DNA of 47,077 nt from a virus. Made by a program: the position numbers and the translations under genes. Below the pieces are notes generated by a model, which was not told where the DNA came from, did not search any database, and worked only from the letters and a program-made list of their open reading frames with translations. Positions 1-47,077 of this stretch are shown in pieces. The first letter of the stretch is position 1. Each line of letters opens with the position of its first letter. The DNA lies in the IMG/VR virus record IMGVR_UViG_3300020215_000067, positions 1-47,077 of that record; one strand, 5' to 3'.

Positions 1-215
1 TGGGGCCGGATTATTCCTACTTCGAGCAGTACCTTTGCGATGCCAGGGCAGATCAGAGGAATTACAGGCCACCACCTTCAGCCAAACAAACCGTTCTCGC
101 GCAGGCCAATAGACCGGAGCAGAATGGGCAGGGGTCCGAGGTTAAGCGAGTGGATCAGATTGCGCAGGATTTAAGCGCGGACTACGATGCCTTACGCAAG
201 GCTGCGGGATTGTAG
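1..215 (+). CDS. C-terminal part of a junction-spanning hypothetical protein
   Basis: This is the 3' end of a gene that begins at 46680 and continues across the end of the window, because bases 2-127 repeat 46952-47077. Joined, the protein has about 161 residues and ends at the TAG at 213-215. The tail is polar, with a helical stretch around VDQIAQDLSADYDALRKAAG. I do not recognise the family and assign no function. The next gene starts 6 bp downstream, so it belongs to the same rightward operon. Confidence 0.75.
   Translation, partial: GPDYSYFEQYLCDARADQRNYRPPPSAKQTVLAQANRPEQNGQGSEVKRVDQIAQDLSADYDALRKAAGL
2..127. repeat. Left copy of the 126-bp terminal redundancy
   Basis: This segment is identical base for base to 46952-47077. 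The bases just outside differ (t at 1, c at 46951). It shows that the contig is circular or terminally redundant, with a unit length of about 46,950 bp. It is most simply an assembly overlap of a circular or circularly permuted molecule. Confidence 0.95.
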
Positions 216-220
216 GATTT

Positions 221-442
221 ATGAAAACCAAGAAACCAAAACGAACCACTAAAGCCGCCGAGATTCGGCGATTGATTGCTGACTACATCGCCAGCGAGGG
301 TTGCGAATGCTGCCGTGACTCGTACACGCACAGCGTAGCCGAGGAAGGGCTTGCCAAGCTCCTAAAGGTGCCAAGGTACAAGGACGGCTCAGGCTGGGAC
401 TGGAACAAATACAGGAGTCCAAAAGGGCTGAGAGTCAAATGA
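221..442 (+). CDS. Small hypothetical phage protein (73 aa)
   Basis: A basic N-terminus (MKTKKPKRTTK) is followed by an amphipathic helix and a Cys cluster (CECC), then a basic C-terminus. It starts 6 bp after the previous stop. The segment RRLIADYIASEGCECCRD resembles short phage accessory proteins with a Cys-Cys pair that I have seen, but no function is known to me. No clear Shine-Dalgarno is visible before the ATG (ggattt). Confidence 0.65.
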   Translation: MKTKKPKRTTKAAEIRRLIADYIASEGCECCRDSYTHSVAEEGLAKLLKVPRYKDGSGWDWNKYRSPKGLRVK

Positions 443-472
443 CCCCTCATCAGCGATGAAAAGAGAAGATTT

Positions 473-667
473 ATGAAACCAAATAAACGAACCATTGAGC
501 GGTATTACGCGATCAGAATTGGAACACCGGGAAAGCACTGGCCGTATTTCAAGACTGGGCCGGACAATGAAACTCCGCACCTGTTCGGTAGTCGTGAAGC
601 GGCTGAACGGGAGTGCCCAAAGCAACCAGATACGCAGGTTGTGGTGGTCCGCGTCTGTAACCCATGA
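473..667 (+). CDS. Small hypothetical protein (64 aa)
   Basis: The protein is soluble and has no membrane segment or recognisable domain. It reads like a one-domain beta-rich accessory protein (aromatic residues in PGKHWPYFKTGP, ending in QVVVVRVCNP). The TGA stop overlaps the ATG of the next gene as ATGA, which supports this reading frame. It lies in the rightward accessory operon. The function is unknown. Confidence 0.6.
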   Translation: MKPNKRTIERYYAIRIGTPGKHWPYFKTGPDNETPHLFGSREAAERECPKQPDTQVVVVRVCNP

Positions 668-828
668 AAGCGAAAACGGAAGTGCTTTGCGCGGAGCCGT
701 TGGTGGTCAGGGTTCCTTATGCAAGGACTAGAATTCCAAGGAAGGAAAAGAAGTCCCTGCGCCGTATGATGCGCCGCGCTCTGCGATTACCAGAGCCAAC
801 AGACAGGGTGGATGCGTGGTTTGCATGA
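664..828 (+). CDS. Small basic hypothetical protein (54 aa)
   Basis: It starts at the ATG that overlaps the upstream stop and ends at a TGA that overlaps the ATG of the next gene (ATGA at both ends), strong support for a real translationally coupled gene. The middle is very basic (RIPRKEKKSLRRMMRRALRL), which could suit nucleic-acid contact, but that is inference only. Confidence 0.5.
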   Translation: MKAKTEVLCAEPLVVRVPYARTRIPRKEKKSLRRMMRRALRLPEPTDRVDAWFA

Positions 829-956
829 AAGATAAAGCTGAAACCAATGAGCAGATTAGCTGCCCATTTTGTGGCGAGCAGGGCTTTGACCTTCTGGGTT
901 TCAAGACCCACCTGCTGGCGTTCTGCGTAAAGTTTGATGAATTAGGAAGCGATTAA
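825..956 (+). CDS. Zinc-finger-like mini protein (43 aa)
   Basis: The sequence holds a CPFCG knuckle followed by a His and a Cys about 18 and 23 residues later (KTHLLAFC), matching a C2HC zinc finger spacing. The start codon overlaps the upstream stop by 4 bp. A role in DNA or RNA binding is plausible for such a finger but not shown. Confidence 0.5.
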   Translation: MKDKAETNEQISCPFCGEQGFDLLGFKTHLLAFCVKFDELGSD

Positions 957-983
957 CCCCCCTAGCGATGGCGGGAAGATTTT

Positions 984-1304
984 ATGAGTGAACGACAAGC
1001 AAGAATACAGGAACTAAAGGCGCTAATTGCGGAGCGGGAATCCGCTTTGTGGCCGTTGCGGGAGGAACTTCAAAAGCTTCAGGTGGCTGAGGAAATCGAC
1101 GCTGCACCGTTTAAGCCCGGTGATACCATTGAGTGGGTCGCGGGTAGCCATGGCACACGGCGCGGGAGCATTGTTCACGCGAAACGCTGGTGCGGTGGCG
1201 AAAAGTTTGAGTATTGGGTTGAGCCTATTCTGAAAAACGGAACGGTTGGCAAGCGAGTCTGGATTCAACCTTGGCACAACCCCCGCCGCACAGAACCCAA
1301 ATAA
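984..1304 (+). CDS. Hypothetical protein with N-terminal coiled coil (106 aa)
   Basis: Residues 1-37 form a likely coiled coil (repeated Glu, Leu, Lys and Arg at heptad spacing). The rest looks like a small beta-barrel: FKPGDTIEWVAG, then a Gly-rich turn, then aromatic strands. The pattern recalls SH3-like or KOW-like folds, but I cannot name a family. It follows a 27-bp gap in the rightward operon. Confidence 0.6.
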   Translation: MSERQARIQELKALIAERESALWPLREELQKLQVAEEIDAAPFKPGDTIEWVAGSHGTRRGSIVHAKRWCGGEKFEYWVEPILKNGTVGKRVWIQPWHNPRRTEPK

Positions 1305-1310
1305 GCGATT

Positions 1311-1538
1311 ATGAGTTACCAACGTAAGCAATTCGGAGAGGGACCAGCAGTCATGGTGGAAGTGATCGACGCTGACGGCATTCGCGACGACAAAAGCTAT
1401 GTCCGCATAAATTGGAGTTGCGTCGGCGCTATTTCAGTGGAACGTGCGGACGAGTTCCACGACCACCTTGGCGCTGCGCTGAGGTATGCCAAGCGGCAAA
1501 TGGCCCGCCAGCAACGGAAGGAAGCAAAAACAAAATGA
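1311..1538 (+). CDS. Hypothetical protein (75 aa)
   Basis: A short soluble protein with a beta-rich N-terminal half (VMVEVIDADGIRDDKSYVRI) and a helical basic C-terminus ending in KRQMARQQRKEAKTK. It starts 6 bp after the previous stop, and its TGA overlaps the next ATG. The function is unknown. Confidence 0.6.
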   Translation: MSYQRKQFGEGPAVMVEVIDADGIRDDKSYVRINWSCVGAISVERADEFHDHLGAALRYAKRQMARQQRKEAKTK

Positions 1539-1774
1539 ACACTGACCTAGCCCGCCGTATCGCGGGAGCATTAGCCGTCCGTGGATACCTTGGAGCCGAT
1601 AACTTTGCCGACGCAGAGTTCATCATCGCCAAGCACCTAGAGCCGTTGGTGAAGGAGAACCAGGAGCTTAGGGAGGCGCTGGAAGCCCTTGAGGACGTGT
1701 CGCATGTGGAAGGGTTCACCTACGACGCCATAATGAAAGCGAGAGCAGCCCTAGCGCACGGGAAAGCGGGTTAG
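1535..1774 (+). CDS. Hypothetical helical protein (79 aa)
   Basis: The ATG at 1535 overlaps the upstream TGA, so this start is preferred over an upstream in-frame ATG at 1412. The protein is helical with a coiled-coil-like centre (LVKENQELREALEALEDV). It is the last gene of the rightward run, and its 3' end overlaps the converging gene 1751-1987 by 24 bp. The function is unknown. Confidence 0.6.
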   Translation: MNTDLARRIAGALAVRGYLGADNFADAEFIIAKHLEPLVKENQELREALEALEDVSHVEGFTYDAIMKARAALAHGKAG

Positions 1775-1987
1775 AGCTTTCTTTCGCCCCTTCGGTTCAG
1801 GGATTGGCGTGTCTGACCATTCACCACCCATTTCTGAGACGCGGCAAAAGCTACCGGAGTCATTGCACCAGTATTCAATGTAGGCTATCCCGGCCATCTC
1901 AACATGAATAGGTCGCGGGGCGGCTTTACGGTTAAAACGCCACCACCAATAGCCAGCGCAATCAGGCAGGTCTTTAGTCCATTTCAT
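1751..1987 (-). CDS. DUF551-like small phage protein (78 aa)
   Basis: The layout 'W..dLP..GYWWWRF' at the N-terminus and 'GEWSDTPIPEP' near the end resembles the DUF551-type phage accessory proteins, which have a conserved Trp/Leu-Pro start and a Pro-rich end. The function of that group is unknown. It is the last gene of the leftward accessory operon. Its ATG overlaps the stop of the small gene before it. Confidence 0.6.
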   Translation of the reverse strand: MKWTKDLPDCAGYWWWRFNRKAAPRPIHVEMAGIAYIEYWCNDSGSFCRVSEMGGEWSDTPIPEPKGRKKALTRFPVR

Positions 1988-2091
1988 TCTTTCCCCCTAG
2001 CGTGGCGCAGCGCGGGTTTTCCGTTGATGCGCCGAACAAGGCACGACGTGCAGACCGAACGGCCTTTAACGATGGTGCTCTGCGTAGCCAT
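1984..2091 (-). CDS. Tiny CxxC peptide gene (35 aa)
   Basis: This short frame starts at an ATG inside the 3' end of the preceding mini-gene and ends at a TGA that overlaps the ATG of 1751-1987. It contains one CTSC knuckle and a basic tail. The 4-bp coupling to the downstream gene is the main support. With the CEDC of the gene before it, the pair could be two halves of one zinc ribbon split by a frameshift. Confidence 0.4.
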   Translation of the reverse strand: MATQSTIVKGRSVCTSCLVRRINGKPALRHARGKE

Positions 2092-2170
2092 TCGGCCAAC
2101 GTCCTGATTCGCAATCCTCACACTGCACCGCCGTTTTCTTCTCGTTGGTGTTCATGGCTTGGGCTTTCAT
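2066..2170 (-). CDS. Tiny CxxC peptide gene (34 aa)
   Basis: The ATG at 2170 overlaps the TGA of the upstream gene (ATGA), and an internal Met lies five codons later. It contains a CEDC knuckle and stops at TAA (2066-2068). It overlaps the next mini-gene by 26 bp in a different frame. It may be a real peptide or the N-terminal half of a frameshifted zinc-ribbon protein. Confidence 0.4.
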   Translation of the reverse strand: MKAQAMNTNEKKTAVQCEDCESGRWPNGYAEHHR

Positions 2171-2388
2171 AGATACTCGCCGGAAATGGCGATCCCTGTC
2201 GCAATGGACTCATTCCAGCACTTCTGGCAGGCTGGTAGCCGTTGGGTTTTCCCGTTCTGCTTTACGAGCAATGAAACAATGGCTTTGTTTTTGCATTGTG
2301 TCCACGTGGAAGGCCCAAGGGTAAAGGCACCGCCAAGCCGCCTGTAGCCCTCGCATCGTATCTGTTTCTGTTTGGTTTTAGTTTTCAT
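2167..2388 (-). CDS. Cys-rich, zinc-ribbon-like protein (73 aa)
   Basis: Four Cys residues occur as C..(about 20)..C..(about 22)..CxxC (IRCEGYRR, WTQCKNK, LPACQKCW), consistent with a zinc-binding fold. The N-terminus is very basic (MKTKTKQKQ). I chose the ATG at 2388 because upstream sequence in this frame overlaps the better-supported gene 2393-2605 and lacks protein-like character. Its function is unknown. Confidence 0.6.
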   Translation of the reverse strand: MKTKTKQKQIRCEGYRRLGGAFTLGPSTWTQCKNKAIVSLLVKQNGKTQRLPACQKCWNESIATGIAISGEYL

Positions 2389-2392
2389 TCCA

Positions 2393-2605
2393 TCACCTTT
2401 CTTGCGCGAGCGCAGCGCGGAGTGACTGAACATGGCATAGAATCTTGTCCGACTCGCGCCTGTCGCCTTCGACACGTTCCGCAAATGTTTCAAGAGCCTC
2501 GCGTAGGGCGGCGTAGTCGGAATACTTGATCCATTCGCCGTCCCCGTACTCAACCATTTCAGGGTCGCCAAGCAAGGCGGGGTCTTCAGCAAGTGTATAA
2601 CGCAC
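2393..2605 (-). CDS. Hypothetical phage protein (70 aa)
   Basis: The segment WIKYSDYAALREALETFAERVE is a helix pattern typical of small phage accessory proteins near Ea22-like genes. No catalytic motif is present. It sits between two other leftward small genes with short spacing. The function is unknown. Confidence 0.55.
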   Translation of the reverse strand: MRYTLAEDPALLGDPEMVEYGDGEWIKYSDYAALREALETFAERVEGDRRESDKILCHVQSLRAALAQER

Positions 2606-2617
2606 CGGGCTCAGGGT

Positions 2618-2827
2618 TCATTGCTGCGCTCCTTTCTGGGCGGCAAACAGCTTGGCTTTAGCCATTGCCTTCTTTCGGCTCTCGGGATCAGCGACAACAA
2701 ACCGGAATTGCTTCATGGTGTCGTAGCCGCGAAGTTGAATTGTTCCGGTCCTGTTTAACCCCTTGCCAGCCTTGCCCCCACTGGTAGGAATGTGAATCGA
2801 CCAGCCGTTGATCTGTCCAATTTTCAT
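2618..2827 (-). CDS. Hypothetical protein (69 aa)
   Basis: A small mixed alpha/beta protein with a Gly/Lys-rich middle (SGGKAGKGLNRTGTIQLRGY) and a basic helical end (RKKAMAKAKLFAAQKG). There is no recognised domain. It is the third gene from the 3' side of the leftward operon that has a clear own start. Confidence 0.5.
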   Translation of the reverse strand: MKIGQINGWSIHIPTSGGKAGKGLNRTGTIQLRGYDTMKQFRFVVADPESRKKAMAKAKLFAAQKGAQQ

Positions 2828-2878
2828 AGAATCTTAGTTTCTTTGCCCCGGCAGCGAACCACCGGGGCGTTTGGGTTA

Positions 2879-3268
2879 TTAAATCTCAATGCTGTTCCTG
2901 TCCGCCAGCTTTCTAGCTGTTTCCTCGAAACCGAACCATGCGAGCAGGTTGCGGTTAGAGTCTTCCTGCGCGAGTGGGTCCGTGTCTTCCCATTTGTCGC
3001 CGAATAGACCCTTCGGGCCATCGCAGCCGATGCTTTCCATCATTTCCTTGAGCAGTTCGGAAATCTCACGCCGATGGGTCTGGAAGAATTTAACCGCATC
3101 CCGCGTGTAGATCAGGTGACTGACCATGCCCGACTGGCAACCGCCGTAGAACAGGTCTTTCAGGACACCTTCCGCGCCACTCTCGTAATCAGTTGCCCGC
3201 CCGTTCACCCATGCTTGAACATGGCGTTCTAATCGTGTTTCCGCGCCTTTTAGTTTCGTCTTAGTCAT
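2879..3268 (-). CDS. Hypothetical phage protein, DUF7222-like (129 aa)
   Basis: The central block (GVLKDLFYGGCQSGMVSHLI followed by YTRDAVKFFQTHRREISELL) resembles a helical phage family I believe is called DUF7222; the assignment is from memory and only moderately sure. Its function is not known. The protein is soluble and helical. A small hairpin (3279-3299) lies just before its start codon. Confidence 0.6.
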   Translation of the reverse strand: MTKTKLKGAETRLERHVQAWVNGRATDYESGAEGVLKDLFYGGCQSGMVSHLIYTRDAVKFFQTHRREISELLKEMMESIGCDGPKGLFGDKWEDTDPLAQEDSNRNLLAWFGFEETARKLADRNSIEI

Positions 3269-3389
3269 TTTGTTTCGCGCTAGACTTTAACGTCCTAGCT
3301 CTGGACGGTTTCAACCTGCCACCATTAGCAGATCGAAGCCAACGCAGGGAAGCCCGTAAGGCCCGCTCCCCCGCGCTGGGTTCGAGCGG
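3269..3389 (-). promoter_or_regulatory. Leader of gene 2879-3268 with a hairpin at 3279-3299
   Basis: On the minus strand the sequence GCTAGGAC-GTTAAA-GTCTAGC forms a 7-bp stem with one bulge, 11 bases before the ATG. No good promoter was recognised in this 120-bp gap. It may be a translational control element or chance. Confidence 0.3.
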
Positions 3390-3743
3390 CTAATCTTCAA
3401 CTTTCTTAAGCGCCTCGATTGCCCTTATTTCCGCCTGAGTGAATTGCTGCCGCTCTGCCTCTGTGTAGCTGGAATGGCACTGGTAGCCAACTAAACCCTT
3501 AAGCGCCTCGTAAAGCTCTGGCGCGGCTGCTATCAGCTTCGCGTTAGCAACAGCCCCCGCGTTCTCGGGCAGGGAAAATGTTGGCAAGCCCCAAGGCTTC
3601 TCAGACGTGACAAGGCCCAGGTAGACCGTTGCTACAGATTCAGACTCGCCAGCATTTATGCTGATTCCACCGTGCCCATTCTGACCGCCCATCCGCCACG
3701 GTCCCGGCGTAAACTTCGTCTCGTTCGCTTTTGTCGTATTCAT
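3390..3743 (-). CDS. Ea22/Ead-like phage accessory protein (117 aa)
   Basis: The N-terminal 'KFTPGPWRMGG' and the later 'NAKLIAAAPELYEALKGLV' are the hallmark ends of the Ead/Ea22-like family, present in many temperate phages, usually in early accessory operons and of unknown function. I chose the ATG at 3743, since the longer frame upstream runs into the next gene. A related copy lies one gene upstream (4054-4371). Confidence 0.75.
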   Translation of the reverse strand: MNTTKANETKFTPGPWRMGGQNGHGGISINAGESESVATVYLGLVTSEKPWGLPTFSLPENAGAVANAKLIAAAPELYEALKGLVGYQCHSSYTEAERQQFTQAEIRAIEALKKVED

Positions 3744-3784
3744 GGTTCCTTTCGCACCCCCACCGTAGCAGGGGTGCTGTTGGG

Positions 3785-4057
3785 TTAGTGTCGTACCGCC
3801 ATTCTGTTCTCCCGCGTCTGGGTCGCTGCTAAATAAGCCTCTATTACGGCGTCCCGTTCGGCTCGCCATTGTTCCACCCGTTGCAGGGTGTATCCCGGTA
3901 GCCTGAAACGCGCTTCTATCGCGTCAACAAGCGCCCAATGATCCGCCCCGGCCATAATATCCCGGCCAAGCATTTCCAGATACGCAATGACGGCAGAGCG
4001 CAACGAGCATTTAGCCCTACCGCGTATCTCATCCAAAGAAGGGACGAACGCGCTCAC
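3785..4057 (-). CDS. Hypothetical protein with GTG start (90 aa)
   Basis: The GTG at 4057 overlaps the upstream TGA as GTGA, which decides the start over an upstream in-frame ATG. The protein is helical, with YLEMLGRDIMAGADHWALVD and a basic arginine-rich end. There is no recognised domain. It lies between two Ead-like genes in the leftward operon. Confidence 0.6.
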   Translation of the reverse strand: MSAFVPSLDEIRGRAKCSLRSAVIAYLEMLGRDIMAGADHWALVDAIEARFRLPGYTLQRVEQWRAERDAVIEAYLAATQTRENRMAVRH

Positions 4058-4371
4058 GATTGCACCCCCGTGGCTTTCTGAATTATGTCCTGAGTGTGTA
4101 GCAGCAGGTCTTTCCAATCAATCGCCCCATGTGCGCAATGCTCGGGGTCCAATTGCGCCCGCATCGCCTCTGCCAGTATGCCCAATTGCTTCAGCATGGC
4201 CGGTGATTGCGCGATTAGCTGGGCGTCTGCCGGATCACATGAATTGCAAACAACATGTTCGCGCCTATCCTGACCAGCATAAACGGAGACCATGTTCAGG
4301 GGAGTCTTGCCAGATAGATAGGCGTCATTCGCCACCACGTGCCACGGCCCCGCAGTATGTTTCGTTGTCAT
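4054..4371 (-). CDS. Ea22/Ead-like phage accessory protein (105 aa)
   Basis: It begins MTTKHTAGPWHVVANDAY and carries ADAQLIAQSPAMLKQLGILA, the same N-terminal 'GPW' and central 'A.LIA.aP..l..l' pattern as the neighbour at 3390-3743. Both are therefore paralogs of the Ead-type group. The function is unknown. The start is the ATG at 4371. Confidence 0.7.
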   Translation of the reverse strand: MTTKHTAGPWHVVANDAYLSGKTPLNMVSVYAGQDRREHVVCNSCDPADAQLIAQSPAMLKQLGILAEAMRAQLDPEHCAHGAIDWKDLLLHTQDIIQKATGVQS

Positions 4372-4391
4372 GTTATCGCCTTGTTGGGGGG

Positions 4392-4652
4392 TTAATCCAT
4401 GTTCTCGGGGTCTGCCACGTCCAGCCCTACACGTATGCGGTTCATCGCATCCCGGTAGGCATCTTGCGCGCTCTGACCTTGCGGCCATTCCACCTTTAGC
4501 GACCTACACCCGCCATCCTTCCATTGCTTGCCGTTGGGTGCTATTATTTGCAGGACATTCCATCGCCCCGCGCTATCGTCCTCAACCTTAGCGCCAACAG
4601 CTTGCGCTGCCGATCTAAGCTCCCGAAGTGTTATTGCTTTCATCGTCAACAT
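4392..4652 (-). CDS. Hypothetical protein, first gene of leftward operon (86 aa)
   Basis: A small alpha/beta protein (LRELRSAAQAVGAKVEDD, then a beta strand and WKDGGCRSLKVEWPQG). Two starts are possible: ATG at 4652 or ATG at 4643 (MKAITL). The 10-mer GTTGACGATG, which recurs twice upstream, lies exactly over the start region, so the second ATG with operator control is attractive. The function is unknown. Confidence 0.6.
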   Translation of the reverse strand: MLTMKAITLRELRSAAQAVGAKVEDDSAGRWNVLQIIAPNGKQWKDGGCRSLKVEWPQGQSAQDAYRDAMNRIRVGLDVADPENMD

Positions 4653-4759
4653 TTAAGAAGGTGCCCCCTAAACGGCTGTTGACGATGAGACCAGCCGAAA
4701 GGCCAGAAGCATCACCGCTAGGGAGCATTAAGTGTTTATCGTTCGCACTCATCGTCAAC
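4641..4759. promoter_or_regulatory. Three copies of operator-like 10-mer CATCGTCAAC
   Basis: CATCGTCAAC occurs at 4641-4650 and 4750-4759 on the plus strand and as its exact inverse GTTGACGATG at 4678-4687. The last two copies share 12 bases (CTCATCGTCAAC). They straddle the start of the leftward operon and the divergent gap before 5042, as repressor operators would. The core TTGACG also resembles a -35 box, but no well-spaced -10 was found. Confidence 0.6.
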
Positions 4760-4879
4760 GCCACCATTCAATCACACCACGCACCAACTGTCTACAACTT
4801 TTTTTCACCACCTCACCTAACCCGTTGCAGATCAGGGAATTATTCTTACAAAAATAAATGAAGATGCGCCAAAGAAATA

Positions 4880-4929
4880 CCCGGCTAGCAGGTGATAATT
4901 GCTTGTCTAGGGCAAACCTGTTAGCCGGG
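4880..4929. promoter_or_regulatory. 13-bp stem-loop in the divergent control region
   Basis: CCCGGCTAGCAGG (4880-4892) pairs along its whole length with CCTGTTAGCCGGG (4917-4929), with one G-U. The 24-base loop holds a further TTGC/GCAA pairing. There is no T-run after it, so it is not a classic terminator. It could be a small RNA, an operator or a packaging site ahead of the terminase-like gene. Confidence 0.55.
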
Positions 4930-5041
4930 CCAAGGGGTCTCCGGTCAGGCTTCTCACTTATCACACTCACCCACCCCTTGGCAACTGCATTCAACTTTAG
5001 ACTTGCAACCCACCACAATTAGCCCCATCGTGAGCAACAGA

Positions 5042-5548
5042 ATGGCCACAGAGACGCCAGAAGCCATCCCCGCTCTACCAACTACCCACCGGCAACACAA
5101 CGCGTCCCTATGCCCACCTGAGAAGCGTAAAGCCATCCTGGAACATCTCAAGTCAGGCACCGGCATTCTAGCTACCGCCAGCATCACAAACTCATCCCCA
5201 AATACCGTCCAAGCCGTACGCGATCAGTCATCGGAATGGCGACAAGAGCAATCAGCTACCCTCAAGCGATTCACTCGCATGCTCACCCACTCCATGGTGA
5301 ACATGTCACAAGAAGAACTGGCAGCTATCCCACTCCAACAGCGATCCATCAGCCTCGGAGTGGTAATAGACAAAATTCAGATGCTCGATGGCGAGCCTAC
5401 CCAGATCATTGAACACAAGCATTCCCTTGACCTCACAAGCCTCAAATCCTCTCTCGGTGTCACTGATGAAATCGTTGTCACTCCGTTAGAGTCGAGCCTT
5501 GATAATCAGGCACTTACGGAGCCAAATAACTTACAATTACCTCAGTAG
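5042..5548 (+). CDS. Helix-turn-helix protein, putative terminase small subunit (168 aa)
   Basis: Residues about 20-60 form a helix-turn-helix (EKRKAILEHLKSGTGILATA, then SPNTVQAVRDQ). The later stretch QQRSISLGVVIDKIQMLDGE recalls the 'G..iDK...L.GeP' segment seen in small-terminase-like DNA-binding phage proteins. It lies about 4 kb upstream of the large terminase on the same strand, separated by a leftward block, so the role is inferred. ATG 5042 is used; GTG 5030 and TTG 5003 are in frame. An alternative is a transcription regulator for the operators just upstream. Confidence 0.5.
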   Translation: MATETPEAIPALPTTHRQHNASLCPPEKRKAILEHLKSGTGILATASITNSSPNTVQAVRDQSSEWRQEQSATLKRFTRMLTHSMVNMSQEELAAIPLQQRSISLGVVIDKIQMLDGEPTQIIEHKHSLDLTSLKSSLGVTDEIVVTPLESSLDNQALTEPNNLQLPQ

Positions 5549-5864
5549 GTAGGTAATAACTTCCAGCACCCTCGTTTCACCCGCGTAAACATTGGGGATT
5601 ATGCATGCGTTACGCACAATGTACAAAAGATTTAATTGGAGCCGGGGGAGGGGGTTCGAGATTTGCTAGCCCCTTGATTTCCTTGACCTGTAATCCTTCC
5701 CAAATTTTTCCTGCAAAGTCGATTAACGTTAGTGGCTGTGGGAGAGGTGGTTAAGTGGGTTATTCTTGGGTGGGTTGGTTATTCAAAGACACAATACCCC
5801 CTTAATAGGGGTAGGCGGCTCTTTTGAGCCGTGAGCGCCAAGGCATCTATGCCGCAGAAGGCGG
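5549..5864. other. Intergenic region with two hairpins (5795-5831)
   Basis: The gap between converging genes holds TACCCC-CTTAATA-GGGGTA (5795-5813) and CGGCTC-TTTT-GAGCCG (5816-5831), two perfect 6-bp hairpins in tandem. They could end transcription from both sides although a U-tract is lacking. GGTTATTC occurs twice (5758-5765 and 5777-5784). No gene is supported here. Confidence 0.5.
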
Positions 5865-6617
5865 TTAATCCTTCCTGAACCGGGCGCTCAGAGGTACCAG
5901 CGTCTTATCATGACAGGCATAAGCCCCTGCGGGGGATTTCTCCGTGTAGCGGGTGTCGGGTAGGACTACGCGCTGTGGATCAGCCGAATCGAGTCGGACG
6001 CGCTCTGCAACCTGCTTTCCCGGCGAGACTGAGTGCTTCTTACCATAGGGGCCGGTTTCGTTGTTTGCTGGCCTGCTGCTCGGCAGGCACGGTGCAGGAG
6101 CTATGTCATTTATGCTGGCGGAACGGGCTGCTTTTTGAGCAGCCTTCAAAGCTTTTGCTGACTTCTTGTTAACGGGGATCAGCGCCCCGCGCTTTAGCTT
6201 GAAGCGAACTAAATCGCGGCAGGTGTTCAGGTGTCGACGGTGCTGGCTCCACTCTTTCCGTAGGTTGGGAGGCGTCGACAGGCGTTTATGCAGGAAATGC
6301 TCAAGTTTTCGCTGTAACCCGCCCATAACCTTGTTGACGCATGGAACCTCAAAAAACGCTATTCCACGCTGTCTAATCAGGTGTTTCTTGCGTTTATCGC
6401 GGTCAACCTGGGCCTTGAACTTGTCGACCGTGTTCTGTAGGTCTGGAACAAACAGGTAATGCTGGTGGCCTTGAACTTCAATCGCTATCTTCAGGTCGGG
6501 CAGGAATATGTCGATTTCCATGCCGAACAGCCACTCAGGGCGGTAGTTGGTCCAGATTCTTTCCTGCGGAAACCATGCCCTACAAGCTTGCTCAATGATG
6601 CCCTGTAGCTTGCTCAT
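5865..6617 (-). CDS. PD-(D/E)XK-fold endonuclease (250 aa)
   Basis: The N-terminal 110 residues carry a nuclease-like core: FGMEIDIFLPDLKIAIEVQG (the D...E-x-Q metal-binding pattern of PD-(D/E)XK enzymes), then QHY and a DKRKKHLIRQRGIAFFEV helix-strand, as in DUF559/VSR-type nucleases. The C-terminal 130 residues are basic and low in structure. It probably cuts DNA; the substrate (mismatch, branched or unspecific) cannot be told. It leads away from a group of unknown genes on the same strand. Confidence 0.7.
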   Translation of the reverse strand: MSKLQGIIEQACRAWFPQERIWTNYRPEWLFGMEIDIFLPDLKIAIEVQGHQHYLFVPDLQNTVDKFKAQVDRDKRKKHLIRQRGIAFFEVPCVNKVMGGLQRKLEHFLHKRLSTPPNLRKEWSQHRRHLNTCRDLVRFKLKRGALIPVNKKSAKALKAAQKAARSASINDIAPAPCLPSSRPANNETGPYGKKHSVSPGKQVAERVRLDSADPQRVVLPDTRYTEKSPAGAYACHDKTLVPLSARFRKD

Positions 6618-6642
6618 CTAACCTTCGGATCGTCGGGGTGGC

Positions 6643-7011
6643 TCATTCAAACAACCCTCTAGTGCTCGGGTAATTGCAGTGGGCTTCGGCCAGCTTGATT
6701 AGCTGCTCGTAAATCTTGATAAAGCCCTGTAAATTGGGGTGGAACAGGTAGCTGCTGTGTTCGACATGGCGAACCCCATCGTAGTAGGCACTAACGTCCA
6801 TGACCTTCTCCCCTTCGGTACCATCCTCATCAAACGGTGAATCGGTGGTTCCGAAGCAGGATAGGGCTATCCAGACGTGGGCCTCAAAGCCGAGTTTTGA
6901 GCCATCTTCGTCTACGTTGGGCTTGTAGAAGATTCTGCACCACTCGAAGGCATCTACATGCTGCCAACCGGCGTAATCTTCGCGCTTAAATAGCTCACGG
7001 TCGTGGCTCAT
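6643..7011 (-). CDS. Hypothetical acidic protein (122 aa)
   Basis: The ATG at 7011 overlaps the stop of the upstream gene (ATGA), favouring it over an upstream ATG. The protein is acidic and aromatic (HVDAFEWCRIFYKPNVDEDG, a later DEDGTEGEKVMDV), without a membrane segment. It is coupled with two other leftward genes. The function is unknown. Confidence 0.6.
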   Translation of the reverse strand: MSHDRELFKREDYAGWQHVDAFEWCRIFYKPNVDEDGSKLGFEAHVWIALSCFGTTDSPFDEDGTEGEKVMDVSAYYDGVRHVEHSSYLFHPNLQGFIKIYEQLIKLAEAHCNYPSTRGLFE

Positions 7012-7277
7012 GTTTCGCTGGTAAACTCGCACTCAAAGACCGTTTCCATGTCGTAAACGCGGCCTTCTTCTATGTCTTTGAGGCTATTGACGAACCAGAC
7101 CGGGGTGCCAGAAGTGTAGGCAGTGCAAGTGGGCCAAGTATGCCCTGGGCGAACATTGATAAATCCGGCGAAGCGACGATTCACCGCCTCATACACCGGG
7201 CTTTCTTGGACCTTCTTCCCCAACACCGCCACAACCGGCGCTAAAAACAGGATTTTGATGAAGGATGCGCGGGTCAT
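7008..7277 (-). CDS. Membrane-anchored or secreted hypothetical protein (89 aa)
   Basis: From the ATG at 7277 the first 20 residues (TRASFIKILFLAPVVAVLG) form a basic then hydrophobic N-terminus typical of a signal peptide or anchor. No lipobox Cys is present. The remainder is a small soluble domain. Both ends overlap neighbours as ATGA. It may be exported in the lysogen. Confidence 0.6.
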   Translation of the reverse strand: MTRASFIKILFLAPVVAVLGKKVQESPVYEAVNRRFAGFINVRPGHTWPTCTAYTSGTPVWFVNSLKDIEEGRVYDMETVFECEFTSET

Positions 7278-7678
7278 TCTGGTGGCCTTTCTATTGGGCC
7301 TGCCCATTTACCACGGCAATCAGCTACTTCGACGCAGGCTCCGCACCAAGGAAGGGTGATATACAGGCCTTCATCTGGCTCCATGGAACCAGCCTCGACT
7401 ACCGAATCGACTGCCCCCATGTAGTCGGCTTTCCCTGAAAACCAGTAGAAACCGGGTTCGGTTGGCGATTTGTCGGTCCAGCGCGGGCCATCTGCATTCC
7501 GTTTCGCTTCCTCAATCGCCGCCACAGCGCGTCGTTCTTCTGCGTTCTTAAGGGTTTCCATAGCGCTTTTGCGTGCCTCGCCAAGGCTGTTGACTCTGTT
7601 CGAGGCGGGCGTGCCAGCTTTCGGGCTTTGGGAACCCGAACCGCCCCGAACGGAATCAACTGTTGAGCTGGCGCTCAT
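7274..7678 (-). CDS. Hypothetical protein, first gene of the nuclease operon (134 aa)
   Basis: The C-terminal half (PTEPGFYWFSGKADYMGAVD, a CGACVEVADC pair, then a Trp-Ala-Gly-Pro end) resembles DUF551-like domains. The N-terminal half is Ser/Gly-rich then helical. I use ATG 7678, which lies about 4 bases after the predicted transcription start, so the message would be almost leaderless; a later Met at 7561 is an alternative. Confidence 0.5.
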   Translation of the reverse strand: MSASSTVDSVRGGSGSQSPKAGTPASNRVNSLGEARKSAMETLKNAEERRAVAAIEEAKRNADGPRWTDKSPTEPGFYWFSGKADYMGAVDSVVEAGSMEPDEGLYITLPWCGACVEVADCRGKWAGPIERPPE

Positions 7679-7688
7679 CACGGAAACC

Positions 7689-7717
7689 ACAATAGCAAGT
7701 GGTGGTTGGCTTGTCAA
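7689..7717 (-). promoter_or_regulatory. Sigma70-type promoter reading leftward
   Basis: On the minus strand there is TTGACA (7717-7712), a 17-base spacer and TATTGT (7694-7689), 6/6 and 4/6 matches to the consensus. Transcription would start near 7682 and drive the 7678-5865 operon. Confidence 0.65.
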
Positions 7718-7793
7718 ATCGCTCCCATGGTGGGTGTTTCGCAAAATTAATGTTGCAAAGTAGTTTTTCTTATGAGACTGTCGGCTTCAGCCA

Positions 7794-8213
7794 ATGCAAA
7801 AGGCTGATTTTTGTTTTCTTGAGCATCACCTACCTGAACGGATTGGGCTGTCCCCGGATGAGATTCGCAAGCGGCGCAATGAGTTGCTGAAGAAGGGGGA
7901 GGATTGGGATCGGGTGGGGCGCTGGATTAAATACAGCGAGGGTGGGGTGCGGAAGCTAAAGGGCCAGGTTGGGGTGGCTGAGATTAAGCCGGAGCCGCCG
8001 AAAGCGCAGTGGGTGGATGCTGAGGTAACAAGGTGCAATTTCCCGAATCACCGGATTATCGAGGTGAGGCAGTTCGAGACTGGAAAGCTTTGGAGCGTGC
8101 GCATCCATCCTGAGTGGCGGGATCGGTACAGGCCGAAGATGAAGATTCAGATTTTGGCGAATGGCGAGCGTGTCGCCACGACCAAGAGGCCACGGGAAAG
8201 GTATAAGTTTTGA
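7794..8213 (+). CDS. Hypothetical basic protein (139 aa)
   Basis: The first gene of the rightward run leading into the morphogenesis block. The N-terminal part is helical (LSPDEIRKRRNELLKKGEDW), the C-terminal part beta-rich and basic with W/R patches ending in KRPRERYKF. The helical segment may be a helix-turn-helix, but no family is recognised. Confidence 0.6.
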   Translation: MQKADFCFLEHHLPERIGLSPDEIRKRRNELLKKGEDWDRVGRWIKYSEGGVRKLKGQVGVAEIKPEPPKAQWVDAEVTRCNFPNHRIIEVRQFETGKLWSVRIHPEWRDRYRPKMKIQILANGERVATTKRPRERYKF

Positions 8214-8422
8214 CCGTTGACCTGCATAGCTGGGATACCCTCGAAGAACTCGCTAAACGCGAGAAATTCAGCGTGCGCCGGAAATGGGGCATTCGGCGCG
8301 TAGAATATCATCGGACTGGTCGTATGGCTGACTGCATGGCGCTCATGGCCGAGTGCTGGCCTGAATCAGTTCTGGACGCCAAGGTTCGCCTTGTCCGCGA
8401 TCACGTTCGCCCATGTGTATGA
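8210..8422 (+). CDS. Hypothetical protein, TTG start (70 aa); paralog of next gene
   Basis: TTG at 8210 overlaps the upstream TGA by 4 bp. The C-terminus RLVRDHVRPCV is nearly the same as that of the next gene (RLVRNHVRPCV), and both start with an HxxWDT segment, so the two are tandem paralogs. The function is unknown. Confidence 0.6.
   Translation: MTVDLHSWDTLEELAKREKFSVRRKWGIRRVEYHRTGRMADCMALMAECWPESVLDAKVRLVRDHVRPCV
8400..8422. repeat. 23-bp repeat, copy 1 (copy 2 at 8681-8703)
   Basis: ATCACGTTCGCCC followed by xTGxGTATGA occurs at 8400-8422 and again at 8681-8703 with 21 of 23 bases the same. Each copy encodes the last residues of one paralog and the stop/start overlap with the next gene. 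Confidence 0.8.
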
Positions 8423-8703
8423 GTTGCCATCATCCTAAAGTTTGCCTGCATACTGACTGGGACACAATAGACGTGCTAGAACGCGAGGTTAAGAGCGGGG
8501 AAATAACTATTAGTGGCCCCAAGTGGGAGTATTGCGGGCGGGTAATCAAATTCCATGTCCATTTTAAAAGGTTGCCATCCGACGTGGCGCGTCGCGTAGT
8601 GGTCGTTTGGAACGAGCCGGGAAAGACTGATCAAAAGGCGGCACAGAGCGTAATCAGTGCATGCCGCCGATTAGTTAGGAATCACGTTCGCCCCTGCGTA
8701 TGA
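8419..8703 (+). CDS. Hypothetical protein (94 aa); paralog of preceding gene
   Basis: ATG 8419 overlaps the previous stop (ATGA); an in-frame ATG two codons earlier is possible. It begins MSCHHPKVCLHTDWDTIDVL and ends RLVRNHVRPCV. The middle is longer than in the paralog at 8210, mostly beta strands. No function is recognised. Confidence 0.6.
   Translation: MSCHHPKVCLHTDWDTIDVLEREVKSGEITISGPKWEYCGRVIKFHVHFKRLPSDVARRVVVVWNEPGKTDQKAAQSVISACRRLVRNHVRPCV
8681..8703. repeat. 23-bp repeat, copy 2
   Basis: The second copy of the gene-end repeat described at 8400-8422. It marks the 3' boundary of a tandem gene duplication. Confidence 0.8.
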
Positions 8704-9005
8704 CCCTCTCCCGCACACGCCTGAACCCGAAAGCGCAGCGTATCTGTGAATTGCTGGTGACGCTGGGGTTGCCGCGCAAGGAGGTTTACCGGCAGTGCAA
8801 TCGGAATGATGAGAGTAAGGGGGCGTTCTGGCAGCGGGAAGCGCCTCGGTTGGATTTGTGGCTTGAGCGGGCGCATACGGCGTATCGGCAGCGCATGATT
8901 AACCTGCACCCGGACAGGGGCGGTAGCGTGAAGGATGCGGCGTTGTTGAACACGGTCTGGGGCCGGGTTCGGTATTTGTTTCGCAAGCATGGGGTGACTT
9001 TATGA
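8700..9005 (+). CDS. J-domain-like protein (101 aa)
   Basis: The C-terminal half has AYRQRMINLHPDRGGS followed by a helix rich in Ala/Leu and VRYLFRKHG: this is the HPD motif between helices II and III of a DnaJ J domain, which stimulates Hsp70 ATPase activity. The N-terminal half (LNPKAQRICELLVTLGLPRK) is helical and not J-like. The phage may use it to direct host DnaK, or it may be a domain relic. It is coupled to its neighbours by ATGA overlaps. Confidence 0.65.
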   Translation: MTLSRTRLNPKAQRICELLVTLGLPRKEVYRQCNRNDESKGAFWQREAPRLDLWLERAHTAYRQRMINLHPDRGGSVKDAALLNTVWGRVRYLFRKHGVTL

Positions 9006-9220
9006 GGAAATACTTCTGCGATAAATGCGGCTCCGGAGATGACGTTGACGGGATTGTGGTTGGTGCGATTCGGTGTGGTTCTGGCGATGCCATTCAAGAG
9101 GTGGACTTGTGCAAGGCGTGCCGTTTTCAACTCAGAACTGCAATGCTGGATGTGCTCGGCAATGACTACGCTAGAACATTGCTGCACTGCCACGAGAGGG
9201 AAGAACTGTTTAAGCTATGA
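9002..9220 (+). CDS. Zinc-ribbon-like protein (72 aa)
   Basis: CDKCGSGDDVDG near the start and LCKACRFQL in the middle give two CxxC knuckles about 30 residues apart, as in a zinc ribbon. A further Cys/His pair is near the end (LLHCHE). It probably binds zinc and perhaps nucleic acid or protein. Coupled by ATGA at both ends. Confidence 0.6.
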   Translation: MRKYFCDKCGSGDDVDGIVVGAIRCGSGDAIQEVDLCKACRFQLRTAMLDVLGNDYARTLLHCHEREELFKL

Positions 9221-9348
9221 ACTTCTCCAAACGATTTTCAGCGAAGCTGGCGAAGCGCAAGGAGCACATGGCGCGGTATGCCGGGCTGAGGTCGTTTGCG
9301 ACGGCGAAGTATTACCGCAGGCTGTTTAAGGGAAAGTTGGCGCTGTGA
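9217..9348 (+). CDS. Very basic mini protein (43 aa)
   Basis: ATG 9217 overlaps the upstream TGA. About a third of the residues are Lys or Arg (MNFSKRFSAKLAKRKEHMAR, later KYYRRLFKGK). The composition suits nucleic-acid binding, but this is inference only. Confidence 0.5.
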   Translation: MNFSKRFSAKLAKRKEHMARYAGLRSFATAKYYRRLFKGKLAL

Positions 9349-9353
9349 TTTTT

Positions 9354-9506
9354 ATGAAATCCATCAAACTCAAAGATCGTGTCCGCAGAAATGAGGACCG
9401 TGGAACAGTGTCCGCGTTTTCACACCTATCAACGCTCAAGGTTCTTGTGAATTGGGATCGGGGCGATGCTACGTGGGTCTTGAAATCAAGCCTGCGCCCG
9501 GAGTAA
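9354..9506 (+). CDS. Small hypothetical protein upstream of terminase (50 aa)
   Basis: Starts at ATG 9354 and ends at TAA directly before the GTG start of the large terminase. The pattern 'IKLKDRVRRNEDRGTVSAFS' then 'VLVNWDRGDATWV' looks like a small beta-barrel of the SH3/KOW type. The role is unknown. Confidence 0.5.
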   Translation: MKSIKLKDRVRRNEDRGTVSAFSHLSTLKVLVNWDRGDATWVLKSSLRPE

Positions 9507-11375
9507 GTGACCGCCACCCTCGAAGCTCCACCAGTAGAAGCGCCTAAACCGCGCTTTCAACTGTCGTTTGGTGGGACGAGCATTCAGGTCACGGGCGATG
9601 ATTTGGAGCGGTCGCGCAAGTGGTGCAAGGAGAACGTAAAGGCTTGCCCGGTAATTCCGCCGTATCTCGCTGGCGATCCTGACGCGAAGCTGTTCTTTCC
9701 GCCTAAGCCGGAAAAGCTGTTGTTCTGGACGAGCACGGGCAAGGAGAAGGCTGCTGAGGAAGTTGTAAATAGCTGGAATAAAGCGGTAACGCTGATGGAG
9801 CAAGACCCGCTGCGTTACGGGCATCGGCCTTCATGCTGGTCAGACGCGGACAAGTGCATCAGTGAGTCTTTGCTTACCTGTATATTCGGTGGAGGCGGGA
9901 GTTCAAAAACCAGATTTGCAGCAGAGCTTGGTGTTCGGACCATGCTGAAGAAGCCGGGGGCTAAGGTGCTCTGGCTGCATGAGGCGCAGCAGCCATCCAT
10001 CGACATTCAGCAGGCTTACGTTTACGACATGTTGCCGCCTGAATGGAAGCGGCTGAAGTATCGCAAGTCGGACAGGATCACGAAGATTAACTGGACGAAA
10101 GCCGGTGGCTTCATGGCTGGGGCGCATCACAAGTTCGTCCTGCCCAATGGGAGCATGGGCCTGTTCGGGTTCTACAACCAGGACATTAAGGTTTGCGAAG
10201 GGTACGGCTGGGACTTGGTTCTGGCTGACGAAGATTTGCCGCTAGGCTGGCTCAAGACGCTGCTGTATCGCCTTCCTCGGCAGAATGGCAAAATGGTTTG
10301 GACCTTTACGCCGATTCGCGGCATTACCCCGGCGATCAAAGAGGTTGTGGACGGTGCTACGGTAATTGAAACGCGAAAAGCGGAATTACTAGACCAGCAC
10401 AGGGTCCATGTTCCGGGGTGCCCAAAGGGTCACATGCCATACCTCCAAAAAGGCATATTCTGCGACGGTGGTTCGCAAATAATTTACTTTTTCACGGAAA
10501 TGAACCCGTGGTCCGGGTACGAGCAACAGAAGAAGGTTGCTGCGCGTGCCACCACGGAAGAAAAGGAACGCCGGTTTTATGGGTGGTCGCGGCAACTGGT
10601 TGGCAAACGGTTCCCGAAGTTTGGTGGGTGGAACATCGTCAAGGAAATCCCCAAGGATGTGACGCGCTACGTGGTGATGGACCCCGGCCCTGGCAGGAAT
10701 GCGTTCATCATCTGGGTTGCGGTGGATCGTTACCGTCGCCACTGGATTTATCGGGAATGGCCCGATGTAGAGACTTATGGCGAATGGGCGGTAACGAGCG
10801 AGACAAAGAACAAATGGGATGGCGACATGGGGCCAGCACAGAAGCCACTGGGCAAAGGCGTGAAGGGTTACAAGGAAATCATGCTGAATGCCGAGGGGAA
10901 CACATGGACCGGAACCCACTGGCAGACCGGGCCGACTACGGAGACGATTTTCATTCGTTACGGCGATCCGCGAGCGATGGCAGACCCGTCCGGGGTTGAG
11001 GAAGGGCAGGAGGGCAGCAACATGTTTAGCCGATTCGTGGAGGAACAGAAGGATGAAAAGGGGAATGTGATCGGGCCATCCATGGATTTTCTGCCAGCAC
11101 CCGGCTACCACATCGAGCGCGGGGTGGAAATGATAAATGATTTACTGGACAAGTATAACCCGGATGAACCGCCAACGGCGATGCTGAACGAGCCGGGGTT
11201 GTTCGTGCATGAACGATGCAAGAATGTGATTTGGGCCATGAACAACTGGACGGGAATAGACGGCGAGAAAGGCGCGTCAAAAGACCCGGTGGACACGGTG
11301 CGTTACATGGCTACGGCGGATTTACAGTTTCACGATCCTAAAATGCAAGTGAGTTATGGTGGGGGAAGCTATTAG
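9507..11375 (+). CDS. Terminase large subunit (622 aa)
   Basis: This is the ATP-driven DNA packaging motor and headful/cohesive-end nuclease that docks on the portal. Motifs: a Walker-A-like GGGGSSKT (about residues 128-135), Walker B LVLADED (Asp 241, Glu 242), a coupling motif WTFTPIRG, and a RNase H-like nuclease domain with VVMDPGPG (Asp about 392), GDPRAMADPSG and DPVDTVRYMA near the end. The GTG start follows the previous stop without a gap. Length is typical for a two-domain TerL. It heads the morphogenesis block, followed by the portal. Confidence 0.92.
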   Translation: MTATLEAPPVEAPKPRFQLSFGGTSIQVTGDDLERSRKWCKENVKACPVIPPYLAGDPDAKLFFPPKPEKLLFWTSTGKEKAAEEVVNSWNKAVTLMEQDPLRYGHRPSCWSDADKCISESLLTCIFGGGGSSKTRFAAELGVRTMLKKPGAKVLWLHEAQQPSIDIQQAYVYDMLPPEWKRLKYRKSDRITKINWTKAGGFMAGAHHKFVLPNGSMGLFGFYNQDIKVCEGYGWDLVLADEDLPLGWLKTLLYRLPRQNGKMVWTFTPIRGITPAIKEVVDGATVIETRKAELLDQHRVHVPGCPKGHMPYLQKGIFCDGGSQIIYFFTEMNPWSGYEQQKKVAARATTEEKERRFYGWSRQLVGKRFPKFGGWNIVKEIPKDVTRYVVMDPGPGRNAFIIWVAVDRYRRHWIYREWPDVETYGEWAVTSETKNKWDGDMGPAQKPLGKGVKGYKEIMLNAEGNTWTGTHWQTGPTTETIFIRYGDPRAMADPSGVEEGQEGSNMFSRFVEEQKDEKGNVIGPSMDFLPAPGYHIERGVEMINDLLDKYNPDEPPTAMLNEPGLFVHERCKNVIWAMNNWTGIDGEKGASKDPVDTVRYMATADLQFHDPKMQVSYGGGSY

Positions 11376-11474
11376 CACCGAACATGGGTTCAGTTGGAGG
11401 CGTGTCATTAAGAGGTTGCCGGGAGAACTGTTATCGGCGCTTTGGTACATAATCATGTGGGAGATTGTTCAGGC
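11376..11474. other. Short gap after the terminase gene
   Basis: About 99 bp without a convincing gene. A 22-codon frame starts at 11389 but lacks support. No promoter or terminator was recognised. Confidence 0.3.
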
Positions 11475-11720
11475 ATGCCTAAGTTAAACGAAAAGCCAGT
11501 TGGAATGTCGCGAGAGGACGCGCTGAAGCTGCCGCCATTAATTCATCGTAAAGTGTGGCTCAGTGTTACTGGAATCCCGGTTCACGCCTTTCGCCTCATG
11601 GTTGAGGACGGGGACATTCGAACTTTAGTTGTCGGCAGGACAAAGAGCCGGTGCATGTACTACCGCGACGATGCGCTGCGGATTGCTGGCTACAAATTGG
11701 AGGTAAAAAATGGAAACTGA
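11475..11720 (+). CDS. Small MerR/excisionase-like winged-helix protein (81 aa)
   Basis: The core 'LIHRKVWLSVTGIPVHAFRL', then 'EDGDIRTLVVGRTKSRCMYY', then 'RDDALRIAGYKL' has the look of a small winged-helix domain of the HTH_17/excisionase kind: recognition helix, wing with basic residues, closing helix. It sits between terminase and portal and overlaps the portal start by 11 bp. It may help terminase choose DNA or be a regulator. The ATG at 11475 is chosen; 11442 is also in frame. Confidence 0.5.
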   Translation: MPKLNEKPVGMSREDALKLPPLIHRKVWLSVTGIPVHAFRLMVEDGDIRTLVVGRTKSRCMYYRDDALRIAGYKLEVKNGN

Positions 11721-13893
11721 ATCAGAATCACTGGTCTATACCCAGGAACAGCCCGACATAGCGGCGCTGGTCAAAGAATTCAAGGAATGCACGCCCTACG
11801 CTTACGGGTGGGATCGAGTGCGCGACAACGAGGACACGCGATTTTGCCGCTGGGACGGGCAATCCACGGACGGCAAGAAACACGATCAGGAAAACAAAGA
11901 AGCTTTCCCGTGGGACGGCGCGAGTGATACGCGAGTCAATCTGGTGGACGCGATCATCACCGAGCACGTCGCGTTGCAGGTGGGCGCATTCCATCGCTCC
12001 GTCGCATTGCTCAAGGGTATGGAGCCGAAGGACGAAGAATCAGCCGCCAACGTCAACAAGCTGCTCCAATGGCTCACTAGTGAGAAGATGAACGACGAAT
12101 TGCTGAACGAGTTCCAGCTTTCGGCGCAGTATCAGGGCACTTACGGCAACTTCATTCTGCACCCAACATGGGAGCGCGAGGTTGAAATGCGGCGTGACCC
12201 AATCACGCTCGAAAAGATGGCGCAGATTGCTGCACAGATGCCGGGTTCTCCGCTGGAAATGCTGACGCAACTCATTGCCAATGAGGAAACCGAGGATCAG
12301 GCCGTTGCGTTGGTGCAGGAATACGGCCGTCAAATCGCCCAATCCGCCGCCGCCGAGCAGTTGGGCAACGAAAACAGCGATTTATTTGACAATTACGAGG
12401 TAAAACCGAAAGCGGCTCGTAAATTCGTGCGCGAATTGCGCGACGGCAAGGTTTCGGCGCTGCCAATACCTTACATTTGCAAGAATCAGCCCTGCATCCG
12501 GGCGCTGAAGCTGTGGGAGGACGTGTTTATCCCGCCATACGTGACTGATTTGCAGAAAGCACCGCGTATTTTCGTTCGGGACTACTACACCGAGCAGGAA
12601 TTACGCGCTGAAGCCGCGCTTGAGGGTTGGGATCAGGAATGGGTGGAGAAGGCCGTGAAGTGCAAAGGCCATGAATCTACGTGGACCGTGAGCAGTGCGA
12701 CCGAATCGACCGCCGTTTACGTCAATTCGGAATCATCTTTCACATGGACTGACGCCGAAACCAACAAAGACAGGATTGAAGTGGTTTGGGCCTACACCCG
12801 CGAGTTGGATGAGGACAACGTAACCACGATTTACTGCACGATTTTCCACCCGGAAATTACCACGGTGGATAACGGCACTGATCCACTGTATGCGAAGCGT
12901 GAGCCAGTGGGTTACGCGCACAAGAAAATGCCGTTCATCGCCGGGCCGCGTGAGCGATGGCACCGCAGCATCCTTTCCTCTCGCGGAATTCCTGAAGTGC
13001 TCTCGTCGCGCCAGCGGGAAATCAAGGTGCAACGTGATGCGCTGGTGGATTGGACTTCGCTTTCCGTTGCGCCGCCAATCCTGATGCCGAGCACGTCGCC
13101 GGGAGCCAAGTTCAGGTTCGGCCCGAATGTCAAAAACCAAGTCATTCCCGGCAGGGAGCCGAAGCAGATGGAACTGCATTCGCCGGGGTCTCCGGTGGCG
13201 TTTGAGTTGATGGAACGATTTGAGCGCGAGATTAAAGAGGAAATGGGTGTGCCGCATCCTGACGTTCCGCCCGCCCGCATTCAGGTGAAGCAACAGCAGA
13301 TCGTCAACAACATCCTGGCACCGTGGACTGAAGCGTTCCAGCAGGCGGTCGTTCTGATTCACCAGTACATGCCTGATTCGGATTATCAGGAAATTACCGG
13401 AGCGCCAAAGCCGCAAACGATGGATTTCGAGAAGGATTTCATTCTGTCGTTCGACGTGCGCGAAATGGACGACGAACACCTGCTGAAACGGTACAAGGCG
13501 ATTGCTGAAGGCATCCTGCCATATGACCGGGAAGGCGTGATTTCTCCAGCCAAGTTTGTTCGTGCCATGTTGCGGGCGGTTGACCCGTCGCTGGCGAAAG
13601 AGATTACGCTGGACGGCAACCAAGCCAGCCAGCAGATGGTTGAGCGCGTTCAGGATGATTTCGTCAAGATGCTCGCAGGCATGGAGCCGCGCCTAACGCC
13701 CGACGATAACCCAACAGCGATGGCCGAGCTACAGATTGCCCAACAGATAATTGAGGCCAACCCAAAGATGCAGCAGGCCGTTCAGCAGGATCAGGACTTT
13801 ATGGAAAAAGCCAAGAAGTGGTTTGAGAATCGGCAGTTTAACGTCCAGCAGGCCGAGAACAAGCAGACTGGTAGAATGGGGGTGGCGGCGTGA
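11710..13893 (+). CDS. Portal protein (727 aa)
   Basis: The position directly after terminase and before scaffold and capsid, the length (727), and the N-terminal 'FPWDGASDTRVNLVDAIITE' segment fit the large portal proteins of podoviruses, in which a 'PW.GaSd.r' block precedes the wing domain. The middle contains an 'RQREIKVQRDALVDWTSLSV' helix and 'PGREPKQMELHSPGSP', as in stem/clip regions, and the C-terminus is helical and Gln-rich (barrel-like). The portal forms the dodecameric DNA channel and binds TerL. Confidence 0.85.
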   Translation: METESESLVYTQEQPDIAALVKEFKECTPYAYGWDRVRDNEDTRFCRWDGQSTDGKKHDQENKEAFPWDGASDTRVNLVDAIITEHVALQVGAFHRSVALLKGMEPKDEESAANVNKLLQWLTSEKMNDELLNEFQLSAQYQGTYGNFILHPTWEREVEMRRDPITLEKMAQIAAQMPGSPLEMLTQLIANEETEDQAVALVQEYGRQIAQSAAAEQLGNENSDLFDNYEVKPKAARKFVRELRDGKVSALPIPYICKNQPCIRALKLWEDVFIPPYVTDLQKAPRIFVRDYYTEQELRAEAALEGWDQEWVEKAVKCKGHESTWTVSSATESTAVYVNSESSFTWTDAETNKDRIEVVWAYTRELDEDNVTTIYCTIFHPEITTVDNGTDPLYAKREPVGYAHKKMPFIAGPRERWHRSILSSRGIPEVLSSRQREIKVQRDALVDWTSLSVAPPILMPSTSPGAKFRFGPNVKNQVIPGREPKQMELHSPGSPVAFELMERFEREIKEEMGVPHPDVPPARIQVKQQQIVNNILAPWTEAFQQAVVLIHQYMPDSDYQEITGAPKPQTMDFEKDFILSFDVREMDDEHLLKRYKAIAEGILPYDREGVISPAKFVRAMLRAVDPSLAKEITLDGNQASQQMVERVQDDFVKMLAGMEPRLTPDDNPTAMAELQIAQQIIEANPKMQQAVQQDQDFMEKAKKWFENRQFNVQQAENKQTGRMGVAA

Positions 13894-14273
13894 GCACTGT
13901 TACCGCCACTGGCGCGTCTGAAATTGAAATGGGCAGGCGCATAGACGAGCTTGAAAACGAACTCGCCACGTTACGCCGGGTGCTCGACACAAAAAACCAT
14001 TTCAAGCAGATGTTCGCCCGGTTCAGCTTTGAGAAATACGACCGGCTGGTGAAGGAGAAGCTTCAGGCTGTCTCGGAAACCAACCATGTCTTTGTCGCGG
14101 TGCAGGCATTACTGGACAAGTCCATTCTGGCAGATCATATCGCCGCCCGCGACGACACTCAAACCAACGAGCAGATGCGGTCCAACCTTGGGCGTGAGTC
14201 TGCCCTTGAGGACTTCCGCAATAATCTTCTGGAAATTTGGGCAGAGGCGAATAAGCCAATTAGGGGTTCATAA
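13890..14273 (+). CDS. Hypothetical coiled-coil protein between portal and scaffold (127 aa)
   Basis: GTG 13890 overlaps the portal stop (GTGA). Residues 10-40 are a coiled coil (EMGRRIDELENELATLRRVL). The remainder is helical. The position suggests a head-assembly helper, but no family is recognised. Confidence 0.6.
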   Translation: MSTVTATGASEIEMGRRIDELENELATLRRVLDTKNHFKQMFARFSFEKYDRLVKEKLQAVSETNHVFVAVQALLDKSILADHIAARDDTQTNEQMRSNLGRESALEDFRNNLLEIWAEANKPIRGS

Positions 14274-14292
14274 GGGTTCATAGAGATTCATC

Positions 14293-14431
14293 CGGGCAGT
14301 AGGCCCGTTTACTTCCCCGCCTGCAAATGGTTCTTCCGTAGGCGAAGGCACTATTTGGGTCCACTGAACCGCCCCAGCCTTCCTCGAAAGCGGGCTGATA
14401 TGAGAACCAAGTCCGACTTGCAGGCTAAAGC
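14293..14431 (+). promoter_or_regulatory. Structured leader of the scaffold/capsid genes
   Basis: Helices seen: hairpin CGGGC-AGTAG-GCCCG (14293-14307); P1 GCCTGCAA (14319-14326) with TTGCAGGC (14418-14425); P2 TGGTTCT (14328-14334) with AGAACCA (14403-14409); P3 GAAGGC (14344-14349) with GCCTTC (14377-14382). P1 to P3 are perfectly nested. P1 covers the only AGG-like ribosome site before the ATG at 14432, so it could block translation of the scaffold. Confidence 0.6.
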
Positions 14432-15502
14432 ATGGCTAACGATACCGGGACAGTAGAACTCCCGACCGAAACTACGGAAGAAGCCGTCGCGGGCACGCAG
14501 GAAGCCATCTACAAACAACTGTTTGGTGATGAGCAGCCGGAAGCTCCGCAGAAGTCCGAGGAAACCGAGCAACAGCCCGAATCTTCCACGGAACAACCAC
14601 CCCAAGAAACCGAAACAACGTCCGAAACGGAGTCTGAAACTCCGCCCGCTGCTGAAGCTGAGGAAGATGAACCCGAGGTAACGCCAGAGGTTCAGGAAAC
14701 CATCAACAAGCGCATCGGTAAGGAAGTCGCCAAACGCAAGGCACTAGAGGAACAGCTTGCGGCGTTGGATCAGCAAAAGGCCGAACTGGAAGCCAAGGTC
14801 AAGGAATTGGCCGAAGCGAAACCAGAGACGCCTGCCGCTGATGTACCGCCCGGAGCCGACCCGCTACTGCGCGTGCCAGAAATCAAAAAGCTGCACGACC
14901 AGGAGCAGGGGGCTAAAGCCGCGTTCCACAAGAGCGCCGAATTGCTCAGGCTATCACGCAAAAGCCCGGAAGCAGTCTTGGCCGAATTGAAGGATAAACA
15001 CGGGAAAGAGTTCTCTGACATTGAGGACGCCCGCGATTATCTGGAAACGGTTAAGGACAACGCATCCCTCAAGGTGCAGGAGCTTACGGGCCAACGCACG
15101 CTTGCCGCACAACGGCATGTGGAGAAGCTGGGCAAGGAGTATGAGAAGCATTACGAGACGGCCTTGAAGGTCGCTCCGTGGCTTCCCGACAAGAACACCA
15201 AAGAGGGAAAGATAGCTCAGGAAGTCGTGAAGCGATTTCCGGGGTTACTGGACCCGCTTCAGGTGCCTGACGGCCCAATACTTCTCGCGCAGCTTGTGCT
15301 TGGCAAAATGGCGTACGAGGCCAAAGGCGCAGTTCAACCTGCCCCGAAAACGCCGCCGCCAAAATTGCCGACACCCGGCAAGGCTTCCACAACCGCGACC
15401 GTGCGCCCCGGTGCGCGACCGGCAACGAATGCGCTAAAGCAGAAGGCGGCAGATACGGGCACGTTTGAGGACATTGATCGGGCCTTGGAGGCAATCCTTT
15501 AA
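14432..15502 (+). CDS. Capsid scaffolding protein (356 aa)
   Basis: The order portal, this gene, major capsid protein and the composition are those of a scaffold: the first 90 residues are Glu/Thr/Pro-rich and disordered, residues about 95-130 are a coiled coil (RKALEEQLAALDQQKAELEA), and a helical C-terminal part ends in a Pro/Lys-rich linker plus a short helix (FEDIDRALEAIL) that would bind capsid protein. It directs procapsid assembly and leaves before packaging. Translation may be controlled by the structured leader just upstream. Confidence 0.8.
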   Translation: MANDTGTVELPTETTEEAVAGTQEAIYKQLFGDEQPEAPQKSEETEQQPESSTEQPPQETETTSETESETPPAAEAEEDEPEVTPEVQETINKRIGKEVAKRKALEEQLAALDQQKAELEAKVKELAEAKPETPAADVPPGADPLLRVPEIKKLHDQEQGAKAAFHKSAELLRLSRKSPEAVLAELKDKHGKEFSDIEDARDYLETVKDNASLKVQELTGQRTLAAQRHVEKLGKEYEKHYETALKVAPWLPDKNTKEGKIAQEVVKRFPGLLDPLQVPDGPILLAQLVLGKMAYEAKGAVQPAPKTPPPKLPTPGKASTTATVRPGARPATNALKQKAADTGTFEDIDRALEAIL

Positions 15503-15515
15503 ATGACATGCAATT

Positions 15516-16508
15516 ATGCCCTCCTTAACAGAACCAAATCAAATCGGAAAGCGCGAGGACTTGGCGGATATCTATTCCATCGTGGATACGAAGTCCACGC
15601 CATTTACCACCCGCGTAAACAAATCAAGTAAGCTGACCAACTCAAAGTTTGAGTGGTTGGTGGACGAATACGCCGATCCGGTGAACTCCGGAGTCGTGGA
15701 CGGTCAGGACGTTTCCACCTACGAGAACCACGCGGAAAACCGCGCTCGCCTTGGCAATTACGCTCAAGAGTGGCGCAGGACCGCGAAGGTTTCCCGGCGC
15801 TCCGAGGACATTAGCACTGTTGCTGGTGTGAAATCGGAAATCGCCCTCGCCACCCGCAAGAAGCTGGTGGAAATCAAGCGCGACACTGAAAGCACGTTGC
15901 TGGCTGGCAATGACGGCCAAGCCGACACTGGCGCTGCGCCATACCTCACCATCGGCCTTGACCTGTGGATTGACACCACCGGACCCACGGCCCCCGCAAG
16001 CGTTCCTGCCGCGTATCGCCCGGCGTCCGCGCAGATCGAGACCACGGCCACGGCGTCACTGACGGAAACACACGTTCAAAACGTGCTGGCGTCCATCTTC
16101 GACACCACTGGCATGACCGGCGAATACGTGCTGTTTGCTGGCTCAACCCTTCGTCGCGCCTTTACGGACTTCACGCGCACGGGCGTGTTGGCAAACTCCA
16201 ACAAGTACCGAGTGTTCAACTTCGACGGCAAATCAAAGACCGTAACTTCGAGCACGACCGTTTTCGAGGGCGACTACGGCACCGTCGAAATTGTGTCCTC
16301 CAACTTCATTGGTGGCTCTGCTGCGACTTCGGCTCAGCGTGGATCACGCGGCTACCTGCTGGACATGGACAAAATCCATCTTCGGAGCGAGCAGCGCCCC
16401 ACCGTGGAGCGGTTCCCCGACCTGGGCGGTGGCCCCCGCGTGCTGGTGTCATACATCGGCGGTCTGCAAGTCGATAACCCAATCGGCCTTGGCAAGTTCA
16501 AACCATAA
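15516..16508 (+). CDS. Major capsid protein, DUF5309 family (330 aa)
   Basis: The start 'LADIYSIVDTKSTPFTTRVN' and the order of strands match the DUF5309 (SU10-type) major capsid proteins, which have the HK97 fold and form the icosahedral shell. Typical features include the N-terminal arm, 'KSEIALATRKKLVEIKRDTE' spine-like helix, and the C-terminal 'LDMDKIHLR...RPTVERFPDLGG' strands. Length 330 fits the family. It follows the scaffold after 13 bp. Confidence 0.88.
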   Translation: MPSLTEPNQIGKREDLADIYSIVDTKSTPFTTRVNKSSKLTNSKFEWLVDEYADPVNSGVVDGQDVSTYENHAENRARLGNYAQEWRRTAKVSRRSEDISTVAGVKSEIALATRKKLVEIKRDTESTLLAGNDGQADTGAAPYLTIGLDLWIDTTGPTAPASVPAAYRPASAQIETTATASLTETHVQNVLASIFDTTGMTGEYVLFAGSTLRRAFTDFTRTGVLANSNKYRVFNFDGKSKTVTSSTTVFEGDYGTVEIVSSNFIGGSAATSAQRGSRGYLLDMDKIHLRSEQRPTVERFPDLGGGPRVLVSYIGGLQVDNPIGLGKFKP

Positions 16509-16529
16509 CCCCGAAAGGAATTAGCGACT

Positions 16530-17015
16530 ATGCAAATCATACCACTAACGACTGAGGAAAAAGCCGCATCAGGCTTTACTCATAAAATCGTCATCACCTA
16601 CTCCGACCTGCTCACCGAAACATCGGGCGCAGCGGTGGAGATATTCCCGAAACTCACGGCGTCCAGCCCGACGATTCCGATTGGTTCCCGCGTTCGCGCT
16701 TGCGCGTTGCGCGTTGTAACCATTGGTGTTGCGCCGTCCATGACGGACTTGGTTGTGACCATTGGCGATGATGGTTCTGCGAATCGGTTCCTAACTTCCA
16801 GCGAAGTTGGTGGAACAACCACGCCAGTTGCGGCGGGCATCTGGTACGAAACCTTCGCTGCTGCGCCGCACATTTACACCGCAGCCAACACGATTGATGC
16901 GGTATTCACTGCTACCGGCGCGGCCCTGTCCGCGCTGACGGCTGGTGAGTGGCATGTGTTTCTGGCGGTCACTGACATGGTGGCGCTCGATACCGGAACG
17001 CAATCCTCGTTCTAA
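16530..17015 (+). CDS. Head-associated beta-rich protein (161 aa)
   Basis: Placed directly after the capsid gene, all-beta in appearance, Ala/Thr-rich, no charged clusters (SRVRACALRVVTIGVAPSMT and similar strands). The position and composition suggest a head decoration or completion protein, but no family is recognised. Starts at ATG 16530 after a GAAAGGAAT-type ribosome site. Confidence 0.6.
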   Translation: MQIIPLTTEEKAASGFTHKIVITYSDLLTETSGAAVEIFPKLTASSPTIPIGSRVRACALRVVTIGVAPSMTDLVVTIGDDGSANRFLTSSEVGGTTTPVAAGIWYETFAAAPHIYTAANTIDAVFTATGAALSALTAGEWHVFLAVTDMVALDTGTQSSF

Positions 17016-17018
17016 AAA

Positions 17019-17402
17019 ATGACTGGACGTAACGGCGGGATCGCAAACGAGCCTTGGCTAATTGATGCGTTAGATAAGTTCTTCCGCAATCAGCACATAG
17101 CCGAATGCGTTCTCGCTGAAACGCGCCAGCGCAAGGAACACGCCCCTTCGTTGTGCCAAGACCGGCGAGCAATCAATGGTCTTGGCGCTCCTACCATGGA
17201 GATTGACGAAACAATCCTTGCCCATTGGCGGGCGCGACTAGGGCACAACCCACTGAAAGATTCGGGGTGGGTGAAGTACATGCAGAAGCATTTTCCTGAA
17301 GTGCGCGTTAAATCGAAAGGCACCAAGGAAATCATGGTGGGTTACGGCTCCTTGTCCAGTGGCGCACGGTCCAAGCGATTCACCAAGTCCTACGGCGCAT
17401 GA
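17019..17402 (+). CDS. Hypothetical protein in head-tail region (127 aa)
   Basis: Helical N-terminal half (WLIDALDKFFRNQHIAECVL) and a mixed C-terminal half with 'HWRARLGHNPLKDSGWVKYM'. Its stop overlaps the next start by ATGA. It probably takes part in head completion by position only. Confidence 0.55.
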   Translation: MTGRNGGIANEPWLIDALDKFFRNQHIAECVLAETRQRKEHAPSLCQDRRAINGLGAPTMEIDETILAHWRARLGHNPLKDSGWVKYMQKHFPEVRVKSKGTKEIMVGYGSLSSGARSKRFTKSYGA

Positions 17403-18664
17403 ACGCAGTCCCGTATTACGAAATCCTGCGCAACGTTGCGGACCTTTGCGGCCTCGACCGGGACAACATCCACACGGATGAGGCGCAGATTATTCAGGCG
17501 GCAATCTCGCGCAGGCTCGCAACCATCTGGGAACACCAGCTTTGGCCTGAGCTTATCTATTGCGAGAAACGCGCTTACCGCGCTGATTATTCCGCTTCTG
17601 AGACTTTGGCAGCGGCAACCACGTCCGCTGTTACCGAACGATTTTTTCCGCAGACCGGCAAGTGCTACCAGGCATTGCGAGCGATGCCGTTGACCGCGAG
17701 CACGATCACGCGCAGTGGCACTACCGCCACAGTGACTACCAGCGCAGATCATCTGTTGAGCACTGGCGACCAGATTACGGTGAGCGGGGCTAACCAGTCG
17801 GGCTACAATATCACGGCAACAGTGACCGTGACTGGGGCAACCACGTTCACCTACACCCTTGAATCAGACCCCGGCGCGAATGCGACCGGCACGCTGAAAG
17901 TCGGTGTCAACCCGGCCAACGCCGAGGACGAAACGCAGGAGCGTTATTGGGCGGTCTGCGAGGAAAGTTACGGCGCTTCCACGTATTCGCGCTCCACGGC
18001 CTATGTGGTTGGCGATCAGGTTTATTATCCGCCCACGGATCGGGAGTACCAGTGCATCACCGCTGCTGCTGCCGGGTTCCTGCCGACCAACACGACTTAC
18101 TTTGCGCCACTGACGGATTTCGACAGGTATGTTGCGCTCGAACAGACCGGCGAAACGAAGATTGGCGATGTAGTCGGGGTGTACGACAAGTCTCCCATCG
18201 TGTGGCGCAACGCCAAAGAATTAGACTACGTGCTGACCCCGGACGGTATTCAAGTCACCAGTGACTCGGATACTGTGTGGGTGGAGTTCAAAGCCAAGGC
18301 TCCTGCGCTTGTTGGGGATACGTTCAGCACTTCGGCCACCTACACCGCTAATCTGGATCAGGTTTATTACCGGAGCAGCAGCACACCTTCCAGCTATCCG
18401 GGGAACTTTTACGATTGCATTGTGACCACGACCGCAGGGCAAAGCCCGGAAACGACTGCGGCGTCGTGGCGCTTGATTGAAATACCGCGCTTATTCCAGC
18501 GATACATCGAACAGGGGGCATACGCCGATTATTTGGTGTCTGAGGGCATGTCGGAAAAGCGCATGGTAGAGGACGCCAAGGCGGAAAAAATCCTGAGCGA
18601 ATTAGCGTTCAGGGTTGGGGCAACACAAAACCAGATAAGGAGAAGCGTTGTTTTGACGCGATAG
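17399..18664 (+). CDS. Head-tail adaptor with inserted Ig-like and sugar-binding-like modules (421 aa)
   Basis: Residues 1-45 (YYEILRNVADLCGLDRDNIH, then a helical 'IIQAAISRRLATIWE') and the last 60 residues (FQRYIEQGAYADYLVSEGMS and following) look like a helical adaptor. Between them are inserted modules: a beta domain at about 98-166 ('TRSGTTATVTT ... TTFTYTL'), which recurs twice in the protein at 21412, and two CBM5/12-like pieces ('AYVVGDQVYY' + 'YQCITAAAAG' and 'DQVYYRSSS' + 'YDCIVTTTAG'). A decorated connector is the best reading. Confidence 0.65.
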   Translation: MNAVPYYEILRNVADLCGLDRDNIHTDEAQIIQAAISRRLATIWEHQLWPELIYCEKRAYRADYSASETLAAATTSAVTERFFPQTGKCYQALRAMPLTASTITRSGTTATVTTSADHLLSTGDQITVSGANQSGYNITATVTVTGATTFTYTLESDPGANATGTLKVGVNPANAEDETQERYWAVCEESYGASTYSRSTAYVVGDQVYYPPTDREYQCITAAAAGFLPTNTTYFAPLTDFDRYVALEQTGETKIGDVVGVYDKSPIVWRNAKELDYVLTPDGIQVTSDSDTVWVEFKAKAPALVGDTFSTSATYTANLDQVYYRSSSTPSSYPGNFYDCIVTTTAGQSPETTAASWRLIEIPRLFQRYIEQGAYADYLVSEGMSEKRMVEDAKAEKILSELAFRVGATQNQIRRSVVLTR

Positions 18665-18669
18665 AAACT

Positions 18670-19020
18670 ATGGGTGGAACAGTAAGAATTCAAGGAGCAG
18701 ACAGCGCAGCTAACAGCGGTGCGCTGGCAAAGAGCCTCGTAGTTTCCGCCGTGCCGGGCCGCTTGTTCTCGGTGTCGGTGTGGAACAACTCGGTTTCAGA
18801 CGTTTACATCCAACTGCACGATGCGGCTTCGCTCCCCAGTAATGGCGCGGTGCCAAAGCTGGTGTTCAAGTGCTCTGCCGATTCAGAGAAGGCGCGAGAC
18901 TATGTGGATGGCCGCATCTTCGCCACCGGGATCGTTGTGGCCGTTTCCACGACCTCAGCCACACTGACAATCACCACCACCAACGATTGCATCATCGACG
19001 CCACCTACCGCGTAAAATGA
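18670..19020 (+). CDS. Beta-rich virion-associated protein (116 aa)
   Basis: Strand-rich, with 'LFSVSVWNNSVSDVYIQLHD' and 'VVAVSTTSATLTITTTNDC'. It resembles small virion proteins that coat tails or heads. Its stop overlaps the start of the beta-helix gene. No family named. Confidence 0.6.
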   Translation: MGGTVRIQGADSAANSGALAKSLVVSAVPGRLFSVSVWNNSVSDVYIQLHDAASLPSNGAVPKLVFKCSADSEKARDYVDGRIFATGIVVAVSTTSATLTITTTNDCIIDATYRVK

Positions 19021-20366
19021 AGAAGCTGATTTCAATTCTTTGTCTTGTTGCTGTTTCCGCATTCGCGCAGTTCTCGGGTGGTCCTGCGCCACTGAACAAT
19101 GTGCGGCTGGTGAGCACTGTTGGGCAATTCACGAACACTGTGATTGCGCTGAATGCTGCGTCCATTGACGGCGTGAAACGCACGATCCAGTTGGCTCCCG
19201 GCACTTACCCGCTCGGCCAAAGCACCTACCGCCTCCATGTCTCCAACAACATCTGCATTCGCGGTTCAGGGATGGCGCAGACCACCATTACCGGCTCGGG
19301 GTCGCCTGACAATCCGATGGTTTGGTTGTTTGATAATTGCGAGATTTACGACCTTCAGCTTTACGCAACAAACAAGAGCGCGAATCCGCAACTTGGCTAT
19401 AAGGCGGCGTCCGGGCGAGCATCGAGCACCAATGTTACCGTGGGTCGCGTGTGGTTAAAGGGTGACGATGACAACCTTTGGGTTTCAACGGTTAATGGTG
19501 CTTACTCGTCCGTCCTTACTGAATTTCAGGCGGCAGACTGGACGCTTTTCGATTGCCTGTTCGATAACCATTTCGATTCGGTTTACATCGAGGCAAATAA
19601 CTCGGTGGATGCAGACCTTGATGGCGATGGATTCAATGATGAAGCCCCGGCTGTGGTCCGCATCTACAGTAGCCGATTGGTTTCTGCCGGGCCATCTACG
19701 GACGCCACCAGTCGGGCGCGAGGGGATGTAACGAACATTCGGATTCTGGGGATGCATGCCCGGTGCGAGGTTTACGGCTCATACCTGCATTCATCTGGCG
19801 GCACAAACACAACTACGGCTGCATTTATCAGCCAAGCTGCTGGGCTTTATCCGATACGTGAGTCGTATAAAGGCGGGCTGTACCTGAACAACTGTCAGGT
19901 GGACATTGTTGGCACCAACCTTTCCAGTGGTGGCGTTGGGGCTTGTCTGGTGCAGAACACGAATGGGTGGGTTTTCATTAATGCGGTAAATTCCACTTCC
20001 AACAACATTGTGGGGAACGGAACGAATTTCTACTCGGCTGACCTGAATCGTGGGTTTGCGGACAGTGTGAGCCTTACTGCGGACAATCAGGCGGTGAATC
20101 CCAAGCTCTCGCGCTACATTAAGCTGAGCAGCGATAACGTGACTGCGGCGAACCGCACGTTCACCATTGTTACGGGATACCTGAAGCCCGGCGACGTGAT
20201 TCTGCTGGAATGGACCGGGACGAATGCCGGGGAGTTGGTGGATGACGCAGCCATGAGCAGCGGCAATGCGCGGCTTGCCAGCACTTGGACCCCGACGCAA
20301 TACGATACGATCACTCTGGAATTTAACGGGACTGACCTTGTGGAACGCGGGAGAAGCACAAACTGA
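19017..20366 (+). CDS. Secreted right-handed beta-helix protein, tailspike-like (449 aa)
   Basis: ATG 19017 overlaps the previous stop, and the first 18 residues (MKKLISILCLVAVSAFAQ) form a textbook Sec signal peptide with an AxA-type cleavage site. After it, 'RTIQLAPGTYPLGQ', 'ICIRGSGMAQTTITGSG' and repeated short strands are the pectate-lyase-type beta-helix pattern used in tailspikes and polysaccharide enzymes. A 'DADLDGDGFNDE' segment resembles a calcium-binding loop. A signal peptide on a protein in the tail block is unusual; it may be exported from the lysogen rather than packaged. Confidence 0.75.
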   Translation: MKKLISILCLVAVSAFAQFSGGPAPLNNVRLVSTVGQFTNTVIALNAASIDGVKRTIQLAPGTYPLGQSTYRLHVSNNICIRGSGMAQTTITGSGSPDNPMVWLFDNCEIYDLQLYATNKSANPQLGYKAASGRASSTNVTVGRVWLKGDDDNLWVSTVNGAYSSVLTEFQAADWTLFDCLFDNHFDSVYIEANNSVDADLDGDGFNDEAPAVVRIYSSRLVSAGPSTDATSRARGDVTNIRILGMHARCEVYGSYLHSSGGTNTTTAAFISQAAGLYPIRESYKGGLYLNNCQVDIVGTNLSSGGVGACLVQNTNGWVFINAVNSTSNNIVGNGTNFYSADLNRGFADSVSLTADNQAVNPKLSRYIKLSSDNVTAANRTFTIVTGYLKPGDVILLEWTGTNAGELVDDAAMSSGNARLASTWTPTQYDTITLEFNGTDLVERGRSTN

Positions 20367-20671
20367 TGTCCCGCATCCTTCCATGGCTTTTTGTTCCGCT
20401 GGCGATGGCGGTTTGTTTCTTTGCCATCGTATGCCTGTCGTTCGGCGTGGACCTAAGCATTGAGCGCGATGGGGACAGGGCGATTGTGACGGCGACAAAC
20501 TTTTACTCGCACTGCCTTCGGTTTGAGTCGAACAGCAACCTCACTGATGACTGGCAGCATTACGCTACGATAACCACCGCGAGAGCGATGCGCCGATGTT
20601 TCGTATTTGTGCCGGTAGATGAACCACAACGGGTGTTTTGGCGAGCGCGGGAGTGCGCCGCAAGTGAATGA
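20366..20671 (+). CDS. Membrane-anchored protein with verrucomicrobial-type domain (101 aa)
   Basis: Residues 1-27 (ILPWLFVPLAMAVCFFAIVC) are a hydrophobic anchor or signal. The rest ('IERDGDRAIVTATN', 'LRFESNSNLTDDW', 'QRVFWRAR') follows the 'vesStNLt.W ... rFfRar' pattern that I associate with secreted proteins of Verrucomicrobiota. It starts 1 base before the end of the upstream stop. It suggests gene exchange with the host and gives the main host clue. Confidence 0.6.
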   Translation: MSRILPWLFVPLAMAVCFFAIVCLSFGVDLSIERDGDRAIVTATNFYSHCLRFESNSNLTDDWQHYATITTARAMRRCFVFVPVDEPQRVFWRARECAASE

Positions 20672-20850
20672 TGAACGAACCCAACCAAGTAACTGGTGGC
20701 ATTGTAACCGTCCTTGGTTTTGTTGGCGCGGTAACGTTGCATGAAGTGAGCATCGCGGTGGCAATTTTGTCCGGGTTGGTTTCCATCGTCGTTGGTGTGC
20801 TGACGATTCGTGTTTTGCTCCGCAAACTCAAACAGAAAGGCAATGAATGA
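20668..20850 (+). CDS. Holin-like small membrane protein (60 aa)
   Basis: One or two hydrophobic stretches (IVTVLGFVGAVTLHEVSIAV and AILSGLVSIVVGVLTIRVLL) followed by a basic tail (RKLKQKGNE). Size, charge and position before a second membrane gene and spanin-like frames match a holin or antiholin. ATG 20668 overlaps the previous stop; a second Met follows directly. Confidence 0.6.
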   Translation: MMNEPNQVTGGIVTVLGFVGAVTLHEVSIAVAILSGLVSIVVGVLTIRVLLRKLKQKGNE

Positions 20851-21032
20851 AATCATGGAAAACGACATTGGCGGGCGCGATTGCCGCGCTGGGCGCATTT
20901 CTCGCTGAAGCCAACGGCATCCCTGAATGGCTTCAGTTTGTTGGCAAGCTGCTGGCGTACATTGGCACGGCAGGCATCGGCCTGTTTGCCCGCGACAACA
21001 ACGTGAGTTCTGAAGTCGCAGGCGCGAAGTGA
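20847..21032 (+). CDS. Holin-like small membrane protein (61 aa)
   Basis: It starts MKSWKTTLAGAIAALGAFLA and has a second hydrophobic segment (FVGKLLAYIGTAGIGLFA) ending 'RDNNVSSEVAGAK'. This 'K.WKTT.aG...a...G ... GlfArDn.vSSE' pattern is common in small phage membrane proteins found in lysis cassettes. It likely acts in the inner membrane at lysis. Its stop overlaps the GTG start of the next gene. Confidence 0.65.
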   Translation: MKSWKTTLAGAIAALGAFLAEANGIPEWLQFVGKLLAYIGTAGIGLFARDNNVSSEVAGAK

Positions 21033-21298
21033 TTGGCTGGCTCAAGCCGTTATTCCTGTTCCTGCTTGAAATTGCCCGACTCATCCCGCAAGTGCGAGCG
21101 TGGGGCAAGGAGTCTGCGGCGGCTGGCGGTCTGGACGTTAAGCGCCAGCGCAATCGTGATGCTGTTTACGGCGTGCCGGGGTCCAGCGATGGACAACGGA
21201 GCGCGGCTGATAGCGCATCCACAATTTCAGGCAGCGCGAACGGCAGCGCCGGAATGGACGCTGGACGCGCTGGACACGATAGCGGGACTGGAAGCTGA
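21029..21298 (+). CDS. Inner-membrane spanin-like frame (89 aa)
   Basis: GTG 21029 overlaps the holin stop. The N-terminus (MIGWLKPLFLFLLEIARLIP) could anchor in the membrane. The C-terminal half is Gly/Ser/Ala-rich, probably because it is read in a second frame over the lipoprotein frame at 21033-21314. The arrangement recalls Rz/Rz1 nested lysis genes, but a long periplasmic coiled coil is missing. Confidence 0.4.
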   Translation: MIGWLKPLFLFLLEIARLIPQVRAWGKESAAAGGLDVKRQRNRDAVYGVPGSSDGQRSAADSASTISGSANGSAGMDAGRAGHDSGTGS

Positions 21299-21314
21299 AC
21301 TGGAAAGCAAATGA
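21033..21314 (+). CDS. Lipoprotein-like, outer-membrane spanin-like frame (up to 93 aa)
   Basis: The later part has a lipoprotein signal ('LAVWTLSASAIVMLFTACRG', with the LFTAC lipobox) followed by about 45 residues ending in a helix (WTLDALDTIAGLEAELESK). The real start is uncertain: TTG 21033 or a non-ATG codon after the AAGGAG at about 21108. Its stop overlaps the next ATG (ATGA), which supports the frame. It is read inside the gene 21029-21298. Confidence 0.5.
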   Translation: MAGSSRYSCSCLKLPDSSRKCERGARSLRRLAVWTLSASAIVMLFTACRGPAMDNGARLIAHPQFQAARTAAPEWTLDALDTIAGLEAELESK

Positions 21315-21427
21315 AAGAGTGGATGGATTACGTGGTTCCCGTCCCCAATAGTTACCACACACATGAAGCGCGGGATTTACCCAGCGCAACCCATCCAGGG
21401 CGAACCCTAGAATGCGGCACCGAATAA
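21311..21427 (+). CDS. Tiny protein (38 aa) between lysis and tail genes
   Basis: ATG 21311 overlaps the previous stop, and its end overlaps the start of the large tail protein by 16 bp. It contains several His and Pro residues. The function is unknown; only the coupling supports it. Confidence 0.4.
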   Translation: MKEWMDYVVPVPNSYHTHEARDLPSATHPGRTLECGTE

Positions 21428-24090
21428 CGCAAGCCTTAGATACGCCAGCGAGTTTCGTTGGCGATAGTGGCTTCATTGGTGTGAATGCCCGCCTTGAGCC
21501 GCACGCTTTGCCACCCGGATACGTATCGGACGCGGTGAACTGTCGCTTCCGCAATGGCGTTGTCGAGACCCGCAAGGGTTACGTTAAGCTGCCGTGGCTG
21601 AACAAGGCGAACACGACCACAATTACTATTAGCTCTATTACGCGGGCAAGCTCCACAGCTACGGTAACAACTGCCAGCAATCACGGATTGGCGACGAACT
21701 CCATCGCCGTTATCTCAGGAGCAACACAGACGGAATACAACGGGGCATTCATCGCGACGGTTACGGGCGCAACAACGTTTACGTACACAGTCACTGGCAC
21801 GCCAGCTACGCCAGCGACAGGTTCCCCCGTGCTCAAGAAGTTTAACCAGCAACCATGGGGCACAGTGTATGGTGTTGGGCAGTTCAGCGACCCAAACACG
21901 GGTGCAGATTACATGCTCATTGCTGCGGATGGAAACGTGTACGCGAGCATTGATAACCGCGAGCCGTTCAGCATAAACCTGCCTGCCGGGGTGACAATCA
22001 CGACCAACGTAACGTTTGTGCAAGCGTTCGATACAGTGGTGATGTTTCGCGGGGCTGACAGTGCCCCCCTGTCGATGGGTGACATAACTGTTGGATTTGA
22101 GGCGATTTCAGAAACGCCAACCACCATTACGCGAAGCGGCACTACCGCCACAGTCACAACTCCCCAAGATCACGGTTTCAGCAGTGGCGATTCCGTCGCG
22201 ATTTCCGGTTGTGACCAGAGCGAGTATAACGGCAGCAAGACGGTTGCCGTAACCGGCGCACGCGCTTTCACCTATAGCGTAAGCGGTTCGCCTGCCTCGC
22301 CAGCGACAGGCGACATTCGAGTGAACAGTGATGGTACCGAGCCAATCCCAAACGCGGAGCGCGGCCTGTTCCTGAACAACCGGCTAGTCATCCCGAATGA
22401 CGAGGATGAAATTGCCGTCAGCGATTTCAATAGCTACACCAAATATCTGCCGGTTGTTTCCGAGTTGCGGGTGAATACCGGAAGCTCTGATGCACTGGTG
22501 GCGCTGTCCAAGTTCAATGACACGACCGTTATTGCGTTCAAGGGGCACTCGGTTTACGCACTCACCAATTTCTATGCGGACCTTGCCGCGCTGCAACTGG
22601 ATCAAATCACGGACAAGTTCGGCTTGGTGGCTGCGGAGTCGGTAGCGCATTGCGGTTCCGACTTGCTGTTCCTGTCGCAAATGGGCGTGATGAGCCTGCG
22701 GCAAACTGAACAGAACAAGATTCAGGGTGTTTCCATTCCGCTGTCAGACCCGATTCAGCCCTTGATCGACAGGATTAACTGGACCTACGCAAGCAGAGCA
22801 CAAGCCGCCTATTGGGATAACAAATATTACCTGGCAGTTCCGTTGGATGACGCGGAGCTTCTTGGTCCCGAGCGCCTGACCGGAACTCGGTTTCCGCTCA
22901 GTCAGACGATTACCATTCCAGTGACTTCAGGCGCAACCTATCGCTTCACGAAAACAGAGAACGAAACCAGCATCACGAATGGCAGCGACACATACACTCG
23001 TTCTGTGGATTTTGTTGCATCCGGGTCGTCTGTTACGGTTAACGGAGTGGAGGACGTTCAGGCTCAGGGCAGCTTGCAGCAACTTTATGTCGGGGTGAAC
23101 AATGCCATCTTTGTTTACGATTTTCTGAACCGAGCGTGGAGCGGGCATGACGAAGCTGACGGGCTTTCGGTGAAAAAGTTCCACGTCCGTAAGTATCAAG
23201 GCGTGGACCGCCTGTTTGTTGTGCGGGATGATGGTTGGGTAGTGCTTTACGAGGAAGATTTTCAGGATGTGGTCGCCGCGCCCTATGTGGATGTTACGGT
23301 GGCTACCGTGGCCTCAAATGGGGACACCATTCGCGTGAACACGGGGGCGACAATAACGGCTTCCGGCGCTGCAAACGGGGCAACCAACATGCAGGTTGCT
23401 GGAACCCTTGCGGGGCAGGTGGACCGGCTTTGGTCCACTAACGGCTATGGCTACTCACCGAGTAGTGCAAGCGGTGTGTGGGAATCCCCAAACACGCTGC
23501 CGGTACTGGTTGGCACGACCGGGGTTCGGTTCTACGCCACGAATGGCATCCTACCAGTTGTCTCGGTGACTGGATCGTGGGGCACGGTTTCGGAAACCAC
23601 CGTGCAGGAGATTGTGTCCAGCGTAACGACTCGTGGCTACACGCCGGATGGCGGCGAGAGCTTAAGCGATTTTGATTGGCTATCCTTGGATGTGCAGACG
23701 TGGAAGCCGAATTACTCTGTCGAGCTTCTCGCTGATGGGCCGTACGAAACCAAGACGGTGCATTCCGGCATTACGAAAAGCCGCAGTCGCTACACCATTT
23801 TTGGCAGGGCGGACTACGATACGACCAACACCAACCTTGACCACGCCACAGATCATCGGGAGGACTACTCGATTCTGCTTGGAACTGGTTCTAGCCACGC
23901 GGCCAGCTTTAAGCTTGGAACATCATCAGTGGATGTTGGTCGGCATCAGGAAACCCGCGAGCAATTCAAGGTGCGCAAGCGTGGCCGCAGCGCACGCGTG
24001 AAGATTAACTCAACTCAAGGGCGCTTCCGGCTCATGTCAGTGAAGCTTGAGAACAGGAAGGCCCAGTCAAAGGCAGGAGCTAGAACCTAA
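21412..24090 (+). CDS. Large tail/stopper protein with two Ig-like modules (892 aa)
   Basis: The start 'GYVSDAVNCRFRNGVVETRK' is typical of large phage tail proteins that begin with an 'n...n..f.ng..e.r.G' segment and form a beta-propeller-like hub. Modules at about residues 65-140 and 235-305 are copies of the beta domain also in the adaptor (17399). The middle has repeated strands such as 'VVALSKFNDTTVIAFKG'-type blades; the C-terminus ends in strands and a basic tail (KVRKRGRSARVKI). It probably forms the tail hub or nozzle. Confidence 0.65.
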   Translation: MRHRITQALDTPASFVGDSGFIGVNARLEPHALPPGYVSDAVNCRFRNGVVETRKGYVKLPWLNKANTTTITISSITRASSTATVTTASNHGLATNSIAVISGATQTEYNGAFIATVTGATTFTYTVTGTPATPATGSPVLKKFNQQPWGTVYGVGQFSDPNTGADYMLIAADGNVYASIDNREPFSINLPAGVTITTNVTFVQAFDTVVMFRGADSAPLSMGDITVGFEAISETPTTITRSGTTATVTTPQDHGFSSGDSVAISGCDQSEYNGSKTVAVTGARAFTYSVSGSPASPATGDIRVNSDGTEPIPNAERGLFLNNRLVIPNDEDEIAVSDFNSYTKYLPVVSELRVNTGSSDALVALSKFNDTTVIAFKGHSVYALTNFYADLAALQLDQITDKFGLVAAESVAHCGSDLLFLSQMGVMSLRQTEQNKIQGVSIPLSDPIQPLIDRINWTYASRAQAAYWDNKYYLAVPLDDAELLGPERLTGTRFPLSQTITIPVTSGATYRFTKTENETSITNGSDTYTRSVDFVASGSSVTVNGVEDVQAQGSLQQLYVGVNNAIFVYDFLNRAWSGHDEADGLSVKKFHVRKYQGVDRLFVVRDDGWVVLYEEDFQDVVAAPYVDVTVATVASNGDTIRVNTGATITASGAANGATNMQVAGTLAGQVDRLWSTNGYGYSPSSASGVWESPNTLPVLVGTTGVRFYATNGILPVVSVTGSWGTVSETTVQEIVSSVTTRGYTPDGGESLSDFDWLSLDVQTWKPNYSVELLADGPYETKTVHSGITKSRSRYTIFGRADYDTTNTNLDHATDHREDYSILLGTGSSHAASFKLGTSSVDVGRHQETREQFKVRKRGRSARVKINSTQGRFRLMSVKLENRKAQSKAGART

Positions 24091-24425
24091 TGGCACTCGA
24101 CGCAACAGTAACACCAAGCAAGCAGTTCGCGCAGACGAATGACGACATAACGGTGGCTAAGTTGAATCTGCTGGGCCAACCCACGGTAAGCGTCACCGGC
24201 AACCTGAACCAACTTACCAACGTGGCGACTACCGCGCCATCCAACGGCCAACCACTGGTTTACAACAGCGGCACCAGCAAGTGGGGGCCGGGCACGATGA
24301 GCGTTTCCTATATCGGCAACGGAAGTCCTGTAACCAGCTTCTTCCTGCGGGGCGATGGCGCATGGGCAGACCCCGGAACAATCACCGTGGCAGACAAACT
24401 CTACCAGAACACGAATCTTAACTAA
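24090..24425 (+). CDS. Tail-fibre-like protein (111 aa)
   Basis: The pattern 'TNVATTAPSNGQPLVYNSGT' + 'SKWGPG', then 'GDGAWADPG', is the short repeat typical of trimeric phage fibre stalks. It starts in the TAATG overlap with the tail protein. It may be a short fibre or a fibre N-terminal piece. Confidence 0.65.
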   Translation: MALDATVTPSKQFAQTNDDITVAKLNLLGQPTVSVTGNLNQLTNVATTAPSNGQPLVYNSGTSKWGPGTMSVSYIGNGSPVTSFFLRGDGAWADPGTITVADKLYQNTNLN

Positions 24426-24428
24426 TTT

Positions 24429-24818
24429 ATGGCAGCAAACCCAGTATTCACGGCAACGCCTCACGTAGAGGTGACAAACATTTCAACAGCCAACACCAAC
24501 CGCGATGGTTCCGGCACGATTTCTACCTGTTTTACGGCAGGGGCGAGCGGGTCACGTCTGGACCGTGTGATTGTTCGCGCCACAGGCAACACGACCAACG
24601 GCATGATCCGGCTGTATCTCTACGATGGCACCAACTACCGGATATTCCATGAAGTGAGCATTACCGGAACGACTCCCAGCGCCACCGTTGAGGGCGCGAG
24701 CGCCACGGTAATCCTTAACAACTTTTTCATTCCCGGCAGTTCCGGGTTCAACCGCGTTGGGGTGAGCACGCACAACGCTGAAACCTTCAACATCACCGTA
24801 ATGGGCAGCGACCTGTAA
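24429..24818 (+). CDS. Small beta-rich tail-associated protein (129 aa)
   Basis: All-beta, Thr/Asn-rich, with 'GNTTNGMIRLYLYDGTNYRI' and 'FNRVGVSTHNAETFNITVMG'. The fold suggests a jelly-roll-like tail component. It lies between fibre-like genes. Confidence 0.55.
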   Translation: MAANPVFTATPHVEVTNISTANTNRDGSGTISTCFTAGASGSRLDRVIVRATGNTTNGMIRLYLYDGTNYRIFHEVSITGTTPSATVEGASATVILNNFFIPGSSGFNRVGVSTHNAETFNITVMGSDL

Positions 24819-25180
24819 TGAATGACGGGCTACAAGACCTATCGAAGCCGTCCGCGCTTGCGGGCGACCTGAAAGCGTGGGTGCGGTTTGTTGGCACTTC
24901 CGGCGTGATTCAATCTGCATATCGCGTCCGCAAGGTAACGCGAACCGGCGCAGGGCTTTACACCGTGGACTTGGACTACGGCTTTGATGACACGAACTAT
25001 TTGGTCATCGGAAATGCGGTCCTGAGTGGATCGTCCTACCCGCTGGTTGTGATTGGCACCGGGGCGACAACCACGCAGCGCAACGTGCGCGTGGTCGGGA
25101 TTACGCTGGCTGGCGCTGTCGCTTTGGTCGATGCGCCTGAAGTGCATCTGGCGTTCTTTGGCAAACCACCTGCAAGTTAA
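24818..25180 (+). CDS. Small beta-rich tail-associated protein (120 aa)
   Basis: Starts in the AATG overlap with the previous gene. Strands such as 'YRVRKVTRTGAGLYTVDLDY' and 'TTQRNVRVVGITLAGAVALV' suggest a beta-sandwich fibre component. The function is inferred from position. Confidence 0.55.
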   Translation: MNDGLQDLSKPSALAGDLKAWVRFVGTSGVIQSAYRVRKVTRTGAGLYTVDLDYGFDDTNYLVIGNAVLSGSSYPLVVIGTGATTTQRNVRVVGITLAGAVALVDAPEVHLAFFGKPPAS

Positions 25181-25665
25181 TGCTATCGCTAGCCGAAATT
25201 GAGCCGCTGAAAAGCCTGAAGGTTGAGGGCATGCTGAATGTGCCACCCGAGCGCATTGAACAGGTGGAGGCGAAGCTGTTGCCCTTGCCGCAAGTGGATT
25301 GTCCGCTGGTGCATCATTTCGCGCCGGGAGTTTACATGCGGGAAGTGTTGATGCCGCGAGGAACATTCGTTATCGGCCACCAGCACAAGACCAAGCATTT
25401 TAATATCGTGCTCACCGGCAGGGCGGCAGTGATGATGGATGGCAAGCTGCACCACATTATCGCGCCGTGCATCTTTGTTTCTGAACCCGGCGTGCGTAAG
25501 GTGCTGTACATCTTTGAGACGATGCGCTGGGCCACGACGCATCCCACGGACCTGACAGAACTGAAGGATTTGGAGGATGCGCTGATTACCAAGAGCGAAT
25601 CGTTTCAGGCGTTTGAAGATATGAAGAAGCTGAAAGAACTGGTCGAACACAAGGAGGTCGCGTGA
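25180..25665 (+). CDS. Cupin-like protein (161 aa)
   Basis: The stretch 'GTFVIGHQHKTKHFNIVLTG' followed by 'MMDGKLHHIIAP' and 'SEPGVRKVLYI' is the two-motif cupin barrel (His residues of motif 1 visible). Related cupin proteins occur in the tail regions of several phages, role unknown. The C-terminal 45 residues are helical. It may be a virion chaperone or part of the baseplate; enzyme activity is not implied. Confidence 0.65.
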   Translation: MLSLAEIEPLKSLKVEGMLNVPPERIEQVEAKLLPLPQVDCPLVHHFAPGVYMREVLMPRGTFVIGHQHKTKHFNIVLTGRAAVMMDGKLHHIIAPCIFVSEPGVRKVLYIFETMRWATTHPTDLTELKDLEDALITKSESFQAFEDMKKLKELVEHKEVA

Positions 25666-26624
25666 GTTGGGTAGCTGTCGGCGTAGGCGCAGCGGGCGTC
25701 ATTGCGGGCGGGGCCAGCGCTGCCACTGCGCAAGGTCCAACCGTTTACGGCCCGGAAGAAATGACGCGGAAGAATATCGCGGCATGGGGCATTTATGGAC
25801 CGGGAGTGCTTGGGCTGAACAAGGTTTACAATCCGGCTTACGCAGACCTCGGGAATCAGGTTGCGAGAGACACATTGTTTGGCACTCAAGCGCGAACGGA
25901 AAACCGCATCATCCCTGTTTGGAGGGACGGCGAATACACCTTCCACAAGCAGAAGTTCAAAATGCCGGGGCAGGAAGGGTTACTGAGTCTGCACAAGCGG
26001 GCTGGCGCTGACATGGCGCAGTTCAACCGCGAGCAGATGTTGACCGACCTCAACACGTTCGCTCCCGCCGCGCTTCAGGCGTACAAGCAGGCGAATCCAC
26101 TGCTGTCGAATCTGACGCAACGCGCCCAAGATGGCTTGGATCAGGGCGGTGCTCTGGACCCGTCTACGGTGAGGACGCTGACTCAAGCAGCTTTCGGCAA
26201 CGCGAGCTTGCGCGGCTTCGGGCATTCACCATTGGACGCATACCAAGCCTACTCGAACATGGGCATGGAAGCTGAAGCGAGGAAACGCCAGCGTGAGGGT
26301 TTCGCAGCGCAAGTTGCCGGGATGCAACCGGACCCATTTGCGCTAATGGGCCGTCCATCGCTCGCGGCAACGTACGGGCCAGCACTCGGCATGCAAGGCG
26401 CAGCATGGGGCAGGCAAACATCCATGCCAGCGATCAACCCATTCGCAGCTAACGGGGTTACGAGCGTGCCGCAGGACAACACGACCAGCAATATGCTTGG
26501 AGCGATTTCAGGCGGGTTGTTCAGCATGGCTGGTGGCATGGGCGGCATGGGTGGTGGGCGACAAGCGCCGCCGAACACCGGCTACGGCTACCAGCCTCAA
26601 AGCTACGTAAATCCAAGATACTGA
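25662..26624 (+). CDS. Internal virion / ejection protein (320 aa)
   Basis: GTG 25662 overlaps the previous stop and follows a perfect AGGAGG. A hydrophobic Gly/Ala N-terminus (VAVGVGAAGVIAGGASAATA), helical middle, and Gly/Met-rich C-terminus (GGLFSMAGGMGGMGGG) fit internal head proteins that leave with the DNA and form a channel through the envelope in podoviruses. It is first of three genes in the ejection block. Confidence 0.6.
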   Translation: MSWVAVGVGAAGVIAGGASAATAQGPTVYGPEEMTRKNIAAWGIYGPGVLGLNKVYNPAYADLGNQVARDTLFGTQARTENRIIPVWRDGEYTFHKQKFKMPGQEGLLSLHKRAGADMAQFNREQMLTDLNTFAPAALQAYKQANPLLSNLTQRAQDGLDQGGALDPSTVRTLTQAAFGNASLRGFGHSPLDAYQAYSNMGMEAEARKRQREGFAAQVAGMQPDPFALMGRPSLAATYGPALGMQGAAWGRQTSMPAINPFAANGVTSVPQDNTTSNMLGAISGGLFSMAGGMGGMGGGRQAPPNTGYGYQPQSYVNPRY

Positions 26625-26625
26625 T

Positions 26626-27633
26626 ATGTCTCACAGCAGCATCGGACCACAGTTAATGGCGCAGGGGATGCACCGTGGCATCGACCGCCTCTTTGAGGGC
26701 TTGGAAAAGCGCAAGGAGGAAGAAAAGCTTAAGGCCAAGAAGTTTAAGGCTCTTGTCGCGTACGCTGATGCCAGTGGCCTGTTGTCCAAAGATCAAGCCG
26801 AGGTGATGGACGTTGATAGCCTCGACGGGTTCGTGAAGGGCAAGATGGCGAAATCGGAAATGGAGCGCGAGAACGCCAAGGCACAACTTGAGCAGTTTGC
26901 AAAGATGCAGAAGATGCAGCAGGACGTTGACCTTGCTGGGTTTGCGAACCAAGCTGGTAACAATCTACAAATGGGTTACGCGCCGAACCTTTCGGACTTT
27001 TACGAGAACCCGGAATCTTACGCGCAGCGGCCCGCCCCGGATTATCAGGCCAGCATGACCAATGCGCTGTCCGCGTATCCAATGGCTGCGGCAGATGAAC
27101 GCTTTGGCAGCGTTAAAAGCATGTTTGAGCAGTTTGCGCCCCCGCCAGCGATGACGCCGGGCGGCTTGGAGAAAGACTTAGACCTATTGAAGCGCATGGG
27201 CGTTGGTGACGCTGAGATTAAGAAAATTGCCGTGGACCGCGCCTCTCGCGCTCACCCGTCCGGGCAGGAACGATTCGACCTGAATTACAGCGACCAGTTA
27301 TTGATGCAGACCGAGCTTGCCGCTGTTGAGGCCATGGCGCAACTCGGCGCGTTCAACAAGAACCCCGGCGAATTACAGAAACGCTTGGATGAAATCGACA
27401 AGAAGTTCAAATCCCGTGCCCGTAAGGGTGCAGCCACCGGACCAAAAGAACCGACCGCTAAGGTATTGTCCGTGGAAAAGGTTGCCAGCGATCCGGACGT
27501 GGACTACAGCGCGGGCTTTCCGGTGACTCCGAGCGATAGGGTTCGCGTGAAGTCGCCTGACGGCAAGGTTGGGAGCATCCCAAAATCGCAATTAGAGGAC
27601 GCCAAAAAGAAGGGCTACACGGTAGTCGAATGA
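26626..27633 (+). CDS. Internal virion protein, helical (335 aa)
   Basis: Almost wholly helical: 'DRLFEGLEKRKEEEKLKAKK' near the start and 'EMERENAKAQLEQFAKMQKM' in the middle are coiled coils; the C-terminus has a small beta domain ('SPDGKVGSIPKSQLEDAKKK' is SH3-like). The position between two ejection-type proteins suggests a core protein in the head. Confidence 0.6.
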   Translation: MSHSSIGPQLMAQGMHRGIDRLFEGLEKRKEEEKLKAKKFKALVAYADASGLLSKDQAEVMDVDSLDGFVKGKMAKSEMERENAKAQLEQFAKMQKMQQDVDLAGFANQAGNNLQMGYAPNLSDFYENPESYAQRPAPDYQASMTNALSAYPMAAADERFGSVKSMFEQFAPPPAMTPGGLEKDLDLLKRMGVGDAEIKKIAVDRASRAHPSGQERFDLNYSDQLLMQTELAAVEAMAQLGAFNKNPGELQKRLDEIDKKFKSRARKGAATGPKEPTAKVLSVEKVASDPDVDYSAGFPVTPSDRVRVKSPDGKVGSIPKSQLEDAKKKGYTVVE

Positions 27634-27634
27634 G

Positions 27635-30600
27635 ATGCCTGACATCGACTTTATTGAAGAACCGGCCATCGACTTCCAGGAGTTAAGCCCCGCCGCCCTC
27701 CCGCCAAAGTCACCAGAAGAATTAGCCGCTCGCCGCTTGGACCTAATGAAGTCCACCGGGGCAAAGCTTGAAGGGCAATCCGGTCCCGGACTCGTTGAGA
27801 TGGCGACCACGCCGCTAGCGCGTTTAGCCAAACCGGTTTCAAGGCAGCAATTCGCAGACGCAATGGACATACTTGCGCTGGCGGGCGCACAAGCTGAGGG
27901 TGTCATCGGTCCAGATGAAGCGAAGGAAGTTGCAGCAGAGCCGTCGCGTAGGCCGAAAGAGTGGGAATCATTTCTTGCAGGTGCGCAGCAAGCAACGTCT
28001 GAGGCGGTAAACTTCTTCACGTCGCCACTGGGAGTGGCAACACTTGGAACCGCCGGCGCTCCTGCGGCTATTCAGAAAACTGTTGCTGGCGCGTTCGTGG
28101 TGGACATGGCTCGGCAGTATCCGCTCATGCTTCGGGAGCTATCCTCTGGCATTCGGGAACGCGACTCTGAGAAGGTTGGACGCTCACTTACCGGGTTGGG
28201 GCTTAACACGGTGTTTATCAAAAAGGGGCTGGAATCGGTGTTTAGCGGCAAGGCGATTGATCCTGCGTTGCCAAAGGCGGAAGAATCGAAACCAGCCGAA
28301 CCAAAGTCGGTGGAATCCAAGGCCAAAGAGGAAATCGACTTTGAACCAGAACCCGCCCAAGACGCGCTGGCCGGTCCATCGGGGCATCCGTTCCCAACTG
28401 AGCTACCGGAGCGTCCGGGTTCTCCGGAAACTCCGGTGCGAGCATCGGAAATTATCAAGGACATGGCCGAGGTCATGGATCGGCCTATCCGCATCGGGCA
28501 TATCGGCGGCAGTAGCAGTAAGGTTGCTGGCATTTTCAAGTCCCCCGCTGAGGTGGCTCGCATTCGCGTTGCAAACGACATTCCGGTAGCCGCGCACGAA
28601 ATGGCTCACGGCTTGGAGCGCGTTCATCGCCGGGCGCTTGGCGATGTGAGCCGCAATAGATGGGTTGCCGCTATGCCGCCAGATGTTCGAGCGGAGTTGA
28701 AGGGACTGGACTACGACCCAAGCAAGGGGCGCGTTTACGAGGGTTTCGCTGAATTCGTGCGACACTGGCTAACGCTTGGGGATACCACCGCTGTTGCTCC
28801 GCGCAGTCATGCATGGTTTGAAAGCACGTTTCTCAGCCACAATCCTGAAGTGCGAGCCGGAATGGAGGGCGTAAGGGCAAAAGTTCAAACCTTCCAGCAA
28901 CAGGGGGCGGTCAAGCGCGTGGAATCCATGATTGCGTTTGAGGAACCGGCTAAGACCGCAACGCTTGGCGAGCGTGCAACCGAGTTAAAGGAAAAAGGCA
29001 TCAGGCTTTTCGTGGATGATTTGCGCTCACTGGAACAGGTCGAGCGTGAAATGAGCGGCGGGCAACTGGCGACCGGCACTAGCAGCCCAACCAAGATGGC
29101 CCGCACTGTTACGCAAGCGTCTGGTGCGCGAGCGCGGGAGTGGGCTAATCACGGCATGACTGATTTTGCTGGTAACAAGGTCGGCCCCAGCCTGAAGGAG
29201 ATTTTTGCCCGTGACGGAATCAAAGGCAAAGAAAAGGACGCGATGCTGTTCGCTGTTGCGAATCGCGCTGCGGAGCTTCATGGGCGAGGCATTAACCCCG
29301 GCATAGAATTGGCAGACGCCAGATTCACACTGGACAAGCTGCGCACTCCCGAGCGCGAGGCATTCGCCGCCGAAATAAGAGCATGGAACGAGGGCGCTCT
29401 TAAATACCTCGCTGATGCTGGCGGAATTTCACCGGACACAGTTACCAGAATCACGGCACTGAATCAGGCATACATCCCGTTTTTCCGTGTGTTCGAGCAG
29501 AGCCAAGGTTTAGGTGGCGGTGGCAGGCGAATCGGGGACACACCGAAGCCAGTTAAAAGCATCAAGGGTTCGGGGCGGGAAATCAAGAACCCGATAGAAT
29601 CCATGATCGAACACGCCAACCAGGTTATCAGCGTGGCTGACAAAACCCGCGTGGCGCGGGCGCTGGTGGACCTCGCAAACAACGGACGCGGGTTCGGCAA
29701 GTGGGTTGAAAACATTCCACCAGACAAGGTGCCAACACAGTTTCACATTGACCGAGTGCGGCAGCAGTTGCGAGACGCTGGCGTGGCCGTGCCCGAAGAA
29801 GTAGATGCCGTCTTAACTGTGTGGCAGAACGCACCACGCAACCCGAAGGGCGCAAACATTGTGTCATTCGTGCAGAATGGTAAGCCGAGCTATTTCGAGC
29901 TTCACCCGGACCTTTACCGTGCGCTTCAAGCTTTAGACTACCAAAAGATTCACCCGTTGCTGGATACACTTTTCGGCAAACCAGCCCGCGCTGTGAGGCT
30001 TGGTGCTACAGGTATCCGAGCCGGGTTTACGCTCATCACCAACCCAATTCGGGACTTCGCCACACTGATGTTGCAGACCAAGGGCAACCCGCTTCGCGCT
30101 GCATCGCAATGGGGCAAGCACGTTGCAAAGCAGCTTGGATTGAAGGATGGCGAGATTAAGGAAATATGGCGGGCAACAGGTGGCGAAATCGCGCAACCCT
30201 TGGGGCTGGATCGGCGCTCGATGCAGACCGCCATTGATGACGTGATGGCAAACTCGGCGCAGCGTGTCGCCTTAAATGTCCTGAAGCATCCCGTCGAAAC
30301 AATCCGCCGCGTGCTCTCGTTCACTGAAGCGGCTCCGCGTTTAGCAGAGTTTGAAATGACCCTGCGTGAAATGGGTTGGAAACCGGGAACGCCGGTCACG
30401 CCAGACATGGCGGTGGAGGCCGCGATTCGGGCCGCAGAAGTTACCGTGAATTTCAAACGCGCCGGGTCATGGGGGCGCATGGTGAACCAAATCACTGCGT
30501 TTTTTAACCCTGCCGTTCAGGGCTTCTCGAAGTTCACGCGCTCACACCAGGAGCATCCAATGCGCTCCGTGGCTCGCGGCCTTGGCTTCGTCACGTTCCC

Positions 30601-31480
30601 CGCCATCGCAAACTGGTGGATGAACAAAGATGATCCAGAATGGAAGCGCCTGCCAGCATGGGTGAAGTATGGCTTCCTGAATTTCAAGATCATGGATGAG
30701 TGGGTGCGTATTCCGACTCCGTTCGAGTGGTGGTACGCGTACGGCGCTGTTCCGATTGCCACCATGGAAGCGATTTACGAGAAGCAACCATTGCGGCTAA
30801 AGCTCGCATTTCAGCAAATCATTGAGGCTATCGCGCCACCGGTCATTCCATCCGCAGTTCAGCCAGTGCTTGAGGTTGGCGCTAACGAATCGTTCTTTAC
30901 TGAGCGCCCAATAGTGCCCGAAGCGCAAAAGCGGTTGCTGCCACAGGAGCAGGCGCTACCAAACACATCTGCGACAGCGCGGCAAGTGGCGCAAATCTTG
31001 AGCGTTGGCGGCGTAGAGGTTTCGCCAATTCAACTCGAACACTTGCTTAACGGTTGGAGCGGTGGCTTGTGGCGCGACATTATCGCCACCAGCGAACGAA
31101 TGGCTGGCGTATCACCAGAGCGAGAAAACCTTGAGCCTGCCGACTTCCCGATTGCTGGCCGGTTGTTCATTCGAGACAACGCCTCGGCGGTGATTGACGA
31201 ATTTTACACCGAGCTTGAGCAGGTGCGCAGCAAGCAGGCCACATGGAAGAAGCTAACCAAAGAGGGATCAGCGCGGGCCGACAAGTACGAACTGACGCCT
31301 TCCGAGATTCAGCTATTGTCCAGCGGTAACAAGGTGGAAAACGTTCTAACGCAATTGCGGCAAGCCTATCGGGATGCCAAAACCCGCGAGGAACGACAGG
31401 AAATTTTCAATCGAATGGAAGAACTGGCTGGAATGGCGCTAGGAACAGATGAGCGGCCCGCCAACCCAGCGAGCCGCTAG
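27635..31480 (+). CDS. Giant internal virion protein with LPD38 and metallopeptidase motif (1281 aa)
   Basis: Residues about 300-375 hold a zinc-metallopeptidase pattern: HEMAH (His 321, Glu 322, His 325) followed by 'YEGFAEF' with Glu 373. Residues about 760-1060 resemble the large polyvalent protein-associated domain LPD38 ('AAEVTVNFKRAGS', 'ITAFFNPAVQGF', 'WKRLPAWVKYGF'). Such large proteins are ejected with phage DNA. N-terminus is Glu/Pro-rich; C-terminus is helical. The peptidase could open the envelope or mature virion proteins. It ends the late block. Confidence 0.75.
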   Translation: MPDIDFIEEPAIDFQELSPAALPPKSPEELAARRLDLMKSTGAKLEGQSGPGLVEMATTPLARLAKPVSRQQFADAMDILALAGAQAEGVIGPDEAKEVAAEPSRRPKEWESFLAGAQQATSEAVNFFTSPLGVATLGTAGAPAAIQKTVAGAFVVDMARQYPLMLRELSSGIRERDSEKVGRSLTGLGLNTVFIKKGLESVFSGKAIDPALPKAEESKPAEPKSVESKAKEEIDFEPEPAQDALAGPSGHPFPTELPERPGSPETPVRASEIIKDMAEVMDRPIRIGHIGGSSSKVAGIFKSPAEVARIRVANDIPVAAHEMAHGLERVHRRALGDVSRNRWVAAMPPDVRAELKGLDYDPSKGRVYEGFAEFVRHWLTLGDTTAVAPRSHAWFESTFLSHNPEVRAGMEGVRAKVQTFQQQGAVKRVESMIAFEEPAKTATLGERATELKEKGIRLFVDDLRSLEQVEREMSGGQLATGTSSPTKMARTVTQASGARAREWANHGMTDFAGNKVGPSLKEIFARDGIKGKEKDAMLFAVANRAAELHGRGINPGIELADARFTLDKLRTPEREAFAAEIRAWNEGALKYLADAGGISPDTVTRITALNQAYIPFFRVFEQSQGLGGGGRRIGDTPKPVKSIKGSGREIKNPIESMIEHANQVISVADKTRVARALVDLANNGRGFGKWVENIPPDKVPTQFHIDRVRQQLRDAGVAVPEEVDAVLTVWQNAPRNPKGANIVSFVQNGKPSYFELHPDLYRALQALDYQKIHPLLDTLFGKPARAVRLGATGIRAGFTLITNPIRDFATLMLQTKGNPLRAASQWGKHVAKQLGLKDGEIKEIWRATGGEIAQPLGLDRRSMQTAIDDVMANSAQRVALNVLKHPVETIRRVLSFTEAAPRLAEFEMTLREMGWKPGTPVTPDMAVEAAIRAAEVTVNFKRAGSWGRMVNQITAFFNPAVQGFSKFTRSHQEHPMRSVARGLGFVTFPAIANWWMNKDDPEWKRLPAWVKYGFLNFKIMDEWVRIPTPFEWWYAYGAVPIATMEAIYEKQPLRLKLAFQQIIEAIAPPVIPSAVQPVLEVGANESFFTERPIVPEAQKRLLPQEQALPNTSATARQVAQILSVGGVEVSPIQLEHLLNGWSGGLWRDIIATSERMAGVSPERENLEPADFPIAGRLFIRDNASAVIDEFYTELEQVRSKQATWKKLTKEGSARADKYELTPSEIQLLSSGNKVENVLTQLRQAYRDAKTREERQEIFNRMEELAGMALGTDERPANPASR

Positions 31481-31488
31481 TCCCCCCA

Positions 31489-31833
31489 CTAACGCTGTCG
31501 AATTTCCAGTCGGTAATCAGGCGCGTCCTCCCATTGAATCGGCCTGAAGTGTCCACTAGCACCGCTGGCTGGTGTTCGGTCCTTGTATGACGTTATGCCG
31601 GTCACTTTGCCGTCATAGAACCAAACGATTCTGAAATCGTGGTAGCCAAATCCTGCGCCAGTCCTGCCGTATTGCCATGCCTCGTTAAGACCTTGGAACT
31701 GACGGTCGCCGGGTGGCCCCATTATCGCTCGCACCTGCTCCCTCGTATCGCCGGGATTGATCTGGCTGGTTTTCTTTTCCAAAGAGCCACATCCAAGCAG
31801 CAGCAATGGCACGGCGATTGAGAGCATTTTCAT
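31489..31833 (-). CDS. BamE/SmpA-like lipoprotein (114 aa)
   Basis: The N-terminus 'MKMLSIAVPLLLLGCGS' is a lipoprotein signal with LLGC lipobox. The rest, 'INPGDTREQVRAIMGPPGDR' then 'WQYGR' and 'IVWFYDGKVTGI', matches the SmpA/OmlA (BamE) domain pattern. In bacteria BamE is part of the outer-membrane protein assembly machine. Encoded opposite to the late genes, this looks like a moron expressed in the lysogen, possibly changing the envelope or blocking superinfection (inference). Confidence 0.7.
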   Translation of the reverse strand: MKMLSIAVPLLLLGCGSLEKKTSQINPGDTREQVRAIMGPPGDRQFQGLNEAWQYGRTGAGFGYHDFRIVWFYDGKVTGITSYKDRTPASGASGHFRPIQWEDAPDYRLEIRQR

Positions 31834-32070
31834 AGGATCAAAAAGTCAAGGAATCGCCCGGAGGGTTGGTACCCCATGGATTTGGATAGGGCAAACGAGG
31901 TAAATTTTGGACACCAGCCGGGAATTGGGATCGAGTTGGGCATGGAGGCCAAAACGGGAAAGTGAGTCGAGTTATGAAGGCGTACTACTTCTTGGTTCTC
32001 AAACGCGGAATTCGGGTGTTTCATTCGTGGACACCATTTGTGCCCGTGAAGCCGCTTCGCGGCGATGACC
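31834..32070. other. 237-bp region without a confident gene
   Basis: Frames exist on both strands (plus from 31962, minus from 32084) but neither shows a recognisable protein pattern. TTGACT occurs on the minus strand 18 bases before the lipoprotein ATG, too close to be its -35 unless the start is elsewhere. I see no clear terminator. Confidence 0.4.
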
Positions 32071-32319
32071 TCAACTTTCTTCACGTTCTCGCAGAGAGGG
32101 CTTTTTGGCTTGCGCCTGACCTTCGCCGGTTTCAGAAAGAACGTGCGGGGGCCGCTCGCGTACGTCCTTTGAAACGATGAATTCCACGTAGGACGTAAAG
32201 TTCTTGTGTCCCATGCGTCCGTATCGTTCTTCGGCCTGATTGTATAAATCCAGCGGCAGACTAATGGTTGCGCGTCTGCGCGGCGGTTTCGTCCCCTTGA
32301 TTGGTGGTTGCTTTTTCAA
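32071..32319 (-). CDS. Ribbon-helix-helix regulator (82 aa)
   Basis: 'PPRRRATISLPLDLYNQAEE' is the beta strand plus first helix of an RHH DNA-binding domain, followed by the second helix ('NFTSYVEFIVSKDV'). RHH dimers bind DNA through the strand. The C-terminal tail is polar. Its ATG overlaps the stop of the next upstream RHH-like gene, so both come from the divergent operator region at 32505-32635. Confidence 0.7.
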   Translation of the reverse strand: MKKQPPIKGTKPPRRRATISLPLDLYNQAEERYGRMGHKNFTSYVEFIVSKDVRERPPHVLSETGEGQAQAKKPSLREREES

Positions 32320-32516
32320 TGTCGGATCAGCATTTGCTGGATTGGCTGCTGACGCGACCGCACGTCGCAGCGGATTAGGTGCTGGACGTACTCTGAGAAT
32401 TGGAGCAGTCCGTGGTCCCTCATTCTATCGCTTCCCTGCGCATACAACATGGCAGGCATCGAGACGCACTTCTTGATGGCCCGTTCGTAAGACGCTTTTT
32501 CTTTCATACGCGGCAT
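32316..32516 (-). CDS. Ribbon-helix-helix-like regulator (66 aa)
   Basis: A weaker RHH pattern: 'RAIKKCVSMPAMLYAQGSDR' (strand and helix) then 'GLLQFSEYVQHLIRCDVRS' (helix). Basic throughout. It is the first gene of the leftward arm of the switch; its start codon lies inside a CATAC operator copy. Confidence 0.6.
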   Translation of the reverse strand: MPRMKEKASYERAIKKCVSMPAMLYAQGSDRMRDHGLLQFSEYVQHLIRCDVRSRQQPIQQMLIRH

Positions 32517-32635
32517 ACTATTTCATACTCCGTAATCGCAATCAAGCAAAATCCTTAGCAAAAGCGGGTCAAAAAAAATGCATTTCGTCGTTGACTAAAG
32601 TATGCTGATTTCATACTTTGTCATACGTTGTATGA
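32505..32635. promoter_or_regulatory. Divergent operator array of CATAC/GTATG repeats
   Basis: CATAC occurs at 32505, 32514, 32524, 32612 and 32622, and its inverse GTATG at 32600 and 32630, spaced near 10 bp in two clusters of three and four. TCATAC-gtt-GTATGA (32621-32635) is a perfect inverted repeat. Most copies read TTTCATACT or similar. Short phased repeats are the usual target of RHH repressors such as those encoded on either side. Confidence 0.7.
32591..32619 (+). promoter_or_regulatory. Rightward promoter within the operator array
   Basis: TTGACT (32591-32596), 17-base spacer, TACTTT (32614-32619). The start would fall near 32626, only about 6 bases before the ATG at 32632, and three operator copies cover the -10 and start site. 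Confidence 0.6.
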
Positions 32636-32802
32636 AACAGAGCACCAAGAAACACAACAAAACCAAGCAGGAGGCGACCGTTCGTAAGACGATCTCGCTG
32701 CCCGCCCCACTGTTTGAGTTGGCCAAGGCAAAAGCCAACGGCGAAAGCCTGAGTCTGTACGTCCGCAACCTGATTCGGAAAAGCTTGGAAGAGGCGGCAT
32801 GA
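32632..32802 (+). CDS. Ribbon-helix-helix regulator (56 aa)
   Basis: 'VRKTISLPAPLFELAKAKAN' is a clear RHH strand and helix, then 'SLSLYVRNLIRKSLEEA' the second helix. Start ATG 32632 (MKQSTKK) is preferred over 32602, which would lie on the promoter itself. The gene reads into the rightward accessory operon. It probably acts as a repressor with the leftward RHH genes, in the way of an immunity switch (inference). Confidence 0.7.
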   Translation: MKQSTKKHNKTKQEATVRKTISLPAPLFELAKAKANGESLSLYVRNLIRKSLEEAA

Positions 32803-32823
32803 GGCCGCGCTAGGGTAACGCAA

Positions 32824-33102
32824 ATGGTCTTCAGAACCTTACAGGATTTATTCGCTGGAAAAGACGGGGAGCAGCGATGGTTGCGCGATGGCGCAGAGCG
32901 CGGGCGGTTCACCCTTTGCCAAGCGATTCGATTTGTTTACGGAGAGCACCGCGAGGAAAAAATCTTTAGCAAGCTTTACACGGCGATTGCGAAAGCCCAC
33001 TGCGCACGCGGGCTTAGTCGTGGTTGCTACTACCGGTTTGATAATGACCCAAGAACGACCATCGAGGACATACGGGCGATAGTGAAAGAGGCAAACGTAT
33101 GA
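32824..33102 (+). CDS. Hypothetical protein, DUF6197-like (92 aa)
   Basis: 'GRFTLCQAIRFVYGEHREEK' and 'YYRFDNDPRTTIEDIRAIVK' follow the 'C..GAi ... fND.p.tt.edv..l...A' layout I associate with DUF6197, a family of unknown function. Moderate to weak likeness. It is the second gene right of the switch. Confidence 0.55.
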   Translation: MVFRTLQDLFAGKDGEQRWLRDGAERGRFTLCQAIRFVYGEHREEKIFSKLYTAIAKAHCARGLSRGCYYRFDNDPRTTIEDIRAIVKEANV

Positions 33103-33335
33103 CTGCAATCGAATACCCCGACTGGGCCAGATGCAAGACTTGCGCGTGGGCATCCGAGAAAGCCCACTACTGCCGCAAGTGGAAGGGGAAGACATGGCCA
33201 AGTCGCGACCTTATGTGCTGGGAGTTGCCGTTCGAGTACCAAGATCAGTGGGACCAGTGGGAACTTGAAAATGAGTTCCGCAAGGCGCTCGGAACGAAAG
33301 TCTTCAAAACGCCAGCGCCACTACCAATAGCATGA
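33099..33335 (+). CDS. Cys/Trp-rich small protein (78 aa)
   Basis: 'ARCKTCAWASEKAHYC' and a further Cys about 20 residues on could bind a metal. The C-terminal half is helical and aromatic. ATGA overlaps at both ends. The function is unknown. Confidence 0.6.
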   Translation: MTAIEYPDWARCKTCAWASEKAHYCRKWKGKTWPSRDLMCWELPFEYQDQWDQWELENEFRKALGTKVFKTPAPLPIA

Positions 33336-33790
33336 AACCAACTGAACGCTTAACCGCCAGCGAGCTAATGGAGGCCGCGACCTGCGGGCCTGAAACCCGG
33401 AAGTTCCTAAAGTGGTACGAGACTGAGAGGGCGAAGGGCTTGTGTAGTATACGGTTTCTCACTTCCAAAACCGAAGGTGCAACGGTTGAATCATTCTGCG
33501 CCGAGGTTAACCGAGCACTGGAAGCGCCAGATTTGCCGGATAACGAATTAGACGGCTACGCAATCCCCGTCCGCGCCATCGAGTCTCACACTGTTGAAGT
33601 TCCACAGCACGTCAAGGACGGCATTCGGCGCGGGCTGAAGTATGGGAAGGCTGCGGCCTATAGCAACACACCCACATTCAAGCATCGAGCCGAGGAATTT
33701 CTCCGCTCGATTTTCCCGCGCCCGTACCTCGCCAGCGCCATAATGCTCATAGGTTGGGTGGTCGCAACAATCATAGAATACTTATTCTAA
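33332..33790 (+). CDS. Membrane-anchored hypothetical protein, paralog of 45814-46155 (152 aa)
   Basis: It begins 'KPTERLTASELMEA' and contains 'EVPQHVKDGIRRGLKYGKAA', both shared with the gene at 45814; at the DNA level 33340-33359 and 45819-45838 are the same 20 bases. The C-terminus (YLASAIMLIGWVVATIIEYL) is a membrane anchor. The conserved soluble block faces the cytoplasm. Role unknown; the duplication suggests a module that the phage can copy. Confidence 0.65.
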   Translation: MKPTERLTASELMEAATCGPETRKFLKWYETERAKGLCSIRFLTSKTEGATVESFCAEVNRALEAPDLPDNELDGYAIPVRAIESHTVEVPQHVKDGIRRGLKYGKAAAYSNTPTFKHRAEEFLRSIFPRPYLASAIMLIGWVVATIIEYLF

Positions 33791-33799
33791 GAATCCCCC

Positions 33800-33896
33800 A
33801 TGCCAACAACCTGGCCAACTGCTGTCTGCGACCGAACTGGGGTGAATACTCACCATGAATTTTGACGGTATGAACAATCAACAAAATGGAATATGA
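33800..33896 (+). other. Two overlapping mini-frames before 33893
   Basis: A 21-codon frame (33800-33865) and a 13-codon frame (33855-33896) overlap in a chain that ends in ATGA with the next gene. They may be a leader for translational coupling. There is no other support. Confidence 0.25.
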
Positions 33897-34357
33897 ACTA
33901 TTACGACTTCAAAAAGGCGCGGGTGCTGATCGAGCAGAATGCCAGCAATCTTGTGCGGGCATCGCTCGGAATGGCGCAAGATTGGTGGTGGACCGCGATC
34001 ACTGTATGGGAGGGCGGCAAATGGCAGCAGGAGCTTTTCGACGGGGATATTGTTGCGCAGAGCGAGGCGTACAATGCGGAGTTGGTAGACGCGCTCAAGG
34101 ATAAGACTGGCGGGGAGGAACGCTTGAGTGCGCGTGCGGCTATTGGCGAAAAGTACAAGGGCATCATGATTGCCGGGATTGCTGGTTCTTCGTGGGCGAC
34201 CCCAAGCCTGATGCTGGAATTCGCGGACGGCACAGAGCGCATGATCGAGTGCTTCATCACTGACGGTAAGGAAGGTAAGCCGACATGCATGCCCGTGCTC
34301 GGCGTCATGTCCGGCCCAATGCAGGACCGACTGCCACCATTGGAGAAGCAACCATGA
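33893..34357 (+). CDS. Hypothetical protein (154 aa)
   Basis: A soluble alpha/beta protein with 'MAQDWWWTAITVWEGGKWQQ' and 'PSLMLEFADGTERMIECFIT' strands. It resembles many phage early proteins but no family was recognised. Start and stop overlap its neighbours. Confidence 0.6.
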   Translation: MNYYDFKKARVLIEQNASNLVRASLGMAQDWWWTAITVWEGGKWQQELFDGDIVAQSEAYNAELVDALKDKTGGEERLSARAAIGEKYKGIMIAGIAGSSWATPSLMLEFADGTERMIECFITDGKEGKPTCMPVLGVMSGPMQDRLPPLEKQP

Positions 34358-34725
34358 GTCCCTACCTTATCCACCAATCAACTTGTAGCTCCTGCTCTCG
34401 CGGGGAGTTGTGCGACGTGGGCTACGGGAAGCTCACGGTGGAATTGATGGAACTGGAATTTGGCGGCGTGGCGGAATCAGACGCAACGTGGCAGTGGGAC
34501 AACAACGCAAGGTATCCCGAGCGCGGTAACGCGCCTAATGCAACGGGGATGCTGGCAGAGCGCGAGGACTCTAGCGATTCCGGGTCGCAGCCAACCTCAG
34601 GCGTTTGCCAAAAGGCAGGAATTCGTCCGGTAGGGCTTGTTGCAACGAAGCCGCCGATCCTGTCCATACCGTCCCATGCAGGTGCAAATCCTGCCGCCGC
34701 CATATCAACGAAAGGGCGTGAATGA
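34354..34725 (+). CDS. Hypothetical protein over a tRNA-like region (123 aa)
   Basis: Start and stop overlap the two neighbours as ATGA, which supports the frame. The N-terminal 35 residues (YLIHQSTCSSCSRGELCDVG) carry three Cys. After about residue 37 the sequence is low in structure, and the DNA there holds tRNA-like pieces (34462-34702). It may be a short gene whose 3' half was replaced by other DNA. Confidence 0.45.
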   Translation: MSPYLIHQSTCSSCSRGELCDVGYGKLTVELMELEFGGVAESDATWQWDNNARYPERGNAPNATGMLAEREDSSDSGSQPTSGVCQKAGIRPVGLVATKPPILSIPSHAGANPAAAISTKGRE

Positions 34726-34994
34726 AATACCGAAAGAAACCAGTGGTGATTGAGGCAATCAAGGTCGCGGATGCGCTGGCCTTTTACGATACAAAGTATG
34801 CGGACCTTCCGCAATGGCTTATCGACGCGCACGAAGCGCAGGCCATTAGTTTCCACTGCGATGGGGTTCGCATATCTACACTTGAGGGGCGAATGACTGG
34901 CGGTCTTGACGACTGGATCATTCGCGGCGTGAAAGGCGAACTTTATCCCTGCAAGCCGGACATTTTCGAGGCCACTTACGAACCCGCAGAATGA
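34722..34994 (+). CDS. Conserved phage protein 'MKYRKKPVVIEA' type (90 aa)
   Basis: The sequence 'MKYRKKPVVIEAIKVADALA', 'ISTLEGRMTGGLDDWIIRGV' and 'GELYPCKPDIFEATYEP' is that of a small protein common in phages of many hosts, without known function. Length is as expected. High confidence in family, none in role. Confidence 0.8.
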   Translation: MKYRKKPVVIEAIKVADALAFYDTKYADLPQWLIDAHEAQAISFHCDGVRISTLEGRMTGGLDDWIIRGVKGELYPCKPDIFEATYEPAE

Positions 34995-35170
34995 AGCACG
35001 GCGAATCAGTGTGCAAAATGTGTGGGTCCACCTACCAACTCCGCAATCGCAAGCTGTGCCCGAATCTGTGCCTGCAATGCGTTTGCTTTCACGCCGAGCA
35101 GCAGGAGGAACCACAAGTGCAGGAGCAGGACGAGAAGCAAGGCTGGCTGGATCGGTCAGCGAAGGAATAG
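34991..35170 (+). CDS. Zinc-ribbon-like protein (59 aa)
   Basis: VCKMCG near the start and NLCLQC about 20 residues later make a two-knuckle zinc ribbon; the C-terminus is Gln/Glu-rich. ATG 34991 overlaps the previous stop. The end shares a 17-bp repeat with the next gene junction. Confidence 0.6.
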   Translation: MKHGESVCKMCGSTYQLRNRKLCPNLCLQCVCFHAEQQEEPQVQEQDEKQGWLDRSAKE

Positions 35171-35175
35171 CTATG
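35159..35175. repeat. 17-bp gene-junction repeat (copy 1; copy 2 at 35359-35375)
   Basis: GCGAAGGAATAGCTATG occurs twice, exactly 200 bp apart, each time spanning the stop of one gene and the ATG of the next. It holds the ribosome site AAGGAA. Confidence 0.8.
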
Positions 35176-35370
35176 CAACAAATAACACACGCATATCTCG
35201 GCAGAAACGCATCAGGGGAAGCCGTCGCCTTCGTCGTTGACCGACCAAGCAACGCTGGCGAGGTCAGGAAAACCGTGCTGGAGCTTTTTGATGATGGCCT
35301 AACGGTTGAACGACTGCTTTACGATGATGCGCTACGTGCAATACGGGGCGACGGGAACGCGAAGGAATAG
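35173..35370 (+). CDS. Small hypothetical protein (65 aa)
   Basis: It starts inside the junction repeat. 'AVAFVVDRPSNAGEVRKTVL' and 'LFDDGLTVERLLYDDALRAI' suggest a small alpha/beta fold. The function is unknown. Confidence 0.6.
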   Translation: MQQITHAYLGRNASGEAVAFVVDRPSNAGEVRKTVLELFDDGLTVERLLYDDALRAIRGDGNAKE

Positions 35371-35375
35371 CTATG
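35359..35375. repeat. 17-bp gene-junction repeat (copy 2)
   Basis: The second exact copy of the 17-mer described at 35159-35175. Confidence 0.8.
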
Positions 35376-35909
35376 GATGACGCGAGATTGCAGGAGATTC
35401 GGGAGCGGGCAGAGAAGGCTACTGTTGGGCCGTGGAAGTGGGTCGCAGAAGACGTTTCAGTGTTGGCGCTCTATGGCCCGCGTGACTCAGAAGATCATGT
35501 TTTGTGGAGTCAGATTTGCGAGGCATGCCAGAAGCACCAGAATAGATGCACGGCACCAAGCGATGCCGACGCTTCATTCATCGCCCACGCCCGCCGAGAC
35601 ATTCCCGACCTGCTCGACCACATCGACACGCTGAAAGCGGAAATGGCAACCACGAAAGGCTCGCTTGAAATGGCGCTCAAGGGATCGGTGGACGCAATCG
35701 AGGTCATGGCATCCGAGAACGCCATCCTACGCGCCAAGAATACCCACCTAGAGCAACTTGGGCAGCAGTTGGCGGATGCGTTGACGTTGGCCCGCGATCC
35801 TTATTTGGCTGGCACCGAAACCCTCGCAGAGAGGGTTAATCGCACAATCGCCACCGGAAGCAATGCTCTTGAGGCGTGGAGAATGAGAAACCACAAGGAG
35901 GGCAAATGA
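35373..35909 (+). CDS. Ea22/Ead-like phage protein (178 aa)
   Basis: 'LQEIRERAEKATVGPWKWVA' and 'DADASFIAHARRDIPDLLDH' are hallmarks of the Ea22-like group of temperate phages. The C-terminal half is a long coiled coil. It is the third Ead-type protein in this genome. The function is unknown. Confidence 0.75.
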   Translation: MDDARLQEIRERAEKATVGPWKWVAEDVSVLALYGPRDSEDHVLWSQICEACQKHQNRCTAPSDADASFIAHARRDIPDLLDHIDTLKAEMATTKGSLEMALKGSVDAIEVMASENAILRAKNTHLEQLGQQLADALTLARDPYLAGTETLAERVNRTIATGSNALEAWRMRNHKEGK

Positions 35910-36235
35910 CCAAGGAGCAGATGCGCCAAGCGATTGCCGAGGCGTTGGGTTTTAAGCTCATTACGTGTTCGTGCGGTATCGTGGGCGGCATAGCAGATGG
36001 AAAGCATCACCATGAGCTTCCGAATTGGCCTGAAGATTTGAATGCCTGTCATGAAATGGAGAAGGCGCTAACAAAAAGAGAGTGGTGGGTGTATAGAAGT
36101 GAATTGGATACTATGTCTTGGGGAATAGCAACCAGACATTATGCATGGCAGGGGGATTCTATTCACGCTTCTGCCGAACAACGCTGCATCGCTTTTCTAA
36201 AAACGAAGGGCTTATGGAAGGAGGACGCGCAATGA
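35906..36235 (+). CDS. Conserved phage protein (109 aa)
   Basis: 'WPEDLNACHEMEKALTKREW' and 'AEQRCIAFLKTKGLW' follow a pattern frequent in small phage proteins near ABA-sandwich genes ('Dlna.heme..l'). ATG 35906 follows a good AAGGAGGG. The function is unknown. Its end (KEDAQ) is repeated at the end of the next gene. Confidence 0.65.
   Translation: MTKEQMRQAIAEALGFKLITCSCGIVGGIADGKHHHELPNWPEDLNACHEMEKALTKREWWVYRSELDTMSWGIATRHYAWQGDSIHASAEQRCIAFLKTKGLWKEDAQ
36217..36231. repeat. 15-bp gene-junction repeat (copy 1; copy 2 at 36588-36602)
   Basis: GAAGGAGGACGCGCA is present twice and encodes the C-terminal KEDAQ of two neighbouring genes while giving the ribosome site for the next one. Confidence 0.75.
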
Positions 36236-36609
36236 ACCAGCAAGAGCTTAGAGAATTGGATGCTTGGATTGCGGAGCATGTCTTTGGTTGGTGGCGACCA
36301 ATTCCAACGAAGGATATTTGGAAAACTCCCGCGAACGATGTGGTCATGGGCGCTCCGCATTACACCACTGACCCCACTCCGGCGATGCAGGTCTTGGAGA
36401 AGTGCGCGGAGAAATGCACTGAGAAGTGGGATCAATACCGCCCGGAAGCGCAACTGTGCATTTTCTCGCCACGTCCAGAGTGGGAGAACGAATGGGTGGT
36501 TCAGTCTGACCCTGAATCCACGATTGCAGCGCAGGCCCAAACGCTCCCATTGGCTGTCGCCAAGTTCGCCAAACTACTCTTTTCCCAGAAGGAGGACGCG
36601 CAGCCATGA
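36232..36609 (+). CDS. Phage ABA-sandwich-like protein (125 aa)
   Basis: 'LRELDAWIAEHVFGWWRPIP' and 'YTTDPTPAMQVLEKCAEKCT' match the layout of the phage ABA sandwich domain proteins: an initial helix naming a target position, then an 'ysTDp..a..vle' segment. These occur in early phage operons, function unknown. Confidence 0.7.
   Translation: MNQQELRELDAWIAEHVFGWWRPIPTKDIWKTPANDVVMGAPHYTTDPTPAMQVLEKCAEKCTEKWDQYRPEAQLCIFSPRPEWENEWVVQSDPESTIAAQAQTLPLAVAKFAKLLFSQKEDAQP
36588..36602. repeat. 15-bp gene-junction repeat (copy 2)
   Basis: The second exact copy of the 15-mer at 36217-36231. Confidence 0.75.
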
Positions 36610-36929
36610 AGGGGCAGGAGCTAAAGCTAATGACTGTTGCGCAGGTTGCCAGGAAGCTTGGGATCAAGGAGCGTTATCTTCGGGCGGTGCGTGTGGCGAT
36701 GGGGAAGGCTGGCGCTCGGTATCTGGACCCGGTAGCGGTTCGAGATTGGGTCTTGGCGCACCCGGAATTTCGAGTGCATCAGGTTCGTGGGCATGTATGG
36801 ACGCCACCGCAGAGCGCAGGTCATCAACCCGGTGACGCTGGTAGAGACGATTCACCAGAACGCCACAGTGATTTACTAGCCGCAGAACAACGTTTTCGGG
36901 AATCCCTGCACGAATGCAGCGCGAGATAA
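36606..36929 (+). CDS. Excisionase-like helix-turn-helix protein (up to 107 aa)
   Basis: Residues 9-55 ('LMTVAQVARKLGIKERYLRA', then 'GARYLDPVAVRDWVLAHPEF') form a MerR/Xis-type winged helix. The rest of the frame lies opposite the integrase's catalytic part and reads as shadow sequence. The gene converges on and overlaps the integrase by 266 bp. A role as recombination directionality factor is inferred from this pairing; a plain regulator is possible. Confidence 0.6.
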   Translation: MKGQELKLMTVAQVARKLGIKERYLRAVRVAMGKAGARYLDPVAVRDWVLAHPEFRVHQVRGHVWTPPQSAGHQPGDAGRDDSPERHSDLLAAEQRFRESLHECSAR

Positions 36930-37815
36930 AAGAGACACGGGTACTATGGAAGCAATAATTCATTCCAAGCTTTCGGAAGAAGTGAATCCACCGGGCGCTG
37001 ACGCAGTGCATGGTGCAGTCCGGGTCGAATGCATACTTGCGGAGCGGTTCACGCTTCAATTCTGTGAACAGCGGGATAAGCGGCGGGGGCAATGGCACGG
37101 TAAACGGCTTGCGCCCCTTCGGTTCTGGGAAGTGGATCAGTTTGCGGTGCAGGTCCACGTTGCGCAGGAGCAGGCGGGTATCGCTCAGTCTACAGCCGGT
37201 GTGCCAAGCGATGCGAAACATAATGCTCATCCATTCGGGCTGCTGTTTCAGCGCCTCCATAATCACCGGAAGGTGGTCAGGCTCTATCTCTGGTTTCTCC
37301 TTGGGGTCTTCCCATGGGATGCGAATGCCGTCAATCGGGTTGCGGTTGGCGAAGCCCATTGCGATAGCGTGGCGCATAAGCATGCGCAGAAACTTCACTT
37401 CTTCCAGGGCAGTGTTGCGACTGGCGCGACGAATGCCACCCTCGCGCTTGGCTGGGCTGGTGCGCCAGAGGACGTAAAGCCATGCGGCTTCCCCGGTGAG
37501 TTCGCGTGGGTAAAGAATCTTGCGGGGCGTCAGGAACGCGGCGAGCGCCTTCCAGCGGTTGGTGTAGGCTTTGAAATTGGCGGGGTGCTTGCCGTAGCGA
37601 ACCTGAATCAGTTCCGGCACCCACACGGAGAATCGGTCGCGGTCGCGGCTCAGGGCAGCTTCATCAGCGTTGGCCTGCCTGAGCAGGTCGTTGGCCTCGC
37701 GGGTTTGAGCGGGATCGTCCCAGCGCAAGCGCGTGGACTTGGCGGGCTTCCCGGTGGATGCTCGGTAGCCGATGTACCAGAACGGGGACTTTGGGCGCTG
37801 AAACAACCACGCCAT
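36664..37815 (-). CDS. int: Tyrosine integrase (383 aa)
   Basis: A site-specific tyrosine recombinase that joins phage attP with host attB. Catalytic set: Arg 209 (HTGCRLSDTRLL), Lys about 233-236, His 290 and Arg 293 (FHSTR), His 316 (LVNHCG) and Tyr 325 (NRLYQRH). Residues about 60-160 are the core-binding domain; the N-terminal 55 residues are an arm-binding-type part. The tail after residue 345 is Pro-rich and lies antisense to the excisionase-like gene. Codon use and reading frame are intact. Confidence 0.92.
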   Translation of the reverse strand: MAWLFQRPKSPFWYIGYRASTGKPAKSTRLRWDDPAQTREANDLLRQANADEAALSRDRDRFSVWVPELIQVRYGKHPANFKAYTNRWKALAAFLTPRKILYPRELTGEAAWLYVLWRTSPAKREGGIRRASRNTALEEVKFLRMLMRHAIAMGFANRNPIDGIRIPWEDPKEKPEIEPDHLPVIMEALKQQPEWMSIMFRIAWHTGCRLSDTRLLLRNVDLHRKLIHFPEPKGRKPFTVPLPPPLIPLFTELKREPLRKYAFDPDCTMHCVSARWIHFFRKLGMNYCFHSTRVSFISRCIRAGIPENVVLRLVNHCGVLVNRLYQRHRVDDLRSAVASIHAHEPDALEIPGAPRPNLEPLPGPDTERQPSPSPHAPPEDNAP

Positions 37816-38024
37816 GGAGTTACAGTTGGTTACAGTTGGGGCCGGTTTTCATGTGCTGGACATAGCGTTTTCCAAGGCAAATGTGCAACCATAAACCGCC
37901 GTGTGCCGCTTGTGGATTCCACACGGAAATCCAAAGAATCTCCTAAACCATTGTCAGTAGGCCGCTTACGCAATCAGTGTACAGTGGCAGTTCAAGTTAA
38001 CACCCCCAACCGGAGAGCCGCAGC
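37816..38024. other. Candidate attP / integrase control region
   Basis: Just upstream of the integrase start are two tandem copies of TTACAGTTGG (37820-37829, 37830-37839), with a near copy TACAGTGG at 37980-37987. Between them is a 7-bp inverted repeat, CCGTGTG (37899-37905) and CACACGG (37920-37926). Phased direct repeats plus a central dyad fit arm and core sites of an integrase. The core identity with a host site cannot be seen. Confidence 0.5.
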
Positions 38025-38243
38025 ATGAGAAACGCTACCTACGAATATAAATGCCGCAGATGCGGAAATATTGACCGTGGCACCCAAGGGATGCCTGACA
38101 AGGCGCTGGAAATTGTGATGGAGGTTTCATTGGGCCGGGCAGTGTGCAAATACGGAATCCCGGTTAGCCCGACAACGATTCACCACTGCGTGGATGGCTA
38201 CGGCATCGCTGATTTCATCGGCGCTCGATTGGAGGAATCATGA
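38025..38243 (+). CDS. Small protein with zinc knuckle (72 aa)
   Basis: 'EYKCRRCGNIDRGT' is a CxxC knuckle at the N-terminus; two more Cys follow (VCKYG, HHCVD). The last part is helical. The function is unknown. It begins the right-hand early operon. Confidence 0.6.
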   Translation: MRNATYEYKCRRCGNIDRGTQGMPDKALEIVMEVSLGRAVCKYGIPVSPTTIHHCVDGYGIADFIGARLEES

Positions 38244-38452
38244 CCCCACCCCCCAATCAATCGTCGCTGAAGCCGTTTAGGCATGAGCCTAGCCCGGACA
38301 TTACGTTTGAGTTGCTAAATGCGATCCACAAACGGGTTCACCAGCACCTTGTTGCTGCCAAAATGGATGGAGCCTATGGCAACTACGAATGCGCCAAGCA
38401 ATCACTCCGGCAGGCGATAGAAGCCCTTCAGCGAGCGGAGCAGAGTTTATGA
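38240..38452 (+). CDS. Small helical protein (70 aa)
   Basis: 'FELLNAIHKRVHQHLVAAKM' and 'ECAKQSLRQAIEALQRAEQS' form two amphipathic helices. ATGA overlap with the previous gene. The function is unknown. Confidence 0.55.
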   Translation: MTPPPNQSSLKPFRHEPSPDITFELLNAIHKRVHQHLVAAKMDGAYGNYECAKQSLRQAIEALQRAEQSL

Positions 38453-38640
38453 AATACGAAAAGAAACAATCTAGCGAGCGATTCAAGCGTATAGAAATCA
38501 AGGTCAAGCCATTGCAGGACATTACGCCAGTCCTCAATCGCAGAATTAAGCGCACGGAAAGACTGGTGCAGGTGCGGTGCCTGACCGCTGCCGTCAATCA
38601 TTGGTATTACGAGGCTATTATCGACACCAAACCCGTATGA
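38449..38640 (+). CDS. Small basic protein (63 aa)
   Basis: Very basic (KYEKKQSSERFKRIEIKVKP) with a beta-rich middle. The ATG at 38449 overlaps the previous stop. DNA or RNA binding is possible from charge alone. Confidence 0.55.
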   Translation: MKYEKKQSSERFKRIEIKVKPLQDITPVLNRRIKRTERLVQVRCLTAAVNHWYYEAIIDTKPV

Positions 38641-38981
38641 CCCTCTTATTCTCATGGTTCTACGTTGGCCTGCTGGTGGTTGGGGTTACGGCGCTGGCAG
38701 TTGGATTTGCGAGCGCAATTTGTATCGCGGTATCGTTTGCAGGCAAGGGTGGTGCGAAAGCTTTTGGCGGTGGTGCTGGGAATCGCACTGGTGACGATCC
38801 CGCCGTGTCAGGCTTTGGCCTGCGTAACACCAGCAGACAGGAATGTCTGGCAGAGGGGAACGAGGTACCACCGCCATTAACTTCCCGCGAGTGGCGCGAG
38901 AAGAAGGAGGAAATTTACGCCGCTATCGCAAAGCGGAAACAACAGGAAAGAGCGGAAAGGTTAAGGAACACAACTCTATGA
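38637..38981 (+). CDS. Membrane protein with cytoplasmic helix (114 aa)
   Basis: Residues 2-34 form a strong hydrophobic stretch (LLFSWFYVGLLVVGVTALAV). A Gly-rich linker leads to a basic helix (REWREKKEEIYAAIAKRKQQ). Start and stop overlap neighbours as ATGA. A second frame inside it encodes a signal-peptide-like protein (38749-38880), an arrangement like nested lysis or exclusion genes. Confidence 0.55.
   Translation: MTLLFSWFYVGLLVVGVTALAVGFASAICIAVSFAGKGGAKAFGGGAGNRTGDDPAVSGFGLRNTSRQECLAEGNEVPPPLTSREWREKKEEIYAAIAKRKQQERAERLRNTTL
38749..38880 (+). CDS. Nested signal-peptide-like mini protein (43 aa)
   Basis: Read in another frame of 38637-38981 from GTG 38749 or 38752, after AAGGGT. It begins 'VVRKLLAVVLGIALVTIPPC' then 'QALAC', a basic n-region, hydrophobic core and cleavage-like end. 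Such an ideal signal in a shadow frame is unlikely by chance, so it may be a real nested gene. Only 18 residues would be exported. Confidence 0.35.
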   Translation: MVRKLLAVVLGIALVTIPPCQALACVTPADRNVWQRGTRYHRH

Positions 38982-39211
38982 AATTCATTATTACCATGAA
39001 AGACCCTGACGGGTTTTCCGACTCAATAGATCGAGCAGTAAACGACTCAACTCCAACTGAAGGCTTGAGCGACGATGAGCTTGACCTACTGCGCGGCCAG
39101 CGGGCCGATGCGATAGAGGAAATGCTGTCGGACTGGTTCCGCTACAGCGAAACCGTGGACATTGAAATAGACTTGGAAGCCAATACGGCAACCGTTCTGA
39201 AAGCGAGATAA
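38978..39211 (+). CDS. Hypothetical acidic protein (77 aa)
   Basis: 'KFIITMKDPDGFSDSIDRAV' then an acidic helix and 'VDIEIDLEANTATVL'. Alpha/beta, with high Asp/Glu content. ATGA overlap with the previous gene. The function is unknown. Confidence 0.6.
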   Translation: MKFIITMKDPDGFSDSIDRAVNDSTPTEGLSDDELDLLRGQRADAIEEMLSDWFRYSETVDIEIDLEANTATVLKAR

Positions 39212-39246
39212 GCGCAAGGCAGCGCAGAAGTAACGAGAGAGGATTT

Positions 39247-39438
39247 ATGGATAAGGCGGAGTTCATTAAGGCGCATCGGGCGGCAAATGGGTCAAGCATT
39301 GTTGAGGCTGAGTACGCATTTTACCGCGCCTATCCAGTGGAACATATCAAGCAAGACCCGTTTCTGTGCTGGCTTTGGATGCGGTGCGAAGAATTGGACC
39401 GGCGAATTAAACAACTAGAACAAGAAAGGAACAAGTAA
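39247..39438 (+). CDS. Small helical protein before the SSB-like gene (63 aa)
   Basis: 'MDKAEFIKAHRAANGSSIVE' and a C-terminal coiled coil (ELDRRIKQLEQERNK). Its TAA overlaps the next ATG by one base. It may work with the SSB-like protein by position only. Confidence 0.55.
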   Translation: MDKAEFIKAHRAANGSSIVEAEYAFYRAYPVEHIKQDPFLCWLWMRCEELDRRIKQLEQERNK

Positions 39439-40049
39439 TGCCAATAGCAACAGAGTCCCGCAGTGACTACAAACCGGTAAGCGCAGGGACGCAATTCGGA
39501 AGATGTTTCGGGGTGGTATCCCTTGGCACTCAGCCATCGGACAACCCCAAATTCAAGCCAGCAAAGAAGGTTCTAATTCTTTTCGAGCTTCCGAATGAAA
39601 CCTACGAACTGGACGGCAAGCAGGTGCCAAGCACGATGGTGAAGGAGTATACGCTGTCGATCAACAAGAAGGCGAACCTGCGCAAAGACCTGGATTCGTG
39701 GCGCGGCAAGCCATTTACCGAGCAGGAAGCGGCGGGCTTCCCGGTGGAAAACGTCATCAATGCGCCGTGCATGCTGTCCATCGCCCATTACAAGAAGCGG
39801 GACGACAGCACCGGGGCTAAGATTGTCGCCATTGCTGGCGTGCCCAAGGGAATGACGGTTCCTGAATTGAGCCGCAAGCCGGTCCACTACGAAATCGAAA
39901 TGGGAGAGAACGAAGTCTTTAAGTCGCTCCCGGAGTGGTTGCAGGAAAAGATTGGGAAATGCTTGGAATGGTCGCCGCAGTCGGCCACCGCCACCGAGCC
40001 GGATGAGCACCACGAAGAAGAACCCGGCGACGATTCCGTGCCCTTCTGA
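39438..40049 (+). CDS. SSB-like single-strand DNA-binding protein (203 aa)
   Basis: A central beta-rich part ('AKKVLILFELPNETYELDGK', 'APCMLSIAHYKKRDDSTGAK') and, most telling, an acidic tail that ends DDSVPF, closely like the DDDIPF-type end used by bacterial SSBs to recruit partner proteins. A related phage family occurs in replication/recombination operons, but its name I cannot give with certainty. It sits a few genes before the methylase and resolvase. Confidence 0.6.
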   Translation: MPIATESRSDYKPVSAGTQFGRCFGVVSLGTQPSDNPKFKPAKKVLILFELPNETYELDGKQVPSTMVKEYTLSINKKANLRKDLDSWRGKPFTEQEAAGFPVENVINAPCMLSIAHYKKRDDSTGAKIVAIAGVPKGMTVPELSRKPVHYEIEMGENEVFKSLPEWLQEKIGKCLEWSPQSATATEPDEHHEEEPGDDSVPF

Positions 40050-40051
40050 GC

Positions 40052-40300
40052 ATGGATGACTATAAGCCATTCGAGCACGCGTACGCGGGCAATGATCTTA
40101 TGGCCCTGCAACGCGCCCAAACGCGCTGCATGCTGGCCGCGAGCAATCCCAACCTGTCATGGTTTGAACGCGAGCGAGCGATGGAACTTCTCAGAGCAGG
40201 GAGCTTGGTCGAATACGAGCATATCAGAGCAGCGTGGTCTGAGGTGGCCGCGCTGCTCCCTCCAAACAACCAACCCAATGGCGCAACGAAAGGAATGTGA
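40052..40300 (+). CDS. Hypothetical helical protein (82 aa)
   Basis: 'ALQRAQTRCMLAASNPNLSW' and 'ERERAMELLRAGSLVEYEHI' are helical. No family recognised. It starts 2 bp after the SSB-like stop. Confidence 0.55.
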   Translation: MDDYKPFEHAYAGNDLMALQRAQTRCMLAASNPNLSWFERERAMELLRAGSLVEYEHIRAAWSEVAALLPPNNQPNGATKGM

Positions 40301-40675
40301 ATGAAACCTGAAGTAAAACAACTGTGGTGTGAGGCTCTTAGGAGCGGAAAGTATAAGCAGGGGATTGGGCGACTGAATAGAAACAATGAGATGTGTTGCC
40401 TTGGTGTGCTGTGCGATATCCACAGACGGGCCATTGGAGGACGCTGGGTTCCCGATCCAGACCCAGATGAGGGCCGTATCTGCTTTGGGTATCTAGGCCA
40501 AGACGACGCGCCCAACGCAGTTACATATGCAGACCTGCCGGTATCGGTGATGGAGTGGGCTGGGCTAAAACAATCTGCTCCCCGCCTAGGGGAAGGGATT
40601 GATGCGTGCTATGCAAATGATGTGAAGCGTTTAGGCTTCCACGAAATCGCAGACCTAATCGAGAAGCACCTGTAA
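40301..40675 (+). CDS. Conserved phage protein with 'CCLGVLCD' motif (124 aa)
   Basis: 'LWCEALRSGKYKQGIGRLNR' and 'MCCLGVLCDIHRRAIGGRWV' belong to a well-spread small phage protein family ('LrSGkY.Q ... yCCLGVLcd') of unknown function. Length and order are typical. Confidence 0.75.
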   Translation: MKPEVKQLWCEALRSGKYKQGIGRLNRNNEMCCLGVLCDIHRRAIGGRWVPDPDPDEGRICFGYLGQDDAPNAVTYADLPVSVMEWAGLKQSAPRLGEGIDACYANDVKRLGFHEIADLIEKHL

Positions 40676-40872
40676 TGTATTACCTCCATCCCCGCCCAAG
40701 CGACACGCGCTGCCCTGGTTGTGGCGAATCAATCCCATTCGGGATGGCTTGCGGCACCTGCTCTACGCTGGTTTGCCCCGATAGAGCTTGTGGTTGGGTA
40801 GGGACTGGGGAGCAGACGGAATTTTGGCAAACGTGCCCAGCTTGTGGGGCGGAATGTTTGGTGGAGAAATGA
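40675..40872 (+). CDS. Zinc-ribbon protein with three CxxC pairs (65 aa)
   Basis: CPGC, CGTC and CPAC pairs plus further Cys (VCPDRACGW) point to two zinc-bound ribbons. It starts one base inside the previous stop and overlaps the Dam methylase start by ATGA. May bind nucleic acid or act as a scaffold. Confidence 0.6.
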   Translation: MYYLHPRPSDTRCPGCGESIPFGMACGTCSTLVCPDRACGWVGTGEQTEFWQTCPACGAECLVEK

Positions 40873-41288
40873 AGGTTCATTATTCATCTAAGACGTGCGA
40901 GTGGGCAACGCCGGAAAAGCTGTTCTCTGTTCTGGACGCTGAGTTCCAGTTCACTCTGGACCCGTGCTGCACATCAGAGAATGCTAAGTGCCCAAAATAC
41001 TTCACCGCGACTGAGGACGGCTTACGGCAGGACTGGGCGGGCCATGTCGTGTTTATGAACCCACCCTACGGGCGGCAGATTGGAAACTGGGTCCAGAAGG
41101 CCCACGAATCAGCACAGGCTGGCGCTACGGTCGTTTGCTTGGTGCCCTCGCGCACTGATACCAAATGGTGGCACGATTACGTCCTGCCGCATGAGGTGAG
41201 GTTCCTGAAGGGCAGACTCAAATTTGGTGGCTCAAGGCATAATGCGCCATTTCCGTCTGCCGTAGTTGTAATGCGACCCAAGCCATGA
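40869..41288 (+). CDS. dam: DNA N6-adenine methyltransferase, phage Dam type (139 aa)
   Basis: It transfers a methyl group from S-adenosylmethionine to adenine in phage DNA. 'TCEWATPEKLFSVLDAEF' is the typical start of the phage Dam family, 'FTLDPCCTSENAKC' lies in the AdoMet region and NPPY (residues 64-67) is the catalytic motif, followed by 'LVPSRTDTKWWHDYV' and 'GSRHNAPFPSAVVVM'. The ATG at 40869 overlaps the stop before it, so it is chosen over upstream starts. It may protect the phage from host restriction. Confidence 0.88.
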   Translation: MKVHYSSKTCEWATPEKLFSVLDAEFQFTLDPCCTSENAKCPKYFTATEDGLRQDWAGHVVFMNPPYGRQIGNWVQKAHESAQAGATVVCLVPSRTDTKWWHDYVLPHEVRFLKGRLKFGGSRHNAPFPSAVVVMRPKP

Positions 41289-41680
41289 CCCCGACCGACC
41301 TGGAAGCAATGCTGGCGAAGAACCCTGCGCTTGCAGCGCGGAACAAGCATTTGGCGCAATTAGATTATGGAGAAAGAGACGTTAAAACTGGTGCTGCCGG
41401 GGTTTCTCCCGCCGAGCCTAAACGAGATGAGCGGGCGGCATTGGATCATAAGCCTGCACGAAAAGCAAAGGACGGCCCACGCTTTGAAATCGTGTTTAGA
41501 ATCTATGCCGTTAGACCAACCGATTGGGATAACTGGTACGTCAAGCTGCTTCAGGACATGCTTGTCCGCGCTGGCATCTTACATGACGACCATTGGCGCA
41601 TTCTCGAAGGGCGGGTCATCTCGGAAAAGGCCAAGTCGCAGCAAGAGGAAAGGACGGAAATCGAAATAAGGATGCTATGA
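41285..41680 (+). CDS. RusA-like Holliday junction resolvase (131 aa)
   Basis: The C-terminal half, 'YAVRPTDWDNWYVKLLQDML' and 'VRAGILHDDHW', matches the RusA core (D.DN...k...D.l..agi..DD), the acidic active site that cuts four-way junctions. The N-terminus 'LEAMLAKNPALAARNKHLAQ' is of a type found before nuclease domains in phages. In another frame (from 41367) the DNA also encodes a RusA-like start (see findings), so a frameshift history is possible. Confidence 0.65.
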   Translation: MTPTDLEAMLAKNPALAARNKHLAQLDYGERDVKTGAAGVSPAEPKRDERAALDHKPARKAKDGPRFEIVFRIYAVRPTDWDNWYVKLLQDMLVRAGILHDDHWRILEGRVISEKAKSQQEERTEIEIRML

Positions 41681-41826
41681 GCCAAGAGCAAATCAGACAA
41701 TGCGCGGAAGATGCAGCGGCTGAAATCGCAGAGGAAATCGGCTTGGACTACGACCTTGACGGTGAGGCGGTCGCTGGCTGGCGCGAATTCATTCAGGCAA
41801 AAATAGAAATGGCGTTTTCCAAATGA
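41677..41826 (+). CDS. Small acidic protein (49 aa)
   Basis: ATG 41677 overlaps the previous stop. 'CAEDAAAEIAEEIGLDYDLD' is an acidic helix. The function is unknown. Confidence 0.5.
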   Translation: MSQEQIRQCAEDAAAEIAEEIGLDYDLDGEAVAGWREFIQAKIEMAFSK

Positions 41827-41870
41827 AAGGCGAGCCGGAACAAATCATCATCGAGGTAACTGAGGTATGA
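41823..41870 (+). CDS. Possible 15-residue peptide
   Basis: A short frame (MKGEPEQIIIEVTEV) starting in an ATGA overlap and ending 3 bases before the next ATG. It may only carry ribosomes to the next gene. Confidence 0.25.
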   Translation: MKGEPEQIIIEVTEV

Positions 41871-41873
41871 GCT

Positions 41874-42323
41874 ATGGGAATGTTTGACGACATTAAGTGC
41901 AAATACCCGCTGCCAGTGGCTGGGGCGAACGACTTGGATTTTCAAACCAAGGATACGCCTGCTCAGTGGATGGACAAATATGAGATTAGGGAGGACGGCA
42001 CGCTTTGGCATCAGGCTTACGATGTGGAGGATCGTAGCGATAAAAGCGCAGCACCGGGTAGCCTTGAACGCATTGTTGGCATCTGCACAAGCGTAAATCA
42101 CCGTTGGGAGCCTTGTGGCCTCACCGGAGGGATTCGGTTCTACACGCAAACGGCAGGCGTTAACCCGGTCTGCAATCCGACGTACGGCCCCAGAGACGTA
42201 ACACCTCTTGGCTGGATTGAGTTCTCGTCCTACTTCGTGAAAGGCCAGCTAAAGGAACTGCATCTACTGGAACACAGGGAAGCCGGAACAGACAGAACAC
42301 CCCAAACGGAGCAGCGCGAATGA
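41874..42323 (+). CDS. Conserved phage protein 'MGMFDDI' type (149 aa)
   Basis: The opening MGMFDDIKCKYPLP and 'DFQTKDTPAQWMDKYEIRED' place it in a widespread small phage family ('MGMFD.i...yPLP ... fQTK'), function unknown. The last 30 residues are polar. Confidence 0.75.
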   Translation: MGMFDDIKCKYPLPVAGANDLDFQTKDTPAQWMDKYEIREDGTLWHQAYDVEDRSDKSAAPGSLERIVGICTSVNHRWEPCGLTGGIRFYTQTAGVNPVCNPTYGPRDVTPLGWIEFSSYFVKGQLKELHLLEHREAGTDRTPQTEQRE

Positions 42324-42700
42324 CGGTGCTGATACCTATGTCCATAAAATTCAACGATTGCCTGCGAATGATAGTAAACGGCCACTTCGATCAGGTGATG
42401 CGTTTAATGGACGAGATTGACACGATGCAGGATGTGCCGCCACTGGACCGGCATGTGCGCAAGCAATCGTTGTTCTGGGAAGCGATGCGGGAACTGCAAT
42501 GCCTTGGGTTTAAGACTGCTGAGAATCACCACTGCCAGAATTGCAAGGATGGGCTGAGAGCGCCAATCACGCCGGAGCCGGGCAGGGTGACGACTCCCAA
42601 GGTCAATGGCTCACCAGAATGGCTGAAGCGAGCAGCGGTCAAGGGCGGAATACCGAAGATTTTGCACACCGTAGCAGAACCCAACATGGAGAAGAAATGA
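42320..42700 (+). CDS. Hypothetical protein (126 aa)
   Basis: Helical first half ('DCLRMIVNGHFDQVMRLMDE'), one CQNC pair in the middle, disordered Pro-rich end. ATG 42320 overlaps the previous stop; ATG 42338 is a second choice. The function is unknown. Confidence 0.55.
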   Translation: MTVLIPMSIKFNDCLRMIVNGHFDQVMRLMDEIDTMQDVPPLDRHVRKQSLFWEAMRELQCLGFKTAENHHCQNCKDGLRAPITPEPGRVTTPKVNGSPEWLKRAAVKGGIPKILHTVAEPNMEKK

Positions 42701-42924
42701 AAACCATAAAGCGACTGGTATTGGAGAAGGATATTAAGCGGGCCGAGCGCCTAGCGTTCACTCGGGGCTACATCTGCGCCGTAGGGACGATGCTGAGTTG
42801 CCCGCACACCGAGGTTGCCGCCGAAGAAGCTCTCCGGGCTTTTGGGCGGGTAAGGCGGAGAGACATAGACGACTTCGACATAAAAGCAATAGAAGGGGCC
42901 GGGCTTGGGAGGTTTCTCACATGA
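42697..42924 (+). CDS. Hypothetical helical protein (75 aa)
   Basis: ATG 42697 overlaps the previous stop. 'LEKDIKRAERLAFTRGYICA' and 'AAEEALRAFGRVRRRDIDDF' are helical. The function is unknown. Confidence 0.55.
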   Translation: MKTIKRLVLEKDIKRAERLAFTRGYICAVGTMLSCPHTEVAAEEALRAFGRVRRRDIDDFDIKAIEGAGLGRFLT

Positions 42925-43205
42925 CCCACAACAAAGACAAAGAATTCGCGGAATGGCTGGAAGCGCAGCCGGATGACAGGGTGTTTAAAACTCAACGGTG
43001 TGGCTGCGTGCTCCATGCCTTCGGCAAAGAGGCGCTAGGGATGAAGCACCCGGAGCCGGGCTATGAGTATGTTTGGGAACGCCAGTATGTGGCAGAAGTG
43101 CGTTCGGCATCCAAAGCTCTAGAGGACATGATGAGTCGCTATGGGATGATCAATTCCATCACCGCCGCGCAGTTCAAGGCGCTTTACAGGAGGTATAGGA
43201 AGTGA
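42921..43205 (+). CDS. Hypothetical protein (94 aa)
   Basis: ATG 42921 overlaps the previous stop, and the stop overlaps the methyltransferase start. Helical, with two close Cys (QRCGCVLHAFG). The end encodes an AGGAGG that serves as ribosome site for the methyltransferase. Confidence 0.55.
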   Translation: MTHNKDKEFAEWLEAQPDDRVFKTQRCGCVLHAFGKEALGMKHPEPGYEYVWERQYVAEVRSASKALEDMMSRYGMINSITAAQFKALYRRYRK

Positions 43206-43891
43206 CGCCCTACTACCAGGACGACAGTTGCACCATCTATCACGGGGATTGCCGGGAGATTCTGCCTACGATTGAGCCGGTGGACCTTGTGCTGACTGAT
43301 CCACCGTACGGGGTAGGGATTGATTACGGCGAATATAAGGATGACCGCGCCACCTATTGGGATTGGTTCTTGCCATGCCTGAGCACGATCACAGCACACA
43401 CTAAGGCCGTCGTGTTTACGCATCGCGTCTCAGCTCTGCACCACATCAAGGGATGGGACTGGATTTGTGTTTGGAACAAACCTGGTGCGTTTGGCTCAAG
43501 GCTCGGAAATTCCTGCGTCCTTCCGCATTGGGAGCCAATCTTTTGCTTCGGGCTGCACACGATGGGGGTTGATTCGGTTTACACCAACGATGTATTCACG
43601 TTCAATCCGCAGCCCGCCATGGCCGGGATACGCGGCATTGGCAGGGAAAAATGGGACGGCAACACATTCACAGACCATCCATGCCCTAAGCCGGTCCAAC
43701 TTTACCACCGCCTCATAGAGACGTTCGGGCAGAAGGCCGAAACGATTCTCGACCCATTCATGGGCAGCGGCACGACGCTCCGGGCGGCCAAGGATTTAGG
43801 GCGCAAAGCGATAGGAATTGAACTGGAAGAACGCTATTGCGAGATAGCCGCCAAACGACTCGCGCAAGAAGTTTTACCGCTAACCGCCTGA
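43202..43891 (+). CDS. DNA methyltransferase, beta class N4/N6 (229 aa)
   Basis: Motif IV DPPYGVGIDY (about residue 31) comes before motif I DPFMGSGTT (about residue 186), with 'AIGIELEERYCEIAAKRL' as the AdoMet-binding end: the beta-class order seen in many phage and type II enzymes. It methylates adenine N6 or cytosine N4 in DNA. GTG 43202 overlaps the previous stop. The target site cannot be read from the sequence. No partner restriction enzyme is adjacent. Confidence 0.88.
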   Translation: MTPYYQDDSCTIYHGDCREILPTIEPVDLVLTDPPYGVGIDYGEYKDDRATYWDWFLPCLSTITAHTKAVVFTHRVSALHHIKGWDWICVWNKPGAFGSRLGNSCVLPHWEPIFCFGLHTMGVDSVYTNDVFTFNPQPAMAGIRGIGREKWDGNTFTDHPCPKPVQLYHRLIETFGQKAETILDPFMGSGTTLRAAKDLGRKAIGIELEERYCEIAAKRLAQEVLPLTA

Positions 43892-44044
43892 CTTATGCCA
43901 CTTCCAAAGCTTATTGAGTTATTCAACGTTATGAACAACTGTGGAAAACCATCACAAAACCCCTGTGTTTATTGGCGTTTACGCAGGGTTAGGGGTGTGA
44001 ATAAGTGGGGGAGGGATGACCTAATAAGATTATTCGACGTAAAT
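43892..44044. other. AT-richer gap with DnaA-box-like words
   Basis: TGTGGAAAA (43940-43948) and TGTGAATAA (43996-44004) each match the DnaA box TGTGGATAA at 8 of 9. CCCTGTG and CGCAGGG nearby can pair (7 bp). A 61-codon frame covers the gap (43895-44080) but shows no protein features. It could be an origin or a leader. Confidence 0.35.
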
Positions 44045-44072
44045 TTGACAGGACTATGGAAAGTTGTAGGAT
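44045..44072 (+). promoter_or_regulatory. Promoter ahead of the structured HNH locus
   Basis: TTGACA (44045-44050, perfect), a 16-base spacer and TAGGAT (44067-44072, 4 of 6). Transcription would begin near 44079, just before the first helix of the pseudoknot. Confidence 0.6.
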
Positions 44073-44096
44073 GCGAGTGAGTTCTTACTCTGGCAG

Positions 44097-44209
44097 TAGC
44101 AAGCCGGTAAAATGAGTGCGATAAGCTTTAGTTCAGACTCGGTGGACCGTAAAACGGTCGCCCGAACCGCTTCCCGCACTCAGGGTATTGCTAACGCCGA
44201 GTCTGAGCT
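44097..44209 (+). ncRNA. Nested pseudoknot upstream of and within the HNH frame
   Basis: Helices: TAGCAA (44097-44102) with TTGCTA (44188-44193); GAGTGCG (44114-44120) with CGCACTC (44175-44181); AGTTCAGACTCGG (44130-44142) with CCGAGTCTGAGCT (44197-44209), 13 bp with one G-U; hairpin GACCGT-AAA-ACGGTC (44145-44159). The 13-bp helix crosses the first two, a true pseudoknot. It does not fit group I, HDV-like or twister layouts that I know. Confidence 0.6.
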
Positions 44210-44702
44210 TCTTTCTTGGCGTCCAGTCGTGGGTCACGAGCGCATGTACGAGGTTTCAGATACTGGCCTCGTGCGCAGGATCGGCGGTCAGCCGCTCCTG
44301 GCGCAAGCAACATACGACGGCTATCTCGCTGTGGGCCTTTATGACGAAAGTCGAAAGCTAGCCAACAAGAGACGGTACAGGGTTCACCGGATTGTTTTAG
44401 AGGCCTTTGTTGGCCCTGCACCCGCAGGAATGGTTGCCGGGCACATCAACAACATTAGGCACGACAATCGACTTGAGAACCTTAGGTGGATGACGCAGAA
44501 AGAAAATATCTCCTATCGCACTGACTACAGAATGCGGGGGAGCGGTCATCCACACGCCAAGCTAACTGAGGCGCTTGTTGCTTTAATTCGGGAGCGGTGC
44601 GCTGCCGGAGAGCAAAAAGCAAGTCTCGCAAGGGAATTCGGTGTGTCAAGGCTCGCTATCCGGTTTGCTGTTGAAAGGCGAACATGGAAACACGTGTCGT
44701 AA
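44112..44702 (+). CDS. NUMOD4-HNH homing-type endonuclease (196 aa)
   Basis: 'SWRPVVGHERMYEVSDTGLV' is the NUMOD4 DNA-binding motif; 'YRVHRIVLEAFVGPAPAGMV', 'AGHINNIRHDNRLENLRWMT' and 'QKENI' form the HNH nuclease; the C-terminus ('LIRERCAAGEQKASLAREFG') is a helix-turn-helix. Such enzymes cut one or both strands of DNA at a site and promote their own spread. The first 30 residues lie on the pseudoknot and are atypical; GTG 44142 is an alternative start. Confidence 0.85.
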   Translation: MSAISFSSDSVDRKTVARTASRTQGIANAESELLSWRPVVGHERMYEVSDTGLVRRIGGQPLLAQATYDGYLAVGLYDESRKLANKRRYRVHRIVLEAFVGPAPAGMVAGHINNIRHDNRLENLRWMTQKENISYRTDYRMRGSGHPHAKLTEALVALIRERCAAGEQKASLAREFGVSRLAIRFAVERRTWKHVS

Positions 44703-44703
44703 A

Positions 44704-45026
44704 GGCACGCCCGATCTGGTCCGGTTGGTAACATTCCAACCCCGCATAGGCGGATGTATAAAACGGCCAGTACAAACGCGCCGGGATGGATAATACAGGC
44801 CCGGTAAGCGATTGGTTGAGTGCTGCCCTTGGTAGCGATCAACATGCCTCAGAAACAGGGCCTAAAGCCCCGTCGACAACTGGGGTGTGTCGCGGTGACC
44901 CGAGGGCGGCATTCAGCCAATCGCAAAGAATAGCTGCCCCAGTGCCTCTAATTGGCCAGCGGGTAAGCGATCTACGCTCTGCGGGTGGGTTAAGCCCTGT
45001 CAGGCCCCTGAATGGATAGGCGTGCC
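44704..45026 (+). ncRNA. Candidate 323-nt structured RNA downstream of HNH gene
   Basis: It starts one base after the HNH stop codon. Closing stem GGCACGCC (44704-44711) with GGCGTGCC (45019-45026). Inside: CTGGTC (44716-44721) with GGCCAG (44765-44770), enclosing hairpins GGTTGG-loop-CCAACC (44723-44741) and CCGC-ATAG-GCGG (44742-44753); GCCGGG (44780-44785) with CCCGGT (44800-44805); a 22-bp unbroken helix, 44808-44829 with 44903-44924, containing four G-U pairs; and GGGC-CTAAA-GCCC in its loop. No tmRNA, RNase P, SRP or 6S hallmark was found. Confidence 0.65.
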
Positions 45027-45165
45027 AAGAGAGAGCGTCAAAATGCGAAACGACCGACCGACCGGCGATACCGGAAGGAAGCCAGTGAGCAAGGATGCCC
45101 TGCTTAAGGGTATCTCTGCTCACTCACTCCCTCCCAACGATGTTCGCCGGAAGAAGAAAAAGAAA

Positions 45166-45405
45166 ATGCGGAACAAACAAAAACAGCAACTGAAGCGGGA
45201 AAACTGGTACTGGTGCTTCCACTGCGGCACCGTCGCCTACCAATTTGATTGTCGGCATGTGTCACTCATGGAGTGTTCCGGCATGTCCTGCTCAACCAAG
45301 CAGTGCGACCGATGCAGAAAGCTTTCCAAGCTGGTGGAGCGGGCTAAACGGTCTGGTTTCCACCCACCGATTGAGGAATTAAAGAGATTGGCTTACGGAC
45401 TATGA
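45166..45405 (+). CDS. Cys-rich, zinc-binding-like protein (79 aa)
   Basis: 'WYWCFHCGTVAYQFDCRHVS', 'CSGMSCSTKQCDRCRK' give several CxxC-type pairs. The ATG at 45166 follows an A/G-rich run; earlier in-frame starts (45043 ATG, 45022 GTG) would add a low-complexity, Lys-rich extension over the end of the RNA element. The function is unknown. Confidence 0.6.
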   Translation: MRNKQKQQLKRENWYWCFHCGTVAYQFDCRHVSLMECSGMSCSTKQCDRCRKLSKLVERAKRSGFHPPIEELKRLAYGL

Positions 45406-45758
45406 AATGTCGTTATTGCGATCAATCCATTGATGCGGACCCAGTAAAAACGGTGGCGTATTGGGGGGCAACCCCGGATTGGTGCCACCGGCAATGTAAG
45501 GAATCCGGCGTTAAGCGTGAGGCTTACGAATGCCAGTTGATCGATGCCGACTGTAACGATTGCAGGCATTACAAGCGTGGCCGTTTAGCACCGGAGCGGG
45601 TTTCCGTGATTAAGACTCGGGACGGGAGATTTGAGGAAGTGAGATTCCAGCCGAACCTTTTCATAGGCGGGCACTGCCTGAAGCTTGATAAGCCCACGGA
45701 CGCATGCCCAAACAAATGGACCGGGCATGAATGCTTTGAGCATAGGAGGGCGCAGTGA
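45402..45758 (+). CDS. Cys-rich zinc protein (118 aa)
   Basis: CRYCDQ at the start, WCHRQC, 'CQLIDADCNDCRHYKRG' and three more Cys/His groups near the end form at least two zinc sites. Start and stop overlap neighbours (ATGA, GTGA). A known group of small phage proteins has this 'C..C..H' pattern, function unknown. Confidence 0.65.
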   Translation: MKCRYCDQSIDADPVKTVAYWGATPDWCHRQCKESGVKREAYECQLIDADCNDCRHYKRGRLAPERVSVIKTRDGRFEEVRFQPNLFIGGHCLKLDKPTDACPNKWTGHECFEHRRAQ

Positions 45759-45817
45759 AGTTGAAAGAATACGCATGGATTCAGCAGCACGGGGTTGATT
45801 CGGGGGATGACGTATGA
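45755..45817 (+). CDS. Coupled 20-residue mini-gene
   Basis: GTG 45755 overlaps the previous stop (GTGA) and its TGA overlaps the next ATG (ATGA). The peptide is MKLKEYAWIQQHGVDSGDDV. Coupling at both ends suggests it is translated. The role is unknown. Confidence 0.4.
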   Translation: MKLKEYAWIQQHGVDSGDDV

Positions 45818-46155
45818 GAACTGAACGCTTAACCGCCAATGAACTAGAGGCGAAAAGAGACGCCTTAGCTGCGGAGCTTGAAGACCTCCTTCGGGAAGCG
45901 AAAGGGCTTTCTAAGGTTCACCGCGAGTTCCATGATCGCCGGGCCATAGAATCAACCACTATCGAAGTCCCCCAGCACGTCAAGGATGGCATTCGGCGCG
46001 GACTGAAATATGGGAAGGATGCGGCAGACCCGAATTGCGCCCTGAAACATGAATGGTGGGACGGCTGCACGTGCGGCGTTATCGTCGGAATGATTATTGG
46101 CGCTGGCGGGGTGCTCGCAATGATCGTGGTGACTCGGTGGCTTACGAAATTATAA
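45814..46155 (+). CDS. Membrane-anchored hypothetical protein, paralog of 33332-33790 (113 aa)
   Basis: It shares 'ERLTA.EL' and 'IEVPQHVKDGIRRGLKYGKD' with the protein at 33332. Between these is a unique coiled-coil segment (RDALAAELEDLLREAKGLSK). The C-terminus (CGVIVGMIIGAGGVLAMIVV) is a membrane anchor different from that of the paralog. The conserved block therefore is the functional core, with exchanged ends. Confidence 0.65.
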   Translation: MRTERLTANELEAKRDALAAELEDLLREAKGLSKVHREFHDRRAIESTTIEVPQHVKDGIRRGLKYGKDAADPNCALKHEWWDGCTCGVIVGMIIGAGGVLAMIVVTRWLTKL

Positions 46156-46160
46156 GCAAT

Positions 46161-46394
46161 ATGACTAACACACCTACTGGGGATCATCCTGTGTGCCTCA
46201 TGTGCGGCTGTAGTCCGTGCCAATGCTGTGGCAGGCCGCTACGGTTTGGTTCTGGAATGGTGCCGCATAGGTGCCCTGTTTGCGATGGGCGCGGCAATGT
46301 GCCCAAGGGCTTTTACATCGGCACGGGCACCAGCACTAATGCTGAACCGGATACGTGTAGGACATGCAGCGGCGCAGGAGTCCTATGGCGATAA
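46161..46394 (+). CDS. DnaJ-type zinc-finger protein (77 aa)
   Basis: CPVCDGRG and CRTCSGAG are two CxxCxGxG repeats, the zinc-binding core of DnaJ chaperones, preceded by 'CLMCGCSPCQCCGRPL' with more Cys. No J domain is present here; a J-like domain occurs in a separate small gene at 8700. It probably binds zinc and unfolded protein or RNA. Confidence 0.65.
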   Translation: MTNTPTGDHPVCLMCGCSPCQCCGRPLRFGSGMVPHRCPVCDGRGNVPKGFYIGTGTSTNAEPDTCRTCSGAGVLWR

Positions 46395-46410
46395 TCAACC
46401 GAAAGGATTC

Positions 46411-46680
46411 ATGTTCAAAGAAATCCCAAACGAAACAATAGCCCATGCGGCGATTCAGCACCCGTCTGGGCGCGTGTTCACCGGTAAGCGCCATTGCTAC
46501 ATTATTCGGGACATGGTTGCCGAGCTTGGCGAGCGTCCGGCCCGTGGCATTCAGGGCTTTACAACGAACACTGGGCGCTTTGTGGACCGCGAGGAAGCTG
46601 GGCGCATTGCCATAGCCGCTGGACAGATTAAGGAACTGAGGTACAGCCGTACCGACCTGTTCAGCGAGGAACTCTGGTGA
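46411..46680 (+). CDS. Conserved phage protein (89 aa)
   Basis: 'IAHAAIQHPSGRVFTGKRHC' and 'GIQGFTTNTGRFVDREEAGR' belong to a small protein family found in many phages ('H.ai....G.v..GkrH ... QGFvt..grFvdR.eA..iA'), function unknown. It ends TGATG with the next gene. Confidence 0.7.
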   Translation: MFKEIPNETIAHAAIQHPSGRVFTGKRHCYIIRDMVAELGERPARGIQGFTTNTGRFVDREEAGRIAIAAGQIKELRYSRTDLFSEELW

Positions 46681-47077
46681 TGCTAGACGGCAAAACACAA
46701 CCTTCTCTGTCCTGCGTTGATAAGCTGCGCGGGTTCCACGTGATCTACTGCGAGGAAGCCGAGAACCCTCTGAGCCTTACCAATTTCAGGATGGACCAAT
46801 GGGCGAGGTGGGAAACCAACGGCTGGACAGCAGACGATCTGCGCTGCGTGATCCGCTACATTAAGCGCCGGTTCTACGACAAGAACCGTCCCCATATCTG
46901 CCGGGGCATGCTGCATTTCAAGCGCCTCATAGAGCCTGAGTGGCGTGAGACGGGGCCGGATTATTCCTACTTCGAGCAGTACCTTTGCGATGCCAGGGCA
47001 GATCAGAGGAATTACAGGCCACCACCTTCAGCCAAACAAACCGTTCTCGCGCAGGCCAATAGACCGGAGCAGAATGG
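46680..47077 (+). CDS. N-terminal part of a junction-spanning hypothetical protein
   Basis: It begins at ATG 46680 and runs off the window; the rest is at 1-215. Residues 40-70 ('MDQWARWETNGWTADDLRCV', 'IRYIKRRFYD') and 'PDYSYFEQYLCDARADQRNY' suggest a small helical, winged-helix-like DNA-associated protein. I do not recognise the family. Codon 91 reads ACG here, but the left end of the window begins with t, so the other copy would read xTG. Confidence 0.7.
   Translation, partial: MLDGKTQPSLSCVDKLRGFHVIYCEEAENPLSLTNFRMDQWARWETNGWTADDLRCVIRYIKRRFYDKNRPHICRGMLHFKRLIEPEWRETGPDYSYFEQYLCDARADQRNYRPPPSAKQTVLAQANRPEQN
46952..47077. repeat. Right copy of the 126-bp terminal redundancy
   Basis: Identical to 2-127. 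See the left copy. Confidence 0.95.

Follow-up and report, generated by a model that had tools for sequence, protein, structure and literature searches.

The element at 44079-45034 is most likely a strongly folded phage RNA of no known family with an HNH gene inserted in it. It lies in a window of 47,077 nt, the whole stretch of DNA that was analysed, which comprises positions 1 to 47,077 of the virus record IMGVR_UViG_3300020215_000067 (IMG/VR). In its specific form, a naked I-HmuI-like HNH insertion (44218-44703) inside a new large structured RNA of about 480 nt (44079-44217 joined to 44704-45034), this explanation appears about evenly balanced between right and wrong.

An earlier, sequence-only reading had proposed a structured RNA at 44704-45026 and called for a comparison with shuffled controls. 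The segment folds strongly on the plus strand: its minimum free energy was -152.9 kcal/mol, compared with -121.6 +/- 6.3 kcal/mol for 100 dinucleotide shuffles (z -4.95), of which none (0/100) reached an equal value. A second independent folding run gave z -6.4 for the plus strand and -3.1 for the minus strand. Controls of the same length scored -0.6 (methyltransferase gene) and -1.9 (downstream gene), the HNH coding stretch scored -3.0, and windows spread across the phage had a mean z of -0.14, the lowest being -3.7. As had been claimed, the segment has no convincing coding frame. Codon usage in all six frames is negative (-0.16 to -0.47 bits per codon), compared with a mean of +0.32 in the phage's own genes (35-codon windows). 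Very probably, 44704-45026 acts as a structured RNA. Its fold is made up of the following elements.

44704-44711 with 45019-45026, plus strand: closing stem, inner 8 bp, perfect (GGCACGCC/GGCGUGCC)
44723-44741, plus strand: hairpin GGUUGG-UAACAUU-CCAACC, mean pair probability 0.96
44780-44805, plus strand: hairpin GCCGGG...CCCGGU, mean pair probability 0.99
44808-44924, plus strand: long hairpin arm of a 25-bp helix, an 11-bp helix and an apical stem

The perfect 8-bp closing stem was recovered as first described. The unbroken helix reported as 22 bp is real and has the four G-U pairs ascribed to it, but it is actually 25 bp long (44808-44832/44900-44924; 21 Watson-Crick and 4 G-U pairs, mismatch-free). 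The 11-bp helix (44842-44852/44880-44890) contains 3 G-U pairs. Less certain are the proposed three-way junction and the small hairpins in the middle part, with pair probabilities of about 0.4-0.6. On the plus strand, 7 of the 36 pairs in the arm helices (44808-44924) are G-U and none is A-C, a count biased by the fact that the helices were searched with G-U allowed. Since a DNA palindrome decayed by transitions would give A-C equally often, the asymmetry favours a plus-strand RNA, in agreement with the earlier argument that the wobbles point to RNA rather than to a DNA palindrome.

It is very improbable that the fold exists on paper alone and that the region is a DNA-level feature such as a replication origin, a recombination site or transposon-like inverted repeats. 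Inverted repeats of 11 nt (44210-44220/45024-45034) do bracket the HNH gene and the 3' part; however, every imperfect pair in the long helices is a G-U on one strand, with no A-C, the minus strand folds much less well, and there are many nested helices, not one palindrome.

Several further features of this part were observed. The 10-mer GGTAAGCGAT is present twice (44803-44812 and 44962-44971, 159 nt apart), with a near copy, GGTAGCGATCAAC, at 44831; the copies are possibly a repeated structural motif. Seven pairs, one of them G-U, could form between GGCCAGU (44765-44771) and AUUGGCC (44952-44958), a possible loop-loop contact inside the RNA, and the GGCC in these segments would also permit dimer kissing.

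The RNA had been placed directly after the HNH gene. The RNA stands, but the placement is probably wrong: the HNH segment appears to lie inside a larger RNA (~44079-45034), and the earlier boundaries are therefore too narrow. The evidence comes from the helix that closes the 3' part and from the coding segment that splits it.

44210-44217, plus strand: first half of the 5' strand of the central 16-bp helix, UCUUUCUU, pairing with 45027-45034 (AAGAGAGA)
44218-44703, plus strand: proposed insert, HNH coding sequence that lacks a start codon of its own; TAA at 44700-44702
44704-44711, plus strand: second half of the 5' strand of the 16-bp helix, GGCACGCC, pairing with 45019-45026
45019-45034, plus strand: 16-bp helix, 3' strand, GGCGUGCCAAGAGAGA; the structured RNA is proposed to end here

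The UCUUUCUU/AAGAGAGA pairing directly prolongs the closing stem GGCACGCC/GGCGUGCC, and with the HNH segment 44218-44703 left out both halves join as a single helix of 16 bp, one pair of which is G-U. The coding segment fits exactly between the helix halves. The 11-mer GCCAAGAGAGA (45024-45034) has a single Watson-Crick/G-U complement in the 47,077-base window, located at 44210, a position that borders on the end of the 5' domain (44209) as well as on the first conserved HNH codon (W36, 44217). On the other side, the TAA stop is followed by one A, after which the helix resumes at 44704. Both insert edges carry GGC (44218-44220 and 44704-44706), possibly as a 3-bp duplication, possibly by chance. 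The joined RNA lacking the ORF (481 nt) folds with z -9.0, compared with -4.1 and -6.4 for its parts alone in the same run, and the mean pair probability of its 16-bp helix is 0.98. The HNH-less junction predicted by the insertion model is TCTTTCTTGGCACGCC.

When the ORF is included, the predicted ensemble retains the 25-bp arm and the inner 8 bp, assigns a probability of 0.10 to the outer 8 bp and favours a 13-bp alternative 5' stem. Forcing the full 16-bp helix under these conditions costs about 10 kcal/mol. The junction is thus probably looser with the insertion, except where the ORF has been excised or is covered by ribosomes.

Upstream of the split helix, a promoter-like site and a second folded domain were identified.

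44045-44072, plus strand: sigma70-like promoter candidate, TTGACA (44045-44050), 16-nt spacer, TAGGAT (44067-44072)
44079-44209, plus strand: 5' RNA domain, a long interrupted hairpin (44080-44105 with 44184-44209)
44113-44120 with 44175-44182, plus strand: inner stem of the 5' domain
44145-44159, plus strand: hairpin of the 5' domain

The site TTGACA-16-TAGGAT is the only promoter-like one in 43800-45500 and has 10/12 matches, with 1.2 such sites expected by chance, so its assignment as a promoter is suggestive only; transcription would start at about 44079. The 5' domain begins 7 nt past the -10 element, and 44079-44217 folds with z -4.1. No terminator was found. The similar segments AGUUCUUACUCUGGC (44080-44094) and AGUUCAGACUCGG (44130-44142) can each pair with 44196-44209, and the 13-bp stem formed by the second (44130-44142/44197-44209) would make a pseudoknot with the inner stem. 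Because the two folds of the 5' domain lie within 2.6 kcal/mol of each other in the ORF-less RNA, the alternative stem could serve as a switch. The preceding region (43895-44080) is an AT-richer gap past the methyltransferase, with a strong hairpin (CCCTGTGT...ACGCAGGG) at about 43960-43990 and a 61-aa ORF without relatives. Two different DNA methyltransferases, of the Dam and N6/N4 types, are encoded near the right end of the phage (40788-41288 and 43202-43891).

The nuclease gene overlaps the 5' domain, and the gene that follows it sets the downstream limit of the RNA.

44112-44702, plus strand: HNH endonuclease ORF, 196 aa; residues 1-35 overlap the 5' RNA domain
45043-45405, plus strand: next gene, of no known family, preceded by AAGAGAGAG and outside the RNA

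An inverted repeat (AGTGAGCA...TGCTCACT, 45084-45124) was noticed within the start of this downstream gene. The HNH protein matches HNH_3 (6e-15, model positions 1-44 of 46), its only Pfam match, and phrog_59 (7e-38), its PHROG matches being mostly HNH endonucleases. Among solved structures, it is closest to I-HmuI of phage SPO1 (1u3e, E 4.5e-11). Homology to other HNH proteins begins at about W36 (codon 44217-44219), and alignment with relatives revealed conserved H57, H76, N84 and N88 (numbered from W36), in keeping with the conserved H/N/H of the HNH_3 catalytic domain. Judged by these matches, the nuclease is an I-HmuI-like HNH homing endonuclease, with site-specific cutting predicted.

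The nearest in-frame starts before W36 are GUG 44142 and AUG 44112, both within the 5' RNA domain. At 30 loci encoding HNH relatives, a possible start codon was found 2-26 aa, mostly 2-14 aa, before the W. The relatives in other phages are mostly free-standing genes between genes, and their flanks are usually without unusual folding: the joined flanks had z < -3 at 2 of the 30 loci (L180, -3.1; L213, -5.0), and at L213 the HNH gene sits between ordinary coding genes. No Rfam families were found around 20 HNH-relative loci.

The free-standing arrangement of these close relatives is also what would be expected if two separate things lay side by side here, a free-standing HNH gene with a structured leader or a coding N-terminus, and then an independent RNA at 44704-45026, the 8-nt continuation of the stem being due to chance. 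We consider this unlikely but a serious possibility. HNH residues 1-35 are in frame, with codon usage as good as that of the remaining residues, which may mean that the 5' domain is also coding, and the outer 8 bp are disfavoured when the ORF is present. Such an arrangement is harder to reconcile with a unique 11-nt complement that sits exactly at both edges of the HNH segment, with an HNH gene that has no start near its W, and with the much lower z of the joined RNA than of either part.

Under the insertion model, the RNA would be transcribed rightwards from its own promoter-like site, with a start at about 44079, and without the ORF it is predicted to fold as a 5' rod that abuts a 3' domain, the latter closed by the 16-bp helix. 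The insertion point would be the middle of the 5' strand of this central helix. The nuclease would cut or nick the uninterrupted RNA gene of a co-infecting relative at ...TCTTTCTT/GGCACGCC..., and repair would copy the insert in. It has been proposed here that the insertion is tolerated because the halves of the split strand can still pair with one continuous complement; the coding segment, looped out or excised, would leave the fold of the RNA intact. The nuclease, its own start lost, would be read at a low level from AUG 44112 or GUG 44142 in the 5' domain, whose structure may hold its translation low, as in the case of T4 I-TevI. Messages of homing endonucleases often sequester their start sites with inhibitory structures (PMC3014915). 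As a working guess, the role of the RNA may be architectural or regulatory, comparable in kind to that of GOLLD or ROOL.

The frequency of inhibitory structures in homing endonuclease mRNAs (PMC3014915) and the position of the HNH AUG 44112 at a stem edge are consistent with a cis-acting mRNA structure, in which untranslated regions on both sides (5' and 3') of the HNH coding sequence control the translation and decay of its message and no independent RNA function exists. We give this explanation little credence: a highly structured 3' part of 330 nt far exceeds the need, and structured flanks are mostly absent in the 30 HNH relatives.

The sequence-only reading had found a fit to none of the large bacterial RNA classes, and a search of the whole window against Rfam bore this out, with no match at the gathering score. 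At E<=10, 44704-45026 matched only microRNA or sRNA models, at chance level, and the matches of the element as a whole were no better than chance. GOLLD, ROOL and OLE had no covariance-model match in Rfam, which leaves room for a very divergent member. No HEARO match was found in Rfam, and the protein, whose sole Pfam match is HNH_3, lends no support to HEARO, IsrB or IscB. No tRNA or tmRNA was found in the window. An HDV-like ribozyme was rejected: the order A, B, hairpin, A', B' resembles that of such a ribozyme, but stem A is too long, Rfam was silent, and no P1.1 or P4 pattern could be recognized by eye.

A self-splicing or other catalytic mobile intron, divergent or of a new class, would remove itself from the transcript and have the HNH protein as its homing enzyme. 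Such elements typically have an ORF within a large folded RNA, the intron that encodes I-HmuI, the closest solved relative of the protein, belongs to group I, and the 5' domain has a possible pseudoknot. This explanation is nevertheless improbable. The group I model (RF00028; core P3-P8, P7 guanosine site) was unmatched at E<=10, although the positive control, the SPO1 I-HmuI intron, was found at E 5e-4 with similar settings (itself below the gathering score). The sole group II match (RF02012, 11.1 bits, E 2.9) is at chance level, and in the A-B-A'-B' order, examined by hand, the first two strands lie too close together to accommodate P4-P6. Furthermore, the element lies in an intergenic gap rather than in a recognizable gene, the upstream 61-aa ORF is without relatives, and no exon pair around the element was recognizable by sequence. 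There is likewise a slim chance that the whole of 44079-45034 is a new mobile RNA class with its own HNH homing enzyme, catalytic or self-assembling, and distinct from group I, group II and omega-RNA.

Searches of viral contigs, phages, plasmids and sampled Verrucomicrobiota genomes with blastn, nhmmer and covariance models turned up no homolog of the RNA, either carrying the insert or lacking it. The structure thus rests on one sequence, and neither the helix pairs nor the empty site has support from evolution. The HNH protein and the downstream protein, used as queries, led to no RNA homolog, nor did a comparison of 80 methyltransferase loci (blastn, tblastn) or blastn searches of 388 genomes from across the phylum Verrucomicrobiota and of 365 genomes from a single class. 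The best match of covariance model R2 in the 388 Verrucomicrobiota genomes (22 bits) looked coding and was judged to be chance. Scans of viral contigs for GGTAAGCGAT occurring twice and for the uninterrupted site TTTCTTGGCACGCCCG returned matches in unrelated, coding-looking DNA only. A perfect 23-mer (44771-44793) in genome G261 has a different, AT-richer context and was also attributed to chance.

The phage itself is isolated. Its presumed large terminase (9507-11375, 622 aa), named from its position and the look of conserved motifs, has no Pfam or PHROG match. One relative was found in 50,697 phage records (28% identity) and 200, mostly distant, in viral contigs, of which 80 were kept, most on short contigs. 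This isolation suggests an undescribed phage group. Among 84,980 species genomes there were two relatives, both in Verrucomicrobiota; on this basis, the phage probably infects members of that phylum. RNA model R1 and the HNH protein, run against a subset of the contigs that carry terminase relatives (viral and the two Verrucomicrobiota), led to no homolog of the RNA.

Homing endonucleases have been described in introns, in inteins, in gaps between genes and, more recently, as naked insertions within protein genes. If the insertion model is true, the helix of a structured noncoding RNA would become a new kind of host site for a naked HNH insertion, and an unusual home for such a gene, and a route would be suggested by which an insertion can do no harm even when nothing is spliced. 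A further implication would be a new large RNA in a little-studied group of phages that probably infect Verrucomicrobiota. The interest would be much greater if the RNA were catalytic or cage-forming.

Among known systems, the I-HmuI intron in the DNA polymerase gene of Bacillus phage SPO1, a group I intron, resembles the element in having an HNH ORF embedded in a folded phage RNA; the element differs in having no detectable group I core, no recognizable interrupted gene and a much larger 3' RNA part. In the intervening sequences of bacterial 23S rRNA, an insert in a helix of a structural RNA is tolerated since the helix holds the parts together. These sequences are small and mostly noncoding, whereas the insert described here carries a coding segment, and its excision is hypothetical. 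The likeness to HEARO or omega-RNA with IsrB or IscB, an RNA with an HNH-containing ORF, is at the level of names, as the protein here is a short I-HmuI-like HNH protein and not a RuvC-containing IsrB/IscB. With GOLLD, ROOL and OLE the element shares the character of a large (about 0.5 kb) multi-helix noncoding RNA, and GOLLD and ROOL are also phage-encoded (PMC12286853). Homo-oligomeric assembly is a hallmark of these families. In contrast to them, the RNA described here matches none of their Rfam models and has no tRNA in the window and an HNH gene inside. The ShiLan element is an HNH gene inserted with almost no flanking DNA, its stop lying within the last four bases (PMC11855218). Its host is a methylase protein gene, in which it is read out of frame, whereas the host here would be a noncoding RNA gene (PMC11855218).
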